Below are positions 1-64,000 of a DNA stretch of 64,000 nt, piece by piece (the stretch's first letter is position 1; every line of letters starts with the position of its first letter). Made by a program: the position numbers and the translations under genes. The notes beneath the pieces were generated by a model. It was not told where the DNA came from. It searched no databases and worked only from the letters and a program-made list of their open reading frames with translations. This DNA is from Hyphomonadaceae bacterium (lineage in GTDB: Bacteria > Pseudomonadota > Alphaproteobacteria > Caulobacterales > Aquidulcibacteraceae): assembly GCA_016791445.1 (NCBI GenBank), contig JAEUMP010000005.1, positions 5,001 through 69,000 of the forward strand. Direction: 5' to 3'.

Positions 1-1
1 G

Positions 2-406
2 ACGGGATGGTTTCTCGTCGCCACGGTCATCGCGGCCGGCGTCGCCGCCGCCGCGCGCTGGCTCTGGCGATCGGGTGACGCCGACGTGTTCGCCGTCTTC
101 TACGGCTGGTTCATCTGGATCGCGCTGGCGTTCCTCGTGTGCGCAGGCTTCGAGGGCGGCGTCGGCGCGGACAAGATCCCGCACCGCCTCGCATGGCTTG
201 CCGCCGCCGGCGGCGTCGTCACGCTCGGCCGGCATGACCGCCACGCGCTTGTGACGGCAGGCGGCGTGGTGTTCTTCATCGCCGCGATCGCCGCGATCCT
301 CGTCGACCTCGGCGTCGATCTCATGACGGCGGCCCTCCTCTTCGGGCTTTGCGCACTGCTGGCGCTTGCAGGCGGCTACATTCTGCGCCGGAGGGCGAAA
401 GCATGA
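2..406 (+). CDS. DUF2157-like multi-pass membrane protein, C-terminal part
   Basis: This is the 3' end of a gene whose start lies before the window; the frame is open from base 2 to a TGA at 404-406. The visible 134 residues are almost wholly hydrophobic, with about four membrane segments and a short basic tail (RRRAKA). The stop overlaps the ATG of the next gene (ATGA), and that gene is a GDYXXLXY protein. DUF2157 membrane proteins commonly sit just upstream of GDYXXLXY proteins, so the family call rests mainly on this pairing and on topology. Function unknown; DUF4401 is an alternative. Confidence 0.6.
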   Translation, partial: TGWFLVATVIAAGVAAAARWLWRSGDADVFAVFYGWFIWIALAFLVCAGFEGGVGADKIPHRLAWLAAAGGVVTLGRHDRHALVTAGGVVFFIAAIAAILVDLGVDLMTAALLFGLCALLALAGGYILRRRAKA

Positions 407-1029
407 CCTTCACACTCGCCCAACGCCTCATCGCCGTCGGCGCACTCTGCCTCGCTGCGCTCATCGGCCTTGTCGTCATGGAGGGTCGCGCCCGTGCGGC
501 GGGAACGGAAGTGCTGTTGCGCATGCAGCCGGTCGATCCGCGCGCGCTGCTGACCGGCCATTATGTGATGTTGTCGTTCGCCGACCAGCTTGAACCGGGC
601 GAGCCGTGCCCGCCGCTGCGGGACCATCAGGCGTCGCCCAACTTCTTCCGCGCCGACGATGGCCAGAACTGGCTCGCGCTCAAGCCGGACGGCGATGTGC
701 ACGTCCTCGCGGGCGAATACGCCACGAAGGCCGAAGCGCTGGCGCACGCGCCGATCGCCGCGCGCGGCGCCGCGAGCTGCAGCACGACCTTCCGTCAAAT
801 ACCTGGCGCGACCGACGGCGCAGGAGACGAGGTCGCCACCGTCTTCCTGCATCTCTCCATCGACCGCTTCCACGCCGATCAGGACGAAGCGGAGGCGCTC
901 GAGGCCATCCTGCGTGACCGCACTTCGATCGACCGCGTCGCGGCCATCGTCTCCGTCGGCTCGGACGGCGCCGTCCGCACCAAGGGAGTCATGGTCGACG
1001 ACAAACGCGTCGAGTTGACCTGGTTCTGA
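403..1029 (+). CDS. GDYXXLXY domain-containing protein
   Basis: A 208-residue protein with one N-terminal membrane segment (about residues 8-27) and an exported remainder. The family signature appears as LTGHYVMLSF at about 50-59, with H in place of the usual D. The ATG at 403 is preferred to an earlier in-frame start at 349, because it overlaps the upstream stop and places the hydrophobic segment at the N-terminus. It is probably co-translated with the preceding membrane protein and may form a complex with it. The biochemical role of the family is unknown. Confidence 0.82.
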   Translation: MTFTLAQRLIAVGALCLAALIGLVVMEGRARAAGTEVLLRMQPVDPRALLTGHYVMLSFADQLEPGEPCPPLRDHQASPNFFRADDGQNWLALKPDGDVHVLAGEYATKAEALAHAPIAARGAASCSTTFRQIPGATDGAGDEVATVFLHLSIDRFHADQDEAEALEAILRDRTSIDRVAAIVSVGSDGAVRTKGVMVDDKRVELTWF

Positions 1030-1701
1030 TCAGGACGCGCGTCGCGGCAGCAGGATCGGATACAACACGAGGCCCGCGAGGAAGCCGCCGAGATGCGCTT
1101 CCCACGCGATCGGCAGGACCCCGCTGAGGCGCGCCGCCGCGGCGAGCGCCACGTTCACGAGCACGAACACCAGCCCCATCTGCAGCACCTGACGCGTCCG
1201 CAACGCGACCCGCCAGTCCGCAAACGGCGCAAGCAGATACGCCGCAAACAAGCCGCACGCTGCGCCGGACGCCCCCACCGCCGGGATCGGCGAGCCCCAG
1301 TTGATCACGACATACGCAACGCCGCCGGCTGCGGCGGAACCGAAGAACAACGCGAGAAATCTCAGCGCGCCGTCCGCGTCACGCCCGAACCGCGCCGCGA
1401 CCAATTCGCCGGTCTGCAGGATCAGCATCAGGTTGAAGAACAGATGCAACAGGCCCGCATGCACAAAGGCGTGCCCGAAAAGACTCGCCACCGCGCCGGG
1501 GACCCCGGCTTCGCCATCAACGAAGTGCGACGGCGTCACTGCAAGCGCGCCCGCCAGCGCCGCGAACGCGCGCGGATCAAGCAGGTACGACGCGACATGC
1601 GCGAGCGCGATCGCAAGCGCCAGAAGGGTGACGACACGCGGCATGCGCATCAGTCGTCCGGGCGGCGGCCCCTCCTGCTCCTGCGGTTCAAGCGTGCTCA
1701 T
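1030..1701 (-). CDS. Rhomboid family intramembrane serine protease
   Basis: A 223-residue six-helix membrane protein that should cleave transmembrane substrates inside the inner membrane. The HxxxHxxxxHxxxN array of the second helix is visible (H77, H81, H86, N90), the nucleophile sits in GASG (S145), and the catalytic histidine is H203 in EAHLGGFLAG. The start at 1701 (MSTLEPQ) gives a short cytoplasmic tail; a start at 1758 is also open but would overlap the enoyl-CoA hydratase gene upstream by 16 bases. The gene follows that hydratase on the same strand. Substrates cannot be predicted. Confidence 0.9.
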   Translation of the reverse strand: MSTLEPQEQEGPPPGRLMRMPRVVTLLALAIALAHVASYLLDPRAFAALAGALAVTPSHFVDGEAGVPGAVASLFGHAFVHAGLLHLFFNLMLILQTGELVAARFGRDADGALRFLALFFGSAAAGGVAYVVINWGSPIPAVGASGAACGLFAAYLLAPFADWRVALRTRQVLQMGLVFVLVNVALAAAARLSGVLPIAWEAHLGGFLAGLVLYPILLPRRAS

Positions 1702-1742
1702 GTCCGCCCATGTGGGAAGCGCGCGCGACGGGCGCCACCACC

Positions 1743-2528
1743 TCAGGCGCCCTTCCACTCCGGCTTGCGCTTCTGCGCGAACGCCATCGGACCTTCCTTG
1801 AGATCGTCGCTGCGGAACATCGCCTGGATCGCGGGATACTTGTTCTGGTTGGCGAGACCTGCGGCGACCGTCGGCTCCTCAAGGCCCTTGTAGACCGCCT
1901 CCTTCGATGCGCGGATCGACATCGGGCTGAGTTCGAGAATCTGCGCCGCCCATTTCTTCGCAACATCGACCGATTGCCCCGCCGGCGCGACCTCGTTCAC
2001 GAAGCCGAGCTCCTTGCCTTCTTTCGCGGAAACATGACGCCCGGTGAGGATCATCCCCATCGCCTGTTTCAACCCGATCTGGCGCGGCAATCGATGCAAG
2101 CCGCCCGCAAGCGCGGCGAGCCCTACGCGCGGCTCCGGCAAAGCGAACGTCGCGTTCTCCGCCGCGATGATAAGATCGCAGGCGAGCGCAATTTCAAAAC
2201 CGCCGCCCATCGCCACGCCGTTCACCGCTGCGATCACCGGCTTGGTCAGATCATAGCGGCTCGTGAGTCCGCCGAAGCCCGTGGCCGGCGTCCACATCTT
2301 GCCGCCCATCGCCTGATATTTGAGGTCATTGCCCGCGCTGAAAGCCTTTTCCCCGGCGCCTGTCACGATCGCGACCCAGAGTTCGGGATCGGCCGCGAAT
2401 TCGTTGAACACTTCTTCCATCTCGGAATTCGCCGGCGGGTGAACGGAGTTCATCACCTCTGCACGGTTGATGGTGACGACGAGCAGTCGACCGTCTTTTT
2501 CGGTCTTCACGAATTCACGTTGGGTCAT
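1743..2528 (-). CDS. Enoyl-CoA hydratase/isomerase family protein (crotonase fold)
   Basis: A 261-residue crotonase-fold protein, the usual family length. The CoA/oxyanion-hole segments are visible (AFSAGNDLKY near 63-72 and NGVAMGGGFEIAL near 104-116), and the catalytic-glutamate region reads PEPRVGL near 131-137. It should hydrate or isomerise an enoyl-CoA thioester in the cytoplasm, but crotonases are too diverse to fix the substrate. It lies 12 bases downstream of the gamma carbonic anhydrase gene on the same strand and is followed by the rhomboid gene, so a three-gene unit is likely. Confidence 0.9.
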   Translation of the reverse strand: MTQREFVKTEKDGRLLVVTINRAEVMNSVHPPANSEMEEVFNEFAADPELWVAIVTGAGEKAFSAGNDLKYQAMGGKMWTPATGFGGLTSRYDLTKPVIAAVNGVAMGGGFEIALACDLIIAAENATFALPEPRVGLAALAGGLHRLPRQIGLKQAMGMILTGRHVSAKEGKELGFVNEVAPAGQSVDVAKKWAAQILELSPMSIRASKEAVYKGLEEPTVAAGLANQNKYPAIQAMFRSDDLKEGPMAFAQKRKPEWKGA

Positions 2529-2540
2529 CGTCGTACTCCT

Positions 2541-3077
2541 TCAGATCGTGCGAGACGTCGCGAGATCGCGCGCATACCGCTGCCAGTTTTCCACATAGTG
2601 CTGTGCGGAGAAGCGGTTCATCTGCACCTGCTGCTCCGTCATTTCACGCGCCACCCGCGCTGGCGCGCCGGTGATGAGTTGTCCCGGTTCGAAACTCTTG
2701 CGTTCCGTGACCAGCGAATGCGCGCCGACGAGGCAGTTCGCACCGATCTGTGCGTGGTTCAGCACTGTCGCCTTGATGCCGATCAGGGCGTTGTCGCCGA
2801 TGGTGCAGCCGTGCAGCATCACCTGATGACCGATGGTGACGCCTTTGCCGATCGTCAGCGGCGCGCCCATGTCCGTGTGCAGCACAGAGCCGTCCTGCAC
2901 GTTCGAATTTTCGCCGACGACGATGGGTTCATTGTCGCCGCGCAGCACCGCGCCGAACCACACGCTTGCATTGCGCTTGAGAATCACCCGGCCGATCAGC
3001 ACCGCCGTGGGCGCCACCCAGAACGCGCCCGCCTCCTCGACCTCGAGATCGGCGTCCGCCAATCGATAGATGTGCAT
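2541..3077 (-). CDS. Gamma-class carbonic anhydrase-like protein (left-handed beta-helix)
   Basis: A 178-residue hexapeptide-repeat protein. The three histidines that bind metal in gamma carbonic anhydrases are all present: H67 in SVLHTD, H84 in IGHQ and H89 in LHGC. Isoleucine- and valine-spaced turns of the beta-helix run through residues 20-140. The ATG at 3077 is chosen over one at 3164 because an AGGAG lies 6-10 bases upstream and the family N-terminus begins there. Many homologues are annotated only as transferases; whether this one is an active anhydrase is not certain. Confidence 0.9.
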   Translation of the reverse strand: MHIYRLADADLEVEEAGAFWVAPTAVLIGRVILKRNASVWFGAVLRGDNEPIVVGENSNVQDGSVLHTDMGAPLTIGKGVTIGHQVMLHGCTIGDNALIGIKATVLNHAQIGANCLVGAHSLVTERKSFEPGQLITGAPARVAREMTEQQVQMNRFSAQHYVENWQRYARDLATSRTI

Positions 3078-3304
3078 GAGCCGCTCCTTCGCAGTCGCAA
3101 AACATTCACGCCGCCGCAACGCGACGTTAACCTTCTTCGTCGTCTTATGAGCGTCATGGCGCACCTACAAGGCGCGCTGTCTGGAACAAGGAGAAGCCCA
3201 GTGGGGTCATGCCGCGCTGCAAGCGCGCCCCGCCTAAGCCCCAAGGACGCCGGAACGGCGCCGGGCCGCCTCTCTTCGAGTCTCGACAATTCGATCGTCC
3301 ACAC

Positions 3305-3333
3305 CGCCGTCGGCTCCGCGCCGGCGGCGTTTT
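3305..3333 (+). terminator. Rho-independent terminator with no annotated gene before it
   Basis: A nine-pair stem (3305-3313 with 3321-3329, one G-U pair) around a seven-base loop is followed by TTTT on the + strand. The gene to the left is on the - strand and phoH starts at 3364, so this would end a short + strand transcript or act as a leader attenuator for phoH. Confidence 0.55.
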
Positions 3334-3363
3334 CATTTCTGCATACGTCCTAGGAGGGGTTCC

Positions 3364-4125
3364 ATGGCGAAGCGTCCAATGAAGCGTGCGACACGCGAGA
3401 CCACGCGGGAAACCCGAGCGAACGCCCGGGATGATGCGCGCGGCAGGCTGCAGGTCGTGCACGGCGGCTGGGATCCCGCAAACGACTCGAACCGCGACCA
3501 GAGCTACATCAAGACCATCAAGGCCAAGTCCAAAGGCCAGGAGCGCCTCATCAAGGCGATCGACAGCGACAACCTCGTTCTCGCCCTCGGCCCTGCCGGT
3601 ACGGGCAAGACGTATCTCGCCATCGCCAAGGCGGTGGAAGCGCTCGAAGCCGGCAAGGTCGGCCGCATCGTGCTTTCGCGACCGGCGGTGGAAGCGGGTG
3701 AATCGCTCGGCTTCCTGCCCGGCGCCATGGAAGACAAGCTCGCGCCCTATCTGCGCCCGCTCTACGACGCGCTGTCCGATCGCCTCTCCCCCAAGCGGCT
3801 GAAATCGCTGATGGCGGAAGGGCTTATCGAAATTGCGCCTGTCGGCTTCATGCGCGGGCGCACGCTCAACAACGCGTTCGTCGTCATCGACGAAGCGCAG
3901 AACTGCACCTTCGGGCAGATCAAGATGCTGCTCACGCGCCTCGGCTGGCACTCGACGATGGTCGTGACCGGCGATCCCGCACAGACCGATCTCCTGCCCG
4001 AACTTTCGGGCCTCGCGGAAGCGGCCAACCGCCTCGACAATCTTCCCGATGTGTCGGTCGTTCGCCTCGAGGAACAGGACATCGTGCGTCACCCGCTCGT
4101 CGCGAAGATGCTGACGGTGCTGTAG
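3364..4125 (+). CDS. phoH: PhoH family ATPase
   Basis: A 253-residue cytoplasmic P-loop ATPase of the PhoH family. Walker A is GPAGTGKT at 76-83 and Walker B is VVIDEAQN at 173-180, with the downstream VVTGDPAQTD sensor motif. The N-terminal 30 residues are basic and low in complexity. The start has a strong AGGAGGGG 4 bases before the ATG. The family is linked to RNA metabolism and phosphate or stress responses. The ybeY gene that often accompanies phoH paralogues is absent, so this is the stand-alone type. Confidence 0.93.
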   Translation: MAKRPMKRATRETTRETRANARDDARGRLQVVHGGWDPANDSNRDQSYIKTIKAKSKGQERLIKAIDSDNLVLALGPAGTGKTYLAIAKAVEALEAGKVGRIVLSRPAVEAGESLGFLPGAMEDKLAPYLRPLYDALSDRLSPKRLKSLMAEGLIEIAPVGFMRGRTLNNAFVVIDEAQNCTFGQIKMLLTRLGWHSTMVVTGDPAQTDLLPELSGLAEAANRLDNLPDVSVVRLEEQDIVRHPLVAKMLTVL

Positions 4126-4200
4126 GTTTCGTCATTCAGATTTCGGTAACCGCGACTCGCGCTTACTCAACGCATCAGCAACTGGCTTGAAGGGCGGATC

Positions 4201-4222
4201 AGCCGGAGCGCAAGCTCCGGCT
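4201..4222. terminator. Perfect hairpin between convergent genes
   Basis: AGCCGGAGC pairs perfectly with GCTCCGGCT around a GCAA loop, between the convergent phoH and SixA-like genes. No strong T-run follows on either strand, so it is only a possible bidirectional terminator. Confidence 0.4.
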
Positions 4223-4242
4223 GCTTCCGTTCTCGCATCCCT

Positions 4243-4758
4243 TCACGCGTCGCGCGGCGGTGACCATGCGCCGATGAAGCGCGACGACGTCGACTCCAGA
4301 TCGCCGCCCTCGACCTCGAACGCCACCCACGACGCCGTCGGCATGTCGCCGAGAAAGGCGCGGGCGAGCGCGCTGCGGTCGCCGCTCCGCTCGATGAGCG
4401 TGGCGACGAGTTCGTGCATGCCCGGATTATGGCCCACCATCAGGACGCACGCGGCCGCGACAGGCGCTGCATGATCGGCCGCCGCCCAGATCGTTTGCGG
4501 GTCCGCGAGATAGAGGTCATCGTCGTACGCTGGCGCCGCGTCCGGCGCGATGTCGCCGCCGGCGATGACGGCCGTCTCGACCGTGCGCACCGCGTTGGAC
4601 GCCTGCACCACGGTCGGGACGAGTCCCTGCTCCCGCATCGCGCCCGCAGCGAGCAGGGCCTCACGACGTCCGCGCGCCGTGAGGCCACGGGCGCGATCGC
4701 TCGCCGCTTCATGGTCGCGCACAGCCTTGGCGTGGCGCATGAGAATGAACACCGGCAT
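4243..4758 (-). CDS. SixA-like histidine phosphatase family protein
   Basis: A 171-residue member of the histidine phosphatase (phosphoglycerate mutase-like) superfamily in its short SixA form. The phosphohistidine motif is MRHAK (R8, H9), the second arginine is in ASNAVRT (R58), and the other catalytic histidine is H110 in VGHNPGM. SixA proteins remove phosphate from phosphohistidine or small phospho-substrates. The gene diverges from the glycosyltransferase gene and converges on phoH. No partner phosphorelay gene is adjacent, so the substrate is open. Confidence 0.9.
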   Translation of the reverse strand: MPVFILMRHAKAVRDHEAASDRARGLTARGRREALLAAGAMREQGLVPTVVQASNAVRTVETAVIAGGDIAPDAAPAYDDDLYLADPQTIWAAADHAAPVAAACVLMVGHNPGMHELVATLIERSGDRSALARAFLGDMPTASWVAFEVEGGDLESTSSRFIGAWSPPRDA

Positions 4759-4850
4759 GACCGCCCCTGTGCATCGTCACGCCGTGACAGGCAATGCGCC
4801 TCCCGCAGTTTGTGTTGCGCTGCGTGCATTTCCCGTGTCACCGTAAGCCC

Positions 4851-6287
4851 ATGGGGACGTTTGGGGGACGCGCGGCGCGATCGCGCCCGGCTGCATTTCA
4901 TGAATCCGACCAAGCGCTGGAGACGGCGTGCGCCGGGCTTCGCCGCAAGCGGAAGGACCTGTCGGCGCGCCACGTGCTCTCCTTCGGTCAGTACGTCTTT
5001 GTCCTGCTCGTCGGCGGCGCGGGCGTCTGGGCGGCGCAAGCGGGATGGCTGAGCGGCGCGATGACCGTTTCGGTGCTCGTCATTGTCGGCTCCGCCATCT
5101 TCTCCTTGACGGTTGCGCTCCGGGTCGCCGCCGCAGCGACGATCTTCAGGACGCCCGAGCCGCTCGAGGTCCGCTGGACCGCCCCGCTGCCCATCTACAC
5201 CGTGTTGTGCCCTTTGCGGCGCGAGGCGCAGTCCCTGCCCTCGCTGGTCGCCGCACTGCGCCGTCTGGACTATCCGGCGGACCGCCTCGATGTGCGATTG
5301 GTGCTGGAGGCCGACGATCAAGAGACGGCCCGTGCGCTCGAGACCATCGCGCTTCCCCGGGAATTCACGGTCGTGCGCGTCCCGGCAGCCGCACCGCGCA
5401 CCAAGCCGAAAGCGCTGAATTATGCGCTCTGCGAAGCGCGCGGTGAATTCGTCGCCATTTATGACGCCGAGGACGTGCCCGACCGGTCGCAGCTGCGCGC
5501 CGCACTCGACGCCTTCGCGGCGGGCGGCAAAGGCCTGGGCGCCGTGCAGGCGCCGCTGCTGATCGACAACGGCGGCGCAAGCTGGATCTCCAGTCAGTTC
5601 GCCGCCGAATACGCGATCCAGTTTCTCGGCATCGTGCCGCTGCTGACGCATTTCGGCCTCGCGCCGCCGCTGGGCGGCACAAGCAACCACTTCCGCCGCG
5701 AAGCCCTCGAAGAGGCCGGCGGCTGGGACCCGTACAACGTCACCGAGGACGCCGATCTCGGCTACCGCCTCGCGCGCTTCGGCTGGCGCATCGGCGACAT
5801 CGCGCCGCCGACATGGGAAGAAGCGCCGGAAAATCTCGTCGCCTGGCTCCGCCAGCGCGCACGCTGGATCAAGGGCCATCTGCAGACGTGGCTCGTCCTG
5901 ATGCGCAATCCTCGCCGCACCTTGCGCGAGATGGGGCTCGCGCCGTTCCTGGCGATGCAGCTCGTGCTCGGCGGCGGCCTGCTGGCTGCGGTCGCGCACG
6001 GCCCCCTGTTCGTGCTGCTCGCCGCCATACCGTTCACCGGCGTGACGCCGCCGCACGTGGTGGCGCTGACGCTGGTGATCTTCGGTTACGCCACGGCGGC
6101 GCTGGCCGCCCTCTTTGCCGCCGTCCGGCTGCGGGAGCCGCGCATCGGGCTTGCGGCGCTGACCATGCCGCTCTACTGGCCGCTCTCCACCATCGCTGCG
6201 GCGTGGGCGGTCTTCCAGCTTGTCGTGCGTCCGCACCACTGGTCCAAGACCGAACATGGCCGGGCCCGACGCAAGACCCCGACCTGA
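4851..6287 (+). CDS. Family 2 glycosyltransferase, membrane-bound, processive type
   Basis: A 478-residue inner-membrane GT2 enzyme. Two membrane segments precede the catalytic domain, which carries the nucleotide-sugar/metal region YDAEDVPD near 204-211, the catalytic TEDADLGYR near 298 and QRARW near 334, the D,D,D,QxxRW pattern of processive GT2 enzymes such as cellulose synthases. Three or more C-terminal membrane segments follow. The ATG at 4851 is preferred to one at 4794, though its ribosome binding site is weak. A tiny membrane protein gene begins directly after the stop. The sugar polymer made is unknown. Confidence 0.88.
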   Translation: MGTFGGRAARSRPAAFHESDQALETACAGLRRKRKDLSARHVLSFGQYVFVLLVGGAGVWAAQAGWLSGAMTVSVLVIVGSAIFSLTVALRVAAAATIFRTPEPLEVRWTAPLPIYTVLCPLRREAQSLPSLVAALRRLDYPADRLDVRLVLEADDQETARALETIALPREFTVVRVPAAAPRTKPKALNYALCEARGEFVAIYDAEDVPDRSQLRAALDAFAAGGKGLGAVQAPLLIDNGGASWISSQFAAEYAIQFLGIVPLLTHFGLAPPLGGTSNHFRREALEEAGGWDPYNVTEDADLGYRLARFGWRIGDIAPPTWEEAPENLVAWLRQRARWIKGHLQTWLVLMRNPRRTLREMGLAPFLAMQLVLGGGLLAAVAHGPLFVLLAAIPFTGVTPPHVVALTLVIFGYATAALAALFAAVRLREPRIGLAALTMPLYWPLSTIAAAWAVFQLVVRPHHWSKTEHGRARRKTPT

Positions 6288-6503
6288 ATGTCCCTGACCG
6301 TCACGCTCGCGATCCTGATCCCGGCGGCGCTGCTCTTCGCCTTCGGCTCCTGGAAGAGCGCGCAGCCCGCCGATCCGCTGAAGCCGCGCCTCATTCCATG
6401 GCGTCCGATCATCATCATCTCGGCTGTCATCGCCCTGCTGATGCTCGTCCACCTCGTCAACACGTTCGGATTCGAGACAGGCGGCCGCACCGGCATGCGT
6501 TGA
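6288..6503 (+). CDS. Small two-segment membrane protein, unknown function
   Basis: A 71-residue protein with two hydrophobic segments (about 3-22 and 42-62) separated by a proline- and lysine-containing loop. Its ATG follows the glycosyltransferase TGA with no gap, so the two are probably translated together and it may be an accessory subunit of that enzyme. No motif identifies a function. Confidence 0.7.
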   Translation: MSLTVTLAILIPAALLFAFGSWKSAQPADPLKPRLIPWRPIIIISAVIALLMLVHLVNTFGFETGGRTGMR

Positions 6504-6555
6504 GCCCGCGCCATAGCCGGTCTAGGATTCTTCTGAACACGCAGGAGACGCGACG

Positions 6556-7755
6556 ATGGCAGACAGCGCCGGACACCTTGAAGCCTTCCGGAAGGAAACA
6601 CGGGACTGGCTGGAGGCCAACTGCCCGCCGTCCATGCGTACGCCGATGCCCGAAGGCGAAGTCGTCTGGGGCGGCAGGAACGCGACCTTCAAGAATCCGG
6701 AGTCGAAACTCTGGCTCGAGCGCATGGGCGCCAAAGGCTGGACTGCGCCGGTCTGGCCCAAGGAGTACGGCGGCGGCGGCCTGACGCCGGCAGAGAATGC
6801 CGTGCTTCAGGACGAACTCCGCAAGATCAAGGCGCGCCCGCCCCTCTTCTCGTTCGGCCTCTGGATGTTCGGGCCGGTGCTGCTGGAATACGGCAACGAG
6901 GCGCAGAAGAAGGAACACCTCCCGAAGATCGTGCGCGGCGAGATCCGCTGGTGCCAGGGCTATTCCGAACCGGGCGCGGGCTCCGATCTCGCGGGCCTGC
7001 AGACGCGCTGCGAAGACAAGGGCGACCACTATCTGATCAATGGCCAGAAGGTCTGGACGAGCTACGCCAACGAAGCCGACTGGATCTTCTGCCTCGTGCG
7101 CACGGACACGACGACGAAGCACGAAGGCATCTCGTTCATCCTCTTCGACATGACATCGCCGGGCGTCGAGACGCGGCCGATCCTGCTGATCTCGGGCTCG
7201 TCGCCCTTCTGCGAGACGTTCTTCACGGACGTGAAGGTCCCGAAGGAAAACCTCGTCGGCAAGCTCAATGGCGGTTGGGAAATCGCCAAGCGCCTGCTGA
7301 TGTATGAGCGCACCAACATATCGTCTTCCGGATTCGGCGGCGCGGGCGGCCTTTCGCTGCACGACATCGCCACGCGGTATGTCGGCACGGAGAACGGCAA
7401 GCTCTCCGACGCCGATCTGCGCGCGCGCATCGCCGAGCACATGATGTTCGATCGCGCCTTCGGGCTGACGGTGCGCCGCTCGACCGAGGAGGCCAAGGCC
7501 GGCGGCAATGTCGGCCACATGGCGTCGATGTTCAAAGTCGCTGCGGCGACGCTGAACCAGGAGAAATCCGAACTCACCATCGAGGCGCTCGGCAATCGCG
7601 GTCTGGGCTGGTCTGGCGACGGCTTTGAGCCGACGGAACTGAAGGCCACGCGCGACTGGCTGCGATCGAAGGGCAACTCCATCGAGGGCGGCACCAGCGA
7701 GATCAATCTCAACGTGATCGCCAAGCGCGTGCTCGGCCTGCGCGATCACCAGTAG
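6556..7755 (+). CDS. Acyl-CoA dehydrogenase, FAD-dependent
   Basis: A 399-residue acyl-CoA dehydrogenase that oxidises an acyl-CoA at C2-C3 and passes electrons to ETF. The FAD-binding motif is [14 protein letters not shown] near 132-145, and the C-terminal IEGGTSEINLNVIAKRVLGL motif is intact. An AGGAG lies 8 bases before the ATG. A second, shorter dehydrogenase lies downstream on the same strand beyond a lipoprotein and an isomerase, which suggests one operon and perhaps a two-subunit enzyme. Chain-length preference cannot be read from sequence. Confidence 0.93.
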   Translation: MADSAGHLEAFRKETRDWLEANCPPSMRTPMPEGEVVWGGRNATFKNPESKLWLERMGAKGWTAPVWPKEYGGGGLTPAENAVLQDELRKIKARPPLFSFGLWMFGPVLLEYGNEAQKKEHLPKIVRGEIRWCQGYSEPGAGSDLAGLQTRCEDKGDHYLINGQKVWTSYANEADWIFCLVRTDTTTKHEGISFILFDMTSPGVETRPILLISGSSPFCETFFTDVKVPKENLVGKLNGGWEIAKRLLMYERTNISSSGFGGAGGLSLHDIATRYVGTENGKLSDADLRARIAEHMMFDRAFGLTVRRSTEEAKAGGNVGHMASMFKVAAATLNQEKSELTIEALGNRGLGWSGDGFEPTELKATRDWLRSKGNSIEGGTSEINLNVIAKRVLGLRDHQ

Positions 7756-7762
7756 GTCGCGC

Positions 7763-8260
7763 ATGAACCGCCTTCTCGCTGTCGGCGTGCTCTTGCTCGC
7801 GCTCGTCGGCTGCCAGCGTCATGACGCCGACGCGCCACCAGAAGCTCCAGCCGCCGACGTCGCAGTCGGCTGGCAGCTAACAGACCTGCCGGAGGAAACA
7901 TCGATCACCTACCGGGATTCCGTCGACGCGCCGGGAGTGACCCTGACCTGCACGCGGGCGGACAAGGTGTTCAGCATGCGGGCGCCCAATCCGGTGGAGA
8001 TCGCGCCGATCGAAAGAGAAACGGCGACGATCACGCTCGGCTACGAGACGTTTGTCCTTGCCGTGGCGCAGGAGGGTGAAGGAGCATTGCTCGCATCGGC
8101 GCCCGTCGCGCCGCAGTTGCTGCGCGCGCTCACGGATGCGAAGTCCGCGCGGCTGGGCTTCCGCGACGGCTTCATAGAAACCGGCGTCGACACCGACGGC
8201 GTGTTTCTCGCCTTCTCCAAGCGCTGCGAAGCGCTGACGGCGATGGACCCCGCGCCATGA
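7763..8260 (+). CDS. Putative lipoprotein, unknown function
   Basis: A 165-residue protein with a lipoprotein signal peptide: a short positive start, a leucine-rich core and an LVGC lipobox with the modified cysteine at about residue 17. The rest has two further cysteines (in LTCTR and KRCEA) that may pair outside the cytoplasm. It starts 7 bases after the acyl-CoA dehydrogenase stop and overlaps the next gene by ATGA, so it sits inside that operon. No known domain is recognised. Confidence 0.78.
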   Translation: MNRLLAVGVLLLALVGCQRHDADAPPEAPAADVAVGWQLTDLPEETSITYRDSVDAPGVTLTCTRADKVFSMRAPNPVEIAPIERETATITLGYETFVLAVAQEGEGALLASAPVAPQLLRALTDAKSARLGFRDGFIETGVDTDGVFLAFSKRCEALTAMDPAP

Positions 8261-8865
8261 GCCGCCCCATTCTCGAATTCTGGCACGAGTTCGCCAGCAC
8301 CTACTCCTATATCGCCGCGATGCGGGTGGAGGCCGAGGCCGCGCGTCACGACGTCGAGATCGTGTGGCGCCCGTTCCTGCTCGGTCCGATCTTCGGCGCG
8401 CAGGGACTGACGGACTCCCCCTTCAACATCTACGCTGACAAGGGCCGCTATATGTGGCGCGACATGGCGCGGCTGTGTGACGACTACGGTCTCGCTTTCC
8501 GCAAGCCGTCGGTGTTTCCACGCAATGGCCTGCTGGCGGCGCGCGTGGCGGTGAGGGGCGTGCGTGACGGCTGGGGCGCGGCGTTCATCCGCGGCGTCTA
8601 CGAAGCGAACTTCGTCCACGACAGGGACATCACCGACGCCGCCGTGCTCGCGCCGATCGTCATCGCGGCTGGCGGCGACGCCGAGCGCGCCTTCACGGAC
8701 GCCGCCGACGACGCAATCAAGACGGCGCTCCGCCGCCAGACCGAGGAAGCGCAGGCGCGCGGCGTCTTCGGGGCGCCGAGTTTCACCACCGCCGACGGCG
8801 AACTTTTCTGGGGCCATGACCGGCTCGAACAAGCCCTGCAATGGGCCGTCAAACACCATCACTGA
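8257..8865 (+). CDS. 2-hydroxychromene-2-carboxylate isomerase family protein (DsbA fold)
   Basis: A 202-residue thioredoxin-fold protein of the HCCA isomerase/kappa-GST family. The N-terminal EFASTYSYIAAM segment holds the serine that replaces the redox cysteine in this family, and the C-terminal GVFGAPSFTTADGELFWGHDRL motif is characteristic. HCCA isomerases act with glutathione in aromatic degradation, but many homologues occur beside acyl-CoA genes with no proven substrate. It overlaps the upstream lipoprotein gene by four bases and precedes an acyl-CoA dehydrogenase by 12. Confidence 0.9.
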   Translation: MSRPILEFWHEFASTYSYIAAMRVEAEAARHDVEIVWRPFLLGPIFGAQGLTDSPFNIYADKGRYMWRDMARLCDDYGLAFRKPSVFPRNGLLAARVAVRGVRDGWGAAFIRGVYEANFVHDRDITDAAVLAPIVIAAGGDAERAFTDAADDAIKTALRRQTEEAQARGVFGAPSFTTADGELFWGHDRLEQALQWAVKHHH

Positions 8866-8877
8866 GGGACGAACGCC

Positions 8878-9975
8878 ATGTTCACGCTGACCGACGAACA
8901 CCGCATGCTGCAGGACTCCGCGCGCGACTTCGTGCGCGACAAGCTGCCCGTCGCCGTGCTGCGCGGCGTCCGCGACTCGAAGAACGCCGACGGCTTCGAC
9001 CGTGCGCTCTGGGCTGAAATGGCCGCGATGGGCTGGACCGGCATCATCGTGCCGGAAGCGCACGGCGGCGCGGGCCTCGGCTATCGCGGTCTCGGACTTG
9101 TGCTTGAGGAAACCGGACGCACGCTGGCGCCGTCCCCGCTTCTGTCGACGGCGATGATCGGCGCAACGGCGCTGGTGCGCGGTGGTTCCGAGGCGATGCG
9201 TGCGACGTGGCTGCCGAAGATCGCCGATGGTTCGGCCATCGTCGCCCTCGCCGTCGATGAAGGCGCCCACCATGCCCCGGCCAAGACGAAGCTGACGGCG
9301 GACGGCGATGGCGACGCCGTGACGCTCAAAGGAGCGAAGGACTATGTTGCCGACGGCCAGACGGCCGATCTCCTGCTCGTCGTGGCGCGCGGCAAGGGCG
9401 GGCTCGTGCTGGTCGCGGTCGAAGCGAACGCCGTCGGCGTGACGCGCAAGACCTTGAAGACCGTCGACAGTCGCGGCGCCGCCGACATCACCTTCGACGG
9501 TGCGAAGGGCGTCGTGCTCGGCGACGAGAAGCTCGTCGAGCGGGTGCTCGATGCAGCGCGCATCGGGTTGGCCGCGGAAATGCTCGGCACCGCGACGCAG
9601 GGCTTCGAAATCACCGCGGAGTATCTCAAGACGCGCACGCAGTTCGGCCAGCTCATCGGCTCCTTCCAGGCGCTGCAGCATCGTGCGGGCAAGATGCTGG
9701 TCGATCTCGAACTGACGCGCAGCTGCGTGCTCGCTGCGCTGGCGGCGCTTGAGGAGGACCGCAAGGAGGTCGCCGAACTGGCCTCGCTTGCGAAGGCGCG
9801 CGCGGCCGAGACGCTCCACACGGTGTCGAACGAAATGGTGCAGATGCACGGCGGCATCGGCATGACCGATGCGCACGACAGCGGGCTCTACATGAAACGC
9901 GCGCGTGTCGCGGAGGCCCTTTACGGCAGCGCCGGCTTCCACCGTGACCGCTACGCGACTCTGCAGGGCTTCTGA
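8878..9975 (+). CDS. Acyl-CoA dehydrogenase family protein, short form
   Basis: A 365-residue acyl-CoA dehydrogenase-fold protein, somewhat shorter than the usual 380-400. The C-terminal HGGIGMTDAHDSGLYMKRA motif is typical of the smaller subunit type seen in paired actinobacterial and proteobacterial dehydrogenases; it has no EGGTSEI-type motif. It is the last gene of the run that begins with the 399-residue dehydrogenase at 6556. It may be a subunit of that enzyme or act alone on bulky acyl-CoAs. Confidence 0.9.
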   Translation: MFTLTDEHRMLQDSARDFVRDKLPVAVLRGVRDSKNADGFDRALWAEMAAMGWTGIIVPEAHGGAGLGYRGLGLVLEETGRTLAPSPLLSTAMIGATALVRGGSEAMRATWLPKIADGSAIVALAVDEGAHHAPAKTKLTADGDGDAVTLKGAKDYVADGQTADLLLVVARGKGGLVLVAVEANAVGVTRKTLKTVDSRGAADITFDGAKGVVLGDEKLVERVLDAARIGLAAEMLGTATQGFEITAEYLKTRTQFGQLIGSFQALQHRAGKMLVDLELTRSCVLAALAALEEDRKEVAELASLAKARAAETLHTVSNEMVQMHGGIGMTDAHDSGLYMKRARVAEALYGSAGFHRDRYATLQGF

Positions 9976-10041
9976 GCGCGCGAACGGTTCGTTTCCGCCC
10001 GTGCGCTAGCGTGGCGGTCCAGCCGGGTCCATGTCGTGGGC

Positions 10042-10827
10042 ATGACCATGCCTGCCCTGTTCGTGAGCCACGGCTCGCCGATGATCGTGCTCGACCGGAG
10101 CCCCACGCGCGCCTTCCTTGAAGGCTATGGCGCGACGCTGCCGCGACCGAAGTCGATCCTTGTGGTCACCGCGCATTTCGAAACGGCGCAGCCCACGCTG
10201 ACGGCGGTCGCCCAGCCGCCGATGATCTACGACTTCGGCGGATTTCCCGAGGCGCTCTACCGGATGAACTACCCCGCGCCGGGCGCGCCCGCGCTGGCCA
10301 TGCGCGCGGCGGAGCTTCTGCAGGCGGCGGGCTTCGCGCCGCGCATCGACGACTCCCGCGGATTCGATCACGGGACCTGGACGCCGCTGAAGTTGCTCTA
10401 TCCCGACGCCGACATTCCTGTCGTGCAGCTGTCGGTTAGTCCGCAGCGCGATGCGCGGTGGCATTTCCAACTTGGCGAAGCACTCTCACCTCTGCGCGAG
10501 GAGGGCGTGCTGATCATCGGATCGGGATCATTGACGCACGATCTTTCGGCATTCTTCGGCAGAAGGCCGCCAGGCGGTCCTTCACCGAAGGCGTATGCGG
10601 CGGCGTTCGCGGCGTGGATGGCGGAAAAGATAGAAAGCGACCGGATCGACGATGTGCTCGATTGGGAGGTAGGCGCCCCGGAAGCGCTGCGCAACCACCC
10701 GACGCCGGAACATATCCTGCCGCTCTTCGTCGCGCTTGGCGCAGGCGGGCCGCATCGACGGCGCATCCATCAGGCGATGGACCACGACGTACTGTCCATG
10801 GACGCCTACGCGTTCGCCTCAGGCTGA
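10042..10827 (+). CDS. Class III extradiol ring-cleavage dioxygenase family protein (LigB/DODA type)
   Basis: A protein of about 261 residues in the LigB/DODA family, which includes YgiD-like proteins. Metal-binding histidines are visible in FVSHGSP (H10), VVTAHFE and FDHGTW, with a further catalytic histidine in GSGSLTHDL. The ATG at 10042 is used; the frame also opens with a GTG at 10036 and has another ATG at 10048. Family members use a non-haem metal ion to open catechol-type rings. Its 3' end overlaps the convergent histidine kinase gene by 22 bases. Confidence 0.87.
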   Translation: MTMPALFVSHGSPMIVLDRSPTRAFLEGYGATLPRPKSILVVTAHFETAQPTLTAVAQPPMIYDFGGFPEALYRMNYPAPGAPALAMRAAELLQAAGFAPRIDDSRGFDHGTWTPLKLLYPDADIPVVQLSVSPQRDARWHFQLGEALSPLREEGVLIIGSGSLTHDLSAFFGRRPPGGPSPKAYAAAFAAWMAEKIESDRIDDVLDWEVGAPEALRNHPTPEHILPLFVALGAGGPHRRRIHQAMDHDVLSMDAYAFASG

Positions 10828-12863
10828 GTGACGACGCGCGACACCGCTTCGGCGAGCTGCCGCAGATCGATGGGCTTGGCGACGACTTCGTTGGCGCCGT
10901 TGGCGATGAAGCGGCGATCATCCCCGGAAAGCGCGTGCGCGGTGACGACGACGATCGGCGTGCGGCCGCGCGGCCCGTCCAGCGCGCGAATGCGCTGCGT
11001 CGCCTCCTCGCCGTCCATCACGGGCATCTGGATGTCCATGACGATGAGTTCGAAATCATTGCGCGATGCGGCGGCGAGCGCCTCCACGCCCGTCTCCACG
11101 CTCATGACGTCAAAGCCGAGACTGGTCAGCATGGCCGAGAGCACGATGCGGCTCGTGGGGTTGTCTTCCGCAAGCAGCGCGTGCGCGTTGCCGGCCCCCG
11201 CCTTCCCTGCGGCCGGCGCAGCGGCGACGCCCACGGGGATCGAGAAGCTGAAGGCGGCGCCTTCGCCCGGCGCGCTCTCGACGGTGATCGTGCCGCCGAG
11301 CGCCTCCGTGGTTTCCTTCGCGACCGCGAGGCCGAGGCCCAATCCCGGCGAAGGCCGGTTTGCGTCGGTTTCGGTTTGCCGGAACGGCGCGAAGATGTCG
11401 GCCTGCTTTTCGGGCGGAATGCCGGGGCCCGTATCGCGAACGACGACGTGCAACGACGCCGGCGCCTCGGCCTTGGCGTCGAGCGTCGCCTCGATGATGA
11501 TTTCGCCTTTGGTGGTGGCCTCGACGGCGTTCGCGGCCAGCGCGAAGAGGATCTGACGCAGACGCGCCGGATCCGAGACGATCCACGCATTCTCCAGACC
11601 GCGCGCTTCCAGCCGCAACGCCACGCCGTTCCACTGCGCGCGGGGCGCGAAGATGGCGAGCGCGTCGTCGAACGGGCGGCGCGCTTCGAACGGCACGGGC
11701 CGCACGGAGACGCCCTCGCGATGCATCGCGGCGAACTCGACGAGATCCTCCACCACGGCCGCGAGCGTGCGCGCCGAGGATCGCACGAGATCGAGGCGAT
11801 CCTGCTGCGCGGCGGGCGCGTCTTCGAGATCGTGTGCGAGAAGATCGGCGGCGCCGATCACGCCGTTGAGCGGCGTGCGCAACTCATGCCCGATGCGTGA
11901 GAGGAAGAGCGTCTTGGCGCGGTCTGCGTCCTGCGCCCTGTCGCGAGCGGCGCGCAAGGTCGCGCTGAGCACGCCGACGAGGAGCGTGGCGCCCGCCATC
12001 GCGACGCACATCACCTGCAGGTCGAGCACCAGCGGACGATCGCCCTGGGCAAAGGGCCCGATCCCCGCCACCGTCAGCGCCGCGCCGGGCGCCAGCGCCA
12101 GCAGCGAACACGCCGCGGCACCGCTTGGGCCGTAGACAAAGGCCGCCCACATCAGCGCCGGCGCGACCAGCGCGAGATAGCCCGGATGGACGACGCCCGA
12201 CTCGCCGTTCCAGAACTCGGGGCCGACGAAAGCAAACACGCTTGAGCTGAGCACGGCGGCGAGAACGACGCCCGCCAGCGCCGGTCGCGCGCGCGCCCGC
12301 GCCCAGCGTTGCGCCCGTTCGCCGTCTGTCGCGGAAACGAGGAGCGCGCCCAGCGTGAAATGCGCGGCGGCGTCCCCGAGCATCCAGTTGAAGGCGGACT
12401 CCGGGAAGTTTGCGAACACCACCGGACCGAATCCCGCCCGCGCCGCGATGAAGGCGAAGATCATCGACCCCAACGGCGCCGTCAGCGCCGCCGTCATCCA
12501 GACCACGGCGGCGCGGGGGCGATCGAACGTGAACTGCGCGCCGCCGACGCGGCTCGCCGCCCATGCCAAGAGCCCCGCCTCGATGCAGTTGCCGATCGCG
12601 AGCACGGACCAGCCGAGTGCGGATTCCCCTGTGCGCAGCCAGCCGGCGACGCCGGCGGCGACGAGCGCGGTTCCGCAGAAGAGTGCGACCAGATCGCGGC
12701 GATGGATGCGCCGCAGCATCGCGACCGCGAGCACGGCGTTGGGAAACCACACGAGCGCGACATTGTCCGGCGCCATGCGCGGCGACAGGAGATCGAAGCT
12801 CGCGAGCACCCAGCTCGCGGCGATCGCCGCCGCCCAGATAACGTCGTTGCGCGTCAGCTGCAC
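10806..12863 (-). CDS. MASE1-domain hybrid sensor histidine kinase/response regulator
   Basis: A 685-residue membrane hybrid kinase. Residues 1-290 form a MASE1-type sensor with about eight membrane helices. A dimerisation domain follows, with the phospho-accepting H326 in SRIGHELRTPLNG. The ATPase domain has an N-box-like AANAVEATTKGE and G-boxes DTGPGIPP and GLGLGLAVAK. The C-terminal receiver domain has acidic HALLAEDN, the phospho-acceptor D610 in VMDIQMPVMDG and the KPID lysine motif. No cognate regulator or phosphotransfer gene is adjacent. MASE1 ligands are largely unknown. Confidence 0.93.
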   Translation of the reverse strand: MQLTRNDVIWAAAIAASWVLASFDLLSPRMAPDNVALVWFPNAVLAVAMLRRIHRRDLVALFCGTALVAAGVAGWLRTGESALGWSVLAIGNCIEAGLLAWAASRVGGAQFTFDRPRAAVVWMTAALTAPLGSMIFAFIAARAGFGPVVFANFPESAFNWMLGDAAAHFTLGALLVSATDGERAQRWARARARPALAGVVLAAVLSSSVFAFVGPEFWNGESGVVHPGYLALVAPALMWAAFVYGPSGAAACSLLALAPGAALTVAGIGPFAQGDRPLVLDLQVMCVAMAGATLLVGVLSATLRAARDRAQDADRAKTLFLSRIGHELRTPLNGVIGAADLLAHDLEDAPAAQQDRLDLVRSSARTLAAVVEDLVEFAAMHREGVSVRPVPFEARRPFDDALAIFAPRAQWNGVALRLEARGLENAWIVSDPARLRQILFALAANAVEATTKGEIIIEATLDAKAEAPASLHVVVRDTGPGIPPEKQADIFAPFRQTETDANRPSPGLGLGLAVAKETTEALGGTITVESAPGEGAAFSFSIPVGVAAAPAAGKAGAGNAHALLAEDNPTSRIVLSAMLTSLGFDVMSVETGVEALAAASRNDFELIVMDIQMPVMDGEEATQRIRALDGPRGRTPIVVVTAHALSGDDRRFIANGANEVVAKPIDLRQLAEAVSRVVTQPEANA

Positions 12864-12912
12864 CGGTCACCCCCACATCGCGCCACCGTAGCACGGCGCG
12901 GCGCCCGGCGCC

Positions 12913-13335
12913 TCAGTCGAAGTCGATTTTTCCGGCCCGACGGGACTTCAACGTTCCGTGCTTTGTCTTGGAGTCCATGCGCCGCTCCTGCGAGGCGCGG
13001 GTGGGACGCGTGGCCTTTCGGGGTTTCGGGCGTTCGGCGGCGCGGGCGACGAGATCGACGAGGCGGGCGATGGCGTCGGCCTTGTTGCGCTCCTGCGTGC
13101 GGAACTGGTCGGCGGTGAGCACGATGACGCCGTCCTTGGTGAGCCGCGAGCCCGCGAGGCGCGCGAGGCGCTCCTTCACATCGTCCGCCAGCGAAGGCGA
13201 GGCCGCCATGTCGAACCGCAGCTGCACGGCGGTGGAAACCTTGTTGACGTTCTGCCCGCCGGGCCCCGAGGCGCGGATGAAGCTCAACTCGATCTCGTCG
13301 TCGTCGAGGCTGATGGAGGGGGTGACGGGAATCAT
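12913..13335 (-). CDS. arfB: Alternative ribosome-rescue factor ArfB (peptidyl-tRNA hydrolase)
   Basis: A 140-residue protein that should release stalled ribosomes lacking a stop codon. The GGQ motif that hydrolyses the peptidyl-tRNA ester is at residues 26-28 within SGPGGQNVNK, and the C-terminal tail from about 100 is strongly basic (KPRKATRPTR, TKHGTLKSRR), as expected for insertion into the mRNA entry channel. Length fits ArfB/YaeJ rather than the longer RF1/RF2. It is a single gene downstream of the histidine kinase region. Confidence 0.93.
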   Translation of the reverse strand: MIPVTPSISLDDDEIELSFIRASGPGGQNVNKVSTAVQLRFDMAASPSLADDVKERLARLAGSRLTKDGVIVLTADQFRTQERNKADAIARLVDLVARAAERPKPRKATRPTRASQERRMDSKTKHGTLKSRRAGKIDFD

Positions 13336-13454
13336 CAGGGCATGGTGTGCAGGCGCGCGTTTAGAGAACGCTTAACGCATGCGCCGGCGCCCGCGGAATC
13401 GTCCCTTTCGAAAACGACGCCACGGCGGGTTGGACAGCGATGGAGCGAAAACGC

Positions 13455-13760
13455 TCAACAGAGCGCGGGCGCGGACCTCGCGGGATCAAGCTCACGCGCG
13501 AAGGCGCGGGCGCGGCGCCTGAAAAGACACAGGGCCTGCCCGTCCGCACGGTGCGAAGTGAAACCGAAGGCCCGCTCACACAACGGACCCGGCGCGCGCA
13601 ACGCATGAGAAGAGGACCGCCGGACGGCGTCGCGCGAGGTATTCCGACGGCGGGCGCGCGGCGCACTCGTCTCTGCGGGCGGAACCGGACGCGTCGACGC
13701 CGCCCGCAACGCGAGCAACCCTCCGACCGCCAGAACCAACACCACTAGAAACGCGAGCAC
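13455..13760 (-). CDS. Small membrane protein with upstream LexA box, copy 1
   Basis: A putative 101-residue protein starting with GTG at 13760, 4 bases after GGAGGG. The first 20 residues are one hydrophobic segment (LVVLVLAVGGLLA) followed by arginines, so a single membrane anchor with an arginine-rich tail is predicted. A second copy at 37813 shares the promoter region, LexA box, ribosome site, 25 of the first 31 residues and the later motif RAPGPLCERA. The cysteine-containing tail may instead be a spread DNA repeat read through by the frame. Caulobacter SidA is a tiny LexA-controlled membrane inhibitor of division; that is an analogy only. Confidence 0.5.
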   Translation of the reverse strand: MLAFLVVLVLAVGGLLALRAASTRPVPPAETSAPRARRRNTSRDAVRRSSSHALRAPGPLCERAFGFTSHRADGQALCLFRRRARAFARELDPARSAPALC

Positions 13761-13791
13761 ATCGCCCTCCGTTGAAAAACCTGCGCGCGTT

Positions 13792-13806
13792 GTTCTCTTT
13801 TTGTTC
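13792..13806 (-). promoter_or_regulatory. LexA (SOS) box upstream of small membrane ORF, copy 1
   Basis: GTTC-TCTTTTT-GTTC on the + strand, that is GAAC-N7-GAAC on the - strand, an exact match to the alphaproteobacterial LexA direct repeat. It lies about 30 bases before the GTG at 13760, next to a TATAAG that could be the -10 element. Confidence 0.8.
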
Positions 13807-13840
13807 TTATAGCGCAAGTGACGATTTGGACAGGTTCGCC

Positions 13841-13906
13841 GGAGCGCGGACGGCCTCGTCCGCGTACCCCTGTCTATGCTGACGCGGACGAGGCCGTCCG
13901 CGCTCC
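13841..13906. repeat. Perfect 25-bp inverted repeat
   Basis: 13841-13865 and 13882-13906 are exact reverse complements around a 16-base loop. The arms carry the core GGACGGCCTCGTCC. It would form a very stable hairpin and looks like a dispersed intergenic palindrome rather than a gene part. Confidence 0.9.
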
Positions 13907-13910
13907 GCTC

Positions 13911-13993
13911 GTAGGGTGGATTGAGCGGAGCGAAATCCACCATCAAGACGGCGAACACCCCGGTGGATTTCGCTCACGCTCAATCCACCCTAC
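13911..13993. repeat. Inverted repeat with GTAGGGTGGATTGAGCG ends
   Basis: The arms 13911-13941 and 13962-13993 are reverse complements apart from one inserted base; both ends read GTAGGGTGGATTGAGCG outward-in. Sequences of this kind are common dispersed intergenic repeats in proteobacteria. The right arm overlaps the last codons of the hypothetical gene ending at 13980. Confidence 0.88.
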
Positions 13994-14447
13994 GCGTTTC
14001 AACACATGAATCTGTACGTGAGATCTGCACAATAACATCAGGTGCGATGTAGCTGAGGCGCACACATCTTCCGTCTGCCAATTCTACAATGTCGGGGCTG
14101 GGAATTACTTGATTTATGAGCAGAAACGATTGCGCTCCGACAACCAGTTCGTTGCTGCCTTCTGACTTTCTTTGAAAAATCGCGTTTCCGGCCACTGTCA
14201 CCGCCTCGCCGTTATCAAATTGACGGCTCAACGATGCCAACTCAATCTGCCGAAGCACGAAATCTCGCAGCCCAAGGCCCAGAATGAGCAAGGCAACAAT
14301 GAGCACCGATGATCTGAGTGACGGACTTCTGCTAACCTGCATATTCCTTAAAGAATGAACACCCCAGATCGCTCCTCCACCGCCAACGAGGAGAACGAGC
14401 ACAAGATTGAAAATACCCCTGTCGGCTTCAGTTAGATCGAGCGTCAT
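13980..14447 (-). CDS. Hypothetical membrane protein of atypical base composition
   Basis: A 155-residue protein with two membrane segments (about 10-28 and 43-62) followed by a soluble domain containing two cysteines. The ATG at 14447 follows GAGGGGG. The reading frame is clearly richer in A and T than its neighbours, especially 14000-14350. It is the last gene of the run below hmgA and ends inside an intergenic palindrome. No family is recognised; the composition suggests recent acquisition. Confidence 0.65.
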   Translation of the reverse strand: MTLDLTEADRGIFNLVLVLLVGGGGAIWGVHSLRNMQVSRSPSLRSSVLIVALLILGLGLRDFVLRQIELASLSRQFDNGEAVTVAGNAIFQRKSEGSNELVVGAQSFLLINQVIPSPDIVELADGRCVRLSYIAPDVIVQISRTDSCVETRRVD

Positions 14448-14455
14448 ATACCCCC

Positions 14456-14560
14456 TCACCGCTCCCAGAACTTGAACGCCTGCAGGCCTTCGAACACCCA
14501 CTCCACCGGCGCGCCGAGCACCACGGTGATGACGACCAGCAGGATGAAGTTGATGCTCAT
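14456..14560 (-). CDS. Very small membrane protein (34 residues)
   Basis: A 34-residue open frame, MSINFILLVV at the start and LQAFKFWER at the end, with one hydrophobic segment. A GGGAAGAGGG lies about 8 bases before the ATG at 14560. It fills most of the gap between the genes on either side, on their strand, which supports it being real. No function can be assigned. Confidence 0.5.
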   Translation of the reverse strand: MSINFILLVVITVVLGAPVEWVFEGLQAFKFWER

Positions 14561-14580
14561 GCGCGCGCCCTCTTCCCCGC

Positions 14581-14928
14581 TTAGCCTGTCGCGGGGCGGC
14601 GCAGCAGGCTCCAGGCGATGACGCCTGCGCCGACGAGGCCCGCGGCGGCCAGCAGTGCGAGCCAGCCGCCCATCGTCGCCATGCCCACGGCCCAGCACGC
14701 GATAAACGCGATATTGGCCCAGCCGCTGCGGCGGAGGCGTCCACGCACCGGCTCGGGCGTTTCGTGAAAGGCGTAGCGCGCGTAGGCGCCGCCCGGCCAC
14801 CCGCGCCAGAGCGCGCGGAGTTTGAGCTTCACGTCGGTGGGCGCGGACTCCGTGCCGCGGAATTGTTCGACGAGGCTGACGACGAGCGCCGCAATGCCGA
14901 GCGCCCAGACGAGTTGCAGCGCGTTCAC
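14581..14928 (-). CDS. Small membrane protein, unknown function
   Basis: A 115-residue protein with an N-terminal membrane segment (about 3-19), a charged middle and two more membrane segments near the C-terminus. The GTG start at 14928 overlaps the stop of hmgA as GTGA and is preceded by GGAAGGGGAA, so the two genes are translationally coupled. It belongs to the tyrosine-degradation transcription unit by position, but nothing in the sequence says what it does there. Confidence 0.72.
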   Translation of the reverse strand: MNALQLVWALGIAALVVSLVEQFRGTESAPTDVKLKLRALWRGWPGGAYARYAFHETPEPVRGRLRRSGWANIAFIACWAVGMATMGGWLALLAAAGLVGAGVIAWSLLRRPATG

Positions 14929-16058
14929 TTCCCCTTCCAGCTGTCCACGTAGCCCGTCCATTCCACCGCACCCGCATCTTCGCCCACGTCCAGCGGATCG
15001 CGCGTGTCGATCATCACGGCGTATTCGTCGGTCGCGGGCTTGTCCTGCTTCAGCATTTTCGCGAGCGCCTTCGGGTGCGGGCCGTGCGTGAAGCCGCTCG
15101 GGTGGAACGTCATCATCCCGGCCTTGATGTTGTCGCGGCTGAAGAAGTCGCCGGCGTGGTAGAACAGCACTTCGTCGTAGTCGTCATTGTTGTGGAAGAA
15201 CGGGACCTTCAATGCGCCGGGATCGGTCTCGAAGGGCCGCGGGCAGAAGGTGCAGACGACAAAGCGGTCCGACAGGAAGGTCGTGTGCGCGCTCGGCGGC
15301 AGGTGATAGCGGTGCGAGACGAGGGGCCTGAGGTCCTTCACATTGATGCGCACGGGCGCGAGATCGCCGTGCCAGCCGACGACGTCGAGCGGGTTGTAGG
15401 GATAGGTCGCGGTGCTGACCTGCCCGCGTTTCTTGATGAGAACCTTCGTCTCACCGTCTTCCGCTTGATGCTGCCTGAACGCCTCGTCGATCTTCGGCGT
15501 GTCGAGCATGGCGGGATCGAAGAAGGCATGCGGACCGACGAGACCGCGATCGGGCATGGTGAAGTGCGTGTTGGTGGCCTGGATCATCAGCACGGTGAGC
15601 GGCGCGTTCGGCGCGATGCGCCACATGCAGCCGCGCGGTAGATAAACGTAATCGCCCGGCGACACCGCGAGATGGCCGTAGTCGCAATAGAGATGGCCGG
15701 AGCCCTCATGGATGAAGAGCAGCTGGTCGCCGTCGCCATTGCGCGCGAGGGCCGGCATTTCATGCGCGAGCTTCCAGAAGCGCACTTCGGTCGCCGCGTT
15801 GTGCAACACCACCGGCGCATCCCACGGCGAGGCCTGTGCTTCGTTCAGCCCGTTGAGATCGAACGCGCGCGGCCGCAGCGGCCCTTCGAAGTTCGACCAT
15901 CCCGTCGGCGGACGCGGGTGATGGAAGAAGGCGGCGGGGCCGAAGAAGCCCTCCTTGGACGCTTCACGCTCATAGGTGCCGTCCGGCATGTCCGCATGCG
16001 CCTGACGCGAATGCCTGCCTTCGGCGGCCTTCACCGGGATCCAGTTGCGCTTGCTCAT
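14925..16058 (-). CDS. hmgA: Homogentisate 1,2-dioxygenase
   Basis: A 377-residue cupin-fold ring-cleaving dioxygenase, the shorter bacterial form of the enzyme. It should open homogentisate to maleylacetoacetate with an Fe(II) centre. The metal-binding region is visible as NNDDYDEVLFYHAGDF and FHPSGFTHGPHPKAL (Glu and His ligands) near 290-335. The ATG at 16058 overlaps the isoaspartyl peptidase stop (ATGA). hpd lies two genes upstream on the same strand and makes the substrate, which strongly supports the call. Maleylacetoacetate isomerase and fumarylacetoacetase are not in the window. Confidence 0.9.
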   Translation of the reverse strand: MSKRNWIPVKAAEGRHSRQAHADMPDGTYEREASKEGFFGPAAFFHHPRPPTGWSNFEGPLRPRAFDLNGLNEAQASPWDAPVVLHNAATEVRFWKLAHEMPALARNGDGDQLLFIHEGSGHLYCDYGHLAVSPGDYVYLPRGCMWRIAPNAPLTVLMIQATNTHFTMPDRGLVGPHAFFDPAMLDTPKIDEAFRQHQAEDGETKVLIKKRGQVSTATYPYNPLDVVGWHGDLAPVRINVKDLRPLVSHRYHLPPSAHTTFLSDRFVVCTFCPRPFETDPGALKVPFFHNNDDYDEVLFYHAGDFFSRDNIKAGMMTFHPSGFTHGPHPKALAKMLKQDKPATDEYAVMIDTRDPLDVGEDAGAVEWTGYVDSWKGK

Positions 16059-17188
16059 TCGTCGTCCTTGTAGATTCCCACGATCGGTGTTCCGCCTTCC
16101 GCGAAGCGCGCGCGATACATGCCTGACGTGTTGAGGCTCCAGGCGCTGACGCCGTCCGCGCCCATCACGATGACGCCGCCGTCGCCGCCGATGCCGGTCA
16201 GCTCCCGCTGGATCACCGCGTCCGCCGCCGCTTGCGCGCTTTCGCCCCGCTCCATTCGCGCGCAGATCATGCGCGCGACCGAAAGGCGGATGAAGTATTC
16301 GCCGGAGCCCGTCGCCGAGACTGCGCACACGCCGTTCTGTGCGTAAGTTCCCGCGCCGATGATCGGCGCATCGCCCACGCGGCCCCAGCGTTTTCCCGTC
16401 ATGCCGCCCGTCGATGTGCCCGCCGCGAGATTGCCGCGTGCGTCGTGCACGACGACGCCGACGGTGCCGAACTTCCGTTCCTCAAGCGGCGACGCTTCGG
16501 ATTGCTGCGCGGTTGCGGGCGGCGCGCCCTGCGGCCGCGGCGGGACCGGCAGGCTCTGACGGGCGAGCTCCTGCACGAGACCTTGCCAGCGGCGCTCCGT
16601 GAAGAAGAAGGACGGCGCGACCTCTTCGAGTCCCTGCGCCCGCGCGAAGGTCTCCGCGCCCTCGCCGATCAGCATTACGTGCGGCGACTTCTCCATCACG
16701 GCGCGCGCCAGCGAGATCGGGTGACGCGTGCGCGTGACGCCCGCGACGGCGCCCGCCTTGCGCGTTGTTCCGTCCATGATCGACGCATCGAGTTCGTTGC
16801 GGCCTTCCGCCGTGAACACCGCGCCGCGCCCGGCGTTGAAGAGCGGATCGTCTTCCATGCGGCGGACGACCGTCTCCACCGCATCGAGCGCAGAGCCGCC
16901 CTTCGCCAGCACATCGCCGCCCGCGCGCGCCGCAGCGGAGAGCGCCTCCTGGTATTGCTGCTCCAGCGCCGGCGACATCTGACCGCGCTCGATGACGCCG
17001 GCGCCGCCATGAATGGCGATGGACCATTGCGGGATGTGGGCTTCCTCTCGGGGGACGGCAGCGCAGGCGGCGAGCGCAAGTGCTGCGAGCACAGCTGCAA
17101 CCCTTCTCCCCCGCGAGGGGGAGAAGGTGTCGACGAAGTCGACGAATGAGGGGGCGTCCCGGCGATTGTCACCGGCGCCCGACTTCAT
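16055..17188 (-). CDS. Isoaspartyl peptidase/L-asparaginase (Ntn hydrolase), lipoprotein-like
   Basis: A plant-type asparaginase that should self-cleave before the threonine of KFGTVGVVV and use it as nucleophile; GNLAAGTSTGGMTGKRWGRVGD and the glycine-rich GTYAQNG...SATGSGEYFIR segments are intact. The N-terminal core follows a lipoprotein-like LAALALAAC. The start is unclear: ATG 17188 (GAGG upstream) reads through a dispersed repeat and supplies the positive RGRR before the signal; GTG 17092 would give a signal without charge; ATG 17272 is also open. It sits between hpd and hmgA, overlapping hmgA by ATGA. Confidence 0.85.
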   Translation of the reverse strand: MKSGAGDNRRDAPSFVDFVDTFSPSRGRRVAAVLAALALAACAAVPREEAHIPQWSIAIHGGAGVIERGQMSPALEQQYQEALSAAARAGGDVLAKGGSALDAVETVVRRMEDDPLFNAGRGAVFTAEGRNELDASIMDGTTRKAGAVAGVTRTRHPISLARAVMEKSPHVMLIGEGAETFARAQGLEEVAPSFFFTERRWQGLVQELARQSLPVPPRPQGAPPATAQQSEASPLEERKFGTVGVVVHDARGNLAAGTSTGGMTGKRWGRVGDAPIIGAGTYAQNGVCAVSATGSGEYFIRLSVARMICARMERGESAQAAADAVIQRELTGIGGDGGVIVMGADGVSAWSLNTSGMYRARFAEGGTPIVGIYKDDE

Positions 17189-17253
17189 CCTGCACCTCAC
17201 CCCCTCATCCGACCGCTTCGCGGCCACCTTCTCCCCCTCGCGGGGGAGAAGGG
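17104..17253. repeat. Pair of dispersed repeats in inverted orientation
   Basis: The left unit (about 17104-17155) begins CTTCTCCCCCGCGAGGGGGAG and continues into AATGAGGGGG; the right unit (about 17201-17253) is its reverse complement in outline, with CCCCCTCATCCGACCGCTTCG. Each unit also holds its own short palindrome. This is a familiar dispersed element type of proteobacterial intergenic DNA. Here it overlaps the possible N-terminal codons of the peptidase gene. Confidence 0.85.
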
Positions 17254-17268
17254 AAAAGCAGCGCGCCA

Positions 17269-18345
17269 TCACGCGCTTTCCTTCAGCACGCCGCGCTTGA
17301 TCTGGTCGAGCTCGATCGACTCGAACAGCGCCTTGAAATTCCCTTCGCCGAAGCCTTCGTTGCCCTTGCGCTGGATGAACTCGAAGAAGATCGGGCCGAT
17401 CGCGTCCTTGCCGAAAATCTGCAGCAGGAGCCCCTGCCCCTCGCTCGGCGCGCCGTCGATGAGGACGCGACGCTTGCGCAATTCCTCGACGTTTTCGCCG
17501 TGGCCCGGCAGGCGCTTGTCGATGAGATCGAAATAGGTCTCGATGGTGTCCTGCAGCTCGACGCCACGCGCGCGCAGTCGGTCGACGACGTTGAGCAGAT
17601 CGTCCGTGCCGAGCGCGATGTGCTGGATGCCTTCGCCCTTGTAGCGCTGCAGAAACTCCTCGATCTGGTCGACCTTGCCGGGCTCGCCCTTCGATTCATT
17701 CAGCGGAATGCGGATTTTGCCGCAGGGGCTCGTCATCGCCTTCGAGAAGAGGCCCGTGACCTTTCCCTCGATGTCGAAATAGCGGATCTCGCGGAAGTTG
17801 AAGATGCGCTCGTAATAGTCCGCCCATGTCGCCATGTTGCCGCGGAATACGTTGTGCGTGAGGTGATCGAGATAGGTGAGGCCAACCGCGTTCTTCGATT
17901 CATCGGCGTCTTCGATGGGACGGAAGTCGACATCATAGATCGACTGCGCGCCATAACGGTCGACGAGATAGACATACGCCCCGCCGATGCCCTCGATGCA
18001 CGGAATGTCGAGCTCCATCGCGCCGAGCGGCATGTCCACGGCCTTCGCGCCGCGCTTGATGGCTTCCTTGAAGGCGTGCTGCGCATCTTTCACGCGGAAG
18101 GCCATGCCGTTCGCGGAGGGCCCGTGCGCCGCGCGAAAATCCGCCGGCTGGCCGGACGGCTCCATGTTGACGATGAAGTTGATGTCGCCCTGCTTGAAGC
18201 GCAGCACGTTCTTCGAGCGGTGCTTCGCCACCGCCGTGAAGCCCATCATCTCGAACTGCGTCTGCAGCAGCGTCGGATCGGGCGCGGTGAATTCGACGAA
18301 TTCGAAACCGTCGGTGCCGATGGGATTTTCGAACAGGTCGGCCAT
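17269..18345 (-). CDS. hpd: 4-hydroxyphenylpyruvate dioxygenase
   Basis: A 358-residue Fe(II) dioxygenase that turns 4-hydroxyphenylpyruvate into homogentisate. Two vicinal-oxygen-chelate domains are visible; metal ligands lie in LDHLTHNV (first His), GIQHIALGTDD (second His) and the Glu of GPIFFEFIQR near the C-terminus. The ATG at 18345 has GGAGG 5 bases upstream and begins the family N-terminus. It heads the unit hpd-peptidase-hmgA. A promoter with an operator between -35 and -10 lies upstream, shared with the divergent MarR gene. Confidence 0.96.
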   Translation of the reverse strand: MADLFENPIGTDGFEFVEFTAPDPTLLQTQFEMMGFTAVAKHRSKNVLRFKQGDINFIVNMEPSGQPADFRAAHGPSANGMAFRVKDAQHAFKEAIKRGAKAVDMPLGAMELDIPCIEGIGGAYVYLVDRYGAQSIYDVDFRPIEDADESKNAVGLTYLDHLTHNVFRGNMATWADYYERIFNFREIRYFDIEGKVTGLFSKAMTSPCGKIRIPLNESKGEPGKVDQIEEFLQRYKGEGIQHIALGTDDLLNVVDRLRARGVELQDTIETYFDLIDKRLPGHGENVEELRKRRVLIDGAPSEGQGLLLQIFGKDAIGPIFFEFIQRKGNEGFGEGNFKALFESIELDQIKRGVLKESA

Positions 18346-18385
18346 GGCGTCCTCCGCGATCTGCAGGCGATATTGACTGGCGACG

Positions 18386-18414
18386 GTATTAGTTTCATCT
18401 GTAACCAATGTCCA
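18386..18414 (-). promoter_or_regulatory. hpd promoter with embedded MarR-type operator
   Basis: On the - strand, TGGACA (18409-18414) and TAATAC (18386-18391) are 17 bases apart. The spacer holds an imperfect inverted repeat, 18388-18409, with half-sites ATTAGTTTCAT and ATTGGTTACAG matching at 8 of 11 positions. It overlaps the start codon of the divergent MarR gene, so one bound dimer could repress both. Confidence 0.6.
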
Positions 18415-18887
18415 GCGCCGCACGACGCAAAGAGCGCCCCGCCAAGGCGGACGCGCCGCTCCTCCTCGAGGACTTTCTCCCCTACCGCCTGGCGGTGCTG
18501 GCGAACGCCGTCTCGCGTGCGATCGCGCGCCGCTACGAGGACGCGTTCGGGCTCTCGATTCCGGAATGGCGGGTGATGGCGCTGCTCGGCGTCTCGCCAG
18601 GCCTGACCGCGAGCGAAGTCGCCGAGGCGACGCCGATGGACAAGGTCGCGGTGTCGCGCGCGGTGCGCAGCCTCATCGACGCGGGCCGCGTGAAGGCGAG
18701 CGCGGACGCCGAGGACGGCCGCCGCCAACGCCTGTCGCTCACGCCCGCAGGCGCGGCGATCTACCGGCGCATCGTGCCGCTGGCGCGCACGCTCGAGGCG
18801 CAGCTCCTCGCCGACCTCGACGCCGGCGACCGCGCCGCCCTCGACGATCTCATCGACCGGCTGGAAGCCGCCGCGCAAACGCTGTGA
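18408..18887 (+). CDS. MarR family transcriptional regulator
   Basis: A 159-residue winged-helix regulator. The recognition region is LTASEVAEATPMDKVAVSRAVRSLIDAGRV (about 65-94) and the wing is ADAEDGRRQRLSLTPAG. It diverges from hpd with only 62 bases between starts, and a candidate operator covers its own start codon and the hpd promoter. This suggests autoregulation and control of tyrosine breakdown, with a pathway intermediate such as homogentisate as a likely ligand. The ligand is inference. Confidence 0.92.
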   Translation: MSSAARRKERPAKADAPLLLEDFLPYRLAVLANAVSRAIARRYEDAFGLSIPEWRVMALLGVSPGLTASEVAEATPMDKVAVSRAVRSLIDAGRVKASADAEDGRRQRLSLTPAGAAIYRRIVPLARTLEAQLLADLDAGDRAALDDLIDRLEAAAQTL

Positions 18888-18940
18888 CAAGCGGCGACGC
18901 ACTTGAATGCTGACGCCGCCCGGCCCTAGATGCCGCCCGC

Positions 18941-19014
18941 GCGGGCGTGATGTAGTGGTAGCCTGGAAGCTTCCCAAGCTTCTCGTGCGGGTTCGATTCC
19001 CGCCGCCCGCTCCA
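18941..19014 (+). tRNA. tRNA-Gly (anticodon CCC)
   Basis: A 74-base cloverleaf: acceptor GCGGGCG pairs with CGCCCGC, the anticodon stem is GAAGC/GCTTC around TTCCCAA giving anticodon CCC, and the T-arm has GGTTCGATTCC. The discriminator is T and CCA is encoded. It reads glycine GGG codons. Confidence 0.97.
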
Positions 19015-19203
19015 GCGGCTCGCCACATTTTCGCGCCCGGTATGGATCAAATCCCCCGCTCGGGCGTTAGGCCTTCCGGACAGCCGCCGCAGGCCTGCGG
19101 GGCCCCGATCGGCTGCGCCGAACATGAACAACAGGCAACGGGCCCGTCATCTTCACGACATGTCGCCGGGGCTAGTGTCGGAAAACCAACTCAGGAGGGA
19201 TCC

Positions 19204-19863
19204 ATGATCAAGAAGTTTGCGCTCGGCGCGATGGCCGCGCTGGTGCTCGCTGCGGGCTGCACCACGACCGACCCGTACAGCGGCGAACGCACGCCCAACC
19301 GCACCGCCAACGCCGCCATCATCGGCGCCATCGGCGGGGCCGCCGCAGGCACGCTCGCGGGCGGCGACGACCGTCGCAACGCCGCCGTCGGCGCCGCGGT
19401 CGGCGCGATCGCGGGCGCCGGCGTCGGCGCGTACATGGACGCACAGGAACGCAAGCTGCGCGAGCAGATGCGCAATTCCGGCGTCGGCGTCACGCGCACG
19501 GCGGAAAATGAAATCACACTCAACCTGCCGTCCGACATCACGTTCGACGTCGATCGCGCAGACATCAAGCCGCAGTTCCGCACCACGCTCGTCGATGTCG
19601 CGCGCACGCTGCAGGAATATCCGTCGACGACGGTCGATGTCGCCGGCCACGCCGACTCCACCGGTCCGGATGACTACAACCAGCGTCTGTCGCAACGTCG
19701 CGCCGACGCGGTCGCGCAGGCGCTGATCCAGAACGGCGTACAGCCGGTGCGTGTCGTCGCCGTCGGCTTCGGCGAGTCCCGCCCGATCGCCGACAACGCC
19801 ACGGTCGCCGGTCGCGCGCAGAACCGCCGCGTCGAGATCAAGCTTGTCGGCGTGACGAGCTGA
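19204..19863 (+). CDS. OmpA family lipoprotein with glycine-zipper domain
   Basis: A 219-residue outer-membrane lipoprotein. The signal peptide ends in an LAAGC lipobox (C19). Residues 38-80 are a glycine-zipper-like segment (AIIGAIGGAAAGTLAGG...AAVGAIAGAGVGAYMDA), followed by an OmpA C-terminal domain that binds peptidoglycan, with the motif HADSTGPDDYNQRLSQRRADAV. It should tie the outer membrane to the cell wall. GGAGGG precedes the ATG and a strong terminator follows the stop, so it forms its own transcript. Confidence 0.94.
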   Translation: MIKKFALGAMAALVLAAGCTTTDPYSGERTPNRTANAAIIGAIGGAAAGTLAGGDDRRNAAVGAAVGAIAGAGVGAYMDAQERKLREQMRNSGVGVTRTAENEITLNLPSDITFDVDRADIKPQFRTTLVDVARTLQEYPSTTVDVAGHADSTGPDDYNQRLSQRRADAVAQALIQNGVQPVRVVAVGFGESRPIADNATVAGRAQNRRVEIKLVGVTS

Positions 19864-19886
19864 TCGACCCTACCGACGAAAGCGAA

Positions 19887-19917
19887 CGCCTCGGTCGCGA
19901 GACCGGGGCGTTTTTTT
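19887..19917 (+). terminator. Rho-independent terminator of the OmpA-family gene
   Basis: CGCCTCGGTC and GACCGGGGCG pair around GCGA, with one G-T pair, followed by seven T residues. It lies 24 bases after the OmpA-family stop codon. Confidence 0.93.
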
Positions 19918-19966
19918 GTTTGGAAATTGTCCCCTCTCCCGCTCAGGCGCGGGAGAGGGAGGCGCT

Positions 19967-21361
19967 CTACCGGTTCGGACGACGCGCGGGGCGCGGGCCA
20001 GGGCTGTTGCTCCAGACCTCGTTGCCCTTGCGGTCGCGGCGCTCTTCGCCGGCGACGCGCTCCTGACGGGGGGCGCGTTCGGACGCGCGTTCAGGCGGGC
20101 GATCGCCGGCGCTGCGTTCCTTGTTCTGCATCGGCGCACGCTTGGTGCGACGGGCATCGCGTGACGGCTTGCGCGGCGCGTTGCTGCGGGGCTCGCTGCG
20201 CTCGCCGGGCTGGCGCGGCACGGGCGTCGTGAGACTGAACTGCGTCTCGAGCACCGGCACGGCCTGTTTCGTCAGGCGTTCGATGCCGCGGAGATTGTCG
20301 CGCTCGTCCGGCGCGCAGAAGGAGATGGCGGCGCCCGCCTCCCCCGCCCGCGCCGTGCGGCCGATGCGGTGAACGTATTGCTCCGGCACATCCGGCAGAT
20401 CGAAGTTGATCACGTGCGTGACGTTGTCGACGTCGATGCCGCGCGCGGCGATTTCCGTCGCCACGAGAAGCCGCGCCTTGCCGCGCTTGAACGCTTCGAG
20501 CGCGCGCTCGCGCTGGCCCTGGCTCTTGTTGCCATGGATCGCTTCCGCCGCGATGCCCGCCGCCGCGAGGCGTTTCACCACGCGGTCCGCGCCATGCTTG
20601 GTGCGGGTGAAGACGAGCGCGCGGCTGATCGACTTGTCGCCGAGAATGTCATGCAGCAGGTCCTGCTTGCGCGCGGCGTCCACGTGAATGACGGCCTGTT
20701 CGACACGCTCGGCGGTCGAGGACACGGGCGTCACCGCGACCTGCACGGGATCGTTCAGGAACTTCGCCGCAAGCTCGGCGATCGGCGGCGGCATCGTGGC
20801 GGAGAAGAACACCGTCTGGCGCTTCGCCGGCACAAGCTGTGCGATGCGCTTCAGGGCGTGGATGAAGCCGAGATCGAGCATGTGGTCGGCCTCGTCGAGG
20901 ACGAGGATTTCCACCTGGTCGAGGCGGCACTTCTTCTGTTCAATGAGATCGAGCAGGCGTCCGGGCGTGGCGACGAGCACGTCGACGCCGCGTTCCAGCG
21001 CCTTGATCTGGCGGCCGATCGGCACGCCGCCGAAGACGACCGCGCAGCCGATGTTCGAGAACTTGCCGTAGGCGCGGAAGCTGTCGCCGATCTGCGCGGC
21101 GAGCTCACGCGTCGGCGCGAGGACGAGGACGCGGCACGCGCGCGCGCCGGCGCCGCGATGGTTGGCCGCGAGGCGGTCGATGATCGGCAGCGCGAAGGCC
21201 GCCGTCTTGCCGGTGCCCGTCTGGGCGAGACCGACGACGTCGCGGCCTGCGAGCACGGGCGCAATGGCCTGCGCCTGGATCGGCGTGGGGGTCTCATAGC
21301 CTTCGGCCGCGAGCGCCTTCAGGATCGGCGCGCTGAGGCCGAGGTCGGAAAACTTGGTCAA
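19967..21361 (-). CDS. rhlE: DEAD-box ATP-dependent RNA helicase, RhlE type
   Basis: A 464-residue cytoplasmic RNA helicase. Motifs in order: the Q-motif region TPTPIQAQAI (25-34), Walker A AQTGTGKT (46-53), PTRELAAQI, DEAD at 156-159, SAT, and HRIGRTARAGEAG in the second RecA domain. The last 85 residues are a basic, disordered RNA-binding tail rich in Arg and Pro. The start is TTG at 21361: there is no nearby ATG, the family N-terminus (TKFSDLGLS) begins there, and no clear Shine-Dalgarno is present. It converges on the OmpA-family gene. Confidence 0.94.
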   Translation of the reverse strand: MTKFSDLGLSAPILKALAAEGYETPTPIQAQAIAPVLAGRDVVGLAQTGTGKTAAFALPIIDRLAANHRGAGARACRVLVLAPTRELAAQIGDSFRAYGKFSNIGCAVVFGGVPIGRQIKALERGVDVLVATPGRLLDLIEQKKCRLDQVEILVLDEADHMLDLGFIHALKRIAQLVPAKRQTVFFSATMPPPIAELAAKFLNDPVQVAVTPVSSTAERVEQAVIHVDAARKQDLLHDILGDKSISRALVFTRTKHGADRVVKRLAAAGIAAEAIHGNKSQGQRERALEAFKRGKARLLVATEIAARGIDVDNVTHVINFDLPDVPEQYVHRIGRTARAGEAGAAISFCAPDERDNLRGIERLTKQAVPVLETQFSLTTPVPRQPGERSEPRSNAPRKPSRDARRTKRAPMQNKERSAGDRPPERASERAPRQERVAGEERRDRKGNEVWSNSPGPRPARRPNR

Positions 21362-21604
21362 GGAAGGGATACTTTCAGAGCGCGCGCCGACGAATTGTCT
21401 CGGATCGAGTTCGGGCGGGCGGAATACGGAGCGCGGCGACGGCGATGAGCGGCAGGACTGCCGAACGTCGATGGTTGCGCTTCGAGGGGACCGCGTTCGC
21501 GAGAAAGCAGCGTTGCTGCAGGTGCGAACGGTCGCTGGAGCGGCTTATGCGGGACGGAGGTGAACAAGTCAACAACGGGTGGGAAGGAGCACCGAAGCGA
21601 AAAG

Positions 21605-21627
21605 AGCCGGCGCCTTGCGACGCCGGC
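21605..21627 (-). terminator. Terminator downstream of the M16 peptidase gene
   Basis: On the - strand GCCGGCG pairs with CGCCGGC and is followed by TCTTTT. It lies about 25 bases after the stop of the M16 gene. Confidence 0.75.
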
Positions 21628-21651
21628 CCTTCCGTTTGCGGTCGAGCGCGA

Positions 21652-24441
21652 TCAGTTCGCGACGGGCTTGCCGTCTTCGTCCCAGATCTCGAGCGGCGCG
21701 ATGTTCAGGCCGCGCAGGCCGGCTTCGAGTTTCGCGCGGTCGCCGACGACGATCCACACGAGCTTCGACGGGTCGATCACGTCGCGGGCGGAGGCCTGCG
21801 CCTCCGCGAGAGTCATCGCCTTCAGGCGCGCCGGCAGGGTCGGCGTCCAGTCGAGCGGACGGCCGGCGGCTTCCGCGCCCGCGAGCGCGCCGAGCACGGC
21901 GCCATTCGTTTCGAAGGCGCCGGGCAAGGCGCGCGTCTGGAAAGTGACGGCGGTGTTGAATTCCTCCTGCGACAGCGGACGGCGTCCGACGACGTCGGCG
22001 AATTCCTTCTGCAGTTCGCGGATGCTCTCGATCGTCTTGTCGCTCTGCACCGGCGCGCTGACGAACCACGGGCGTTGCCCGCGCGCGTCGATGAAGGACG
22101 AGCGCACGCCGTAGGACCAGCCCTTCTCCTCACGCAGGTTCATGTTGATGCGCGAGGTGAAGGCGCCGCCGAAGCTGCGGTTCATCATCTGCTGCGCCAG
22201 CGCCGCCGGCGCCGCCGACGGCGTGGTGGCGCGACCGGCGAGGATGATCGACTGCGGCGCGTTCGGACGATCCACCAGGATCAGGCGCGGCGCGCGGACC
22301 GTCGCATTGTCGGCGGTGGGAATGACGCGCAGCGGCGTCGCCGGCGCCGCCCAGCCGCGGAACGCGGCGTCGATGGCGGCGGTCGCTTCCGCGAGCGAAA
22401 GATCGCCCACGACGTAGAACGTCGCATTGTCGGGACGGATGCGTTCGGCGTGGAAGGCCTGCATGTCGCCACGCGTCAGCGCGCCGATCGAGGCTTCCGT
22501 GCCGGAGCCCGTCAGCGGCACCCCATAGGGGCTCCCCTGCGGATAGAGCGCGAGCGGCAGAAGCCGCATGCCCGTCGCGTTCGGATTGGCCTTTTCCTGG
22601 CGGATGCCGGCGAGCCAGACCGTCTTCACGCGATCGATCTCGTTCTGCGCGAAGGACGGATTGCGGATCACGTCGGCCATCAGCGCCAGCGACGGCGTGA
22701 GATTGTTCTTCAGCGCCGAGAGCGTGACGTTGGCCGTCTCGATGCCCGAACCGGTGGAGAGACGCGCGCCGAGAGCTTCGGCCTCTTCGCTGATGCGCAC
22801 GGCGGAGCGCGTGGCGGTGCCCTCATCGAGCATGCCCATGGTGAAGCTCGCCGTGCCGACGCCGCGGCCCACATCCGCGGTGTAGCCGCCGTTGAACGCC
22901 GCCTGCACTTCCACGGTCGCGGCGCCCGGACGGCGTGCGACGACGACGCGGGCGCCGTTGGCGAGACGCCCCTGCTCGATGGTCGGGAAGGTGAGTTCGG
23001 GCGTGGTCGCAACGGTCGGCACGCCTGCGCTGCGGTTCACCGTGGACGGCGTCGCCGCGAGGTTGCCGAACGGCACGACATCGACCTGGTGCCAGCCGTG
23101 CGCCATCCAGGTGCGCGCGGCGTTGCGCACCTCGACGGGCGTCGCCTCACGCAGCCATTGCAGTTCCTTGCGGTAGTGGCCGGGATCATCCGCGTAGAGC
23201 CAGCCTTCGGCGAGCACGGTGATCTTGCCGCTGAAGCCGCCCACGCGCTCGATGCCGCGCACGAAGCCCGCATAGCGCCCCGTCTTCACGCGCTCGACCT
23301 CGGCGGCCGTGGGGCCCGAGGCGAGGAACTGCGCGACCACCGCTTCGGCGCGCGCCATCACGTCGTCGATGTTTTGGCCCTCGGCGAGCGTAACGTCGAT
23401 TTCCAGAATGCTCGCCAGTTCGAACGGCTGCAGCGAAACGCTCACATTGGTCGCGACCTTCTGGTCGATCACCAGCGCCTTGTAGAGTCGCGAGGACTTG
23501 CCGCCGCCGAGCACCTGCGCGGCGATGTCGAGAAGCGTGGCGTCCCGCGACTGGCCGCTCGGCGCGGTCCATGCGCGGAAGGCGCGGGTCTGGGGCACGC
23601 GGTCACGCAGCACGTCACGCGTGTTGCCCACCTTGATCGGCACGTTCACTTCGCGGCGCGACAGCGGCGGGCCGGGATCGATCTCGGCGAAATACTTTTC
23701 GATGAGCGGGCGCGCGGTCGCCACGTCGATGTCGCCGGCGAGCGCAAGGACCGCGTTCGACGCGCCGTAGTATTCGCGGAACCACGCCTTCACGTCTTCG
23801 AGCGACGCGGCGTTGAGATCATCCATCGAGCCGATGGTTGACCAGCGGTACGGGTGCCCTTCCGGGAAGAGGCCCGCGAGCTGCGCATATTCGACAAGGC
23901 CATAGGGACGGTTGTCGCCCTGGCGCTTTTCGTTCTGCACGACGCCGCGCTGCTCATCGAGGCGGGCCTGGTCGACGACGCCGAGGAGGTGTCCCATGCG
24001 GTCGCTCTCGAGGAAGAGCGTCATTTCCAGCGCAGTCTTCGGCACGGTCTGGAAGTAGTTGGTGCGGTCGAACCACGTGGTGCCGTTCTGGTCGGTGGCG
24101 CCGACCTGCTCGAACGGCTTGAACCACTCGCCGTTGTAGTTCTCCGAGCCGTTGAACATCAGGTGCTCGAAGAGGTGCGCGAAGCCGGTCTTGCCGGGAC
24201 GTTCGTCGCGCGAGCCGACGCCGTACCAGATGCCGACCGCCACGACCGGCGCCTTGCGGTCCGTATGGACGACGACGCGCAGGCCGTTGCGGAGCGTGAA
24301 GGTCTCGTACGGGATGTGCACATCGCCGACGGCCGACGGCGTCGCGGCGCTCGTGCGCTGCTGCGCTTCCGCCACCTGCACCGCACCCACCGCGCCTGCG
24401 CCAAGCGCGAGCGCCATGGCCGAACTGATCATCCACTTCAT
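21652..24441 (-). CDS. M16 family zinc metallopeptidase, two-domain, secreted
   Basis: A 929-residue periplasmic or outer-membrane peptidase of the insulinase/pitrilysin family. A signal peptide occupies residues 1-26 (cleavage near AEA). The first half has the inverted zinc motif HLFEH (H89, E92, H93), with a further glutamate in the downstream EQRGVVQNEKR segment. The second half repeats the fold and should be inactive but needed for the substrate chamber. The ATG at 24441 is preceded by GAGGGG; earlier starts would bury the signal peptide. It stands alone between two terminators. Confidence 0.92.
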   Translation of the reverse strand: MKWMISSAMALALGAGAVGAVQVAEAQQRTSAATPSAVGDVHIPYETFTLRNGLRVVVHTDRKAPVVAVGIWYGVGSRDERPGKTGFAHLFEHLMFNGSENYNGEWFKPFEQVGATDQNGTTWFDRTNYFQTVPKTALEMTLFLESDRMGHLLGVVDQARLDEQRGVVQNEKRQGDNRPYGLVEYAQLAGLFPEGHPYRWSTIGSMDDLNAASLEDVKAWFREYYGASNAVLALAGDIDVATARPLIEKYFAEIDPGPPLSRREVNVPIKVGNTRDVLRDRVPQTRAFRAWTAPSGQSRDATLLDIAAQVLGGGKSSRLYKALVIDQKVATNVSVSLQPFELASILEIDVTLAEGQNIDDVMARAEAVVAQFLASGPTAAEVERVKTGRYAGFVRGIERVGGFSGKITVLAEGWLYADDPGHYRKELQWLREATPVEVRNAARTWMAHGWHQVDVVPFGNLAATPSTVNRSAGVPTVATTPELTFPTIEQGRLANGARVVVARRPGAATVEVQAAFNGGYTADVGRGVGTASFTMGMLDEGTATRSAVRISEEAEALGARLSTGSGIETANVTLSALKNNLTPSLALMADVIRNPSFAQNEIDRVKTVWLAGIRQEKANPNATGMRLLPLALYPQGSPYGVPLTGSGTEASIGALTRGDMQAFHAERIRPDNATFYVVGDLSLAEATAAIDAAFRGWAAPATPLRVIPTADNATVRAPRLILVDRPNAPQSIILAGRATTPSAAPAALAQQMMNRSFGGAFTSRINMNLREEKGWSYGVRSSFIDARGQRPWFVSAPVQSDKTIESIRELQKEFADVVGRRPLSQEEFNTAVTFQTRALPGAFETNGAVLGALAGAEAAGRPLDWTPTLPARLKAMTLAEAQASARDVIDPSKLVWIVVGDRAKLEAGLRGLNIAPLEIWDEDGKPVAN

Positions 24442-24542
24442 CCGAAACCCCTCAGGCAAGACGCGACGGGCCGTTTCTTGTTTCCGGCCCATCTCGTTTA
24501 TCGATAAGGCTAAATAGCCCCAGCCGGCGCCGCGCGCAAAAG

Positions 24543-24570
24543 AAAAGAGCGACGTTTCCGCCGCTCTTTC
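24543..24570 (-). terminator. Terminator downstream of fadJ
   Basis: On the - strand AAAGAGCGGCG pairs with CGTCGCTCTTT around GAAA and is followed by TCTTTT. It lies 29 bases after the fadJ stop. Confidence 0.8.
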
Positions 24571-24598
24571 CGTCGTTCGTCGCAATTCTGTTCGCGCT

Positions 24599-26794
24599 TC
24601 AGGCCGCCTGCTTCACCTTCTCGCCGCCGAAGCGGGTGTAGAAGGTCTCGCCCTTTTCGGCCATTTCGCGCAGGAGCGCGTTGGGCTTGAAGCGGTCGCC
24701 GTACTTCGCAGCGAGCGCGTCGCACTCCTCGACGAACTTCTTCACGCCGACGCCGTCGATGAGGCTCGCCGTGCCGCCGGTGTAGGGCGCAAAGCCCCAC
24801 CCGAGGATCGAGCCGATGTCGGCGTCGCGCGCGCTCGTCAGGATGCCTTCCTCGAAGCAGCGCGCCGTTTCCAGCGACTGGATGTAGAGGATGCGCTTGA
24901 TGAGTTCAGCCTTGAGGTCCGGCGGGCACTCGGCGATCTTCGTCGGCACGAGGTCCGTGATGCCGGACCACAGCTTCTTCTTCCCTTCGGCAGGATAGTC
25001 GTAGAAGCCCTTGCCGTTCTTGCGGCCGTGACGCTGCAGGTCGACGACCATCTTCTCGATGATGCCGTCGATGGGCGTGGCCTTGTAGGCGGCGCCCAGG
25101 TCCTTTTTCGTCTGCTCGCGGATCTTCCACGACAGATCGAGCGCGACTTCGTCGTTGAGCGAGAGCGGCCCGACGGGCATGCCCGCCATCTTGCCAATGT
25201 TCTCGATGATCGCGGGCTTCACGCCTTCGCCGAGCATGGCGAGGCCCTCGCCGATGAAGGTGCCGACGATGCGCGAGGTGTAGAAGCCGCGGCTGTCGTT
25301 CACGACGATCGGCGTCTTCTTGATCTTGAGCACATAGTCGATCGCCTTCGCGACCGTCTCCTGCGACGTCTTCTTGCCGAGGATCAGCTCCACGAGGCCC
25401 ATCTTGTCGACCGGCGAGAAGAAGTGGACGCCGATGAAGTTCTCAGGGCGCACGCTCGCTTCCGCGAGGCCGGTGATCGGCAGCGTCGAGGTGTTGGAGC
25501 CGAAGACCGCGCCGGCCGCGAGTTGCGCCTCGGCTTTCTTCGTCACATCCGCCTTGATCTCGCGGTTTTCGAACACGGCTTCGATCACGAAGTCCGCGCC
25601 CTTCACATCGTCATAGCTGGTCGTGGTCTTGATGAGCGCGAGCGTGGCGTCGGCCTTTTCCTGCGTCATCTGTCCGCGCGCCACGCGCTTGTCGAGGAGC
25701 TTCCTGGAATAGGCTTTGCCCTTCTCGGCCCCTTCGATGGTGGTGTCGAGCAGCACGGTTTCGATGCCTGCCATCGCCTGCACATAGGCGACGCCCGCGC
25801 CCATGAAGCCTGCGCCGATCACCGCGACCTTCTTGATCTCGTACTTCGGGAAGCCTTCCGGGCGGTTCGCGCCCTTCGACAGTTCCTGCATCGACAGGAA
25901 CAGCGAGCGGATCATCGCGCGCGCCTGCGGGGTCTGCAGCGTCTTGACGAAATAGCGGCTCTCGATGCGCAGCGCCGCGTCCATCGGCACCTGGATGCCT
26001 TCGTAGAGGCAGCTCATGATGTGCTTCTGCGCGGGATAATTGCCGTAGCTCTGCTTCATCAGCACGGCATTGCCGCCGACGAAGGCCATGCCGCCGCCCG
26101 GCGAATACGGGCCGTCCTTCACGCGATAGCCCTTCTTGTCCCAGGGCTGCACGGCGTCCGGCGTGCCCTTCAGCCACTTCTTCGCCGCGCGCAGCGTCTG
26201 GCCGGGTTCGACGACCTCGTGGATGAAGCCGAGCGCCTTCGCTTCGGAGGGATTCTTCGACATGCCCTGCAGGATCATCATCGCGGCGTTCTGCACGCCG
26301 ATGAGGCGCGGCAGACGTTGCGTGCCGCCGGCGCCGGGCAGCAGGCCCACCTTCGCTTCCGGCAGCCCGAACTGGATCTTCGGATTGTCGGCGGCCACGC
26401 GATAGTGCGTCGCGAGCGCGATCTCGAGACCGCCGCCGAGCGCCAGACCTTCGAGCGCGCACGCCACCGGCTTGCCGCAGGTCTCGAGCGAGCGCAGCAC
26501 CTTGTTCATCGCATACGAGCCATCGAAGGCCGCACGCAGACGCTCTTCCGCCGAGGCCGTGGACTGCGCCGCGTTCGAGCCCATCTCGCCGAGATCGGCG
26601 CCGGCGCAGAAGCCCGACGCCTTGCCCGACTGGATCACCGCGCCCTTGATCGCCGCATCGGTCTTGATGCGGTTCACGATCTCGGGGAGCTCCTTCATGA
26701 CGCCCGCGGTGATCGTGTTCATCGAGCGGCCCGGCACGTCGAACGTGACGACGGCGATGCCGTCCTCGTCGACCTCGAACTTGAAATTTTCCAT
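24599..26794 (-). CDS. fadJ: Bifunctional enoyl-CoA hydratase/3-hydroxyacyl-CoA dehydrogenase (FadJ/FadB type)
   Basis: A 731-residue beta-oxidation enzyme. Residues 1-290 are a crotonase domain (FCAGADLGEM; GLALGGGLEIAL; PEAKVGLLPGAGGTQ), and from about 320 an NAD-binding Rossmann domain with VIGAGFMGAG near 327 leads into two 3-hydroxyacyl-CoA dehydrogenase C-terminal domains (NDSRGFYTSRI). It catalyses two successive steps, hydration and NAD-dependent oxidation. The thiolase gene lies just upstream on the same strand, as in fadAB/fadIJ operons, though a terminator-like hairpin sits between them. The fadJ or fadB name cannot be decided from sequence alone. Confidence 0.93.
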   Translation of the reverse strand: MENFKFEVDEDGIAVVTFDVPGRSMNTITAGVMKELPEIVNRIKTDAAIKGAVIQSGKASGFCAGADLGEMGSNAAQSTASAEERLRAAFDGSYAMNKVLRSLETCGKPVACALEGLALGGGLEIALATHYRVAADNPKIQFGLPEAKVGLLPGAGGTQRLPRLIGVQNAAMMILQGMSKNPSEAKALGFIHEVVEPGQTLRAAKKWLKGTPDAVQPWDKKGYRVKDGPYSPGGGMAFVGGNAVLMKQSYGNYPAQKHIMSCLYEGIQVPMDAALRIESRYFVKTLQTPQARAMIRSLFLSMQELSKGANRPEGFPKYEIKKVAVIGAGFMGAGVAYVQAMAGIETVLLDTTIEGAEKGKAYSRKLLDKRVARGQMTQEKADATLALIKTTTSYDDVKGADFVIEAVFENREIKADVTKKAEAQLAAGAVFGSNTSTLPITGLAEASVRPENFIGVHFFSPVDKMGLVELILGKKTSQETVAKAIDYVLKIKKTPIVVNDSRGFYTSRIVGTFIGEGLAMLGEGVKPAIIENIGKMAGMPVGPLSLNDEVALDLSWKIREQTKKDLGAAYKATPIDGIIEKMVVDLQRHGRKNGKGFYDYPAEGKKKLWSGITDLVPTKIAECPPDLKAELIKRILYIQSLETARCFEEGILTSARDADIGSILGWGFAPYTGGTASLIDGVGVKKFVEECDALAAKYGDRFKPNALLREMAEKGETFYTRFGGEKVKQAA

Positions 26795-26820
26795 TTGCCC
26801 TCTTCCCTGTCCCGTAATCG

Positions 26821-26852
26821 AAAGCGCGGCGCCGATCGGGCGCCGCGCTTTC
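26821..26852 (-). terminator. Strong hairpin between thiolase and fadJ genes
   Basis: AAAGCGCGGCGCC pairs with GGCGCCGCGCTTT around a short loop. T-rich sequence follows on both strands, more clearly on the +. It lies between the thiolase stop and the fadJ start and could attenuate fadJ transcription. Confidence 0.7.
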
Positions 26853-26861
26853 TTTGCTTCT

Positions 26862-28073
<1,212 letters not shown>

Positions 28074-28215
28074 CTTCGTACTCCAACCTTGCGGACGCGC
28101 GGTCCGCATCAGTCGCCCTGCCTGGGACCGGAGGCGTCCCTGGCGCGATCTCGGGGATCGGCGCCTACCTTCCGCAATCGTCCACGCCGGGCCGGCGGGG
28201 ACGCGGTGAAACGAA

Positions 28216-28680
28216 CTAGCTGCGCGCCTCCACGATGACGTCGGTGCGCAGCGAATTGGCGATGAAGCACGCTTCATGCGCCTTGTGATGCAGATCGTCG
28301 ATATCGGCGGCGGTCGGTCGCTTTTCGCCGGACCAGACGATGGCCGGCCGCAGCACGACCTTCGTCATCGCCATGCGGCCGCGATCATCCTTGCCGAGCG
28401 CGCCTTCGGCCGCGTCGTCATAGCTGTCCACGACAAAGCCCGCGCGGCGGGCGAAATCGAGGAAGAAGAGCATGTGGCACATCGACACCGACGCCACGAA
28501 CATCTCCTCGGGATCGACCGCCTCCGCGCTCGACATGGGCGGCCGCACGACGCTCGGCGCCGGCGAGCCGGCGACGGAGGCGCCGCCGTCGAAACGCACT
28601 TCGTGCACGCGCGAGTATTTTCCGTCAGTGAAGACGGCCTCGCCGCGCGTCCAGCGCACATGAGCGGTGTGCACGCTCAT
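28216..28680 (-). CDS. OsmC family peroxiredoxin-like protein
   Basis: A 154-residue OsmC/Ohr-type protein. The two cysteines of the family are present, one in SVSMCHMLFFL and one in HEACFIANSL, so a thiol peroxidase acting on organic hydroperoxides is plausible. The ATG at 28680 has GGAG 8 bases upstream. It lies between the thiolase gene and a small exported protein gene on the same strand. In this setting it could remove lipid peroxides made during fatty-acid oxidation; that role is inferred. Confidence 0.9.
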   Translation of the reverse strand: MSVHTAHVRWTRGEAVFTDGKYSRVHEVRFDGGASVAGSPAPSVVRPPMSSAEAVDPEEMFVASVSMCHMLFFLDFARRAGFVVDSYDDAAEGALGKDDRGRMAMTKVVLRPAIVWSGEKRPTAADIDDLHHKAHEACFIANSLRTDVIVEARS

Positions 28681-28744
28681 CTTTCTTGCTCCGCCTGCAG
28701 GGAAAAATTCCGGCGCAGCCGGGGGATGGGGACGCCGGCCGGCT

Positions 28745-29212
28745 TCATTCGAATCCGCCCGCGGTTTGAAGGCCCTGATCGCCGCCGCCGGCCACACAGC
28801 TCAGACCCAAGATCCCTCTACGCGTCACGGTGTAGACGTATCGGCCATCAGCGCTTGCCTGGGCTGGACACGCCTTCCAACCTCCTTCGGCGGTGGAGAC
28901 GACATCGCCGTGTCGGCCTGACCGAGGATGGGACGCGACGCGCCGGAATGAAACATTCGTCTCGCCGCCGACACTGGCCTCTCGACATGCGACGCTTCGC
29001 GCCTTCGCGACGCCGAGGTAGAGGCCCGGCTTTTGGGGTGACGCCGTATCGACGCCCGCAACCACATCGATCGAGACGACGGAAAGATTGCGGACACAGA
29101 TCACAGGCGACGCGGCTGCAGCCGTGGCGGCGCCGAACGCGAGAGCGCCGACACCCAGCGCGACAATCGTCGCGCCGATGAGTCCGGACCAGAGCGTCAT
29201 TCTCGCCACCAT
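28745..29212 (-). CDS. Exported hypothetical protein with four cysteines
   Basis: A 155-residue protein with an N-terminal signal or anchor segment (LWSGLIGATIVALGVGALAFG) ending in an alanine-rich cleavage-like site near residue 34. The mature part has four cysteines (VICVR, VACRE, KACPA, LSCVA) that could form two disulfides outside the cytoplasm. It starts 10 bases after the stop of an acyl-CoA dehydrogenase; an internal ATG at 29200 is an equally good start. No family is recognised. Confidence 0.62.
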   Translation of the reverse strand: MVARMTLWSGLIGATIVALGVGALAFGAATAAAASPVICVRNLSVVSIDVVAGVDTASPQKPGLYLGVAKARSVACREASVGGETNVSFRRVASHPRSGRHGDVVSTAEGGWKACPAQASADGRYVYTVTRRGILGLSCVAGGGDQGLQTAGGFE

Positions 29213-29222
29213 TGCCGCCTGC

Positions 29223-30386
29223 CTAGAGCGTCCTCGCGATCAGCACCTTCATCACTTCGTTCGCGCCGCCATAGATGCGCTGCACGCGGGCGTCGCGGTA
29301 CATGCGGCCGATCTCCATCTCGTTCATGTAGCCCCAGCCGCCGTGCAGCTGCAGGCATTCGTCGACGACTTCGCACTGCACGTCGCTGACCCAGTACTTC
29401 GCCATGGAGGCGGTCGCGGCGTCGAGCTGGCCCTTGAGCAGGAGCTCGGTGCAGTGATCGACGAACACCTTCGCCACCGTCGCCTTCGTCTTGCACTCGG
29501 CGAGCTTGAACTGCGTGTTCTGGAAGTCGAGCAGCGGCTTGCCGAAGGCCTTGCGCTCCTTGACGTACTGCGTGGTGAGCGTCAGCGCGCGCTCCATCAT
29601 CGCCACGCCCTGGATGCCGATCTGCAGCCGCTCCGACGCGAGCTGCTGCATCAGCTGGATGAAGCCCTGCCCCTCGACGGGGCCGAGAAGATTGGACGTG
29701 GGCACGCGCACGTCCTCGAAGAAGAGTTCCGAGGTGTCCTGCGCGTCCTGGCCGACCTTGTCGAGATTGCGGCCGCGGCGGAAGCCTTCGACTTCATCGG
29801 TCTCGACGAGAATGAGCGAGGTGCCCTTCGCGCCCTGCGTCGGATCCGTCTTGGCGACGACGATGATGAGGTTCGCCGTCTGGCCGTTGGTGATGAAGGT
29901 CTTCGAGCCGTTGATGACGTAGTGGTTGCCGTCCTTGCGCGCCGTCGTCTTCACGCCCTGCAGGTCCGAGCCGGCGCCGGGCTCCGTCATCGCGATCGCG
30001 CCGACGAGTTCGCCGGTCGCCATCTTCGGCAGCCACTTCTCCTTCTGCTCCTTCGAACCGTAGTGCGTGATGTACGGCGCGACGATGGCGTTGTGGAGCG
30101 ACGCGCCGAAGCCGTCGATGCCCATCTCGCCCATCGCGTACATGATCACCGCGTCGTGGCGGAAATCGCCGCCGGCGCCGCCGTACTCTTCTGGCGCCGA
30201 GACGCACAGCAGCCCCGCCTGCCCGGCCTTCGTCCACATGTCGCGATCCACGACGCCGTTCTCGCGCCACTTCGCCATTTTCTCCGGCGTCGCTTCGCGC
30301 GCAAAGAACTCCCGCACGCTGCGATCGAAGATTTCGAGCTCTTCGTCGTCACGCCATTTGGCGACGGGCGTCTGGATCGCGGGCAT
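29223..30386 (-). CDS. Acyl-CoA dehydrogenase
   Basis: A 387-residue FAD enzyme of the classical acyl-CoA dehydrogenase size. Motifs include [18 protein letters not shown] for flavin binding near 133-150, [11 protein letters not shown], and the C-terminal [34 protein letters not shown]. It follows the 596-residue dehydrogenase gene by 15 bases on the same strand and should feed electrons to EtfAB, encoded at 61-63 kb. A MerR-type regulator gene heads the unit. Confidence 0.94.
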
Positions 30387-30401
30387 GCCTGTTTCCTCTT
30401 G

Positions 30402-32192
30402 CTAGAAGGCGTCCGCCGACAGCGCCATCAGCGTGTCGGAGCCGGTCTTGAGTTTGGCGAGATGCGCCGCCGCGTCCGGCAGGATGCGTTCGATGAAGTG
30501 CCGCCCGGTGACGAGCTTGGCGTCATAGAAGGGATCGGCGCCGTTCGACGTCTTCGCGTCGAGCGCAGCCTTCGCCATCAGCGCCCACATATAGGCGAGC
30601 GCGGTGATTCCGAAGAGGTGGAGATAATCGTGGCTCGCAGCGCCGGCGTTGTCGAAGTTCGACATGCCGTTCTGCATCAGCCACATCGTGCCTTCCTGGA
30701 GCTGCGCCTTCGCGGTGGTCAGGCCGTCCAGATAGACCTTCATCTGCGGATCATCGGCGTTCTCGCCGATGAAGGCGTCGATCTCGTTGAAGAACGTGAA
30801 CACCGCGCGTCCGCCGTTCGCCGCGAGCTTGCGGCCGACGAGATCGAGCGCCTGGATGCCGTTGGCGCCTTCGTAGATCTGCGCGATGCGGGCGTCGCGC
30901 ACGAACTGCGACATGCCCCATTCTTCGATATAGCCGTGACCGCCGTAGATCTGCTGGCAGTTGGTGGCGTTCGCATAGCCCTTGTCGGTCAGATAGCCCT
31001 TCAGCACCGGCGTCATCAGCGCCATGTAGTCGCCGGCCTTCTCGCGCACCTTTTCGTCTTCCGAGTAGGTGAGCAGATCGCCGTAAAGCGCGGTCCAGAA
31101 GGTGAAGGCGCGCGCGCCCTCATTGAACGCCCGCGCATCCATCAGCATGCGCCGCACATCGGGATGCACGATGATCGGATCGGCGGGGCCGTCGGCGTTC
31201 TTCGGACCCGTGAGACTGCGGCCCTGAAGGCGATCCTTCGCGTAGACGACGCCGTTCTGATACGCGGCTTCCGATTGCGCGAGGCCCTGCATGCCGACGC
31301 CGAGGCGCGCCACGTTCATCATCGTGAACATGGCGTTCAGGCCCTTGTTTTCCTGCCCGACGAGCCAGCCCACGGCGTCGTCGTAATTGAGCACGCACGT
31401 GGCGTTGCCGTGAATGCCCATCTTCTCTTCGATCTTGCCGCACACGACGCCGTTGCGCGTTCCCGGCTCGCCGTTCGCATCGAGGATGAATTTCGGCACG
31501 ATGAAGAGCGAAATGCCCTTCACGCCCGCGGGCGCGCCTTCGATGCGCGCGAGCACGAGGTGGATGATGTTGGACGCGAGATCGTGCTCGCCGGCGGAAA
31601 TGAAGATCTTCTGGCCGCTGATGCGGTACGTCCCGTCCGCCTGCGGCACGGCCTTCGTGCGCAAGAGGCCGAGATCGGTGCCGCAGTGCGGCTCCGTCAG
31701 GTTCATCGTCCCCGTCCACTCGCCGGTGACGAGCTTGGGGAGATAGGTCTGCTTGAGTTCGTCCGTGCCGTGGTGGTGGATCGCTTCGTAGGCGCCGTGG
31801 CTCAGGCCCGGATACATGCCGAACGCCATGTTCGCGCTCGACACCATCTCGTTCCACGCAAGGCTGACGACGTGTGGCAAGCCCTGCCCGCCGTAGGCCG
31901 GATCGCTGCCGAGCGCGGGCCAGCCGCCTTCGACGAGCAGCTTGTAGGCTTCCTTGAAGCCCCTAGGCGTCGTCACCGATCCATCGGGATGGCGGGTGCA
32001 GCCCTCGCGGTCGCCGACCGTGTTGAGCGGCGCGAGCACGTTCTCGCAGAACTTCGCGCCCTCCTCGAGCACCTGCTCCACGAGATCCATCGGCGCGTCC
32101 GCGAACCCCGGAAGGTTCGCGTGGCGCTCGATGTTCAGCACGTCGCGGTAGAGAAACTTGAACTCGCGCAAGGGCGCCTTGTACGTCGGCAT
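30402..32192 (-). CDS. Acyl-CoA dehydrogenase with extra C-terminal domain (long form)
   Basis: A 596-residue acyl-CoA dehydrogenase of the long type, which has an N-terminal extension and an added C-terminal helical domain. The core carries NLTEPHCGTDLGLLRTKA for flavin binding, SGQKIFISAGEHD, and GGHGYIEEWGMSQFVRDARIAQIYEGANGIQALDLVGRK, the active-site region. Relatives include DmdC (3-methylmercaptopropionyl-CoA dehydrogenase) and long-chain enzymes. No other dmd gene is present, so a fatty acyl-CoA substrate is more likely. Confidence 0.92.
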   Translation of the reverse strand: MPTYKAPLREFKFLYRDVLNIERHANLPGFADAPMDLVEQVLEEGAKFCENVLAPLNTVGDREGCTRHPDGSVTTPRGFKEAYKLLVEGGWPALGSDPAYGGQGLPHVVSLAWNEMVSSANMAFGMYPGLSHGAYEAIHHHGTDELKQTYLPKLVTGEWTGTMNLTEPHCGTDLGLLRTKAVPQADGTYRISGQKIFISAGEHDLASNIIHLVLARIEGAPAGVKGISLFIVPKFILDANGEPGTRNGVVCGKIEEKMGIHGNATCVLNYDDAVGWLVGQENKGLNAMFTMMNVARLGVGMQGLAQSEAAYQNGVVYAKDRLQGRSLTGPKNADGPADPIIVHPDVRRMLMDARAFNEGARAFTFWTALYGDLLTYSEDEKVREKAGDYMALMTPVLKGYLTDKGYANATNCQQIYGGHGYIEEWGMSQFVRDARIAQIYEGANGIQALDLVGRKLAANGGRAVFTFFNEIDAFIGENADDPQMKVYLDGLTTAKAQLQEGTMWLMQNGMSNFDNAGAASHDYLHLFGITALAYMWALMAKAALDAKTSNGADPFYDAKLVTGRHFIERILPDAAAHLAKLKTGSDTLMALSADAF

Positions 32193-32255
32193 CGACGAAA
32201 CTCCCCAACCTCTAGAACACAGCCGTCAAATCAACGGCGAGCGTCTAGCACGGCT

Positions 32256-32705
32256 TCAGGCGTCTTGCAGACGGCGCTTGGCTTCCTGTTCGAAGGCGCG
32301 CGCGGCGGCGACGCCCGCCTTGGGGGCCGGCTCGGCGAGACGGCCTTCCAGCCAGGCGATGCCGTCGGCGAGCGCCTGGATGGCGCCTTCGAGGTCTTCG
32401 CGCTGGGATTCCAGCGTCACCGCACGGGCGCGGAACTTCTTCAGCGCGGTCTGCATCTGCGCGCGCTCGCCGTCGTTCAGGTCATAAAGGTCAAGGATTT
32501 CCTTGATCTCGGTAAGCGGGAAGCCGACGCGCTTGCCGCGCAGGATCAGGATGAGGCGGCCGCGGTCGCGGACGGAATAGACGCGGTTGAGGCCGTCGCG
32601 GCGCGGGGAAAGAAGGCCGCGGTCCTCGTAGAAGCGGAGCGCGCGGGGCGTCACTTTGAATTCGCGGGCGAGTTCCGAAATCGTCCAGGTGCGTTCGGTC
32701 TTCAT
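32256..32705 (-). CDS. MerR family transcriptional regulator (LiuR-like)
   Basis: A 149-residue regulator. The N-terminal winged helix reads WTISELAREFKVTPRALRFYEDRGLLSP, followed by the dimerisation coiled coil (about 80-125). It lacks a C-terminal cysteine cluster, so it is not a metal sensor; it resembles LiuR-type MerR proteins that control acyl-CoA and branched-chain catabolism. It is the first gene of the unit leading to the two acyl-CoA dehydrogenases. A palindromic operator lies about 55 bases upstream of its start. Confidence 0.9.
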   Translation of the reverse strand: MKTERTWTISELAREFKVTPRALRFYEDRGLLSPRRDGLNRVYSVRDRGRLILILRGKRVGFPLTEIKEILDLYDLNDGERAQMQTALKKFRARAVTLESQREDLEGAIQALADGIAWLEGRLAEPAPKAGVAAARAFEQEAKRRLQDA

Positions 32706-32760
32706 GTCACGGCCTCCCTTGGCGCATTTTTTCTATGACGATCGGTCAACTACCGTACCT

Positions 32761-32776
32761 TTGACGTCAACGTCAA
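32761..32776. promoter_or_regulatory. Palindromic operator upstream of the MerR-family gene
   Basis: TTGACGT-CA-ACGTCAA is a perfect inverted repeat with 7-base half-sites. A second, imperfect copy (TTGCGTC and GACGTCAA) follows at 32784-32800. The spacing and half-site resemble operators described for LiuR-type MerR regulators, so it is probably the binding site of the adjacent gene product. Confidence 0.65.
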
Positions 32777-32972
32777 GCTCCCTTTGCGTCATGACGTCAA
32801 CTTCATCTTCGCGGCGACCTATCCACTGGTTATCCCCGCCCCCGCCGCCTTCGCCTGTGGGTAATTTTTACACGGCGTTAACGACGATGACGTTCTCGTC
32901 GAAAATGCGCGAGTGGGCTGATTCTGCCCGGCGTCCGCCCTGCGGGTCGCCACGCGTACGAGAGGGCTGAGC

Positions 32973-35900
32973 ATGACCGGGGCAAACGCCAAGAACGTCG
33001 AAGGGCCGGACTCCCGTCCTGGAGAGCCCGCAGGCGGGGCCGCCCAGAAGCACGGGCTGACGCTCGGCGAATGGCTGAACCAGGCCGTTCTCGCCCACGA
33101 GGAGGCGTCGAAGTCGGTGGAGCCCGGTCGCGCGGCCCTGCCCGACATCGAGCCCGCAGCGGCCGCCGCCGACGATGACTGGTCCCTCAACGCGAACCCT
33201 GAAACCAAGCGCATGGCCGATGCGCTGCAACGTCTCGCCGCGCGTCTTGAAACGAGTGAGCGCCGTCAGGCGCTCGTGATGACCGGTCTCGACCGCTCCG
33301 TGCTCGGCCTCGCCGCGCGCGTGGAGGAAGCGGAAACCGATGTCCGCCAGAGCACGGTGAAAGTCGCCGGCGCCATGGAGGCGCTGCGCCGCACCAGCGA
33401 CGAGATCGAAGGCCGCGTCGCGCATGCCGAGGCGCTCGCGCGCGAAGCCGCCACGGAAGTGCTGGCCACGATCCAGGAATTCACCACCGTTCAATCCGAG
33501 ATCGACGGGCGCTTCACGTCGGTCGAAGAAGCCGCGCGCCGCTCTGCAGAAACGATCGCGGCCACCGCGCTCACCGAAGCGCGCCAGAGTCAGGCCGAGC
33601 TTGCACGTCGCGTCGAGGAAGCCGAAGCCGCCAGCCGCGCCGCCGCTGATGCGGCCATCGCCGAAATCCGCGCCGCGCAGACCGCGCTCGACGATCGCCT
33701 CGCGGCGGCGGAAGCCGACGCCCGCGAGTCCGCGCTGGAAGCCGTGCGCGCGCTGCGCGGCGAACAGCAGGAACTCGCCGAACGTCTCGCCGCCGCCGAA
33801 ACGGGCGGCAAGGCCGCCGCGCAGGACGCCATGCGCGAGCTGCAGGCCGCCCAGGCGGCGATGCACAAGCGCCTGCACCAGATCGAGACCGAAACCCGCC
33901 GCTCCACCGCCGAAGCGCTGCTGGAAGTGCGCGCGGCGCATGAGGAACTCGCCGCGCGCGTCGCGGCGGCGAGCACCGTTGACGCCGTCTCCGACATCGA
34001 ATCCGCGCAACGCGCGCTCACCGAACGTCTCGAGTCCATCGAGACGATCGCCCGCGAGTCCGCCGCACGCGCCGCTGCGGAAGTCACCAACGGCCAGCAG
34101 GCCATCGAACAGCGTCTCGAACAGATCGAAGCCGCCACCCGCGAAGCCGCCGCGAACCTGCGCATGGGCGCCGCCGCCGCGATCAACCAGGTGCGCGCCG
34201 CGCAGCTCGATCTCGAAAAGCGCGTGAAGCTCGTCGAAGCGGGCGCGTCCTTCGGCGCGGGCGTCGACGGCGACGCGGTGCGCAAGCTGCACCAGCACCT
34301 GGAAGAACGCATCGAGCGCATCGAACGCGATCCCGGCAAGGGCCAGGACCGCGCCGCGCTGCACATGCTCGACGCCAAGATCACCGGCCTCGCCGCCGCC
34401 GTGCGCGACAGCCGCGAAAAGACCGCGCAGGAAATCGAGAACCTGCACAAGAAGGGCGGCGAGGATTTCGTCTCCCGCATCGAGAAGCTGGAAGAAACGG
34501 TCGAGAGCAGCATTGCGCGCCTCGCCGAACGTCTCGCCACCGCCGAAGCCACCGCCAACGACGCCATCCGCGCACTTGAACACGCGCCGGGCGCATCGGC
34601 GGAGACGGACGCCTTCCGTTCGATGGTCGAAGCGCGCCTCGACGGCATGGCGTCGTCGATGACCGAGATCCGGTCCGAAATCGCCAGCCAGATCGCGACC
34701 GCGGGTCTCGTCGGTTCGGCGGACGGCCCGGAAGTGGAAGCCGCGCTCGCGGACGTGAACCGCCGCGTCGCCGCCGCCGAACGCCGTCAGGCCCACACGA
34801 TCGAAGCGATCTCGATCGAGATCCGCCGCATGTCGGAAAGCGTCGATCGTCGCCTGCGCGCGCTGGAAACCCGCAACGACGACAGCGCCGCCGCCGCCGT
34901 GCGCGAGGAAGTGGAGCGTCTCACCACGTCGCTGGAACAACGCCTGAGCGAAATCGACCAGCGCGAACTCGCGACGGCCGAACGCGTGGGCGCTGAACTC
35001 GGCCGCCTCGCGGAACGCTTCGACGACCGCTTCGACGGCGTCGAACGTCGCAGCGCGGAAGCCATCGAGCATGTGGGCGAACAGGTCGCACGCATGGCCG
35101 AACGTTTCACGCAGCGCCAGGACACCATGGCGCGCGAACTCACCGAACGCATCGTGGAGTCCGAGGAACGCCAGTCCTCGCGCCTCGCCGACGCGATCAG
35201 CAATCTCAACGCCCGCCTCTCGGAGACCGAGGAGCGCACGGGATCGTCGATCTCCCCGGTGCAGAAGGCGATGTCGAGTCTCGCGGAGCGCCTGCAGGCG
35301 GTCGAGGACAGCGTGCCCGGCGCGCGACGCCCCAGCTACGATCCTGCGCGCACGCACGATGTGCCCGTCGTCTACGCCCTCTCCGCAGAGCCGGCGATGG
35401 ACGTGGAGATCGATCCGCCGATCCACATTCCGGAAGCGGCGAACGAAGCCGATCTCGACGACAACTTCGAAATGCCGACTTTCGACGAGCCGGCGCTCGA
35501 AGCGCCCGTCGACATGCCGACGGTCGCGCCGAACGAAATGGAAGACAGCGTCGACCTCGACGCGATGCAGCCCGCGCAACTGCCGCCGGAAGCCTTCGAG
35601 ACGACGACCTCGCTTGAGGACATGGCCGTCGACCCGCCGGTGGACGCCGACAGCCTCGTGGAAGAGTTCACCTTCCCGTGGGACCGCGAGGAAAAAGCCG
35701 CCGAAAACACGGCGGCGGAAGCGCAGCCGGCGGCGGTGGAAGATCTCTTCGAGGCCGACATCGTCGATCCCGTGGTCGCCGCGCCGGAACCCAAGGGCAG
35801 CTATCTCGACGCCGCGCGCAAGGCCGCGCGCGAGGCGCAAACCTCAGGCAAGCGCGCGCGCGAACCGAAACTGGTCGAAGGCCCGATCTCCGGCCTGCGC

Positions 35901-36938
35901 GGTCCGAACCGCGTGATCATCTGGGGCGCCGCCGGCGCCATCGCCGTCGCCCTCGCGGGCGGCGCGTATCTCTGGAACAAGCGCGAGGCGCAGGGTCCGG
36001 TGGATGCGCGCCCCGCGCCGGAGCCGGAGCCCGATCCGGGCGCCGCCCTGCTCGATCCCGTCGCGCCGCCGGTCATCGAGGGCGCGCTCGAAGAAACGCC
36101 GCTCGCCGTCGACGACCCGCTCGCCGGCACGGCGTCCAACGCCTCCATCGCCGACGCCGCCGCCAAGGCGCGCGCGGACGCCGCCGCCCGCGAAGCCGCG
36201 AAAGCCAAGGCCGCGCCGCGCGCGGCGCAGGGTCCGCAGGCCGCGATCGACACCGCGACCACGCGCCCGATCTCCGCCACCGCCACCACCGGCGCGATCT
36301 CGATCTCGCTCGAACAGGCCGCGATCCGCGGCGACGCCGTCGCGCAGTACGAACTCGCGCTGCAACGCCTCTCCAATGGCCAGACGCCGGAAGGCGTGTC
36401 GCTGCTGCGTCGCGCCGCCAACCAGGGCCTCGCCATGGCGCAGTATCGCCTCGCCAAGCTCTTCGAGCGCGGCGAAGGCGTGCCCGTTGATCTCGCGCAG
36501 GCGCGTCAATGGACCGAACGCGCGGCGGCTGCGGGCAACCGCAAGGCGATGCACGATCTCGGCGTCTATTACGCGCGCGGCGAAGGCGCCCCGCTCGACG
36601 AAGCGTCCGCGTTCCGCTGGTTCCGCCAGGCGGCGGAGCTCGGCGTCGCCGACAGCCAGTTCAATCTCGGCGTGCTCTACCAGCAGGGCCGCGGCACCAC
36701 CGCCAACACCGCTGAAGCGCTCTACTGGTTCTCCATTGCGGCGCGCGCCGGCGACAACGACGCCCGCGCCCGCGTGGCGACGCTGGAAGCGCAGTCCTCG
36801 CCGGAAATCGTCGCGCAGGTGCGCAGCCGCGTCGACGGCTTCCGCGCCAAACCGGCGAGCGCCCGCGCAAACGGCGAGTTCGGCCAGCGCACATGGCGCA
36901 TGGACAACGCCAACGCAGGGTCGCCGCGGCGGTCGTGA
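32973..36938 (+). CDS. PodJ-like polar scaffold: coiled coil, membrane segment, Sel1 repeats
   Basis: A 1321-residue protein. After a short N-terminus with GLTLGEWLNQAV, residues 75-790 are an Ala/Glu/Arg-rich coiled coil of many similar heptad blocks. An acidic, proline-containing linker (about 800-970) leads to one membrane helix near 980-1000 (VIIWGAAGAIAVALAGGAYLW). The periplasmic part has a Pro/Ala-rich stretch and about four Sel1-type repeats (1115-1275), such as GLAMAQYRLAKLFERGEGV. This domain order matches PodJ, the Caulobacter polar organiser, which is shorter. A role in cell polarity or division is likely but not proven. Confidence 0.85.
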   Translation: MTGANAKNVEGPDSRPGEPAGGAAQKHGLTLGEWLNQAVLAHEEASKSVEPGRAALPDIEPAAAAADDDWSLNANPETKRMADALQRLAARLETSERRQALVMTGLDRSVLGLAARVEEAETDVRQSTVKVAGAMEALRRTSDEIEGRVAHAEALAREAATEVLATIQEFTTVQSEIDGRFTSVEEAARRSAETIAATALTEARQSQAELARRVEEAEAASRAAADAAIAEIRAAQTALDDRLAAAEADARESALEAVRALRGEQQELAERLAAAETGGKAAAQDAMRELQAAQAAMHKRLHQIETETRRSTAEALLEVRAAHEELAARVAAASTVDAVSDIESAQRALTERLESIETIARESAARAAAEVTNGQQAIEQRLEQIEAATREAAANLRMGAAAAINQVRAAQLDLEKRVKLVEAGASFGAGVDGDAVRKLHQHLEERIERIERDPGKGQDRAALHMLDAKITGLAAAVRDSREKTAQEIENLHKKGGEDFVSRIEKLEETVESSIARLAERLATAEATANDAIRALEHAPGASAETDAFRSMVEARLDGMASSMTEIRSEIASQIATAGLVGSADGPEVEAALADVNRRVAAAERRQAHTIEAISIEIRRMSESVDRRLRALETRNDDSAAAAVREEVERLTTSLEQRLSEIDQRELATAERVGAELGRLAERFDDRFDGVERRSAEAIEHVGEQVARMAERFTQRQDTMARELTERIVESEERQSSRLADAISNLNARLSETEERTGSSISPVQKAMSSLAERLQAVEDSVPGARRPSYDPARTHDVPVVYALSAEPAMDVEIDPPIHIPEAANEADLDDNFEMPTFDEPALEAPVDMPTVAPNEMEDSVDLDAMQPAQLPPEAFETTTSLEDMAVDPPVDADSLVEEFTFPWDREEKAAENTAAEAQPAAVEDLFEADIVDPVVAAPEPKGSYLDAARKAAREAQTSGKRAREPKLVEGPISGLRGPNRVIIWGAAGAIAVALAGGAYLWNKREAQGPVDARPAPEPEPDPGAALLDPVAPPVIEGALEETPLAVDDPLAGTASNASIADAAAKARADAAAREAAKAKAAPRAAQGPQAAIDTATTRPISATATTGAISISLEQAAIRGDAVAQYELALQRLSNGQTPEGVSLLRRAANQGLAMAQYRLAKLFERGEGVPVDLAQARQWTERAAAAGNRKAMHDLGVYYARGEGAPLDEASAFRWFRQAAELGVADSQFNLGVLYQQGRGTTANTAEALYWFSIAARAGDNDARARVATLEAQSSPEIVAQVRSRVDGFRAKPASARANGEFGQRTWRMDNANAGSPRRS

Positions 36939-36980
36939 GCCTGAGTTGGCGGGCGCGCTCGCCGACGATACGACGTCGCG

Positions 36981-37337
36981 ATGCCCCATGACCGCGTCAA
37001 CGACGTCTACATGCTGGCCAATCGCAAACACGGCGCGCTCTACACGGGCGTCACCAGCGACATCGTCCGGCGCGTCCACGAGCATCGCATCGGCACGGGA
37101 TCGCCCTTCACCCGCAAATACGCCGTAACGAGGCTCGTCTGGTACGAGGTCCATGACTGGTACGATGGCGCACGCGTGCGCGAGAAGCGGATCAAGGCGT
37201 GGCGGCGCGCGTGGAAAACGCGCCTGATCGAAGCGCGAAACCCGGAGTGGATCGATCTCTATCCGTATCTCAACGGCGGCGCGCCTCTCGAGTTGAACCC
37301 GCCGATCATCGCCCCCGCGCCCGAGGATGATGTGTAG
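36981..37337 (+). CDS. GIY-YIG nuclease family protein (UPF0213/YhbQ-like)
   Basis: A 118-residue single-domain GIY-YIG protein. The signature is VYMLANRKHGALYTGVTSDIVRRVHEHR at about 9-36, followed by the KYAVTRLVWYE strand and a basic helix (REKRIKAWRRAWKTRLIE). Stand-alone members of this size are common in alphaproteobacteria, often in several copies, with little known about their role; the conserved catalytic glutamate region is present. It lies 42 bases after the PodJ-like gene. Confidence 0.9.
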   Translation: MPHDRVNDVYMLANRKHGALYTGVTSDIVRRVHEHRIGTGSPFTRKYAVTRLVWYEVHDWYDGARVREKRIKAWRRAWKTRLIEARNPEWIDLYPYLNGGAPLELNPPIIAPAPEDDV

Positions 37338-37358
37338 CCCCCTGCCAACGTCCACACC

Positions 37359-37461
37359 GCTCGTCCCCGGCACAGGCCGGGGATCATTGCCGTCTGAAGC
37401 CGAAACGCCGTCGCGAACGCTCCACCAGAAATGGTCCCCGGCCTGCGCCGGGGACGAGCAC
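37359..37461. repeat. 103-bp dispersed repeat, copy A
   Basis: It begins GCTCGTCCCCGG and ends CCGGGGACGAGC, so the unit is itself an inverted repeat at its ends, with inner palindromes (CCCCGGCACAGGCCGGGG). Copy B lies 180 bases further on. The 37338-37812 stretch holds no other feature except these repeats and the second LexA box. Confidence 0.9.
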
Positions 37462-37538
37462 CGACAAACGCACCTGAGTTCGTCACGCCATCGCGCTTTC
37501 GGGTGCGAAGCCAGTGCACCTCCACGAACGCCCACAGC

Positions 37539-37641
37539 GCTCGTCCCCGGCGAAAGCCGGGGACCATTGCCGCTTGAAGCCGAAACGCCTTCGCGAACGC
37601 TCCGCAAGAAATGGTCCCCGGCCTGCGCCGGGGACGAGCAC
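37539..37641. repeat. 103-bp dispersed repeat, copy B
   Basis: Same length and ends as copy A, differing at a few positions (for example GCGAAAGCCGG for GCACAGGCCGG). Direct orientation relative to copy A. Confidence 0.9.
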
Positions 37642-37766
37642 CTCCATGATCCGCGAACTGAACAGAGCGGTGGAGCGGCGGCGTCCTCGCCGCCGTCTGG
37701 TCTTCGGGAGGGTCGCGGCGACGGGGGCGTCGCCGCTCCATGTCCGAATTGTCACTTGCCAGACAA

Positions 37767-37781
37767 GAACAAATAAGGAAC
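37767..37781 (+). promoter_or_regulatory. LexA (SOS) box upstream of small membrane ORF, copy 2
   Basis: GAAC-AAATAAG-GAAC, an exact GAAC-N7-GAAC repeat, 31 bases before the GTG at 37813. The stretch before it (TCACTTGC) and after it (CGCAGGTTTTTCAACGGAGG) matches copy 1 at 13.8 kb. Confidence 0.82.
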
Positions 37782-37812
37782 ATCGCCCGCAGGTTTTTCA
37801 ACGGAGGGCGTG

Positions 37813-38136
37813 GTGCTCGCGTGTCTTGTGGTTCTGGTTCTGGCGGTCGGAGGGCTCCTCGCTATGCGGGGCGCCTCCGCGCGTCCGGTGACCGCCGCTG
37901 AGACGCCGGTGCACACCCGCCCCCGCATCACCTCGCGCGACGCCGCCCCGCGGTCCTTCATCCTCGCGTCGCGCGCGCCGGGCCCGTTGTGTGAGCGGGC
38001 CTCTGGATTTCTGTCGCACCCTGCAATCGGGCGGGCCACGCGCCCTGCCGCCATACCCCACCTGTGGGATGTGGATGCTGCGCGCCGTCGCGCGGGTGCG
38101 TTTGATCCCGAAAGGCCGCCGCCCGCGCGCTGTTGA
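37813..38136 (+). CDS. Small membrane protein with upstream LexA box, copy 2
   Basis: A putative 107-residue protein homologous to that at 13455-13760. The homologous GTG start is 37813 (another GTG at 37810), after GGAGGG. It has one membrane segment (LVVLVLAVGGLLA), then ITSRDA and RAPGPLCERA, shared with copy 1, after which the two diverge. Substitutions in the hydrophobic part are conservative (Phe/Cys, Leu/Met), which favours a real peptide. Whether translation continues through the whole frame is uncertain. Confidence 0.5.
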   Translation: MLACLVVLVLAVGGLLAMRGASARPVTAAETPVHTRPRITSRDAAPRSFILASRAPGPLCERASGFLSHPAIGRATRPAAIPHLWDVDAARRRAGAFDPERPPPARC

Positions 38137-38287
38137 CGCGCGCCTTCACGTCCATCGCTGACCTGACCCGCCGCGGCGTCGCTTCTTCACAGGCGATTCC
38201 GCGGGCGCCCCCGCACGGCCCGCGCCACGCGTTGCGCAGGGGCGAGGACACTGGAATAAGGGCGCACGCTTTTCCCCCAAGGCCGCG

Positions 38288-39196
38288 ATGTCGCTTTATC
38301 TGCCGATCGCCGAGATGTCGGTGAACGCGCTGCTGATCATCATGATCAGCGGCGGCATCGGCTTTCTGTCGGGCATGGTGGGCGTGGGCGGCGGTTTCAT
38401 CCTGACGCCGGCGCTGATCTTCATGGGCATCCCGCCGTCCGTCGCCGTGGCGACGCAGGCAAGCCAGATCACCGCCTCCTCCTTTTCCGGCGTCATCGCG
38501 CACGCGCGGCGGCGCGGGCTCGACTTCCGCATGGGCCTGCTCCTGAGCATCGGCGGCATCGTCGGCTCGACCGTCGGCGTGTGGATTTTCGCGGTGATGA
38601 AGGCGCTGGGGCAGCTCGATCTGCTCATCACCATCTTCTACGTCTTCTTCCTCGGCGTAATCGGCGCGCTGATGCTGTGGGAAAGTCTCCTCGCCCTGCG
38701 CCGACGCGCCCGCGGCGGCCCGCCCCCACGGCGTCGGCGCAAGCGCGGCTGGGCGCACCGCCTGCCGCTGCGCATGCGCTTTCCGCAATCGGGTCTCTAC
38801 ATCAGCGTCTTGCCGCCGCTCGGCATCGGCATGCTCACGGGCGTGCTCGCGGCGATCATGGGCGTGGGCGGCGGCTTCATCGCGGTGCCGGCGATGATCT
38901 ATCTGCTGCGCATGCCGACGGGCGTGGTGGTGGGCACATCTCTGCTGAGCATCATCGTCATCACCGCCCTCGTCACCGTGCTGCAATCGGCGCAGACCCA
39001 GACGGTCGATCTCGTCCTCGCCGCCCTCCTGATCGTCGGCGGCGTGATCGGCGCGCAATTCGGCGCACGCTTCGGCGCCCGGCTGAAAGCCGAGGAAATG
39101 CGCATCATTCTCGGCGTCATCGTCTTCGCGACGGCGCTGCGCCTGCTGTGGGACCTCGTCGCGCAGCCTTCCGAACTGTACGTTCTGAGCCGATGA
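38288..39196 (+). CDS. Sulfite exporter TauE/SafE family protein
   Basis: A 302-residue inner-membrane permease with about eight helices and two copies of the family repeat: GMVGVGGGFILTPALIF near 29-45 and AIMGVGGGFIAVPAMIY near 195-211. A basic cytoplasmic loop (RRRARGGPPPRRRRKR) separates the halves. The next gene overlaps by ATGA and encodes a TIGR02186 protein, a frequent partner of this exporter. Family members export sulfite or organosulfonates; the true substrate is unknown. Confidence 0.92.
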   Translation: MSLYLPIAEMSVNALLIIMISGGIGFLSGMVGVGGGFILTPALIFMGIPPSVAVATQASQITASSFSGVIAHARRRGLDFRMGLLLSIGGIVGSTVGVWIFAVMKALGQLDLLITIFYVFFLGVIGALMLWESLLALRRRARGGPPPRRRRKRGWAHRLPLRMRFPQSGLYISVLPPLGIGMLTGVLAAIMGVGGGFIAVPAMIYLLRMPTGVVVGTSLLSIIVITALVTVLQSAQTQTVDLVLAALLIVGGVIGAQFGARFGARLKAEEMRIILGVIVFATALRLLWDLVAQPSELYVLSR

Positions 39197-39954
39197 GATC
39201 CGTTCTCCTCCCGGCCCTCGCCCTCCTGCTCGCCATGATCGCGGCGCCGGCGCTCGCGCAGCGCCAGGGCGATCTCGCGGCGGGGATCACGGATGAAGAA
39301 GTCGCCGTCACGTCAGACTATCAGGGCGCGCGCCTCACCGTATTCGGCGTGCACTGGCGCGGCGGGCGCGCCAAGAGCGACGTCGTCGTGGTGCTGCGCG
39401 GTCCGGGTGAAGAGGAAATCGTGCGCCGCAAGCGCCGCGTGCTCGGGCTGTGGATCAACGCGGACCCCGTGCGATTCAGCGATGCGCCCTCCTTCCACGC
39501 GCTCGCCAGCACGCGCCCCATCGGATCGTTCCTGAGCGCCAGCACCATCGCCAATCTCGGCCTCGATCCAGGCGCGCGCGCACGGCTCGAAACCGCGACG
39601 CCCGCCGACACCGACCCCGCCGCCTACAGGCGCGCGCTGGTGCGGCTGAAGCGGGCCGAAGGTCTCTACCGCGAAAGCCCGTACGGACTGCGTCTCGAAG
39701 AGGACGGCGCATTCAAGGCGCCCTTCATCATTCCCGCGAACGCGCCGATCGGCGCCTATTCTGTGGACGTCTTTCTCTTCCGCAACGGACGGCTCGTGCA
39801 GCAGAAGCCGGGCGAGATCGTCATCTCACGCATCGGCATCGAAAAGACGATCCATACGGCGGCGCACAAATGGCCGCTGCTCTATGGCATCGCGACGGTG
39901 CTCTTCGCGCTGGGCGCGGGATATGCGGCGGCGCTGGCGTTCCGTCGGCGCTAG
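39193..39954 (+). CDS. TIGR02186 family protein (exporter-associated)
   Basis: A 253-residue protein with a cleavable signal peptide (cleavage after APALA, residue 22), a large exported domain (about 23-225) and a C-terminal membrane helix (LLYGIATVLFALGAGYAAALAF), ending in basic residues. It overlaps the TauE/SafE gene by four bases, the usual arrangement for TIGR02186, and probably works with it. Its last four bases overlap the convergent pdeM gene. Function is unknown. Confidence 0.85.
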   Translation: MRSVLLPALALLLAMIAAPALAQRQGDLAAGITDEEVAVTSDYQGARLTVFGVHWRGGRAKSDVVVVLRGPGEEEIVRRKRRVLGLWINADPVRFSDAPSFHALASTRPIGSFLSASTIANLGLDPGARARLETATPADTDPAAYRRALVRLKRAEGLYRESPYGLRLEEDGAFKAPFIIPANAPIGAYSVDVFLFRNGRLVQQKPGEIVISRIGIEKTIHTAAHKWPLLYGIATVLFALGAGYAAALAFRRR

Positions 39955-40721
39955 GCGCCGTCGGGAGTCTGGCGCGATGACGGCGCTGCATAGACGCGCG
40001 TCCGGCCGAGCATCAGCGCCACACACCCGTCGGGAAACAGCGGCGCAAACGCCGCGTCGCGCACATTGAGCCCGCCCGTGTAGGCGCCGAAGGCAGGCAT
40101 GACCACGCGCGCGCCGTCCGTCGCAAAGCAACGCGCGCGCACCGAGCGCCCCCGCGCCGCGACCTTCGCGCAGGGATGGAGGTGCCCGGCGATTTCTCCC
40201 GGCGCAGCGCCCGCTTTCGGCTCGTGACGCAGCACGAGATCGCCGAACGCGATCGACTCCATCGCGCGGCCGCCGAGCCATGTGGGCGCCTCGGGATCGT
40301 GGTTACCCTCGATCCACACCCAGTCGGCCGCCTCCGTCATCGCGCGCAACGTCGCTGCGTCGGCGGCGTCCATGCGCGCGGGCCCGTCATGATCGTGGAA
40401 GCTGTCGCCGAGCGACACCACCGTGTCCGGCTCAAGGCGCGCGATCAGCACGGCGAGACGTTGCAACGTCGCACGCGTATCGTAGGGCGGCAGCATCTGG
40501 CCGCGCGTCGCGAAACTCGAGCCCTTCTCAAGATGCAGGTCGGAGACGACGAGCAGGCGCGCGGAGGCGATCCACAGTGCGCCTTCCGCCGTCGCTTCCG
40601 CCTCGACGCCGCTGATCCGGAAGGCAAGCCCCGCGTCGGCGGCGCGAAACTGCAGACGCTGCGGCGACGCCTTCAATGAAGGCGCAGGCGCACGCCGTCG
40701 CTGGCCGGAGAGCATCGACAT
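39951..40721 (-). CDS. pdeM: Ligase-associated DNA damage response endonuclease PdeM
   Basis: A 256-residue calcineurin-fold metallophosphoesterase. The metal-binding motifs are present in order: SDLHLEKGSS, LGDSFHDHDG, EGNHDPEAP and AGHLHPC. PdeM occurs in a bacterial repair cassette with a DEXH helicase, an MBL-fold exonuclease and an ATP-dependent ligase. The helicase and exonuclease are further along this window (43-47.5 kb) but the cassette is broken up by other genes. The exact nuclease substrate in cells is not settled. Confidence 0.92.
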   Translation of the reverse strand: MSMLSGQRRRAPAPSLKASPQRLQFRAADAGLAFRISGVEAEATAEGALWIASARLLVVSDLHLEKGSSFATRGQMLPPYDTRATLQRLAVLIARLEPDTVVSLGDSFHDHDGPARMDAADAATLRAMTEAADWVWIEGNHDPEAPTWLGGRAMESIAFGDLVLRHEPKAGAAPGEIAGHLHPCAKVAARGRSVRARCFATDGARVVMPAFGAYTGGLNVRDAAFAPLFPDGCVALMLGRTRVYAAPSSRQTPDGA

Positions 40722-40764
40722 GCCGGCTTCCCTACCCGCGACGCCGTGAGTCCGCCAGCGGCGC

Positions 40765-41109
40765 TCAGTCCGGCGTGCAGTTTTCCGCCGCCATGCGACC
40801 GACCGCGTAGGACACCTTGCCCTGCACGATCATCAGTGTCATGCGCCCGTTCGTGTAGGTCGTGCCTTCGTCGCCCAGCACCGGCAGCGAAACCGGCGCA
40901 TCGCCGTTCACGCCGACCTCCGCCGCCGCGCCGAGCAGTTTGACGGCGATCTTCGTGCCGCGCTCGCAGGTATAGGTCACGACCGGCGCCGGCGGGATGG
41001 ACGCGACAGGCGCTTCGACCGCCGCAGACTCCGCCGCCGGCTCGGGAGGTTTCTGTGCGCAGGCTGCAAGCAAAGCGACCGCCGCCGCGCCGATGATGAA
41101 AGTCCGCAT
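40765..41109 (-). CDS. MliC-like lipoprotein (C-type lysozyme inhibitor fold)
   Basis: A 114-residue lipoprotein with an LLAAC lipobox (C17). After a Pro/Ala linker, the C-terminal 70 residues fit the MliC pattern: TYTCERGTKIAVKL, then ALPVL-like and TYTNGRMTL strands and a closing cysteine in ENCTPD. Such proteins sit in the outer membrane or periplasm and block host C-type lysozyme. GGGAGA precedes the ATG. The family match is by pattern only. Confidence 0.72.
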   Translation of the reverse strand: MRTFIIGAAAVALLAACAQKPPEPAAESAAVEAPVASIPPAPVVTYTCERGTKIAVKLLGAAAEVGVNGDAPVSLPVLGDEGTTYTNGRMTLMIVQGKVSYAVGRMAAENCTPD

Positions 41110-41188
41110 GCTGCGTCTCCCGAAAGCACCCAGTCCCGACCGCAAGCCTACACGCGGCCCACCGTGGGTCCAGCGCAATCGGACGACC

Positions 41189-43123
41189 TCACGGCGTGAC
41201 GATCGCGAAGTTCGGATCGGGCGCATCGAAGAGGGCCATGAAGCGCTGCATCGCGGAAAGATCGCCCTCGAGCCGCACCGCCGGATTGCCCGCAAGCCCG
41301 CCCGAGCCCGGCGCGAGAAGCGCCTGCAGGAAGAGCGCGCGCGGCATCGTCACCGTCGCCTGCGCCGCATCGCTGACGCCCTGCTCGTGCACCAGCACGC
41401 CATTCGCGACGGTGACGAAGTGGCGCTCGTTGCGCTCGGGGAAGACGAGCGCGACGGAGATTTTCGCGTCACCTGCCTTTGCGGGATCGAGGCGCACGGC
41501 CATAAGATCGAGCACCATCGACGTCGGCGTGTTGCGGATGAAGTCGATGCTGCCCACCGTCGTCGGTCGCGAGGTGACGCCGTTGCGCAGTTCGCGCGCG
41601 GCGCTCAGATACATGTTGCGCCAGATCGCGCTCTCGGCCTGATAGCCCATCTGCGTGTGCGCATCGGCGAGCAGGTTTTTCGCTTCCGCGTTCGCGGGAT
41701 CGGCAAACACCACGCGGTCCAGCAGCTCCGCCGCCCAGCGGTACTCGCCCTTGCCCATCGCCTTGCGCGCTTCCGCGATCACGCGCCGCGCGCCGCCCAT
41801 CGCGGCCACGTAGCGTTTCGACGCCTCTTCGTGCGGCAGCGGTTCAAGATGCGCGGGATTGGCGTCGTACCAGCCCATATAGCGTTGGTAGACCGCCTTC
41901 GAATTGTGGCTCATCGTGCCGTAATAGCCGCGATTGAACCAGCGCCGCGCGAGCGACGGCGGCAGGTCGAGACGTTCGGCGATCTCGGCGCCGGTGAGCC
42001 CCTGGTTCATCAGGCGCACCGTCTGGTCGTGGAGGAACTTGTAGGCGTCGCGATGCGAGGCGATGAAATCGGTGATGCGCGCGGTCTCCCAGCGCGGCCA
42101 GCCATGGCTCGTGAACATCACATCGGAGCGCGCGCCATAGCGGCGCAGCGATTCCGTCAGATAATCCGCCCACGCCTTTGAATCGCGCACCAGCGCGCCG
42201 CGCGGCGTCAGCACATTGTGCATGGTGACGTTGGCGTTCTCCGAAAGACAGAGCGCGCGGAACTGCGGCAGATAGAGATTGAACTCCGACGGCGCCTCCG
42301 TGTTCGGCGTCATCTGGAATTCGATGACGACGCCGTCGATGGTGAGCGTATCGCCCGTCGTCGTGATCGTCCGCGTCGGCGCGATCATCGTCACCGTGCC
42401 TTGCGACACGGCCGGGCCGATGCCCGACGTCATCGACGCCGTGGGACCCGCGCCAAGCCCCGTGCCGAACTGGTAGGTCGCGCGGCGCGACATCGCATTG
42501 CCGGCGATGATGTTCTCCCCCACCGCGTGCTCGACGAAGCCGTCCGGCGCGATGATCTGCACACGCCCCGCATCCACGTCCGCCTGCTCGACGACGCCGC
42601 GCACCCCGCCGAAGTGATCGGCATGGCTGTGCGTGTAGATCACGGCGACAACCGGCTTGTTCCCGACCGTCTGGCGCGCGAGCGCAAGCGCGGCCTTCGC
42701 CGGTTCGGCCGTCGTGAGCGGATCGATGAGGATGAGCCCCGTATCGCCAACAATGACGGTCATGTTCGACACGTCGAAACCGCGGACCTGGAAGATGCGG
42801 TCGGAGACCTTGAAGAGGCCGTGCTTCGTCAGGAGCCGCGCATGGCGCCAAAGGCTCGGATTGACGGTGTCGGGCGTGATGTCGGTGATGCCGGCATAGG
42901 CGGAGAAATCCCACGCCACGCGGCCGTCGGCCGTCTTGATCTGCGCTTCGGGCCAAGAGGCGATGAAGCCGCGCGTGGCGAAGGCCTCGTCCTCCCGGTC
43001 CTCGAACGGCAACGTCGCGGCGAGCGCGCGGTTTGCGTCGCGCGTGGCGGTGGTCGCGGGCTGCGCGAGCGCGGCGGTCGTCAGCACCGTCAGGCACGCG
43101 CCCGTCAGCAAGGCCAGTTTCAT
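41189..43123 (-). CDS. Alkyl/aryl-sulfatase-like MBL-fold hydrolase (SdsA1/BDS1 type)
   Basis: A 644-residue secreted enzyme. A signal peptide (cleavage near ALA, residue 20) precedes a metallo-beta-lactamase domain with the zinc motif THSHADHFGGV near 164-174, a dimerisation domain, and a C-terminal SCP2-like domain. This matches secondary alkyl sulfatases that hydrolyse detergents such as SDS to alcohol and sulfate. The ATG at 43123 follows GGAGGAG. The alcohol product could enter the acyl-CoA pathways encoded elsewhere in the window, an inference. Confidence 0.92.
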   Translation of the reverse strand: MKLALLTGACLTVLTTAALAQPATTATRDANRALAATLPFEDREDEAFATRGFIASWPEAQIKTADGRVAWDFSAYAGITDITPDTVNPSLWRHARLLTKHGLFKVSDRIFQVRGFDVSNMTVIVGDTGLILIDPLTTAEPAKAALALARQTVGNKPVVAVIYTHSHADHFGGVRGVVEQADVDAGRVQIIAPDGFVEHAVGENIIAGNAMSRRATYQFGTGLGAGPTASMTSGIGPAVSQGTVTMIAPTRTITTTGDTLTIDGVVIEFQMTPNTEAPSEFNLYLPQFRALCLSENANVTMHNVLTPRGALVRDSKAWADYLTESLRRYGARSDVMFTSHGWPRWETARITDFIASHRDAYKFLHDQTVRLMNQGLTGAEIAERLDLPPSLARRWFNRGYYGTMSHNSKAVYQRYMGWYDANPAHLEPLPHEEASKRYVAAMGGARRVIAEARKAMGKGEYRWAAELLDRVVFADPANAEAKNLLADAHTQMGYQAESAIWRNMYLSAARELRNGVTSRPTTVGSIDFIRNTPTSMVLDLMAVRLDPAKAGDAKISVALVFPERNERHFVTVANGVLVHEQGVSDAAQATVTMPRALFLQALLAPGSGGLAGNPAVRLEGDLSAMQRFMALFDAPDPNFAIVTP

Positions 43124-43152
43124 GGATCTCCTCCCCGGATGTTTTGGCAACC

Positions 43153-45663
43153 TTAGTGCCGCATGGCCTCCGCGACCATATCCGCCTCCGCATCTTCGAG
43201 AATGGCGTCCTGCGCCGCGCCGAAGACGGGCTCCTTGCCGATCTCCAGCATCACCGGCACCGCGAACGGGCTGATCCGGTCGAGGTTCTTGTGGACGATG
43301 GACCCCTTGATGCGCCGCAGCAGCGCGCCGAGGCGGGCGACATCGAGCAGTCCCGCGCTCGCATCCGCGAGGGCGGCCTGCAGCAGCACATGGTCGGGCT
43401 CGTGACTGCGCAGGACATCGTAGATGAGGTCCGACGAAAACGTCACCTGCTTGCCGGTCTTCTCGGAGCCCGGCGCCTTGCGTTCGATCATGCCGGCGAT
43501 CACCGCGCAGGTGCGGAACGTGCGCTTCATCAGCGCGCTTTCGGCGAGCCAGGCGTCGAGATCATCGCCCAGCATGTCCTCGTCGAAGAGCGCCGTCATG
43601 TCGACGTCACCCAGAGGCTCCAGCGCCCACACGCTCATCGCATACTCGCTGGCGACAAAACCCATCGGCTTCTTGCCGAGCCGTTCGAGACGGCGGGTCA
43701 GCAACATGCCGAGCGTCTGGTGCGCGAGACGGCCATCGAACGGATAGCAGACGAGATAGTGTTTCGCAGCGCGCGGAAACGTCTCGACGAGCAACTGCTC
43801 CGGCGTGGGAATGATCGACCGCAGCTTCTGCAGCCGCAGCCATTCGCGCACCTGCGCCGGCAGCTTCGGCCACGCCCTGGGATTGCCGACAATGCGCCGG
43901 ACGCGGTCGGCGAGATAGGTCGACAGCGGAAACTTGCCGCCGGCATAGCTCGGAATCTTCGGCGTATCTTCCCCCACCGCGCGGGTGACGAGCACGTCCG
44001 TTTCGACCAGCGCGACGAAGCGCAGGATCTGCCCGGCGAAGAGGAACGTGTCTCCCGACGTCAGCCCCTCGATGAAATACTCTTCGATCTGTCCCAGCGG
44101 ACGCCCGCCGCGCAGCGCATTGGCTCTCTCGCCACGCGCCACGCGCCGGTTCACCACCGCCTGCCCTGCGAGCCATTTCACCGTGAGCATCGTCTCCTCG
44201 ACGATGGCGCCGACATTCATGCGATGCTGCTGCGCATCCCGCGCCGTGCGGGCGCGCCAGCGCTTCGTCTTCGGATCCTCGATGATGCGGCGATAGCGGT
44301 CATAGACGCGCAGCGCATAGCCGCCGGTGGCTACCATATCGACGACGCGATCGAACTGCTTTCGGGTCAGATCGGCATAGGGCGCGGTGGAGACGACTTC
44401 CTCGTACAATTCATCCGCCAGGAACGGCTCGCCGCAGGCGGCGCCCATCACGTGCTGCGCGAGACAATCGAGCCCGCCGACGCGCGCCATCTCCCCGTCA
44501 AGCGCGCCCTCGCCCACCGCCTCCTTCGCCGCGCGGCATTCGAGTACTTCAAAACGATTGTTCGGGACGAGAAGCGCATGTGACGGCTCATCCAGGCGGT
44601 GATTGGCGCGCCCGATGCGCTGCACCAGCCGCGAACATCCCTTCGGCGCGCCGAGCTGGATGACGAGATCCACATCGCCCCAGTCGATACCGAGGTCGAG
44701 CGTCGACGTGCACACGACCGCGCGCAGAAGTCCGCGCGTCATGGCCGCCTCCACCTTGCGCCGCTGTTCAACGTCGAGCGAACCATGGTGAAGCGCAATA
44801 GGGAGATTGTCGGCGTTGACGCGCCACAGCTCCTGGAACGTCATCTCCGCCTGCGCGCGCGTATTGACGAAGACCAGCGCCGTGCGCGCGCGCTTGATCG
44901 CGTCGTACACATCGCCGATGGCGTGACGCCCGGTGTGCCCGGACCACGGAATGCGCGCGTCGGTGTCGAGCACCTCGATGACGGGTTTGGCGCCGACAGG
45001 GCCGAGGATCACTTCCGCCTTCGGCGACAGCCACCGCACCAGCGCCTCGCGATCCGCCACTGTCGCCGACAATCCGGTCCGTCGATAGCCCGGCGCCCAT
45101 CGCTCGACGCGCGCCATGGCGAGCGCTAGCAGATCGCCACGCTTCGTCGGCGCGAGCGCATGGACTTCATCGACGACGATCGCCTTCAGGTCTTCAAAGA
45201 AGACGCGCGCATGCTCGGAGGCGATGAGCAGGCAGAGCTGTTCGGGCGTCGTCAGAAGGATGTCCGGCGGATGCGCGCGCTGGCGCTGACGACGCGCGGG
45301 CGGCGTATCGCCCGTGCGTGTCTCGATCCGCAGGTCGAGGCCCATTTCCTGCGCCGGCGTCTGCAGATTGCGCAGCACGTCGACGGCGAGCGCCTTCAAC
45401 GGCGACACATACAACGTGTGCAGCCGATGCGGCCGCTTTGAATCGCCGGACATCGCCGCGAGATCGACGAGACTCGGCAGGAATCCCGCCAGCGTCTTCC
45501 CGGCTCCGGTCGGCGCGATCAGCAGCGAGGACTTTCCCGCCTGCGCGCGTTCCAGCAGCGCAAGCTGATGCGGACGCGGCGCCCAGCCGCGCGCAGCGAA
45601 CCAGCCGGCGAAAGGCTCCGGAAGCGGCGCCATCGGAGACGATGTTAGCGAACGGGCAACCAT
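43153..45663 (-). CDS. Ligase-associated DNA damage response DEXH-box helicase
   Basis: An 836-residue Lhr-core-type superfamily 2 helicase. Walker A is APTGAGKT at 50-57, motif II is DEVH, motif III is TGLSATV, and the second RecA domain includes QRIGRANHRLDEPS. A winged-helix and accessory region follow, as in Lhr. The ATG at 45663 is used; a GTG at 45672 and an ATG at 45633 are alternatives, none with a strong ribosome site. It belongs functionally with PdeM and the exonuclease at 46.5 kb, which is transcribed divergently. Confidence 0.92.
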   Translation of the reverse strand: MVARSLTSSPMAPLPEPFAGWFAARGWAPRPHQLALLERAQAGKSSLLIAPTGAGKTLAGFLPSLVDLAAMSGDSKRPHRLHTLYVSPLKALAVDVLRNLQTPAQEMGLDLRIETRTGDTPPARRQRQRAHPPDILLTTPEQLCLLIASEHARVFFEDLKAIVVDEVHALAPTKRGDLLALAMARVERWAPGYRRTGLSATVADREALVRWLSPKAEVILGPVGAKPVIEVLDTDARIPWSGHTGRHAIGDVYDAIKRARTALVFVNTRAQAEMTFQELWRVNADNLPIALHHGSLDVEQRRKVEAAMTRGLLRAVVCTSTLDLGIDWGDVDLVIQLGAPKGCSRLVQRIGRANHRLDEPSHALLVPNNRFEVLECRAAKEAVGEGALDGEMARVGGLDCLAQHVMGAACGEPFLADELYEEVVSTAPYADLTRKQFDRVVDMVATGGYALRVYDRYRRIIEDPKTKRWRARTARDAQQHRMNVGAIVEETMLTVKWLAGQAVVNRRVARGERANALRGGRPLGQIEEYFIEGLTSGDTFLFAGQILRFVALVETDVLVTRAVGEDTPKIPSYAGGKFPLSTYLADRVRRIVGNPRAWPKLPAQVREWLRLQKLRSIIPTPEQLLVETFPRAAKHYLVCYPFDGRLAHQTLGMLLTRRLERLGKKPMGFVASEYAMSVWALEPLGDVDMTALFDEDMLGDDLDAWLAESALMKRTFRTCAVIAGMIERKAPGSEKTGKQVTFSSDLIYDVLRSHEPDHVLLQAALADASAGLLDVARLGALLRRIKGSIVHKNLDRISPFAVPVMLEIGKEPVFGAAQDAILEDAEADMVAEAMRH

Positions 45664-45765
45664 GATCGACACGCCATGTTAACGGGATTGTGAGGCGGAT
45701 GCGCTAGGGTTCCCTCACAAGAACGCCGCAAGAAAGCGGCTCTGGTGGTTTCCGGGGTGTTTCCC

Positions 45766-46431
45766 ATGCAGTTCCGTTTCGCGGCGTCGGCCGCGCTTGT
45801 CGTCGTGCTCGGCGCCCTGTCCGGCGCGTGCGGAAGCGACGCCGCCAAGCCCCACGGCGAAGCGGCTCACGAGAACCGCGCCGTGGTCGTCACGGCGATC
45901 ACCACGCCGCCTTCCAAGAAGGAAATCGCGGCCCTCTTCGACGATTGGAACGACACCCTGCGCACCGGCGGCCCGCACGACATGGCGCTGCTTTATGCCG
46001 AGGACGGCGTCCTGCTGCCGACAGTGTCGAACGAAGTCCGTTCCAACCGCCAGGAAGTCGCCGACTATTTCGAGCATTTCCTGAAATTGCACCCGCGCGG
46101 CGTGATCAACGAGCAGCACATCGACGTGCTCGACAACAACACGGCGGTGAACTCCGGCGTCTACACCTTCGATCTCATCAAGGAAGGCCAGCCGACCTTC
46201 GTCGTCGCGCGCTACAGCTTCATCTACGAGAAGGTCGGGGGCAAGTGGCTGATCAAGAGCCACCACTCCTCCGCCATGCCGGAGGCGGTGACGATGCGCC
46301 CGGAAGCGCTGGTCGCCGGCGCGCCGGAGCCTGTCGCGGTCGCGCAGGTGCAGCGCACCGTGCCCGATCCGGGCCATGGCGCGGCGCAGAAGCCAGCCTC
46401 CGACGGCGGCCACGGCGCGGGTCACCACTGA
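45766..46431 (+). CDS. SnoaL-like/DUF4440 domain lipoprotein
   Basis: A 221-residue exported protein with a lipobox-like LSGAC near residue 22. The middle (about 45-165) matches the SgcJ/EcaC subset of the SnoaL-like fold (IAALFDDWNDTLRTGGPHDMALLYAEDGVLLPT; SFIYEKVGGKWLIKSHHSS), a cone-shaped ligand-binding or association domain. The tail is rich in Gly and His (DPGHGAAQKPASDGGHGAGHH) and could bind metal. It lies between the divergent helicase gene and the exonuclease gene. No activity can be named. Confidence 0.85.
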   Translation: MQFRFAASAALVVVLGALSGACGSDAAKPHGEAAHENRAVVVTAITTPPSKKEIAALFDDWNDTLRTGGPHDMALLYAEDGVLLPTVSNEVRSNRQEVADYFEHFLKLHPRGVINEQHIDVLDNNTAVNSGVYTFDLIKEGQPTFVVARYSFIYEKVGGKWLIKSHHSSAMPEAVTMRPEALVAGAPEPVAVAQVQRTVPDPGHGAAQKPASDGGHGAGHH

Positions 46432-46525
46432 TCCGTCGGGATCCTGGAGGCGATGCGCCGCAGGCTGTCAGCAGTCTGTGACCGCGTGATTGTCGCTCGG
46501 GCGCACCGCCCCTAGATCAGCGGGC

Positions 46526-47536
46526 ATGGTCAAGCCCGCCGACATTCTGAGTCCGCAGCCCGCAGGCCTCTATTGCGCGCCGGGCGACTTCTTCATCGAT
46601 CCCGTCCGCCCCGTACCGCGCGCGGTCATCACGCACGGTCATTCCGATCATGCGCGCGCCGGACATGGCGCAGTGCTCGCGACGCCCGAGACGCTGGCGA
46701 TCATGGCGGAGCGCTACGGCGCCGATTTCGCGCGTGAACAGCACGCCGTCCGCTACGGCGAGACGACGACGATCGGCGACGCGACGGTGAGGCTCGCGCC
46801 AGCAGGCCACGTGCTCGGCTCCGCGCAGGCGGTCGTCGAGCATGCGGGCGTGCGCATCGTCGTCTCCGGCGACTACAAACGCCGCCCCGACCCCACCTGC
46901 GCGCCGTTCGAGGTCGTCCCCTGCGATGTCTTCGTCACCGAAGCGACGTTCGCGCTGCCGGTCTTCCGTCACCCCGACGATCGCGGCGAGATTCAACGCC
47001 TGCTGAAATCCGTCGCCCTCTTTCCGGAGCGCACGCATCTCGTCGGCGCCTATGCACTGGGCAAGGCGCAGCGCGTGATCGCGCTGCTGCGCGAGGCGGG
47101 TTACGAGAAGACGATCTACATCCACGGCGCGATGGAGAAGCTCTGCGCGCTCTACGAGGCGCACGGCGTGAATCTCGGGCCGCTTGCGCCGGCGACCGTG
47201 AAGACCCGCGGGGAAAAGTTTGCGGGCGAGATCGTCATCGCCCCGCCGTCGGCGATGGCCGATACATGGTCGCGGCGTTTCGCCGATCCGGTGGATTGCT
47301 TCGCCTCGGGCTGGATGAGCATCCGTCAACGCGCCAAGGCGCGGGGCGTCGAGCTGCCGCTCGTTATCTCCGATCACGCCGACTGGGACGAACTCACCGA
47401 AACCATCCGCGAGATCCGCCCCGGCGAGCTCTGGATCACCCATGGCCGCGACGACGCACTGGCGCGCTGGGCGGCGCTGGAAGGCATCAAGGCGCGCCCG
47501 CTGGCGCTGGTCGGCTACGAGGACGAGAACGATTGA
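46526..47536 (+). CDS. Ligase-associated DNA damage response exonuclease (MBL fold)
   Basis: A 336-residue metallo-beta-lactamase-fold nuclease of the CPSF/SNM1-like group. The zinc motif is THGHSDHARAGH, with further histidine ligands in PAGHVLGSAQ and VISDHADWDE, and the acidic SGDYKRRPDP. The ATG at 46526 begins the family N-terminus (VKPADILSPQPAGLYC). It is the third member of the repair cassette present here; the ATP-dependent ligase that usually follows it directly is missing and a membrane protein gene takes its place. Confidence 0.92.
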   Translation: MVKPADILSPQPAGLYCAPGDFFIDPVRPVPRAVITHGHSDHARAGHGAVLATPETLAIMAERYGADFAREQHAVRYGETTTIGDATVRLAPAGHVLGSAQAVVEHAGVRIVVSGDYKRRPDPTCAPFEVVPCDVFVTEATFALPVFRHPDDRGEIQRLLKSVALFPERTHLVGAYALGKAQRVIALLREAGYEKTIYIHGAMEKLCALYEAHGVNLGPLAPATVKTRGEKFAGEIVIAPPSAMADTWSRRFADPVDCFASGWMSIRQRAKARGVELPLVISDHADWDELTETIREIRPGELWITHGRDDALARWAALEGIKARPLALVGYEDEND

Positions 47537-47566
47537 TCGGCGGGCGCGGCGCCCTATGAAGCGTCC

Positions 47567-48304
47567 ATGTCCTATCACGCCATCAACGCCGACCATGTGA
47601 TCGCCACCATCGAGCGGCTTGAAAAGCGCATCAGCGAGCGGTTTCCGGGACGCGGGCTCGCCAGGGTGTGTGCGGATTTCGCCGCCGTGGCGCGCCGGGA
47701 CCGCGACAAGGTGCGCGAACTGCGCAAGCCCTATGTCTGGGTGCGCGCGGGCGTCGGCGCGATCCTGGTCTTAGGCGCGCTCGCCATCGCGTTCCTCGCG
47801 AAGGAAGTGAAGATCCCAAGCTTCGTGCGTCTCATCCAGCCCGGCGACGAGGAGGGCGCGATCTTCGATCTCTTCCAGGGAATCGACTCGGCGGTAAACG
47901 TCGTCCTGCTGCTCGGCGTCGGCCTCTTCTTCCTGCTGCGGCACGAGGAGCGCGACAAACAGCGTCTCGCACTGGAAGACCTCTACGAGTTGCGTTCGCT
48001 TGCGCACGTCATCGACATGCACCAGCTGACGAAGGATCCAACCACCCTGCTCGCCGGCGCCACCTCGACCCCCTCCTCGCCAAAGGACCACATGACCGCC
48101 TTCGAACTCGTGCGTTATCTGGACTACTGTTCGGAGATGCTGTCGCTGGTGGCGAAGGTCGGCGCGCTATACGCGCAGGACGTGCGCGATCCTGTCGTCA
48201 TCGAAATCGTCAGCGATCTCGAAGCCACGACCGCTGAGATGTCCCGCGAGATCTGGCAGAAGATCCAGCTTGTCCAGCAGATGGATCTCGTCCGTGCGGG
48301 ATGA
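47567..48304 (+). CDS. Conserved hypothetical protein with two membrane segments
   Basis: A 245-residue protein: a charged N-terminus (1-55), two membrane helices (about 57-78 and 110-127) around a short loop with KIPSFVRLIQPGDEEG, then a helical cytoplasmic domain (130-245). It lies 30 bases after the exonuclease gene and 1 base before the pseudouridine synthase gene. No motif of a known enzyme is visible. The cytoplasmic helical domain and paired helices suggest a membrane-associated scaffold or sensor. Confidence 0.8.
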   Translation: MSYHAINADHVIATIERLEKRISERFPGRGLARVCADFAAVARRDRDKVRELRKPYVWVRAGVGAILVLGALAIAFLAKEVKIPSFVRLIQPGDEEGAIFDLFQGIDSAVNVVLLLGVGLFFLLRHEERDKQRLALEDLYELRSLAHVIDMHQLTKDPTTLLAGATSTPSSPKDHMTAFELVRYLDYCSEMLSLVAKVGALYAQDVRDPVVIEIVSDLEATTAEMSREIWQKIQLVQQMDLVRAG

Positions 48305-48305
48305 C

Positions 48306-49355
48306 ATGGAAGACGATGACGGCGAGGCAGCGGCGCCGGGCGGCTATGTCCGCCGCATCCTCAGTCCGCCCGAAGCGGCGGGCGAACGCACCGATGCGTG
48401 GCTGGCGAAGGCGTTTCCGGAGCTTTCGCGATCGCGAATCCAGGGGCTGATCGGCGCAGGCAAACTCACCGCCGACGGCGCCCCCGTGAAGATGGCGAGC
48501 GACAAGGTCCGCGCGGGCGCGCACTACGCGCTTGAATTGCCGCCGCCGGAATCGGCGCTACCGGAACCAGAACACATCCCGCTCGTCATCGCTTATGAGG
48601 ACGACCACCTCATCGTCGTCGACAAGGCGTCCGGCATGGCGGTGCATCCCGCGCCGGGATCGATGAAGGGCACGCTGGTCAACGCCCTGCTCGCGCATTG
48701 CGCCTCATCCCTCTCCGGCGTCGGCGGCGTGGCGCGACCGGGCATCGTGCACCGCATCGACAAGGAAACCACCGGGCTCATCGTCGTCGCCAAGGACGAC
48801 CGCACGCATGTCGGACTTGCGAAACAGTTCGCAAAGCACACGATCGAGCGCGTCTATTTCGCCGTCACCCGCGGCGGCCCGCATCCGAAGAACGGCACGA
48901 TCGAAAACCGCCTCGTCCGCTCCAACGACGACCGCCGCAAATTCGTCGTCGTGCGCGATGTGAAGAGCGAAGCCGGCAAACACGCCATCACGCACTACTG
49001 GACAGTCGAGAGTTTCGGCCAGCAGGCCGGCGCCGCCGCTGGTTCGCCCGCCGCCGCACTTGTCGAGTGTCGTCTCGAAACCGGCCGCACGCACCAGATA
49101 CGGGCCCACATGGCGCATATCGGCGCGCCTTTGATCGGCGATCCGGTCTACGGCAAATTCCGCGGCCTGAAGGCCGAAGGCGCGGGCGAGTTCCACGAGG
49201 CCGCCGAAACCGCGGCGCGCGATTTCACGCGGCAGGCGCTCCACGCGGCGGTGCTCGGCTTCAAGCATCCCATCACCGGCGAGATGCTGCGGTTCGAGAG
49301 CGCGCTGCCTGCTGACATGACCGCGCTGGTCGATGCGCTAAGGAGACTGCGATGA
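48306..49355 (+). CDS. RluA family pseudouridine synthase (RluD-like)
   Basis: A 349-residue RNA-modifying enzyme with an N-terminal S4 RNA-binding domain (about 28-78) and the catalytic domain with D152 in GIVHRIDKETTGLIVVAK. The substrate-binding LETGRTHQIRAHMAHIGAPLIGDPVYG segment is intact. Architecture matches RluD/RluC enzymes acting on 23S rRNA; the exact uridine is not predictable. The start at 48306 follows the upstream stop by one base, and the end overlaps the GFA gene by ATGA. Confidence 0.93.
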   Translation: MEDDDGEAAAPGGYVRRILSPPEAAGERTDAWLAKAFPELSRSRIQGLIGAGKLTADGAPVKMASDKVRAGAHYALELPPPESALPEPEHIPLVIAYEDDHLIVVDKASGMAVHPAPGSMKGTLVNALLAHCASSLSGVGGVARPGIVHRIDKETTGLIVVAKDDRTHVGLAKQFAKHTIERVYFAVTRGGPHPKNGTIENRLVRSNDDRRKFVVVRDVKSEAGKHAITHYWTVESFGQQAGAAAGSPAAALVECRLETGRTHQIRAHMAHIGAPLIGDPVYGKFRGLKAEGAGEFHEAAETAARDFTRQALHAAVLGFKHPITGEMLRFESALPADMTALVDALRRLR

Positions 49356-49816
49356 CCCGCGATGTTGTCCCCGTCGAAGGCGCATGTCTGTGCGGACAGG
49401 TGCGTCTGCGCATTTCGAAGACGCCGTTCTTCACCGCCGTATGCCACTGCAGCGGCTGCAAGAAGCTCGCGTCGAGCGCGTTCTCGCTCACGGTCGCCGT
49501 GCCGGCGGAAGGCTTCGAAGTCACGCAAGGCGAACCCGTCATCGGCGCGTTGCACGGGCCGCATCAGCACTTCTATTGCCCGCATTGCATGAGCTGGATG
49601 TTCACCCGTCCGCACGGCTTCGACTTCTTCGTCAATGTCCGCTCCACGCTGCTCGACAACGACGCCTGGACAACGCCCTTTCTCGAAACCGGCGCCGCCC
49701 ACAAACTCCCCTGGGTGACGACGCCTGCGCCGCACAGCTTCGCGGAATTCCCAGGTGAGGCGGATATTCCGGGAATCCTTGAGGGGTTCGCGCGGGAGAT
49801 GGGGGCGAACTCTTAG
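49352..49816 (+). CDS. GFA family zinc protein (glutathione-dependent formaldehyde-activating fold)
   Basis: A 154-residue Mss4-like zinc protein. The cysteine ligands are visible as CLCG near 12-15, CHCSGC near 31-36 and CPHC near 76-79. Most members have no proven activity despite the family name. The start overlaps the pseudouridine synthase stop (ATGA) and the end overlaps the convergent higA gene by four bases. Confidence 0.92.
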   Translation: MTRDVVPVEGACLCGQVRLRISKTPFFTAVCHCSGCKKLASSAFSLTVAVPAEGFEVTQGEPVIGALHGPHQHFYCPHCMSWMFTRPHGFDFFVNVRSTLLDNDAWTTPFLETGAAHKLPWVTTPAPHSFAEFPGEADIPGILEGFAREMGANS

Positions 49817-50136
49817 GCGCTGGCGCGTTGCTTGATCGACGCGAGTTCGCCGCCGATCTCCCGACGCCGTTCCATCAGATCGAAGTCCGCCTGCAACCCG
49901 AGGAAAAACCCTTCCGAAACGCCGAAATAGCGTGCAAGGCGCAAATCGGTGTCGGCGGTCACGCTGCGCTTGCCCAGAACGATTTCATTGATCCGGCGCG
50001 GCGGCACATGGATGGCGCGCGCGAGTTCGTTCTGGCTGAGCGCCATCGGCTTCAAAAACTCCTCGAGCAGAATTTCTCCCGGGCTTGGGTTCGGAAGCAG
50101 ATCGCTTTCAGTCATGGTAATCAACGATTTCGACAT
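49813..50136 (-). CDS. higA: HigA family antitoxin (HTH_XRE)
   Basis: A 107-residue DNA-binding antitoxin. The family core reads NPSPGEILLEEFLKPMALSQNELARAIHVPPRRINEIVLGKRSVTADTD in outline (helix-turn-helix, about 15-65). Two starts are open: 50136, with AAGGAGGG 8 bases upstream inside higB, and 50115, which starts nearer the family N-terminus. The overlap with higB shows translational coupling. It should neutralise HigB and repress the shared promoter at 50.4 kb. Confidence 0.9.
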   Translation of the reverse strand: MSKSLITMTESDLLPNPSPGEILLEEFLKPMALSQNELARAIHVPPRRINEIVLGKRSVTADTDLRLARYFGVSEGFFLGLQADFDLMERRREIGGELASIKQRASA

Positions 50137-50392
50137 GAACCGGCCCTCCTTCCTGCCAGACAAAGCAGATGCGCCACTGGTCGTTGATCCGGATCGAATG
50201 CTGACCCACGCGGTCCGCACGCAACGCTTCCAAGCGGTTGCCGGGCGGCGCGCGCAGATCGTTCAGCACGCGCGCCTGATTGAGCAAACGAAGCTTTCGC
50301 AACGCAGTCGCCTGAATGTCCGGCGGCAACCGGCGACTGCGGCGGCCCGACCAGATCAATTCCGTTTCAGCGTCCGCGAAACTCTGGATCAC
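50108..50392 (-). CDS. higB: HigB family toxin (RelE superfamily mRNA interferase)
   Basis: A 94-residue RelE-fold toxin that should cleave mRNA on translating ribosomes. The family pattern is clear: ELIWSGRRSRRLPPDIQATA, RKLRLLNQAR, APPGNRLEALRADRVGQHSIRI, NDQWRICFVW. Toxin before antitoxin is the HigBA order. The start is GTG at 50392, only 5 bases from the -10 element, so the transcript would have almost no leader. Confidence 0.93.
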   Translation of the reverse strand: MIQSFADAETELIWSGRRSRRLPPDIQATALRKLRLLNQARVLNDLRAPPGNRLEALRADRVGQHSIRINDQWRICFVWQEGGPVHVEIVDYHD

Positions 50393-50397
50393 GGTGC

Positions 50398-50426
50398 AAT
50401 ATAACGCATAACGTCATACGTTGCAA
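50398..50426 (-). promoter_or_regulatory. higBA promoter with operator in the spacer
   Basis: On the - strand TTGCAA (50421-50426) and TATATT (50398-50403) are 17 bases apart. The spacer includes the perfect palindrome AACGT-CAT-ACGTT (50410-50422) and CGTTAT/CGTATG repeats, a likely HigA binding site. Confidence 0.7.
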
Positions 50427-50544
50427 CGCCAATCCCCACCCCGCCGCCGCTCATTACCCGACTGAAACAGTCAGTTAATCCCCGTCGCCTTCTTCCCGCC
50501 CCGACCGGCCGGTATGTTCCTGCCACGTTCCGGTCCGGCGTGGT

Positions 50545-50573
50545 CTTAACAATGCCCTGCCGGCTCCCCATAT
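50545..50573 (+). promoter_or_regulatory. Heat-shock (sigma-32 type) promoter of rpoH
   Basis: CTTAACA (50545-50551) and CCCCATAT (50566-50573) are 14 bases apart, close to the sigma-32 consensus with a perfect -10. This would let RpoH drive its own gene. The remaining leader of about 85 bases up to the ATG at 50667 is GC-rich and can form hairpins. Confidence 0.7.
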
Positions 50574-50666
50574 GGCCTCGTTGAGGTCCCGGGGGACCCG
50601 GAACGGTAGCCTGCTCATCGGAGGGGTTATCCGCCGACCCGGGAGGCTCGAAAGGGGAAGTACGCC

Positions 50667-51578
50667 ATGGCAACCGCCACGACCAACACCGCCGTCTCTG
50701 TCGCGCTTTCGCCCGAAATGGGCCTCAGCCGCTACCTCCAGGAAATCCGTAAATTTCCGATGCTGGAGAAGACCCAGGAATACGAGCTCGCGAAGGACTG
50801 GAAGGAAAACCAGAACCGCGAAGCCGCCCACACGCTCGTCACCTCTCACCTGCGCCTCGTGGCGAAGATCGCCATGGGCTATCGCGGCTACGGCCTGCCG
50901 ATCGGCGAGGTGATCTCGGAAGGCAATGTCGGCCTTATGCAGGCCGTGAAGAAGTTCGAGCCGGAGAAAGGCTTCCGCCTGGCGACCTACGCCATGTGGT
51001 GGATCCGTGCGTCGATCCAGGAATACATCCTGCGCTCGTGGTCGCTCGTGAAGATGGGCACGACCGCCGCGCAGAAGAAGCTCTTCTTCAACCTCCGCCG
51101 CATGAAGGGCGAGATGGCCGCGCTCGAGGAAGGCGACCTGACGCCCGAGCACGTGAAGACCATCGCCCACAAGCTCGCGGTGACGGATGACGAAGTCATC
51201 TCGATGAACCGCCGCCTGTCGGGCCCGGATGCGAGCCTGAACGCCCCGGTCGCCGCCGACGGCGAAGCCCAATGGCAGGACTGGTTGGCCGACAACAACT
51301 ATGTCAGCCAGGAAGCGGTCCTCGCCGACAGCGAAGAGTACACGCAGCGCATGTCGCTGCTCGACGAGGCGATGACCACGCTCTCGGAACGCGAGCGCCA
51401 CATCATCCGCGAACGTCGCCTCAAGGATGAGCCGGCGACTTTGGAGGATCTCTCCAAGGAGTACGGCGTCTCCCGCGAGCGCGTGCGCCAGATCGAAGTG
51501 CGCGCCTTCGAGAAGCTGCAGAAGGCGATGAAGGCCGCCGCCAGCGAGCGCGGCATGCTCGAAGCCGAAGACGCGTAG
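50667..51578 (+). CDS. rpoH: RNA polymerase sigma factor RpoH (heat shock)
   Basis: A 303-residue sigma-70 family factor. The RpoH box QKKLFFNLRR (about 130-139) identifies it as sigma-32. Region 2 (LRLVAKIAMGYRGYGLPIGEVISEGNVGLMQAVKKF... in outline) and region 4 (LEDLSKEYGVSRERVRQIEVRAFEKL in outline) are complete. It directs transcription of chaperone and protease genes. AAAGGGGAAG precedes the ATG. A sigma-32-type promoter lies about 95 bases upstream. higBA is divergent. Confidence 0.96.
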   Translation: MATATTNTAVSVALSPEMGLSRYLQEIRKFPMLEKTQEYELAKDWKENQNREAAHTLVTSHLRLVAKIAMGYRGYGLPIGEVISEGNVGLMQAVKKFEPEKGFRLATYAMWWIRASIQEYILRSWSLVKMGTTAAQKKLFFNLRRMKGEMAALEEGDLTPEHVKTIAHKLAVTDDEVISMNRRLSGPDASLNAPVAADGEAQWQDWLADNNYVSQEAVLADSEEYTQRMSLLDEAMTTLSERERHIIRERRLKDEPATLEDLSKEYGVSRERVRQIEVRAFEKLQKAMKAAASERGMLEAEDA

Positions 51579-51603
51579 CGACAGAAGTTGGCGATGTGGG
51601 AAA

Positions 51604-51622
51604 GATTGCAGCCGCAATTTTT
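51604..51622 (+). terminator. Small hairpin and T-run after rpoH
   Basis: ATTGC pairs with GCAAT around AGCC, followed by five T, 26 bases after the rpoH stop. The stem is short, so termination may be partial. Confidence 0.45.
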
Positions 51623-51655
51623 CCCCGCCCCGCCCCCCCCAAGTACGGCCAACCC

Positions 51656-52255
51656 ATGTACGGCCACCCGAAAACCCTGCTCGACGAAGAGGAAGCGCGG
51701 ATCGCCGTCGGCGCCCACGGGCGGCTGGCGACGCTGGTGACCCCCGATCTCGAAGCGACCCACCTGCCGTTGTTTCTCGACGGGAACAGGCTCATCGGCC
51801 ACATCGCGCGCGCGAACCCGCATTGGCGATCGGCCCCATGCGGAGCGCTCGTGGTGTTCGCGGGCCCGGAAGCCTATGTCTCGCCGAACTGGTATCCGTC
51901 CAAGCACGCGACCGGACGCGCCGTGCCGACGTGGAATTACGAGGCGGTGCACGTCCGCGGACATCTCACGACATTCGAAGATCCGGCGCGGCTGGAAGCC
52001 GTCGTCGAGCGCCTCTCCGACATGCACGAGTCCACGCAGCCGCGTCCGTGGAAAATGGGCGAAGCGCCGCGCGACTATCTCGACGCGCTGATGCGCGGCA
52101 TCGTCGGCGTGGAGATCGAAATCACCCACATCGAAGGCAAGCGCAAACTCTCTCAGGACAAGTCCGACGCCGATCACGCCGGCGTCGTGGCGGGTCTTGA
52201 AGCGAGCGCCGATCCGCGCGACCGCGCCGTCGCCGACGCGATGAAGCGCAAATAG
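51656..52255 (+). CDS. FMN-binding negative transcriptional regulator, PaiB family
   Basis: A 199-residue protein of the PaiB/split-barrel FMN-binding family. Visible family segments are ATHLPLFLD, HIARANPHW, VVFAGPEAYVSPNWYPSK and VPTWNYEAVHVRG; the C-terminal GIVGVEIEITHIEGKRKLSQDK closes the domain. The ATG at 51656 is preferred to 51596, which starts inside the terminator region. PaiB was described in Bacillus as a repressor of sporulation and protease genes; in proteobacteria the role is unclear. Confidence 0.9.
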   Translation: MYGHPKTLLDEEEARIAVGAHGRLATLVTPDLEATHLPLFLDGNRLIGHIARANPHWRSAPCGALVVFAGPEAYVSPNWYPSKHATGRAVPTWNYEAVHVRGHLTTFEDPARLEAVVERLSDMHESTQPRPWKMGEAPRDYLDALMRGIVGVEIEITHIEGKRKLSQDKSDADHAGVVAGLEASADPRDRAVADAMKRK

Positions 52256-52261
52256 CGCGGG

Positions 52262-53233
52262 TCATCCCGGCGGCTGTGCGAGCCGCTCGCGCAGCTTGTC
52301 GAGCACCCACGGGTCCGGCACATCCGTCGCGCCGGTCATGAGATCGGCGAAATTGTCCGCCAGCGTCTCTTCAGCGTGGAACACGTAATTCGTGTTGCGC
52401 CCGACGCGCTTGAAAAGCGCCTCCTGCACCGCACCCGGCGGAAAGATCGAATTGGCGCCTGTCACCGTCACCAGCGAACACGCCCCGCGCGGCCCGCGCG
52501 TCATGTTCAGGAACAGAAGCTGGAAATAACTCTGGAAGACGGGCTTGGCCGGATCGTACCGTTCCGGCGACGCCGTGAGATAAGGCATCAGATGCAGCGT
52601 GCCCTCCGGGCCGCCGTCCACTTCCACGGTGAACGCGCCATCCTCCACGTCGGGATTCGAAACGCCGCGCGCGCGCAAATTCGGCGGCAGCGTCACACGC
52701 TCGCACCGCTCGAAGCCGATGAGACCGTAAAGACTGTCCCGCGTCGCCGGGCTCGCACGGCGCGACAGGATGTGGAAGAGCTCGTGGTAGAACAGGCTGT
52801 CGAGCGCGCTCTCCGACACCGGCAGGTTCGGGCCGAACACGATGGCGTTTGCGCGCGTATGCGGCAGGCCGCCGTCGATCGCGCGACTGCCCTTGATGAA
52901 CAGGACATCGTCCGGGAGCCAGAGCGCCAGTGTCGCGAGCTTTTCGCGGTGCCGCTCCACCATCGCGACGAGCCGCGCGGTTTCCGCCTCGCTCCAGACC
53001 GTAACCCCCGCCGCGTACTGCGCCTTGAGCTGCTCCAGCGCGCCGCCATCGCGCGACCGCAGCCGGATGGAAAGATCTGCCGGCGTGAGACCACGCATGT
53101 AGGCGTCGTCGGCCGTAACGATGTCGATCGCCTCATTGGCGGTCGCGACCCGGAAATTCTGCGCACTCGCGGGCGCGACGAAGGAAAGCGAGACCGCCGC
53201 GAGAGCGATGGTCGTCACAAGAAAGCGGCGCAT
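52262..53233 (-). CDS. Putative secreted zinc metalloprotease (HExxH), family unassigned
   Basis: A 323-residue protein with a signal peptide (cleavage after ASA, residue 24). It contains a zinc-protease signature, YHELFHILSRR (H150, E151, H154), and further on HAEETLADNFADLM near 286-299, whose glutamates could give the third zinc ligand as in gluzincins. Two cysteines (ERCER, GACSL) may form a disulfide. It is convergent with the PaiB-like gene. Homologues are probably annotated as hypothetical; peptidase activity is inferred from the motif. Confidence 0.8.
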   Translation of the reverse strand: MRRFLVTTIALAAVSLSFVAPASAQNFRVATANEAIDIVTADDAYMRGLTPADLSIRLRSRDGGALEQLKAQYAAGVTVWSEAETARLVAMVERHREKLATLALWLPDDVLFIKGSRAIDGGLPHTRANAIVFGPNLPVSESALDSLFYHELFHILSRRASPATRDSLYGLIGFERCERVTLPPNLRARGVSNPDVEDGAFTVEVDGGPEGTLHLMPYLTASPERYDPAKPVFQSYFQLLFLNMTRGPRGACSLVTVTGANSIFPPGAVQEALFKRVGRNTNYVFHAEETLADNFADLMTGATDVPDPWVLDKLRERLAQPPG

Positions 53234-53310
53234 GCCGGAACCCCGAATAACCGAACGTGAAGGAGCCTATCGCCCGCAATTGAGGCCGGGAAGCGGCGCG
53301 CGACGAACCG

Positions 53311-54723
53311 CTACACAGCACCGCGCTTTTTCGCCTTCGGGGAGTCGTCCTCGACCGGCGGCGCAGGCAGGCGGACGGACACATCCTTGGGCTCGACGAG
53401 ACTGATCTCGGCGGCGGCGTCGCCGGCGCCCAGATCCCGGAACCGCCGCGCCGACGGAAACACGCGCGATTCCACCGTGCTGACGAGTTCATTGTAGCTG
53501 CGCACGGACTTCTCGAGGGAATTGCCCAGCGCATCGAGCCGCGACGACATTGTCGCGAGGCGCTCGTAAAGCTGCGCGCCGATCCTGGCGATCTCCTCGG
53601 CGTTCTTCTGCACTTCCTCCTGGCGCCAGCCATAGGAAATCGACTTCGCCAGCGCGAGCAGCGACGACGGGCCGACGATGATGACGCGCTCCGCCACCGC
53701 GTCCTGAAAGAGTGCGCTGTCGTGCTCGAACGCCGCTGCGAGGAAATTCTCGCCGGGCACGAACATGACGACGAAGTCCGCCGTCGCCGGGACATGCTTG
53801 GCGTACTCCTTCGAAGAAAGCTGGCGCATGTGCGTGCGCACTTCGGCGGCGTGCTTCTTCAGGAGAATTTCGCGGGTCTGGTCGTCGGTCGCTTCCGCAG
53901 CATCCATGTAGCCGGAGAGCGCGACCTTGGAGTCGACGACGATACAGCGCCCGCCCGGCAGATTGATCAGCACGTCGGGACGCAACTTTCCGCCGTCGCT
54001 GTCGTGCGAAGATTGTTGCGTGAAATCGATGTGGTGGCTGAGGCCGGACAGCTCCAGCACGTTGCGCAGAGTCTCCTCCCCCCACCGCCCGCGCGCCTTC
54101 GGCGCCGCACGCAGAGCGTTCGCAAGCTTGCCGGTTTCCTTCTGCGTCTGCTGCAGCGTGTCGGTGACCTGACGCATCTGCTCAAAGAGTGCGGACTTGT
54201 CCTCTGTACGTTGCTTGTCCAGCGCGCCTACGATTTCAGTCAGCCGCGCGAACTGCTCTTGCACCGGCTGCACCATTTCCTTCATGCCGCCGGTGGCGGC
54301 AGTCTTGTGCTTTTCGAACGTCTCGTTCGCGAGATTGAGGAAGCGTTGCTCGTTCTGGCTCAACGCCTGCTGCGCAAGCGCGAGGAAGCTCTTTTCGACC
54401 TCCGCCTTCATCGCGATGAGCGCCTGCTCGCGTTCCAGAGCGGCGGCGTTGCGCGCATCGGAACCGCTGCGTTCTGCGGCGAGTTCGGCCGTCGTGCGCG
54501 CCGCCTCGGCGACCGCTGCGTCGCGCGCCTGCACTGCCGCGTCCCGCTCCGCGCGATACCCTTCAAGCTGTTCCAGCTTCGCATTCGCGGCCGCGAGCGC
54601 CTGCTCAGCGGTCGCCTTTGCGTCAGCCGCCTTGCGCCACTCCCAGAGCGCGTAGCCCGCGCCGGCGACGAGCAGGAAAAGAAGCAGGGCGAGCGGAAGC
54701 GGCAGTGCGGCTGATTCGGTCAT
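53311..54723 (-). CDS. rmuC: DNA recombination protein RmuC
   Basis: A 470-residue membrane-anchored protein: an N-terminal helix (about 8-26), a long coiled coil (30-170), then the RmuC nuclease-like domain with RGRWGEETLRNVLELSGL, the PD-(D/E)XK-type residues in LRPDVLINLPGGRCIVVDSKV, and FVPGENFLAAA. RmuC limits recombination between inverted repeats and is linked to DNA end processing. Its gene is followed by the secreted protease gene 77 bases on and diverges from nothing; the TetR gene lies upstream on the same strand. Confidence 0.94.
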   Translation of the reverse strand: MTESAALPLPLALLLFLLVAGAGYALWEWRKAADAKATAEQALAAANAKLEQLEGYRAERDAAVQARDAAVAEAARTTAELAAERSGSDARNAAALEREQALIAMKAEVEKSFLALAQQALSQNEQRFLNLANETFEKHKTAATGGMKEMVQPVQEQFARLTEIVGALDKQRTEDKSALFEQMRQVTDTLQQTQKETGKLANALRAAPKARGRWGEETLRNVLELSGLSHHIDFTQQSSHDSDGGKLRPDVLINLPGGRCIVVDSKVALSGYMDAAEATDDQTREILLKKHAAEVRTHMRQLSSKEYAKHVPATADFVVMFVPGENFLAAAFEHDSALFQDAVAERVIIVGPSSLLALAKSISYGWRQEEVQKNAEEIARIGAQLYERLATMSSRLDALGNSLEKSVRSYNELVSTVESRVFPSARRFRDLGAGDAAAEISLVEPKDVSVRLPAPPVEDDSPKAKKRGAV

Positions 54724-54759
54724 GGCGGCAGCGTAGCGCAGCCGCGCGCCGGGCGCGCG

Positions 54760-55380
54760 TTACGGGTGCGACGGGCTCACAAGCATCGCGATCTGCCGAT
54801 CCATCGCCGCGACAAGGTCGTCGACCGAGAGACCATCGAACGCCGCGCCGCGATAGTTGGCGATGTAGCAGGCGTAGAGCATCTCTCCGACAAGCCGCAG
54901 ATCCCTCCCGGGCGCGATTTCGCCCGCGTCCTCGCCATCCATCAGGATTCGCTCGATCCGCTTGAAGGTCGGGATAAGGGCGCGGCGCACCGCGACTTCC
55001 GCCTCCCGGGAGCGCACCCATGAGTGCGATTGCGCCTGCAGGAGCAGGGCGAGATGGCGGTCGTGAAAGCGATAGATGACGGCAAAGAGTTCCCGAAGTC
55101 GCGGCCGGCACCCACGCACCCCCGCCAGCGCCTCATCCATGCCGTCGCACTGCCGGTCGATCTCCTCGACCACGATGGAAGACAGCACGTCGGACTTGGA
55201 CTGGAAGGTGGTGAACACCGATCCCACGGCGATGCCTGCCTCGTCGGCGATCATGCGGATGGTGACGGCCTCGTAGCCATGTTCGGTGAACAGGGTCCGC
55301 GCGACCGCGAGGACGCGGTTGCGGGTCATCGCCTTCTGTCGCTCGCGGCGACGGACGCCTTCGGCGGGTTCCTCGCTCAT
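54760..55380 (-). CDS. TetR/AcrR family transcriptional regulator
   Basis: A 206-residue regulator with an N-terminal helix-turn-helix (VTIRMIADEAGIAVGSVFTTFQSKSDVLSSIV, about 40-70) and a divergent ligand-binding domain. It lies 62 bases downstream of a 74-residue protein gene on the same strand. A promoter with two adjacent palindromes lies before that small gene, so both are probably one autoregulated unit. Ligand and targets are unknown. Confidence 0.93.
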   Translation of the reverse strand: MSEEPAEGVRRRERQKAMTRNRVLAVARTLFTEHGYEAVTIRMIADEAGIAVGSVFTTFQSKSDVLSSIVVEEIDRQCDGMDEALAGVRGCRPRLRELFAVIYRFHDRHLALLLQAQSHSWVRSREAEVAVRRALIPTFKRIERILMDGEDAGEIAPGRDLRLVGEMLYACYIANYRGAAFDGLSVDDLVAAMDRQIAMLVSPSHP

Positions 55381-55442
55381 GCGAACGCCGCCGGCGAGGG
55401 GCGCGAGATGCGGCGATCGAAGGGCTGCCGCATCGGAAGGGC

Positions 55443-55667
55443 TCAGCCGTTGGCGGCCAGGCCGTCGGCCTTCTCAAGGATCAGTTTCGCGCGCGCGTCG
55501 ATCGCATCGCATTGCAGGTTCACGATCTCGCGGATCGAAAGCGCGAGATCAGCCGCCAGTTTCCGGCCGTCGGCGCTGACTTCCAGCATATCTTCAACAA
55601 GTTGGCGCAGTTCTGCCGCCGCCGTCGCCGCCTCGGAGGGCGTCACGCGCTTCAGGGATTGTTCCAC
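55443..55667 (-). CDS. Small helical protein of unknown function
   Basis: A 74-residue protein rich in Ala, Leu, Glu and Asp, predicted wholly helical with heptad-like spacing, no membrane segment and one cysteine. GGTAAC with a weak ribosome site precedes the ATG. Its position between the TetR-type promoter and the TetR gene suggests co-regulation. No family recognised. Confidence 0.72.
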   Translation of the reverse strand: MEQSLKRVTPSEAATAAAELRQLVEDMLEVSADGRKLAADLALSIREIVNLQCDAIDARAKLILEKADGLAANG

Positions 55668-55711
55668 CGGTTACCTCCAGATCGCGGGTCGCATTGCGCC
55701 GTGTTGATCTC

Positions 55712-55752
55712 CATATAGCCCACTCGTTGAACGCGTTCAATGAACAAGTTCA
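55712..55752 (-). promoter_or_regulatory. TetR-unit promoter with two tandem palindromes
   Basis: On the - strand TTGAAC (55735-55740) and TATATG (55712-55717) are 17 bases apart. TTGAACGCGTTCAA (55727-55740) is a perfect palindrome covering the -35, and TGAACAAGTTCA (55741-55752) is a second directly beside it. This fits a TetR operator able to bind two dimers. Confidence 0.7.
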
Positions 55753-55869
55753 GGTGGCAGGCGCCCATTCCTGCATGGCTTCACCCCACGAGGGCGCGCT
55801 TGCGACCAGCCGCCACGCGGCGGCGCGCCCCGTAGCTGGCGCCGGCGGCGCGGCGTACGGTTCCCAATC

Positions 55870-56076
55870 ATGAACACGATCTTCACCTATCTGATCCCGA
55901 TCACCGTCGCGGTGGTGTTCCTCATTCTGTGCGTCGGGATCTATACTCTCTTCCGGGGCGGCGACGTGGGCCGCTCCTGGTCGAACCGGATGATGCGGCT
56001 GCGCGTGGCCGCGCAATTCGTGGCGATCATCGTCCTGTGCGCCGCAGTCTATTTCAAGGATCACTTCGTGAAGTGA
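55870..56076 (+). CDS. Twin transmembrane (HIG1-domain-like) small protein
   Basis: A 68-residue protein with two membrane helices (about 5-28 and 46-62) around a loop with RSWSNRMMRLRVAAQ, the pattern of HIG1-type twin-transmembrane proteins. Its stop overlaps the start of the cobalamin adenosyltransferase gene by one base (TGATG), a linkage often seen in alphaproteobacteria. HIG1 proteins in mitochondria associate with respiratory complexes; a bacterial role is not established. Confidence 0.85.
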   Translation: MNTIFTYLIPITVAVVFLILCVGIYTLFRGGDVGRSWSNRMMRLRVAAQFVAIIVLCAAVYFKDHFVK

Positions 56077-56651
56077 TGGTCCGCCTCGACAAGATCTACA
56101 CCCGCGCCGGAGACGGCGGTCGCACGCGTCTCGCCACCGGTGAGGAAGTCGCGAAGTGGGATCTGCGCGTTGAGGCTTATGGCGGCGTCGACGAAACGAA
56201 CGCAGCGCTCGGCGTGGCGCGCCTGCATGCGGGCGAAGAGCCCGACCTCGACGCCGTTCTCGCCCGCATCCAGAACGAGCTCTTCGATCTCGGCGCCGAT
56301 CTGGCGACGCCGGAACGCGACAAGCCCCTGCCCTTCGAAGCGCTGCGCATCCAGGCAAGTCAGGTGGCGGCGCTCGAGAACGACATCGACCGGCTCAACG
56401 CAGACCTCGCACCACTGACGTCCTTCATCCTGCCGGCAGGCCGCCCGCTCTGCGCGCATTTGCATGTGGCGCGCACGCTGTGTCGCCGCGCCGAGCGCAT
56501 CATCGCGCATCTGTCGAATGTGCCTGAGGAACGCGTGTCTCCGGACGCGCTGCGCTACGCCAACCGGCTCTCCGACTTCCTCTTCGTCGCGGCGCGCTGG
56601 TCCAACCGCGCGGACGGCGACGTGCTCTGGCGGCCCGGCGCGTCGCGATGA
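56076..56651 (+). CDS. Cob(I)yrinic acid a,c-diamide adenosyltransferase (PduO type)
   Basis: A 191-residue ATP:corrinoid adenosyltransferase that makes adenosylcobalamin. The N-terminal ATP-binding motif is KIYTRAGDGGRTRL, followed by VEAYGGVDETNAALG; the later RTLCRRAERI and YANRLSDFLFVAARW segments complete the trimeric helical fold. The start overlaps the twin-transmembrane gene and the end overlaps the oxygenase fusion gene by ATGA. The methylmalonyl-CoA mutase it might serve is not in the window. Confidence 0.95.
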   Translation: MVRLDKIYTRAGDGGRTRLATGEEVAKWDLRVEAYGGVDETNAALGVARLHAGEEPDLDAVLARIQNELFDLGADLATPERDKPLPFEALRIQASQVAALENDIDRLNADLAPLTSFILPAGRPLCAHLHVARTLCRRAERIIAHLSNVPEERVSPDALRYANRLSDFLFVAARWSNRADGDVLWRPGASR

Positions 56652-57748
56652 CCACGGGCGGGGACTTTCCCGCGCCGCCGTCCATCGGCGCGCCAGTCCC
56701 GTGGTTCGCCGCGCCGACCGATGTGAACCGCCGCTTTCATCTGCACACCGCCGCCGGACGCTGGATCATGCTGGCGTTCATCGGATCGTTGCGCGCGCCG
56801 CAGGTCGCGCCCTTCCTCGAGAAGTTCGCCGAAAAGCGTCACCTCTTCGATGATCGCGCCGCGAGCTTCTTCGGCGTAGGCGTGGACCCGTCCGAAGAGG
56901 CCGACCTCGCCACCGCGCTGCCCGGCGTCCGCTACTTCCGCGACTACGACCGCAGTGTGAGCCGACTGTTCGGCGCCGCGCGCGAAGCCGATGCTTCGTA
57001 CCGCCCCTTTGTGCTGATCCTCGACCGCACGCTGCGCGTCACCGATGCAGCGTCCATCACACAGGCCGATCACATATTTGACCGCCTCGAAGCACGCATG
57101 GGCCCCGAGGGCGATCCTCCCATCACGGAGCATCCGCCGGTGCTCATCGCGCCACGCATCTTCGACGCTGACCTATGCGCGCGTCTGGTGGCCTATTTTC
57201 ACGCCGCCGCACCGACGCCGTCGGGCTTCATGCGCGAAGTCGATGGGCGCACGGTCCCGATCCTCGATCACAGCTTCAAGAGCCGCAAGGATGCGACGAT
57301 CACCGACGAGGCGCTGCGCATCGAAACCCAGGCGCGCGTGCGCGAACGATTGATCCCCATGGTCGAGCGCGCATTCGGTTGGCGCGCCACGCGCATGGAG
57401 CGCTACATCGTCGCGCGCTACGGCGCGGACGAGGAAGGCCATTTCAATCCGCACCGCGACAACACAACGCGCGGCACCGCGCATCGCAAGTTCGCCGTGA
57501 CGATCAATCTCAACGCGGAAGACTATGAAGGCGGCGACCTGCGCTTTCCCGAATTCGGACAGCGCACCTATCGCGCGCCGACGGGCGGCGCCGTGGTGTT
57601 CGGGTGCGGTCTGCTGCACGAGGCCACGCGCGTGACGCGCGGCGACCGCTTCGCCTTCCTGCCGTTTCTCTACGATGAAGCCGGCGCGAAGCTGCGGGAA
57701 TCGAACGCAGCCTTCGTCGACAACAGCGCTTCCGAATACCGCGCCTAA
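56648..57748 (+). CDS. Peroxiredoxin-like domain fused to a 2OG-Fe(II) oxygenase
   Basis: A 366-residue two-domain protein. Residues 10-150 resemble a thioredoxin/AhpC-TSA fold (APVPWFAAPT; ILDRTLRV), but the place of the peroxidatic cysteine reads AFIGSLRAPQ, without cysteine, so this half is probably non-catalytic. Residues 170-345 are a prolyl-hydroxylase-like domain with iron ligands H269 and D271 (HFNPHRDN), H324, and R334 for 2-oxoglutarate. It overlaps the adenosyltransferase gene and the convergent lipoprotein gene by four bases each. Substrate unknown. Confidence 0.88.
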   Translation: MTTGGDFPAPPSIGAPVPWFAAPTDVNRRFHLHTAAGRWIMLAFIGSLRAPQVAPFLEKFAEKRHLFDDRAASFFGVGVDPSEEADLATALPGVRYFRDYDRSVSRLFGAAREADASYRPFVLILDRTLRVTDAASITQADHIFDRLEARMGPEGDPPITEHPPVLIAPRIFDADLCARLVAYFHAAAPTPSGFMREVDGRTVPILDHSFKSRKDATITDEALRIETQARVRERLIPMVERAFGWRATRMERYIVARYGADEEGHFNPHRDNTTRGTAHRKFAVTINLNAEDYEGGDLRFPEFGQRTYRAPTGGAVVFGCGLLHEATRVTRGDRFAFLPFLYDEAGAKLRESNAAFVDNSASEYRA

Positions 57749-58581
57749 AGTCCGTAGAGCGCCAGTTCCACGCGCGATGTCTGCGCGGCGACCTTTGCCG
57801 GCGGCGTCGGCGCCAGCGGCGCGGTCGGGGACGGCCACAGCGCGACGAGCCGTTCAAGCTCCGCCTTCGCTTCCGCCGTGCGCGCGGCGTTCTTTGCGGT
57901 CAGCGCCGCTTCGGCGCGCGTGAACGCATCCTGCGCCGCAAGCGCGGCGCCGAGACTGTGCTGATACTCCACCGCATCGACGACGCCGCTGGACACGACG
58001 CCCGCATAGAGTCCGCGCGTGATCGTCAGCATGCGCAGAACCAGTGCGGCGTCCGCCGGCGCTTGCTTCGAGGACACCGCATCGATTGCGCGCTGCAACG
58101 CTGCAGCGCCTTCGGGTTTGCCGTCCATCAACGCATTCGACGCCGCCGTGAGCGGCGCGATGTCGAGACCAGAGAAAGCCTGCGGCGCCGGCGTGTGCAC
58201 TTCCAGAACCCCCTGCCCCACGAGCGCGCCGGCTTCCGCCGCACGACCCGCCTGCAATTCCTTCTGCGCGACGAGGAGAAAACCTTTGAGATGCTGAAGC
58301 CGCAACGCCGCCTCGGCGGCAGGCGCAAGTGATGCGTAGGCCGTGCTGGCGCCGGCCTCGCCTGCTTCACCGCCTGCTGCAGCTTCGACCGGGGCTGGCG
58401 CTGCGCCTTCGCCTGCTTCGCCGCCCGTTTCACCTTTGGCGGCTTCGCCCGCTTCGCCGTGCTGCGCAGCGCCGTTCTCGCCCGCCTCGCCGCCGGGCTG
58501 GCACGCCGCAAGACCGACGCCCCCCGCCAGCACCGCCGCCAGCCCCACGCCCCGCCAGAGTTTCGCGCGCAGCTCGATCAT
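57745..58581 (-). CDS. Putative lipoprotein with Gly-Glu-Ala-rich linker
   Basis: A 278-residue lipoprotein with an LAAC lipobox near residue 27. Residues 28-80 are a low-complexity linker built from GEAGE/GGEAGEA units. The remaining part is alanine-rich and helical (LQHLKGFLLVAQKELQAGRAAEAGALVGQGVLEVHT in outline), resembling helical-bundle periplasmic proteins. The ATG at 58581 follows GGAAGGGG. It lies between two 2OG-oxygenase genes and diverges from the PiuC-like one. Function unknown. Confidence 0.8.
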   Translation of the reverse strand: MIELRAKLWRGVGLAAVLAGGVGLAACQPGGEAGENGAAQHGEAGEAAKGETGGEAGEGAAPAPVEAAAGGEAGEAGASTAYASLAPAAEAALRLQHLKGFLLVAQKELQAGRAAEAGALVGQGVLEVHTPAPQAFSGLDIAPLTAASNALMDGKPEGAAALQRAIDAVSSKQAPADAALVLRMLTITRGLYAGVVSSGVVDAVEYQHSLGAALAAQDAFTRAEAALTAKNAARTAEAKAELERLVALWPSPTAPLAPTPPAKVAAQTSRVELALYGL

Positions 58582-58663
58582 GATCGCCCCTTCCGGTGAT
58601 TTCCGGCGCATGCTCTAACCGAACTTCCGGCTATTGCAAACCATTCGCAAAGAGACCGCAGCG

Positions 58664-59329
58664 ATGATCCTGCTCGAGGGCGTTCTGGCGGCGGAGGACG
58701 TGGCGCGGGTGCGCCGGGATCTCGACGCTGCGCCGTGGATTGACGGCAAGACGACGGCAGGGCCCGCCGCGCGCGAGGTGAAGCAGAACCGGCAGGCCGC
58801 CGGCGACGACCCGCTGGTGCAGGCCATCGAGAAATTCGTGCTGGAGGCCATCCATCGCCATCCGCTGTTCTCGGTCGCGGCACGGCCCCGCCGTCTCTCG
58901 CGGCTGCTGTTCTCAAGCTATGAAGGCGGCGAGACCTACGGCCTGCACACAGACGATGCGCTGATGGGCGCGGCGCTTCTGCGCAGCGATCTCGCCTTCA
59001 CGCTGTTTCTGACCGATCCGGAGACTTACGAGGGCGGCGCACTCACCGTCACGTCGCCGCTCGGCGACCAGGCGATCAAGCTCGCGGCGGGCGACATGGT
59101 GCTCTACCCGGCGGGCAGCATCCATGCGGTCGCGCCGGTGACCTCGGGCCGACGGCTCGCGTGCGTGGGCTGGATCCAGAGCACGGTGCGCGACGCCGCG
59201 CAGCGCGAACTTCTCTTCGATCTCGCCAATGCGCGCGCGCTGTTCGCGCGCGGGGAAGTGAACCGGGAGTCGCTTCTGCTGCTCGACCGCGCGCAGTCCA
59301 ATCTCCTGCGGATGTGGGCCGAAACCTAG
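58664..59329 (+). CDS. PiuC-like Fe(II)/2-oxoglutarate PKHD-type hydroxylase
   Basis: A 221-residue single-domain 2OG oxygenase. The iron ligands are H95 and D97 (GLHTDDA) and H154 (GSIHAV), with R164 placed for 2-oxoglutarate. LYPAGSIHAVAPVTSGRR and ACVGWIQS are characteristic of PiuC/PKHD hydroxylases, often linked to TonB-dependent iron uptake, though no receptor gene is beside it here. The ATG at 58664 is used; a TTG start at 58634 is open too. It ends four bases inside the convergent membrane protein gene. Confidence 0.93.
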   Translation: MILLEGVLAAEDVARVRRDLDAAPWIDGKTTAGPAAREVKQNRQAAGDDPLVQAIEKFVLEAIHRHPLFSVAARPRRLSRLLFSSYEGGETYGLHTDDALMGAALLRSDLAFTLFLTDPETYEGGALTVTSPLGDQAIKLAAGDMVLYPAGSIHAVAPVTSGRRLACVGWIQSTVRDAAQRELLFDLANARALFARGEVNRESLLLLDRAQSNLLRMWAET

Positions 59330-59814
59330 CGGCGACGGCCGCCTTCGATGCAGAGCGCCATCGCCGCCGCAGCGCCCGCGACGCCGCTCGATGCGGCGAT
59401 GAGAGCGCCCGCGCCCATGAGGATCGCCTGCGATCCGCCGAGGTCGATGCTCTCGCCCATGAAGCCTGAGAATGCCGGGATCATCGGCCAAGCCGCGCCG
59501 ACCACGGCCCACACGATCGCGACCTGCACGAGAAACGCGCCGCGCGTCTTGATCTCATAGCGCTGCAGCCGCCCGCCGACGAACAGTGCGGTCGCCGCCG
59601 TCGCGGTCGCCACAGGCGCCGACAGGCCGGAGGCCGCCGTCATCTCGATACCAAGCAACAGCGCCAGGAGGCTCATGCCCACCATGAGCGCCACGGCGTA
59701 GAGGATCGCCAGTCCCGCCGTCGCATAGGCCAGCACCGGCTCACGCAACATCAAGCGACTGCCCCGGCGCCGCATGCGGCGTCCCCGGTACTCCTCATCC
59801 CACGATGTCGACAT
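59326..59814 (-). CDS. Hypothetical membrane protein, about four helices
   Basis: A 162-residue protein with a basic N-terminus (EEYRGRRMRRRGSR) and four hydrophobic segments (about 30-54, 58-78, 93-112 and 126-150). GGAG lies 6 bases before the ATG at 59814; an ATG at 59826 is also open. It is alone on its strand between the PiuC-like gene and the 3-hydroxybutyryl-CoA dehydrogenase gene. No family recognised. Confidence 0.78.
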   Translation of the reverse strand: MSTSWDEEYRGRRMRRRGSRLMLREPVLAYATAGLAILYAVALMVGMSLLALLLGIEMTAASGLSAPVATATAATALFVGGRLQRYEIKTRGAFLVQVAIVWAVVGAAWPMIPAFSGFMGESIDLGGSQAILMGAGALIAASSGVAGAAAAMALCIEGGRRR

Positions 59815-59907
59815 GGCGCACTCCATCCTTCGCGGAGCGTCATGCAGGTTGTGGGCCGGAGCCTCGGGACGCCTGAAAGGCGTTGTGTTAACGAAGACGT
59901 CCGGCGA

Positions 59908-60795
59908 TCAGCGCGTCGGCACCGGCTTTTCGCCGCGGTAATCGTAGAAGCCGCGCTGCGTCTTGCGACCGAGCCAGCCGGCTTCGACGTACTTCACCAG
60001 CAGCGGGCACGGGCGGTACTTCGTATCGGCGAGGCCTTCGTTCAGCACTTGCATGATGCTGAGGCAGGTATCGAGGCCGATGAAATCCGCAAGCTCCAGC
60101 GGACCCATCGGATGATTGGCCCCGAGGCGCATGGCCTTGTCGATCGCTTCCACCGAACCCACGCCTTCATAGAGCGTGTACACGGCTTCATTGATCATCG
60201 GCACGAGCACGCGATTGACGATGAACGCCGGGAAGTCTTCCGCGTTGGCGATCGTCTTGCCGAGGCTTTCGACGAAGCGGACGCTCGTCTCGTAGGTTTC
60301 CTGCGATGTCGCGAGGCCGCGGATCAGCTCGACGAGCTTCATCAGCGGGACGGGATTCATGAAATGCACGCCGATGAAACGATCCGGGTTCGCCGTGCGC
60401 GCCGCCAGCCGCGTGATCGATATCGACGACGTATTCGACGCGAGCATCGCATTCGGCTTCAGCACCGGCTGCAGCTCAGCGAAGATTGCGTGCTTGACCT
60501 CTTCCTTCTCCGCCGCGCTCTCGATGGCGAGATCGACACTCTCGAAAGCCTTGAGCGACGCGGCCTTGCGGATGCGCGGCAGCGCCTCTTCCATCGCCGC
60601 CTGGCTGATGAGACCACGGCCGACCTGACGCGACATGTTCCCTCGGATCGTGGCGAGGGCGGCGTCGACCTGGGCTTCCTCGATGTCGTTCAGGAGCACG
60701 TCATAGCCGGCCAGCGCGCACACATGGGCGATGCCGTTGCCCATCTGGCCTGCGCCCACCACGCCGACGGAGCGAATGTCGTTCATCATGTTCAA
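59908..60795 (-). CDS. 3-hydroxybutyryl-CoA dehydrogenase
   Basis: A 295-residue NAD(P)-dependent dehydrogenase of the short 3-hydroxyacyl-CoA type. The Rossmann motif is VGVVGAGQMGNGIAHV (10-25); NTSSISIT, GVHFMNPVPLMKLVELIRG and FPAFIVNRVLVPMINEA mark the catalytic and C-terminal domains. It interconverts 3-hydroxybutyryl-CoA and acetoacetyl-CoA. etfA and etfB lie upstream on the same strand, separated by a terminator, so it probably has its own promoter. Confidence 0.95.
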   Translation of the reverse strand: MNMMNDIRSVGVVGAGQMGNGIAHVCALAGYDVLLNDIEEAQVDAALATIRGNMSRQVGRGLISQAAMEEALPRIRKAASLKAFESVDLAIESAAEKEEVKHAIFAELQPVLKPNAMLASNTSSISITRLAARTANPDRFIGVHFMNPVPLMKLVELIRGLATSQETYETSVRFVESLGKTIANAEDFPAFIVNRVLVPMINEAVYTLYEGVGSVEAIDKAMRLGANHPMGPLELADFIGLDTCLSIMQVLNEGLADTKYRPCPLLVKYVEAGWLGRKTQRGFYDYRGEKPVPTR

Positions 60796-60952
60796 AGGGG
60801 CTGCTTCCCGGCGAAAAGTAAAGGGTGGCGGACGCGCTTCCGAGGGAGCGGCGTATCGCCTTACAGTGTGTTTAGCACAGCCCGTTTGTGCGGTGCAGCA
60901 TTTCCTTCACATTCTTCGCAGGCGCCGTAGCGGCGCCGATCAGGAACGAAAC

Positions 60953-60980
60953 GGGCCCGCTTCTCGCGAAGCGGGCCCGG
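60953..60980 (-). terminator. Terminator downstream of etfA
   Basis: CGGGCCCGCTT pairs with AAGCGGGCCCG around CTCGCG. On the - strand it is followed by TTTCGTT. It lies about 27 bases after the etfA stop. Confidence 0.8.
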
Positions 60981-61006
60981 CTTGCTCGTCGGCAGGAATA
61001 CGCGCG

Positions 61007-61951
61007 TCAGACGCCCGCCTTTTCCAGCTCGGCCATCAGTTCCGGCAGGAGCGTCTTGTAATCGCCCACGAGGCCGTAGTCGGCGACCTGGAAGATCGGC
61101 GCTTCCTCGTCCTTGTTGATGGCGACGATGACCTTGGAGTCCTTCATGCCCGCGAGGTGCTGGATCGCGCCGGAGATGCCGACGGCGATGTAAAGCTCCG
61201 GCGCGACGACCTTGCCGGTCTGGCCGACCTGATAGTCGTTCGGGGCGTAACCCGCATCGACTGCCGCGCGTGAGGCGCCGACAGCCGCGCCGAGCTTGTC
61301 GGCGAGAGGCTCGATGACCTTCTGGAATTCTTCCGCGCTGCCCATCGCGCGACCGCCGGACACAACGCGCTTGGCGCCGGCGAGTTCGGGACGATCGGAC
61401 TTCGCGATTTCTTCCTTCACGAACTGCGCCTTCAGCGCGCCCGCATCGGCGGACACGTTTTCAACAGCAGCGGAACCGCCTTCGCCGGCGGCCTTGAACG
61501 CCGTCGGCTGCACGGTGGCGACGACTTTCGCGTCCGTCGCTTCCACCGTCGTCAGCGCATTGCCCGCATAGATCGGACGCACGAAGGTCTTGGGGCCAAC
61601 GACCTCGATCACGCTCGACACCTGCGCGACATCGAGCTTCGCGGCGACGCGCGGCGCGACGTTCTTGCCGGTCGTGTCGGCGGCGAAAAGGATCGCGTCA
61701 TAGTTCGCCGCGAGCGGCACGATCAGCGCTTCCATCGCTTCCGCGAGCTGTTTGGCGAGCGGGCCGCTTTCGGCGAGCAGCACCTTGCGCACGCCTGCGA
61801 TCTTGCCGGCGGCGGCGGCGGCGCCCGCGGCGCCTTCGCCCGCGACGAGCACATCAATGTCGCCGCCGATCTTCTGGGCGGCGGCCACGACCTTCGCCGT
61901 GGATTCCTTCACCGACGCATTGTCATGCGCCGCGACAACGAGCACCGCCAT
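61007..61951 (-). CDS. etfA: Electron transfer flavoprotein subunit alpha
   Basis: A 314-residue FAD-binding subunit that takes electrons from acyl-CoA dehydrogenases and passes them to ETF-ubiquinone oxidoreductase. The FAD motif region is visible: [59 protein letters not shown] in outline, and the closing [20 protein letters not shown]. It starts one base after the etfB stop. Confidence 0.97.
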
Positions 61952-61952
61952 C

Positions 61953-62702
61953 TCAGAGCACTCCCGCTTCGTTCTTCAGTTTTTCGACGAGCTCGCCGAC
62001 TGTCTTGACCTTCACGCCGCCCTGACGCTTCGGCGGCTCCGTCACCTTCAGCACCTTCAGGCGCGGCGCGGTGTCGACGCCGTAGTCGGACGCAGCCTTC
62101 ACATCGATCGGCTTTTTCTTCGCCTTCATGATGTTGGGCAGCGAGGCGTAGCGCGGCTCGTTGAGGCGCAGGTCCGTCGTCACGATGGCCGGCAGCTGCA
62201 GCTCGACCGTCTGGAGACCGCCGTCGACTTCGCGCGTCACCGTCGCCTTGTCGGCGCCGAGTTCGAGCTTGTAAGCGAAAGTGCCCTGCGGCCAGCCGAG
62301 GAGCGCCGCCAGCATCTGGCCGGTCTGATTGGAGTCATCGTCGATCGCCTGCTTGCCGAGCACGACGAGTTGAGGGCTTTCCGCTTCCACGATGCCCTTG
62401 AGGATCTTGGCGACCGCGAGCGGCTCCACGTCCCCGTCAACCTTCACGAGGATGCCCCGGTCCGCGCCCATGGCGAGCGCCGTGCGGATGGTTTCCTGCG
62501 CCTGCTCCGGCCCGATGGAGACGGCGACGATCTCGGTGACCGTCCCCTTTTCCTTCAGCCGCACGGCTTCCTCGACCGCGATCTCGCAGAAGGGGTTCAT
62601 CGACATCTTCAGGTTGGAGAGATCGACGCCCGTCTGGTCGCCCTTCACCTTCACCTTGAGATTGTAGTCGAGCACCCGCTTCACGGGCACGAGCACTTTC
62701 AT
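61953..62702 (-). CDS. etfB: Electron transfer flavoprotein subunit beta
   Basis: A 249-residue ETF beta subunit. The family start ([17 protein letters not shown]), the AMP-binding segment ([21 protein letters not shown]) and the recognition-loop region ([19 protein letters not shown]) are all present. It forms the ETF heterodimer with the alpha subunit encoded directly downstream and should serve the several acyl-CoA dehydrogenases of this window. Confidence 0.97.
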
Positions 62703-62892
62703 CGGGGAATCCTCACCGCTCGGCTGAAAATAAGACGCGGGACCATGATGCGCCCGCCCCCCCGCGTCAACGCAAGGCCCATGCGGCGGGGCGTCGCCTG
62801 TGAGCCCCTCTGCCCGCCTCTCCGATTATTAAGCGCCCTTCCGCGCGCCGCTCCGCTACGCCTGTGAGGCGATTGAAACGACGGAGGACGGC

Positions 62893-63567
62893 GTGCGGTT
62901 TGTCGAGCTTTGCTTCCACGAGCGCGACGCCATCGCCGCCGATATCGCGGTGAAAGGTCTCGAGGAGGCGGGCCTCTGCGCGATCCGACGACCGGTGGAC
63001 GATGTCCGCGCGCCGGCGGTGTCGCGTGCGGCGAGCCGGCGCATCGTGCTGCACTCGCCGGCGTTTGCGGCACTGCCGCCCGGGCACCCGATCCACGCCG
63101 ACGCCGAGCTGGGCACACTCATTGTGCCGCTGGGACCGCACTGGCCGCTTCGGCGGTCGCGACCCTGGCTGATCGCTCCGCCCGGCGGACGCCTCGGGGC
63201 GCTCTCCTTCTGGAAGGCGGTTGCGGCGGCATTGCAGCGCGCGGCGCCGGACCGCGACGCCCGCATCGCCGCCCAGACGCACCTCTTCCGGACGCTGCGC
63301 GCGGCGGATGGCGGGGCGCCCGTCGGCCGCCGTCGCCGCAGCTTCGCGCGGATGGCCAGCATGCGCCCGGTGACCGCGGTGCAGAGCGCGCGCGACTGGC
63401 AGGCCGCCGTGACGCCGATGGCGGTGGTCGCGACCCTCGTGCTCGCCGCCGGCGCGTCCGTCCTCGCCGTCGATGTCGCCGCCCGTCCCGAGGCGTGGGG
63501 CGCGATCAGCCAGACGCCTGCGCCGGAGGAACCGTCCACCAACGCCTTCGCCGGAACTGCGCACTGA
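62893..63567 (+). CDS. Hypothetical protein with one C-terminal membrane segment
   Basis: A 224-residue protein starting with GTG, with GGAGG 5 bases upstream. The N-terminal half resembles a small alpha/beta domain (FVELCFHERDAIAADIAVKGLEEAG in outline) that could be a TIR-like or receiver-like fold: a hydrophobic strand, an acidic turn and a helix. A basic linker (GRRRRSFARMASMR) precedes one membrane helix (about 176-196). It diverges from etfB. The fold guess is weak. Confidence 0.72.
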   Translation: MRFVELCFHERDAIAADIAVKGLEEAGLCAIRRPVDDVRAPAVSRAASRRIVLHSPAFAALPPGHPIHADAELGTLIVPLGPHWPLRRSRPWLIAPPGGRLGALSFWKAVAAALQRAAPDRDARIAAQTHLFRTLRAADGGAPVGRRRRSFARMASMRPVTAVQSARDWQAAVTPMAVVATLVLAAGASVLAVDVAARPEAWGAISQTPAPEEPSTNAFAGTAH

Positions 63568-63591
63568 CCTCGCCTTCCGCCGCGAAGCGCT

Positions 63592-64000
63592 TCAGGAGGG
63601 AGCGCCCACGAGCTTCAGCACCTGCTGGATCGCGATCCCGGCGAGGCACAGCGTCGAGAGCGAGAAGAGCAGGAAGCGGATCATCACGATGTTGACCGTG
63701 TTCTGGACCAGCGAATGCAGCACCCTGAGCCCCACATAGCCCCACGCCAGCGCGATATTGAGCGGATCCTCGCCGCCGCTGAGGTAGGTGTAGAAGGCGG
63801 CCGCGTAGAAGATCGTCGGCTGCTCCATCAGGTGATTGTAGTTGTCCGACACCCACATGATGTTCGGCGGCAGGTTGAGCGTGCGGGTGCGCGCGGCGTC
63901 CTGCGGGTCGATCTTGGCCTTCTGCATGGCGGGGATGCGCGTCGCGTACATCCAGAGCCAGACGATCAGCGTCCAGCAGACCAGCGCCAGCACCGGCGTG
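63592..64000 (-). CDS. MAPEG family membrane protein, 5' end outside the window
   Basis: The visible 135 residues carry about four membrane helices and the segments WMYATRIPAMQKAKIDPQDA, NYNHLMEQPTIFYAAAFYTYL and LRVLHSLVQNTVNIVMIRFLLF, which match MAPEG proteins (glutathione- and eicosanoid-related membrane enzymes). The frame stays open to the window edge, and an internal GTG at 63993 is unlikely to be the start because family members begin a few residues earlier. Substrate unknown. Confidence 0.88.
   Translation of the reverse strand, partial: TPVLALVCWTLIVWLWMYATRIPAMQKAKIDPQDAARTRTLNLPPNIMWVSDNYNHLMEQPTIFYAAAFYTYLSGGEDPLNIALAWGYVGLRVLHSLVQNTVNIVMIRFLLFSLSTLCLAGIAIQQVLKLVGAPS

Follow-up and report, generated by a model that had tools for sequence, protein, structure and literature searches.

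Small membrane effectors number one or a few in the well-studied SOS regulons. SidA of Caulobacter crescentus is a 29 aa, LexA-controlled inner-membrane protein that acts on FtsW and stops division, and the same organism carries DidA, a 71 aa damage-induced membrane protein with a single helix, whose induction by DriD is independent of SOS (PMC4211646). DinQ and TisB of Escherichia coli are SOS-induced single-helix inner-membrane peptides with structured transcripts; DinQ, a 27-aa peptide with a GTG start, depolarises the membrane, and both genes are under antisense control (dinQ-agrB, tisB-istR) (PMC3567139). YneA of Bacillus subtilis is described as an SOS-induced division inhibitor acting at FtsW (PMC13396833), and SosA of Staphylococcus aureus as an SOS-induced cell division inhibitor (PMC6851548).

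The family described here has two copies in the window, by which we mean the whole 64,000-nucleotide stretch of DNA that was analysed. It shares with SidA the taxonomic order, the GTTC-N7-GTTC operator, and a small, predicted membrane protein with a single helix, but its proteins of 97-139 aa with a long arginine-rich tail, its nine copies, and its structured mRNA set it apart in build from the 29-aa SidA. Because of that length and tail, SidA, which the first-pass annotation had offered as a precedent, serves as one for logic and layout only, and its size is not matched. Like DidA, which is damage-induced, the family product is a single-helix membrane protein (here a predicted one), but DidA answers to DriD independently of SOS, whereas the family carries LexA boxes. 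With DinQ and TisB it has in common SOS-type control, judged from the box, a single helix and a structured transcript, and with DinQ also the GTG start, but the family proteins are about three times longer and come in nine copies. From YneA and SosA it differs in phylum, in being multicopy and in having no Pfam or NCBIfam match. By analogy, the family may be said to resemble SidA, TisB, and DinQ in logic; membership in those families is not claimed.

Since known SOS membrane proteins of comparable build stop division or depolarise the membrane, we favor by analogy a membrane brake, and our best reading, to which we give an even chance, is that of a LexA-repressed, multicopy, single-pass cationic membrane protein that would act as a damage-induced brake.

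A Multicopy Family Found in Two Species

The first-pass annotation had pointed to two conserved copies of a possible new SOS peptide family. Both copies are real (Table 1), and the box, leader, ribosome site, and N-terminus that it had seen recurring at 37.8 kb are those of copy 2; the two copies have a mean column identity of 81% over the aligned unit, and their leader, ribosome site, and N-terminus agree. The count, however, was too low, in that the source assembly (3.6 Mb, 28 contigs), when searched at the DNA level, has nine dispersed copies at 68-100% identity. As to novelty, no database family was found, but the product, at 97-139 residues, is too long to count as a tiny peptide.

Of 60 relatives searched with a protein profile, a sister species of the same genus, represented by the metagenome assembly Caulobacteraceae bacterium isolate X3_MaxBin.015, adds nine further copies, and the others have none apart from a weak match discussed below. 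The LexA box, ribosome site, GTG start, hydrophobic N-terminal helix, and arginine-rich tail are shared by all 18 units. Both carrier genomes are at draft stage, and at least one was assembled from a metagenome; because there are only two carrier species, the conservation tests are limited to 18 related sequences, which are not independent of one another. The family was not found in a third species of the genus by protein-profile or promoter-model searches, and it is therefore dispensable at genus level. Among 398 genomes scanned across the order, it was present in the two species only, with none in the third congener and the 395 others.

A model of the promoter and N-terminus recovers exactly these 18 copies, all with E values of 1e-23 or lower, and no other match below E 0.002 in the searched genomes. 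Weaker promoter-model matches elsewhere (E of at least 0.002) look like chance, being ∼20 orders of magnitude short of the family, and were rejected together with a weak protein-profile match in one genome (G040, E 7e-4) that was not seen again in the 398-genome scan. Viral contigs, phages, and plasmids hold no relative detectable by protein or DNA search, and Pfam, NCBIfam, PHROGs, PADLOC, and PDB give no family match for the proteins at a meaningful score (one member has a PADLOC match at E 0.039, which is chance level). The family is previously undescribed and without relatives in the known families searched.

Table 1. Coordinates of the Family Units and Their Parts, and Places of a Second Multicopy Element (window positions unless a contig or locus is named)
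Feature	Position	Strand	Remark
Copy 1 unit	13392-13824	minus	
Copy 1 -35-like element TCGTCA	13819-13824	minus	17 nt before presumed -10
Copy 1 LexA box GAACAAAAAGAGAAC	13792-13806	minus	exact GAAC-N7-GAAC (other strand GTTC-N7-GTTC)
Copy 1 presumed -10	about 13796-13801	minus	putative; within LexA box
Copy 1 ribosome binding site GGAGG	13766-13770	minus	
Copy 1 ORF	13455-13760	minus	GTG start at 13760; 101 aa
Copy 1 RNA helix A	13596-13635	minus	9 bp; inside ORF; coordinates from locus L001
Copy 1 RNA helix B	13568-13590	minus	9 bp; loop GUGUG; inside ORF
Copy 1 RNA helix C	13392-13424	minus	13 bp; after stop codon
Copy 2 unit	37767-38203	plus	
Copy 2 LexA box GAACAAATAAGGAAC	37767-37781	plus	exact GAAC-N7-GAAC
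Copy 2 ribosome binding site GGAGG	37803-37807	plus	
Copy 2 ORF	37813-38136	plus	family-aligned GTG at 37813; 107 aa
Copy 2 RNA helix A	37935-37974	plus	
Copy 2 RNA helix B	37980-38002	plus	
Copy 2 RNA helix C	38172-38203	plus	
Third copy on same contig	C9:69918-70297		just beyond window edge
Second element	L018, L029, L030, L010, L033, L036, L187, L191, L195, L198		

LexA Box and Promoter

An exact GAAC-N7-GAAC stands at the same position in 18 of 18 copies (nine of nine in the source genome and nine of nine in the sister species). The distance of about 30 bases between box and GTG given by the first-pass annotation is borne out in copy 1, where the box ends 31 nt before the start codon. A lone exact box is not significant: the window has three against 1.9 expected by chance, a number reached by 32 of 100 shuffles, and the whole source genome has 93 against 57 for a reversed control pattern. 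The significance of the boxes comes instead from their recurrence at the same place in every copy. The third exact box of the window (GAACGTGGCAGGAAC, 50516-50530, minus strand), which lies inside a long ORF span and has a G+C-rich center, is probably a chance occurrence.

The inner bases of the 18 family boxes are mostly AWAWRNN, and a TGTCA/TTCA element is kept across the aligned copies 17 nt upstream of this A+T-rich stretch, which suggested to us that the box probably overlaps the -10 element, with the upstream element as the putative -35. A strict consensus promoter scan listed no promoter at copy 1, the sense one included. The published Caulobacter LexA motif, GTTCN7GTTC, is the motif of the family box (PMC12700426). 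In the source genome, the same motif ends 63 nt before the start of lexA and 80 nt before that of recA, and it also occurs where an ORF with a peptidase-S24 (UmuD-like) domain begins. Another box-bearing gene we take by eye to be imuA; Pfam gave no confirmation. The pattern of a box, 14-24 nt, and GGAGG occurs nine times in each carrier species, the family accounting for eight and nine of these, and in 39 relatives it occurs 0-1 times each, except for four in one genome. The LexA control proposed at first pass is supported at the level of sequence by the box in all 18 copies and by the motif before lexA and recA, and with an operator in the presumed promoter in 18/18 copies, the units are predicted members of the LexA (SOS) regulon of the Caulobacterales.

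Nine extra exact operators in one genome could also be read as a LexA decoy, in which the boxes serve to titrate LexA while the sequence behind them is passive; we consider this very improbable, as the downstream ORF and the RNA structure are conserved too.

Very Probable Translation from the GTG

In all nine source-genome copies, the leader is GGTTTTT-like, the ribosome site reads GGAGG (GGAG in one), the start codon is GTG, and the N-terminus resembles MLAFLVVLVLAVGGLLLW; the copy 1 protein begins MLAFLVVLVLAVGGLLA. The start is GTG in 18 of 18 copies, and copy 2 has an additional in-frame GTG at 37810. In most copies an out-of-frame ATG overlaps the GTG (GATGTG), but its frame breaks in many copies and it was rejected as the start. 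Stop codons or frameshifts within the first 30 codons of homologous regions, one of the findings named at first pass as speaking against the idea, are absent from all 18 copies.

Coding was assessed from the distances between nucleotide anchors, taken modulo 3, in the 18 copies. From the start to the first anchor there are 116-161 nt in eight different lengths, and a later ORF interval spans 91-160 nt in seven lengths; the remainder is constant in 18/18 copies for both, and every anchor interval internal to the ORF has one remainder throughout. The leader (29-32 nt) and the spacer between stop and hairpin (ten lengths) fall into all three modulo-3 classes. Because length changes come in multiples of three inside the ORF and not in the leader or the 3' spacer, the ORF is very probably translated, to the common stop, and this evidence is strong even though the copies are related. 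Whole-ORF dN/dS, at 0.85, gives no separation of coding from other frames, and we therefore draw no proof of coding from it. The anchor-distance test took the place of a pairwise comparison of gap lengths under affine alignment, in which misaligned pairs of diverged copies dominated the outcome. Codon usage of the family ORFs is unlike that of the host genes.

A Predicted Single-Pass Basic Protein

The membrane-helix N-terminus claimed by the first-pass annotation agrees with both hydropathy and structure prediction. The sole hydropathy peak, at residues 1-20, gives one predicted membrane helix, and residues 2-22 are predicted as a helix with pLDDT above 90, the remainder having no stable fold (mean pLDDT 62.6). 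Net charge is +8 to +20 across the family, whose proteins are basic throughout, and the tail is basic, predicted to be disordered, and built around a core RAPG(P/L)LCERA (RAPGPLCERA in copy 1). The arginines just after the helix make an N-out/C-in orientation probable. Over codons 2-17, hydrophobicity lies above all 2000 null draws and amino-acid changes are fewer than expected (P about 0.003); the same null-draw test finds little amino-acid constraint in the tail, close to neutral. These comparisons indicate that N-terminal hydrophobicity is under selection and that the tail evolves almost neutrally.

Covarying Hairpins in the Transcript

The predicted transcript carries three conserved sense-strand hairpins with compensatory changes, which are new here. 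The cells that pair amount to 100% in helix A, 98% in B, and 97% in C, and sliding the partner by 1-3 columns reduces this to 32-64%; the shuffles used for covariation retain the relatedness among the 18 copies. In helix A, an A-U to G-C exchange is present in several copies, and in the most diverged copy (L009, GCGCAGUGC/GCGCUGCGC) two neighboring pairs are compensated. In many helix pairs the variation goes through G-U and not A-C, an indication that the sense strand is the RNA. The core codons for RAPG and LCER are frozen at their synonymous positions, for which the RNA helices can account. Helix C in single units folds no better than shuffled sequence, so that the case for RNA structure rests on covariation. 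A long-range stem joining the core and the 3' end was rejected, because the changes on its variable side have no compensating changes on the other, which is invariant. Rfam covariance models gave no match at the gathering score, only subthreshold ones, and matches to miRNA families belong to palindromes beside the unit, not to the unit itself.

Covarying hairpins in an mRNA mean that a role at the RNA level has to be considered. They probably tune translation or stability of the mRNA, which is our conjecture. Structured mRNAs are usual among small toxic membrane proteins. The unit could go further and be a dual-function damage-response gene, present in nine copies in one lineage, whose structured RNA is also the mRNA of a cationic membrane protein; we rate a dual-function transcript as the main rival of the membrane brake, and consider this form of it possible though on the unlikely side. 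Unlikely, in our estimate, is a dual-function or mainly RNA gene whose main effector would be the structured transcript induced in the SOS response, with the protein secondary or a device for holding ribosomes on the RNA. The three compensated hairpins, two of them in the ORF, the frozen synonymous sites of the core, and the nearly neutral amino-acid sequence of the tail would all fit such a gene, but the frame is kept over the whole ORF, variable parts included, N-terminal hydrophobicity is selected, Rfam has no match, and the mRNAs of small toxic membrane proteins are usually structured as well.

SOS control, a small single-helix membrane protein, a structured mRNA, and several copies are all seen in type I systems (PMC3567139), and the units could by analogy form a type I toxin-antitoxin-like set in which a toxic membrane protein is held back by an antisense RNA, as for TisB/IstR-1 and DinQ/AgrB. 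The strict consensus scan of the unit finds no promoter on either strand, a weak test given that it misses the sense promoter too, and the proteins have about three times the length of TisB and DinQ; we hold this explanation to be doubtful.

Genomic Setting and Age of the Copies

Copy 1 and the C19 copy are syntenic in the sister species, with ∼74-84% flank identity on both sides, and these old copies keep box and ORF. For copy 2 and the copy at C9:70 kb, the matching sister-species sites are short intergenic regions without a unit (for copy 2, ∼70 nt against ∼1.3 kb), and the sister-species copy L056 matches a region of the source genome that has none. Judged from these unit-free places, copies have been gained and lost across the species, yet they are old enough to have diverged by 20-30%. 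Most of a tree of the 18 units lacks resolution; it contains one clade of four copies that are all from the sister species.

No gene is common to the neighborhoods of all copies. The neighbors of copy 1 are a downstream gene with an RF-1 domain and an ORF that Pfam does not match; for copy 2 they are an upstream GIY-YIG ORF and a downstream TauE transporter. We rejected a constant operon with the gene that follows, since this gene is on the same strand in some copies (RF-1 domain, TauE) and on the opposite strand elsewhere. Just upstream of copy 1, at window positions 13835-13994, lie two inverted repeats that are long and almost perfect (GCGGACGGCCTCGTCCGCG type and GTAGGGTGGATTGAGCG type), and similar palindromes flank several other units. 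Upstream of copy 2, positions 37355-37645 hold repeated palindromic blocks (GCTCGTCCCCGGC ... GCCGGGGACGAGC).

Dispersed, intergenic copies, three of them facing an empty place in the other species (copy 2, C9:70 kb, and L056), in a family restricted to two species, would also be expected of a selfish or nonautonomous repeat element that spreads in the genome, exploits a LexA promoter to its own benefit, and has no host function. This we think improbable: box, frame, and helices are kept in every copy despite differences of 20-30%, two loci have retained their synteny between the species, the neighbors share no mobility gene, and the empty sites compared allowed no repeat ends or target duplications to be defined.

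Proposed Mechanism

The family, its boxes, the frame constraint, the helix, and the RNA covariation are evident from the sequence. For the membrane brake, we propose beyond this that every unit stands alone as a gene repressed by LexA. LexA bound to the GAAC-N7-GAAC box over the -10 would block RNA polymerase, and upon DNA damage RecA-driven LexA cleavage would derepress all nine copies together, binding and induction being what we infer from the boxes. Each mRNA would then be translated from its GTG into a 97-139-residue protein, whose N-terminal helix would insert into the inner membrane and whose basic disordered tail would stay cytoplasmic. There, by conjecture, the protein could hold the division machinery as SidA does, or lower membrane energy as TisB and DinQ do. 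The arrangement suggests that the cell may make many such proteins at once upon DNA damage. The near-neutral tail, the codon usage unlike the host's, helix selection that is not on the protein, and the absence from the third congener count against the brake.

If confirmed, the family would be a case in which the damage response is scaled through the number of genes and in which mRNA structure is conserved along with a membrane protein; it would also provide a new, directly testable membrane effector of a bacterial damage checkpoint. Young and lineage-limited, it could show how SOS effectors arise.

Other Elements in the Source Genome

A second, unrelated multicopy element is present at at least 10 places outside the window (Table 1) with 79-100% identity, several of them at contig ends. 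Its promoter, TTGACRT-GTTCTGTTTTTGTTC-CTATACC, has a LexA-like box in the spacer and is followed by about 330 nt ending in a GGGGACGCGGAC...GTCCGCGTCCCC hairpin; no ORF is clearly conserved in the element, and Rfam does not match it. Genomes G001 and G002 have partial relatives, in which the box is absent from the copies looked at.

At another place in the source genome (L037/L038, C8:7395-7443), a spacing of 34 nt separates two exact LexA-type boxes, which are flanked by a 139-aa ORF that has no Pfam match and, on the other side, by a divergent ORF that, by eye, we take to be a Fur-family regulator. This pair of boxes is a candidate doubly operated SOS promoter.
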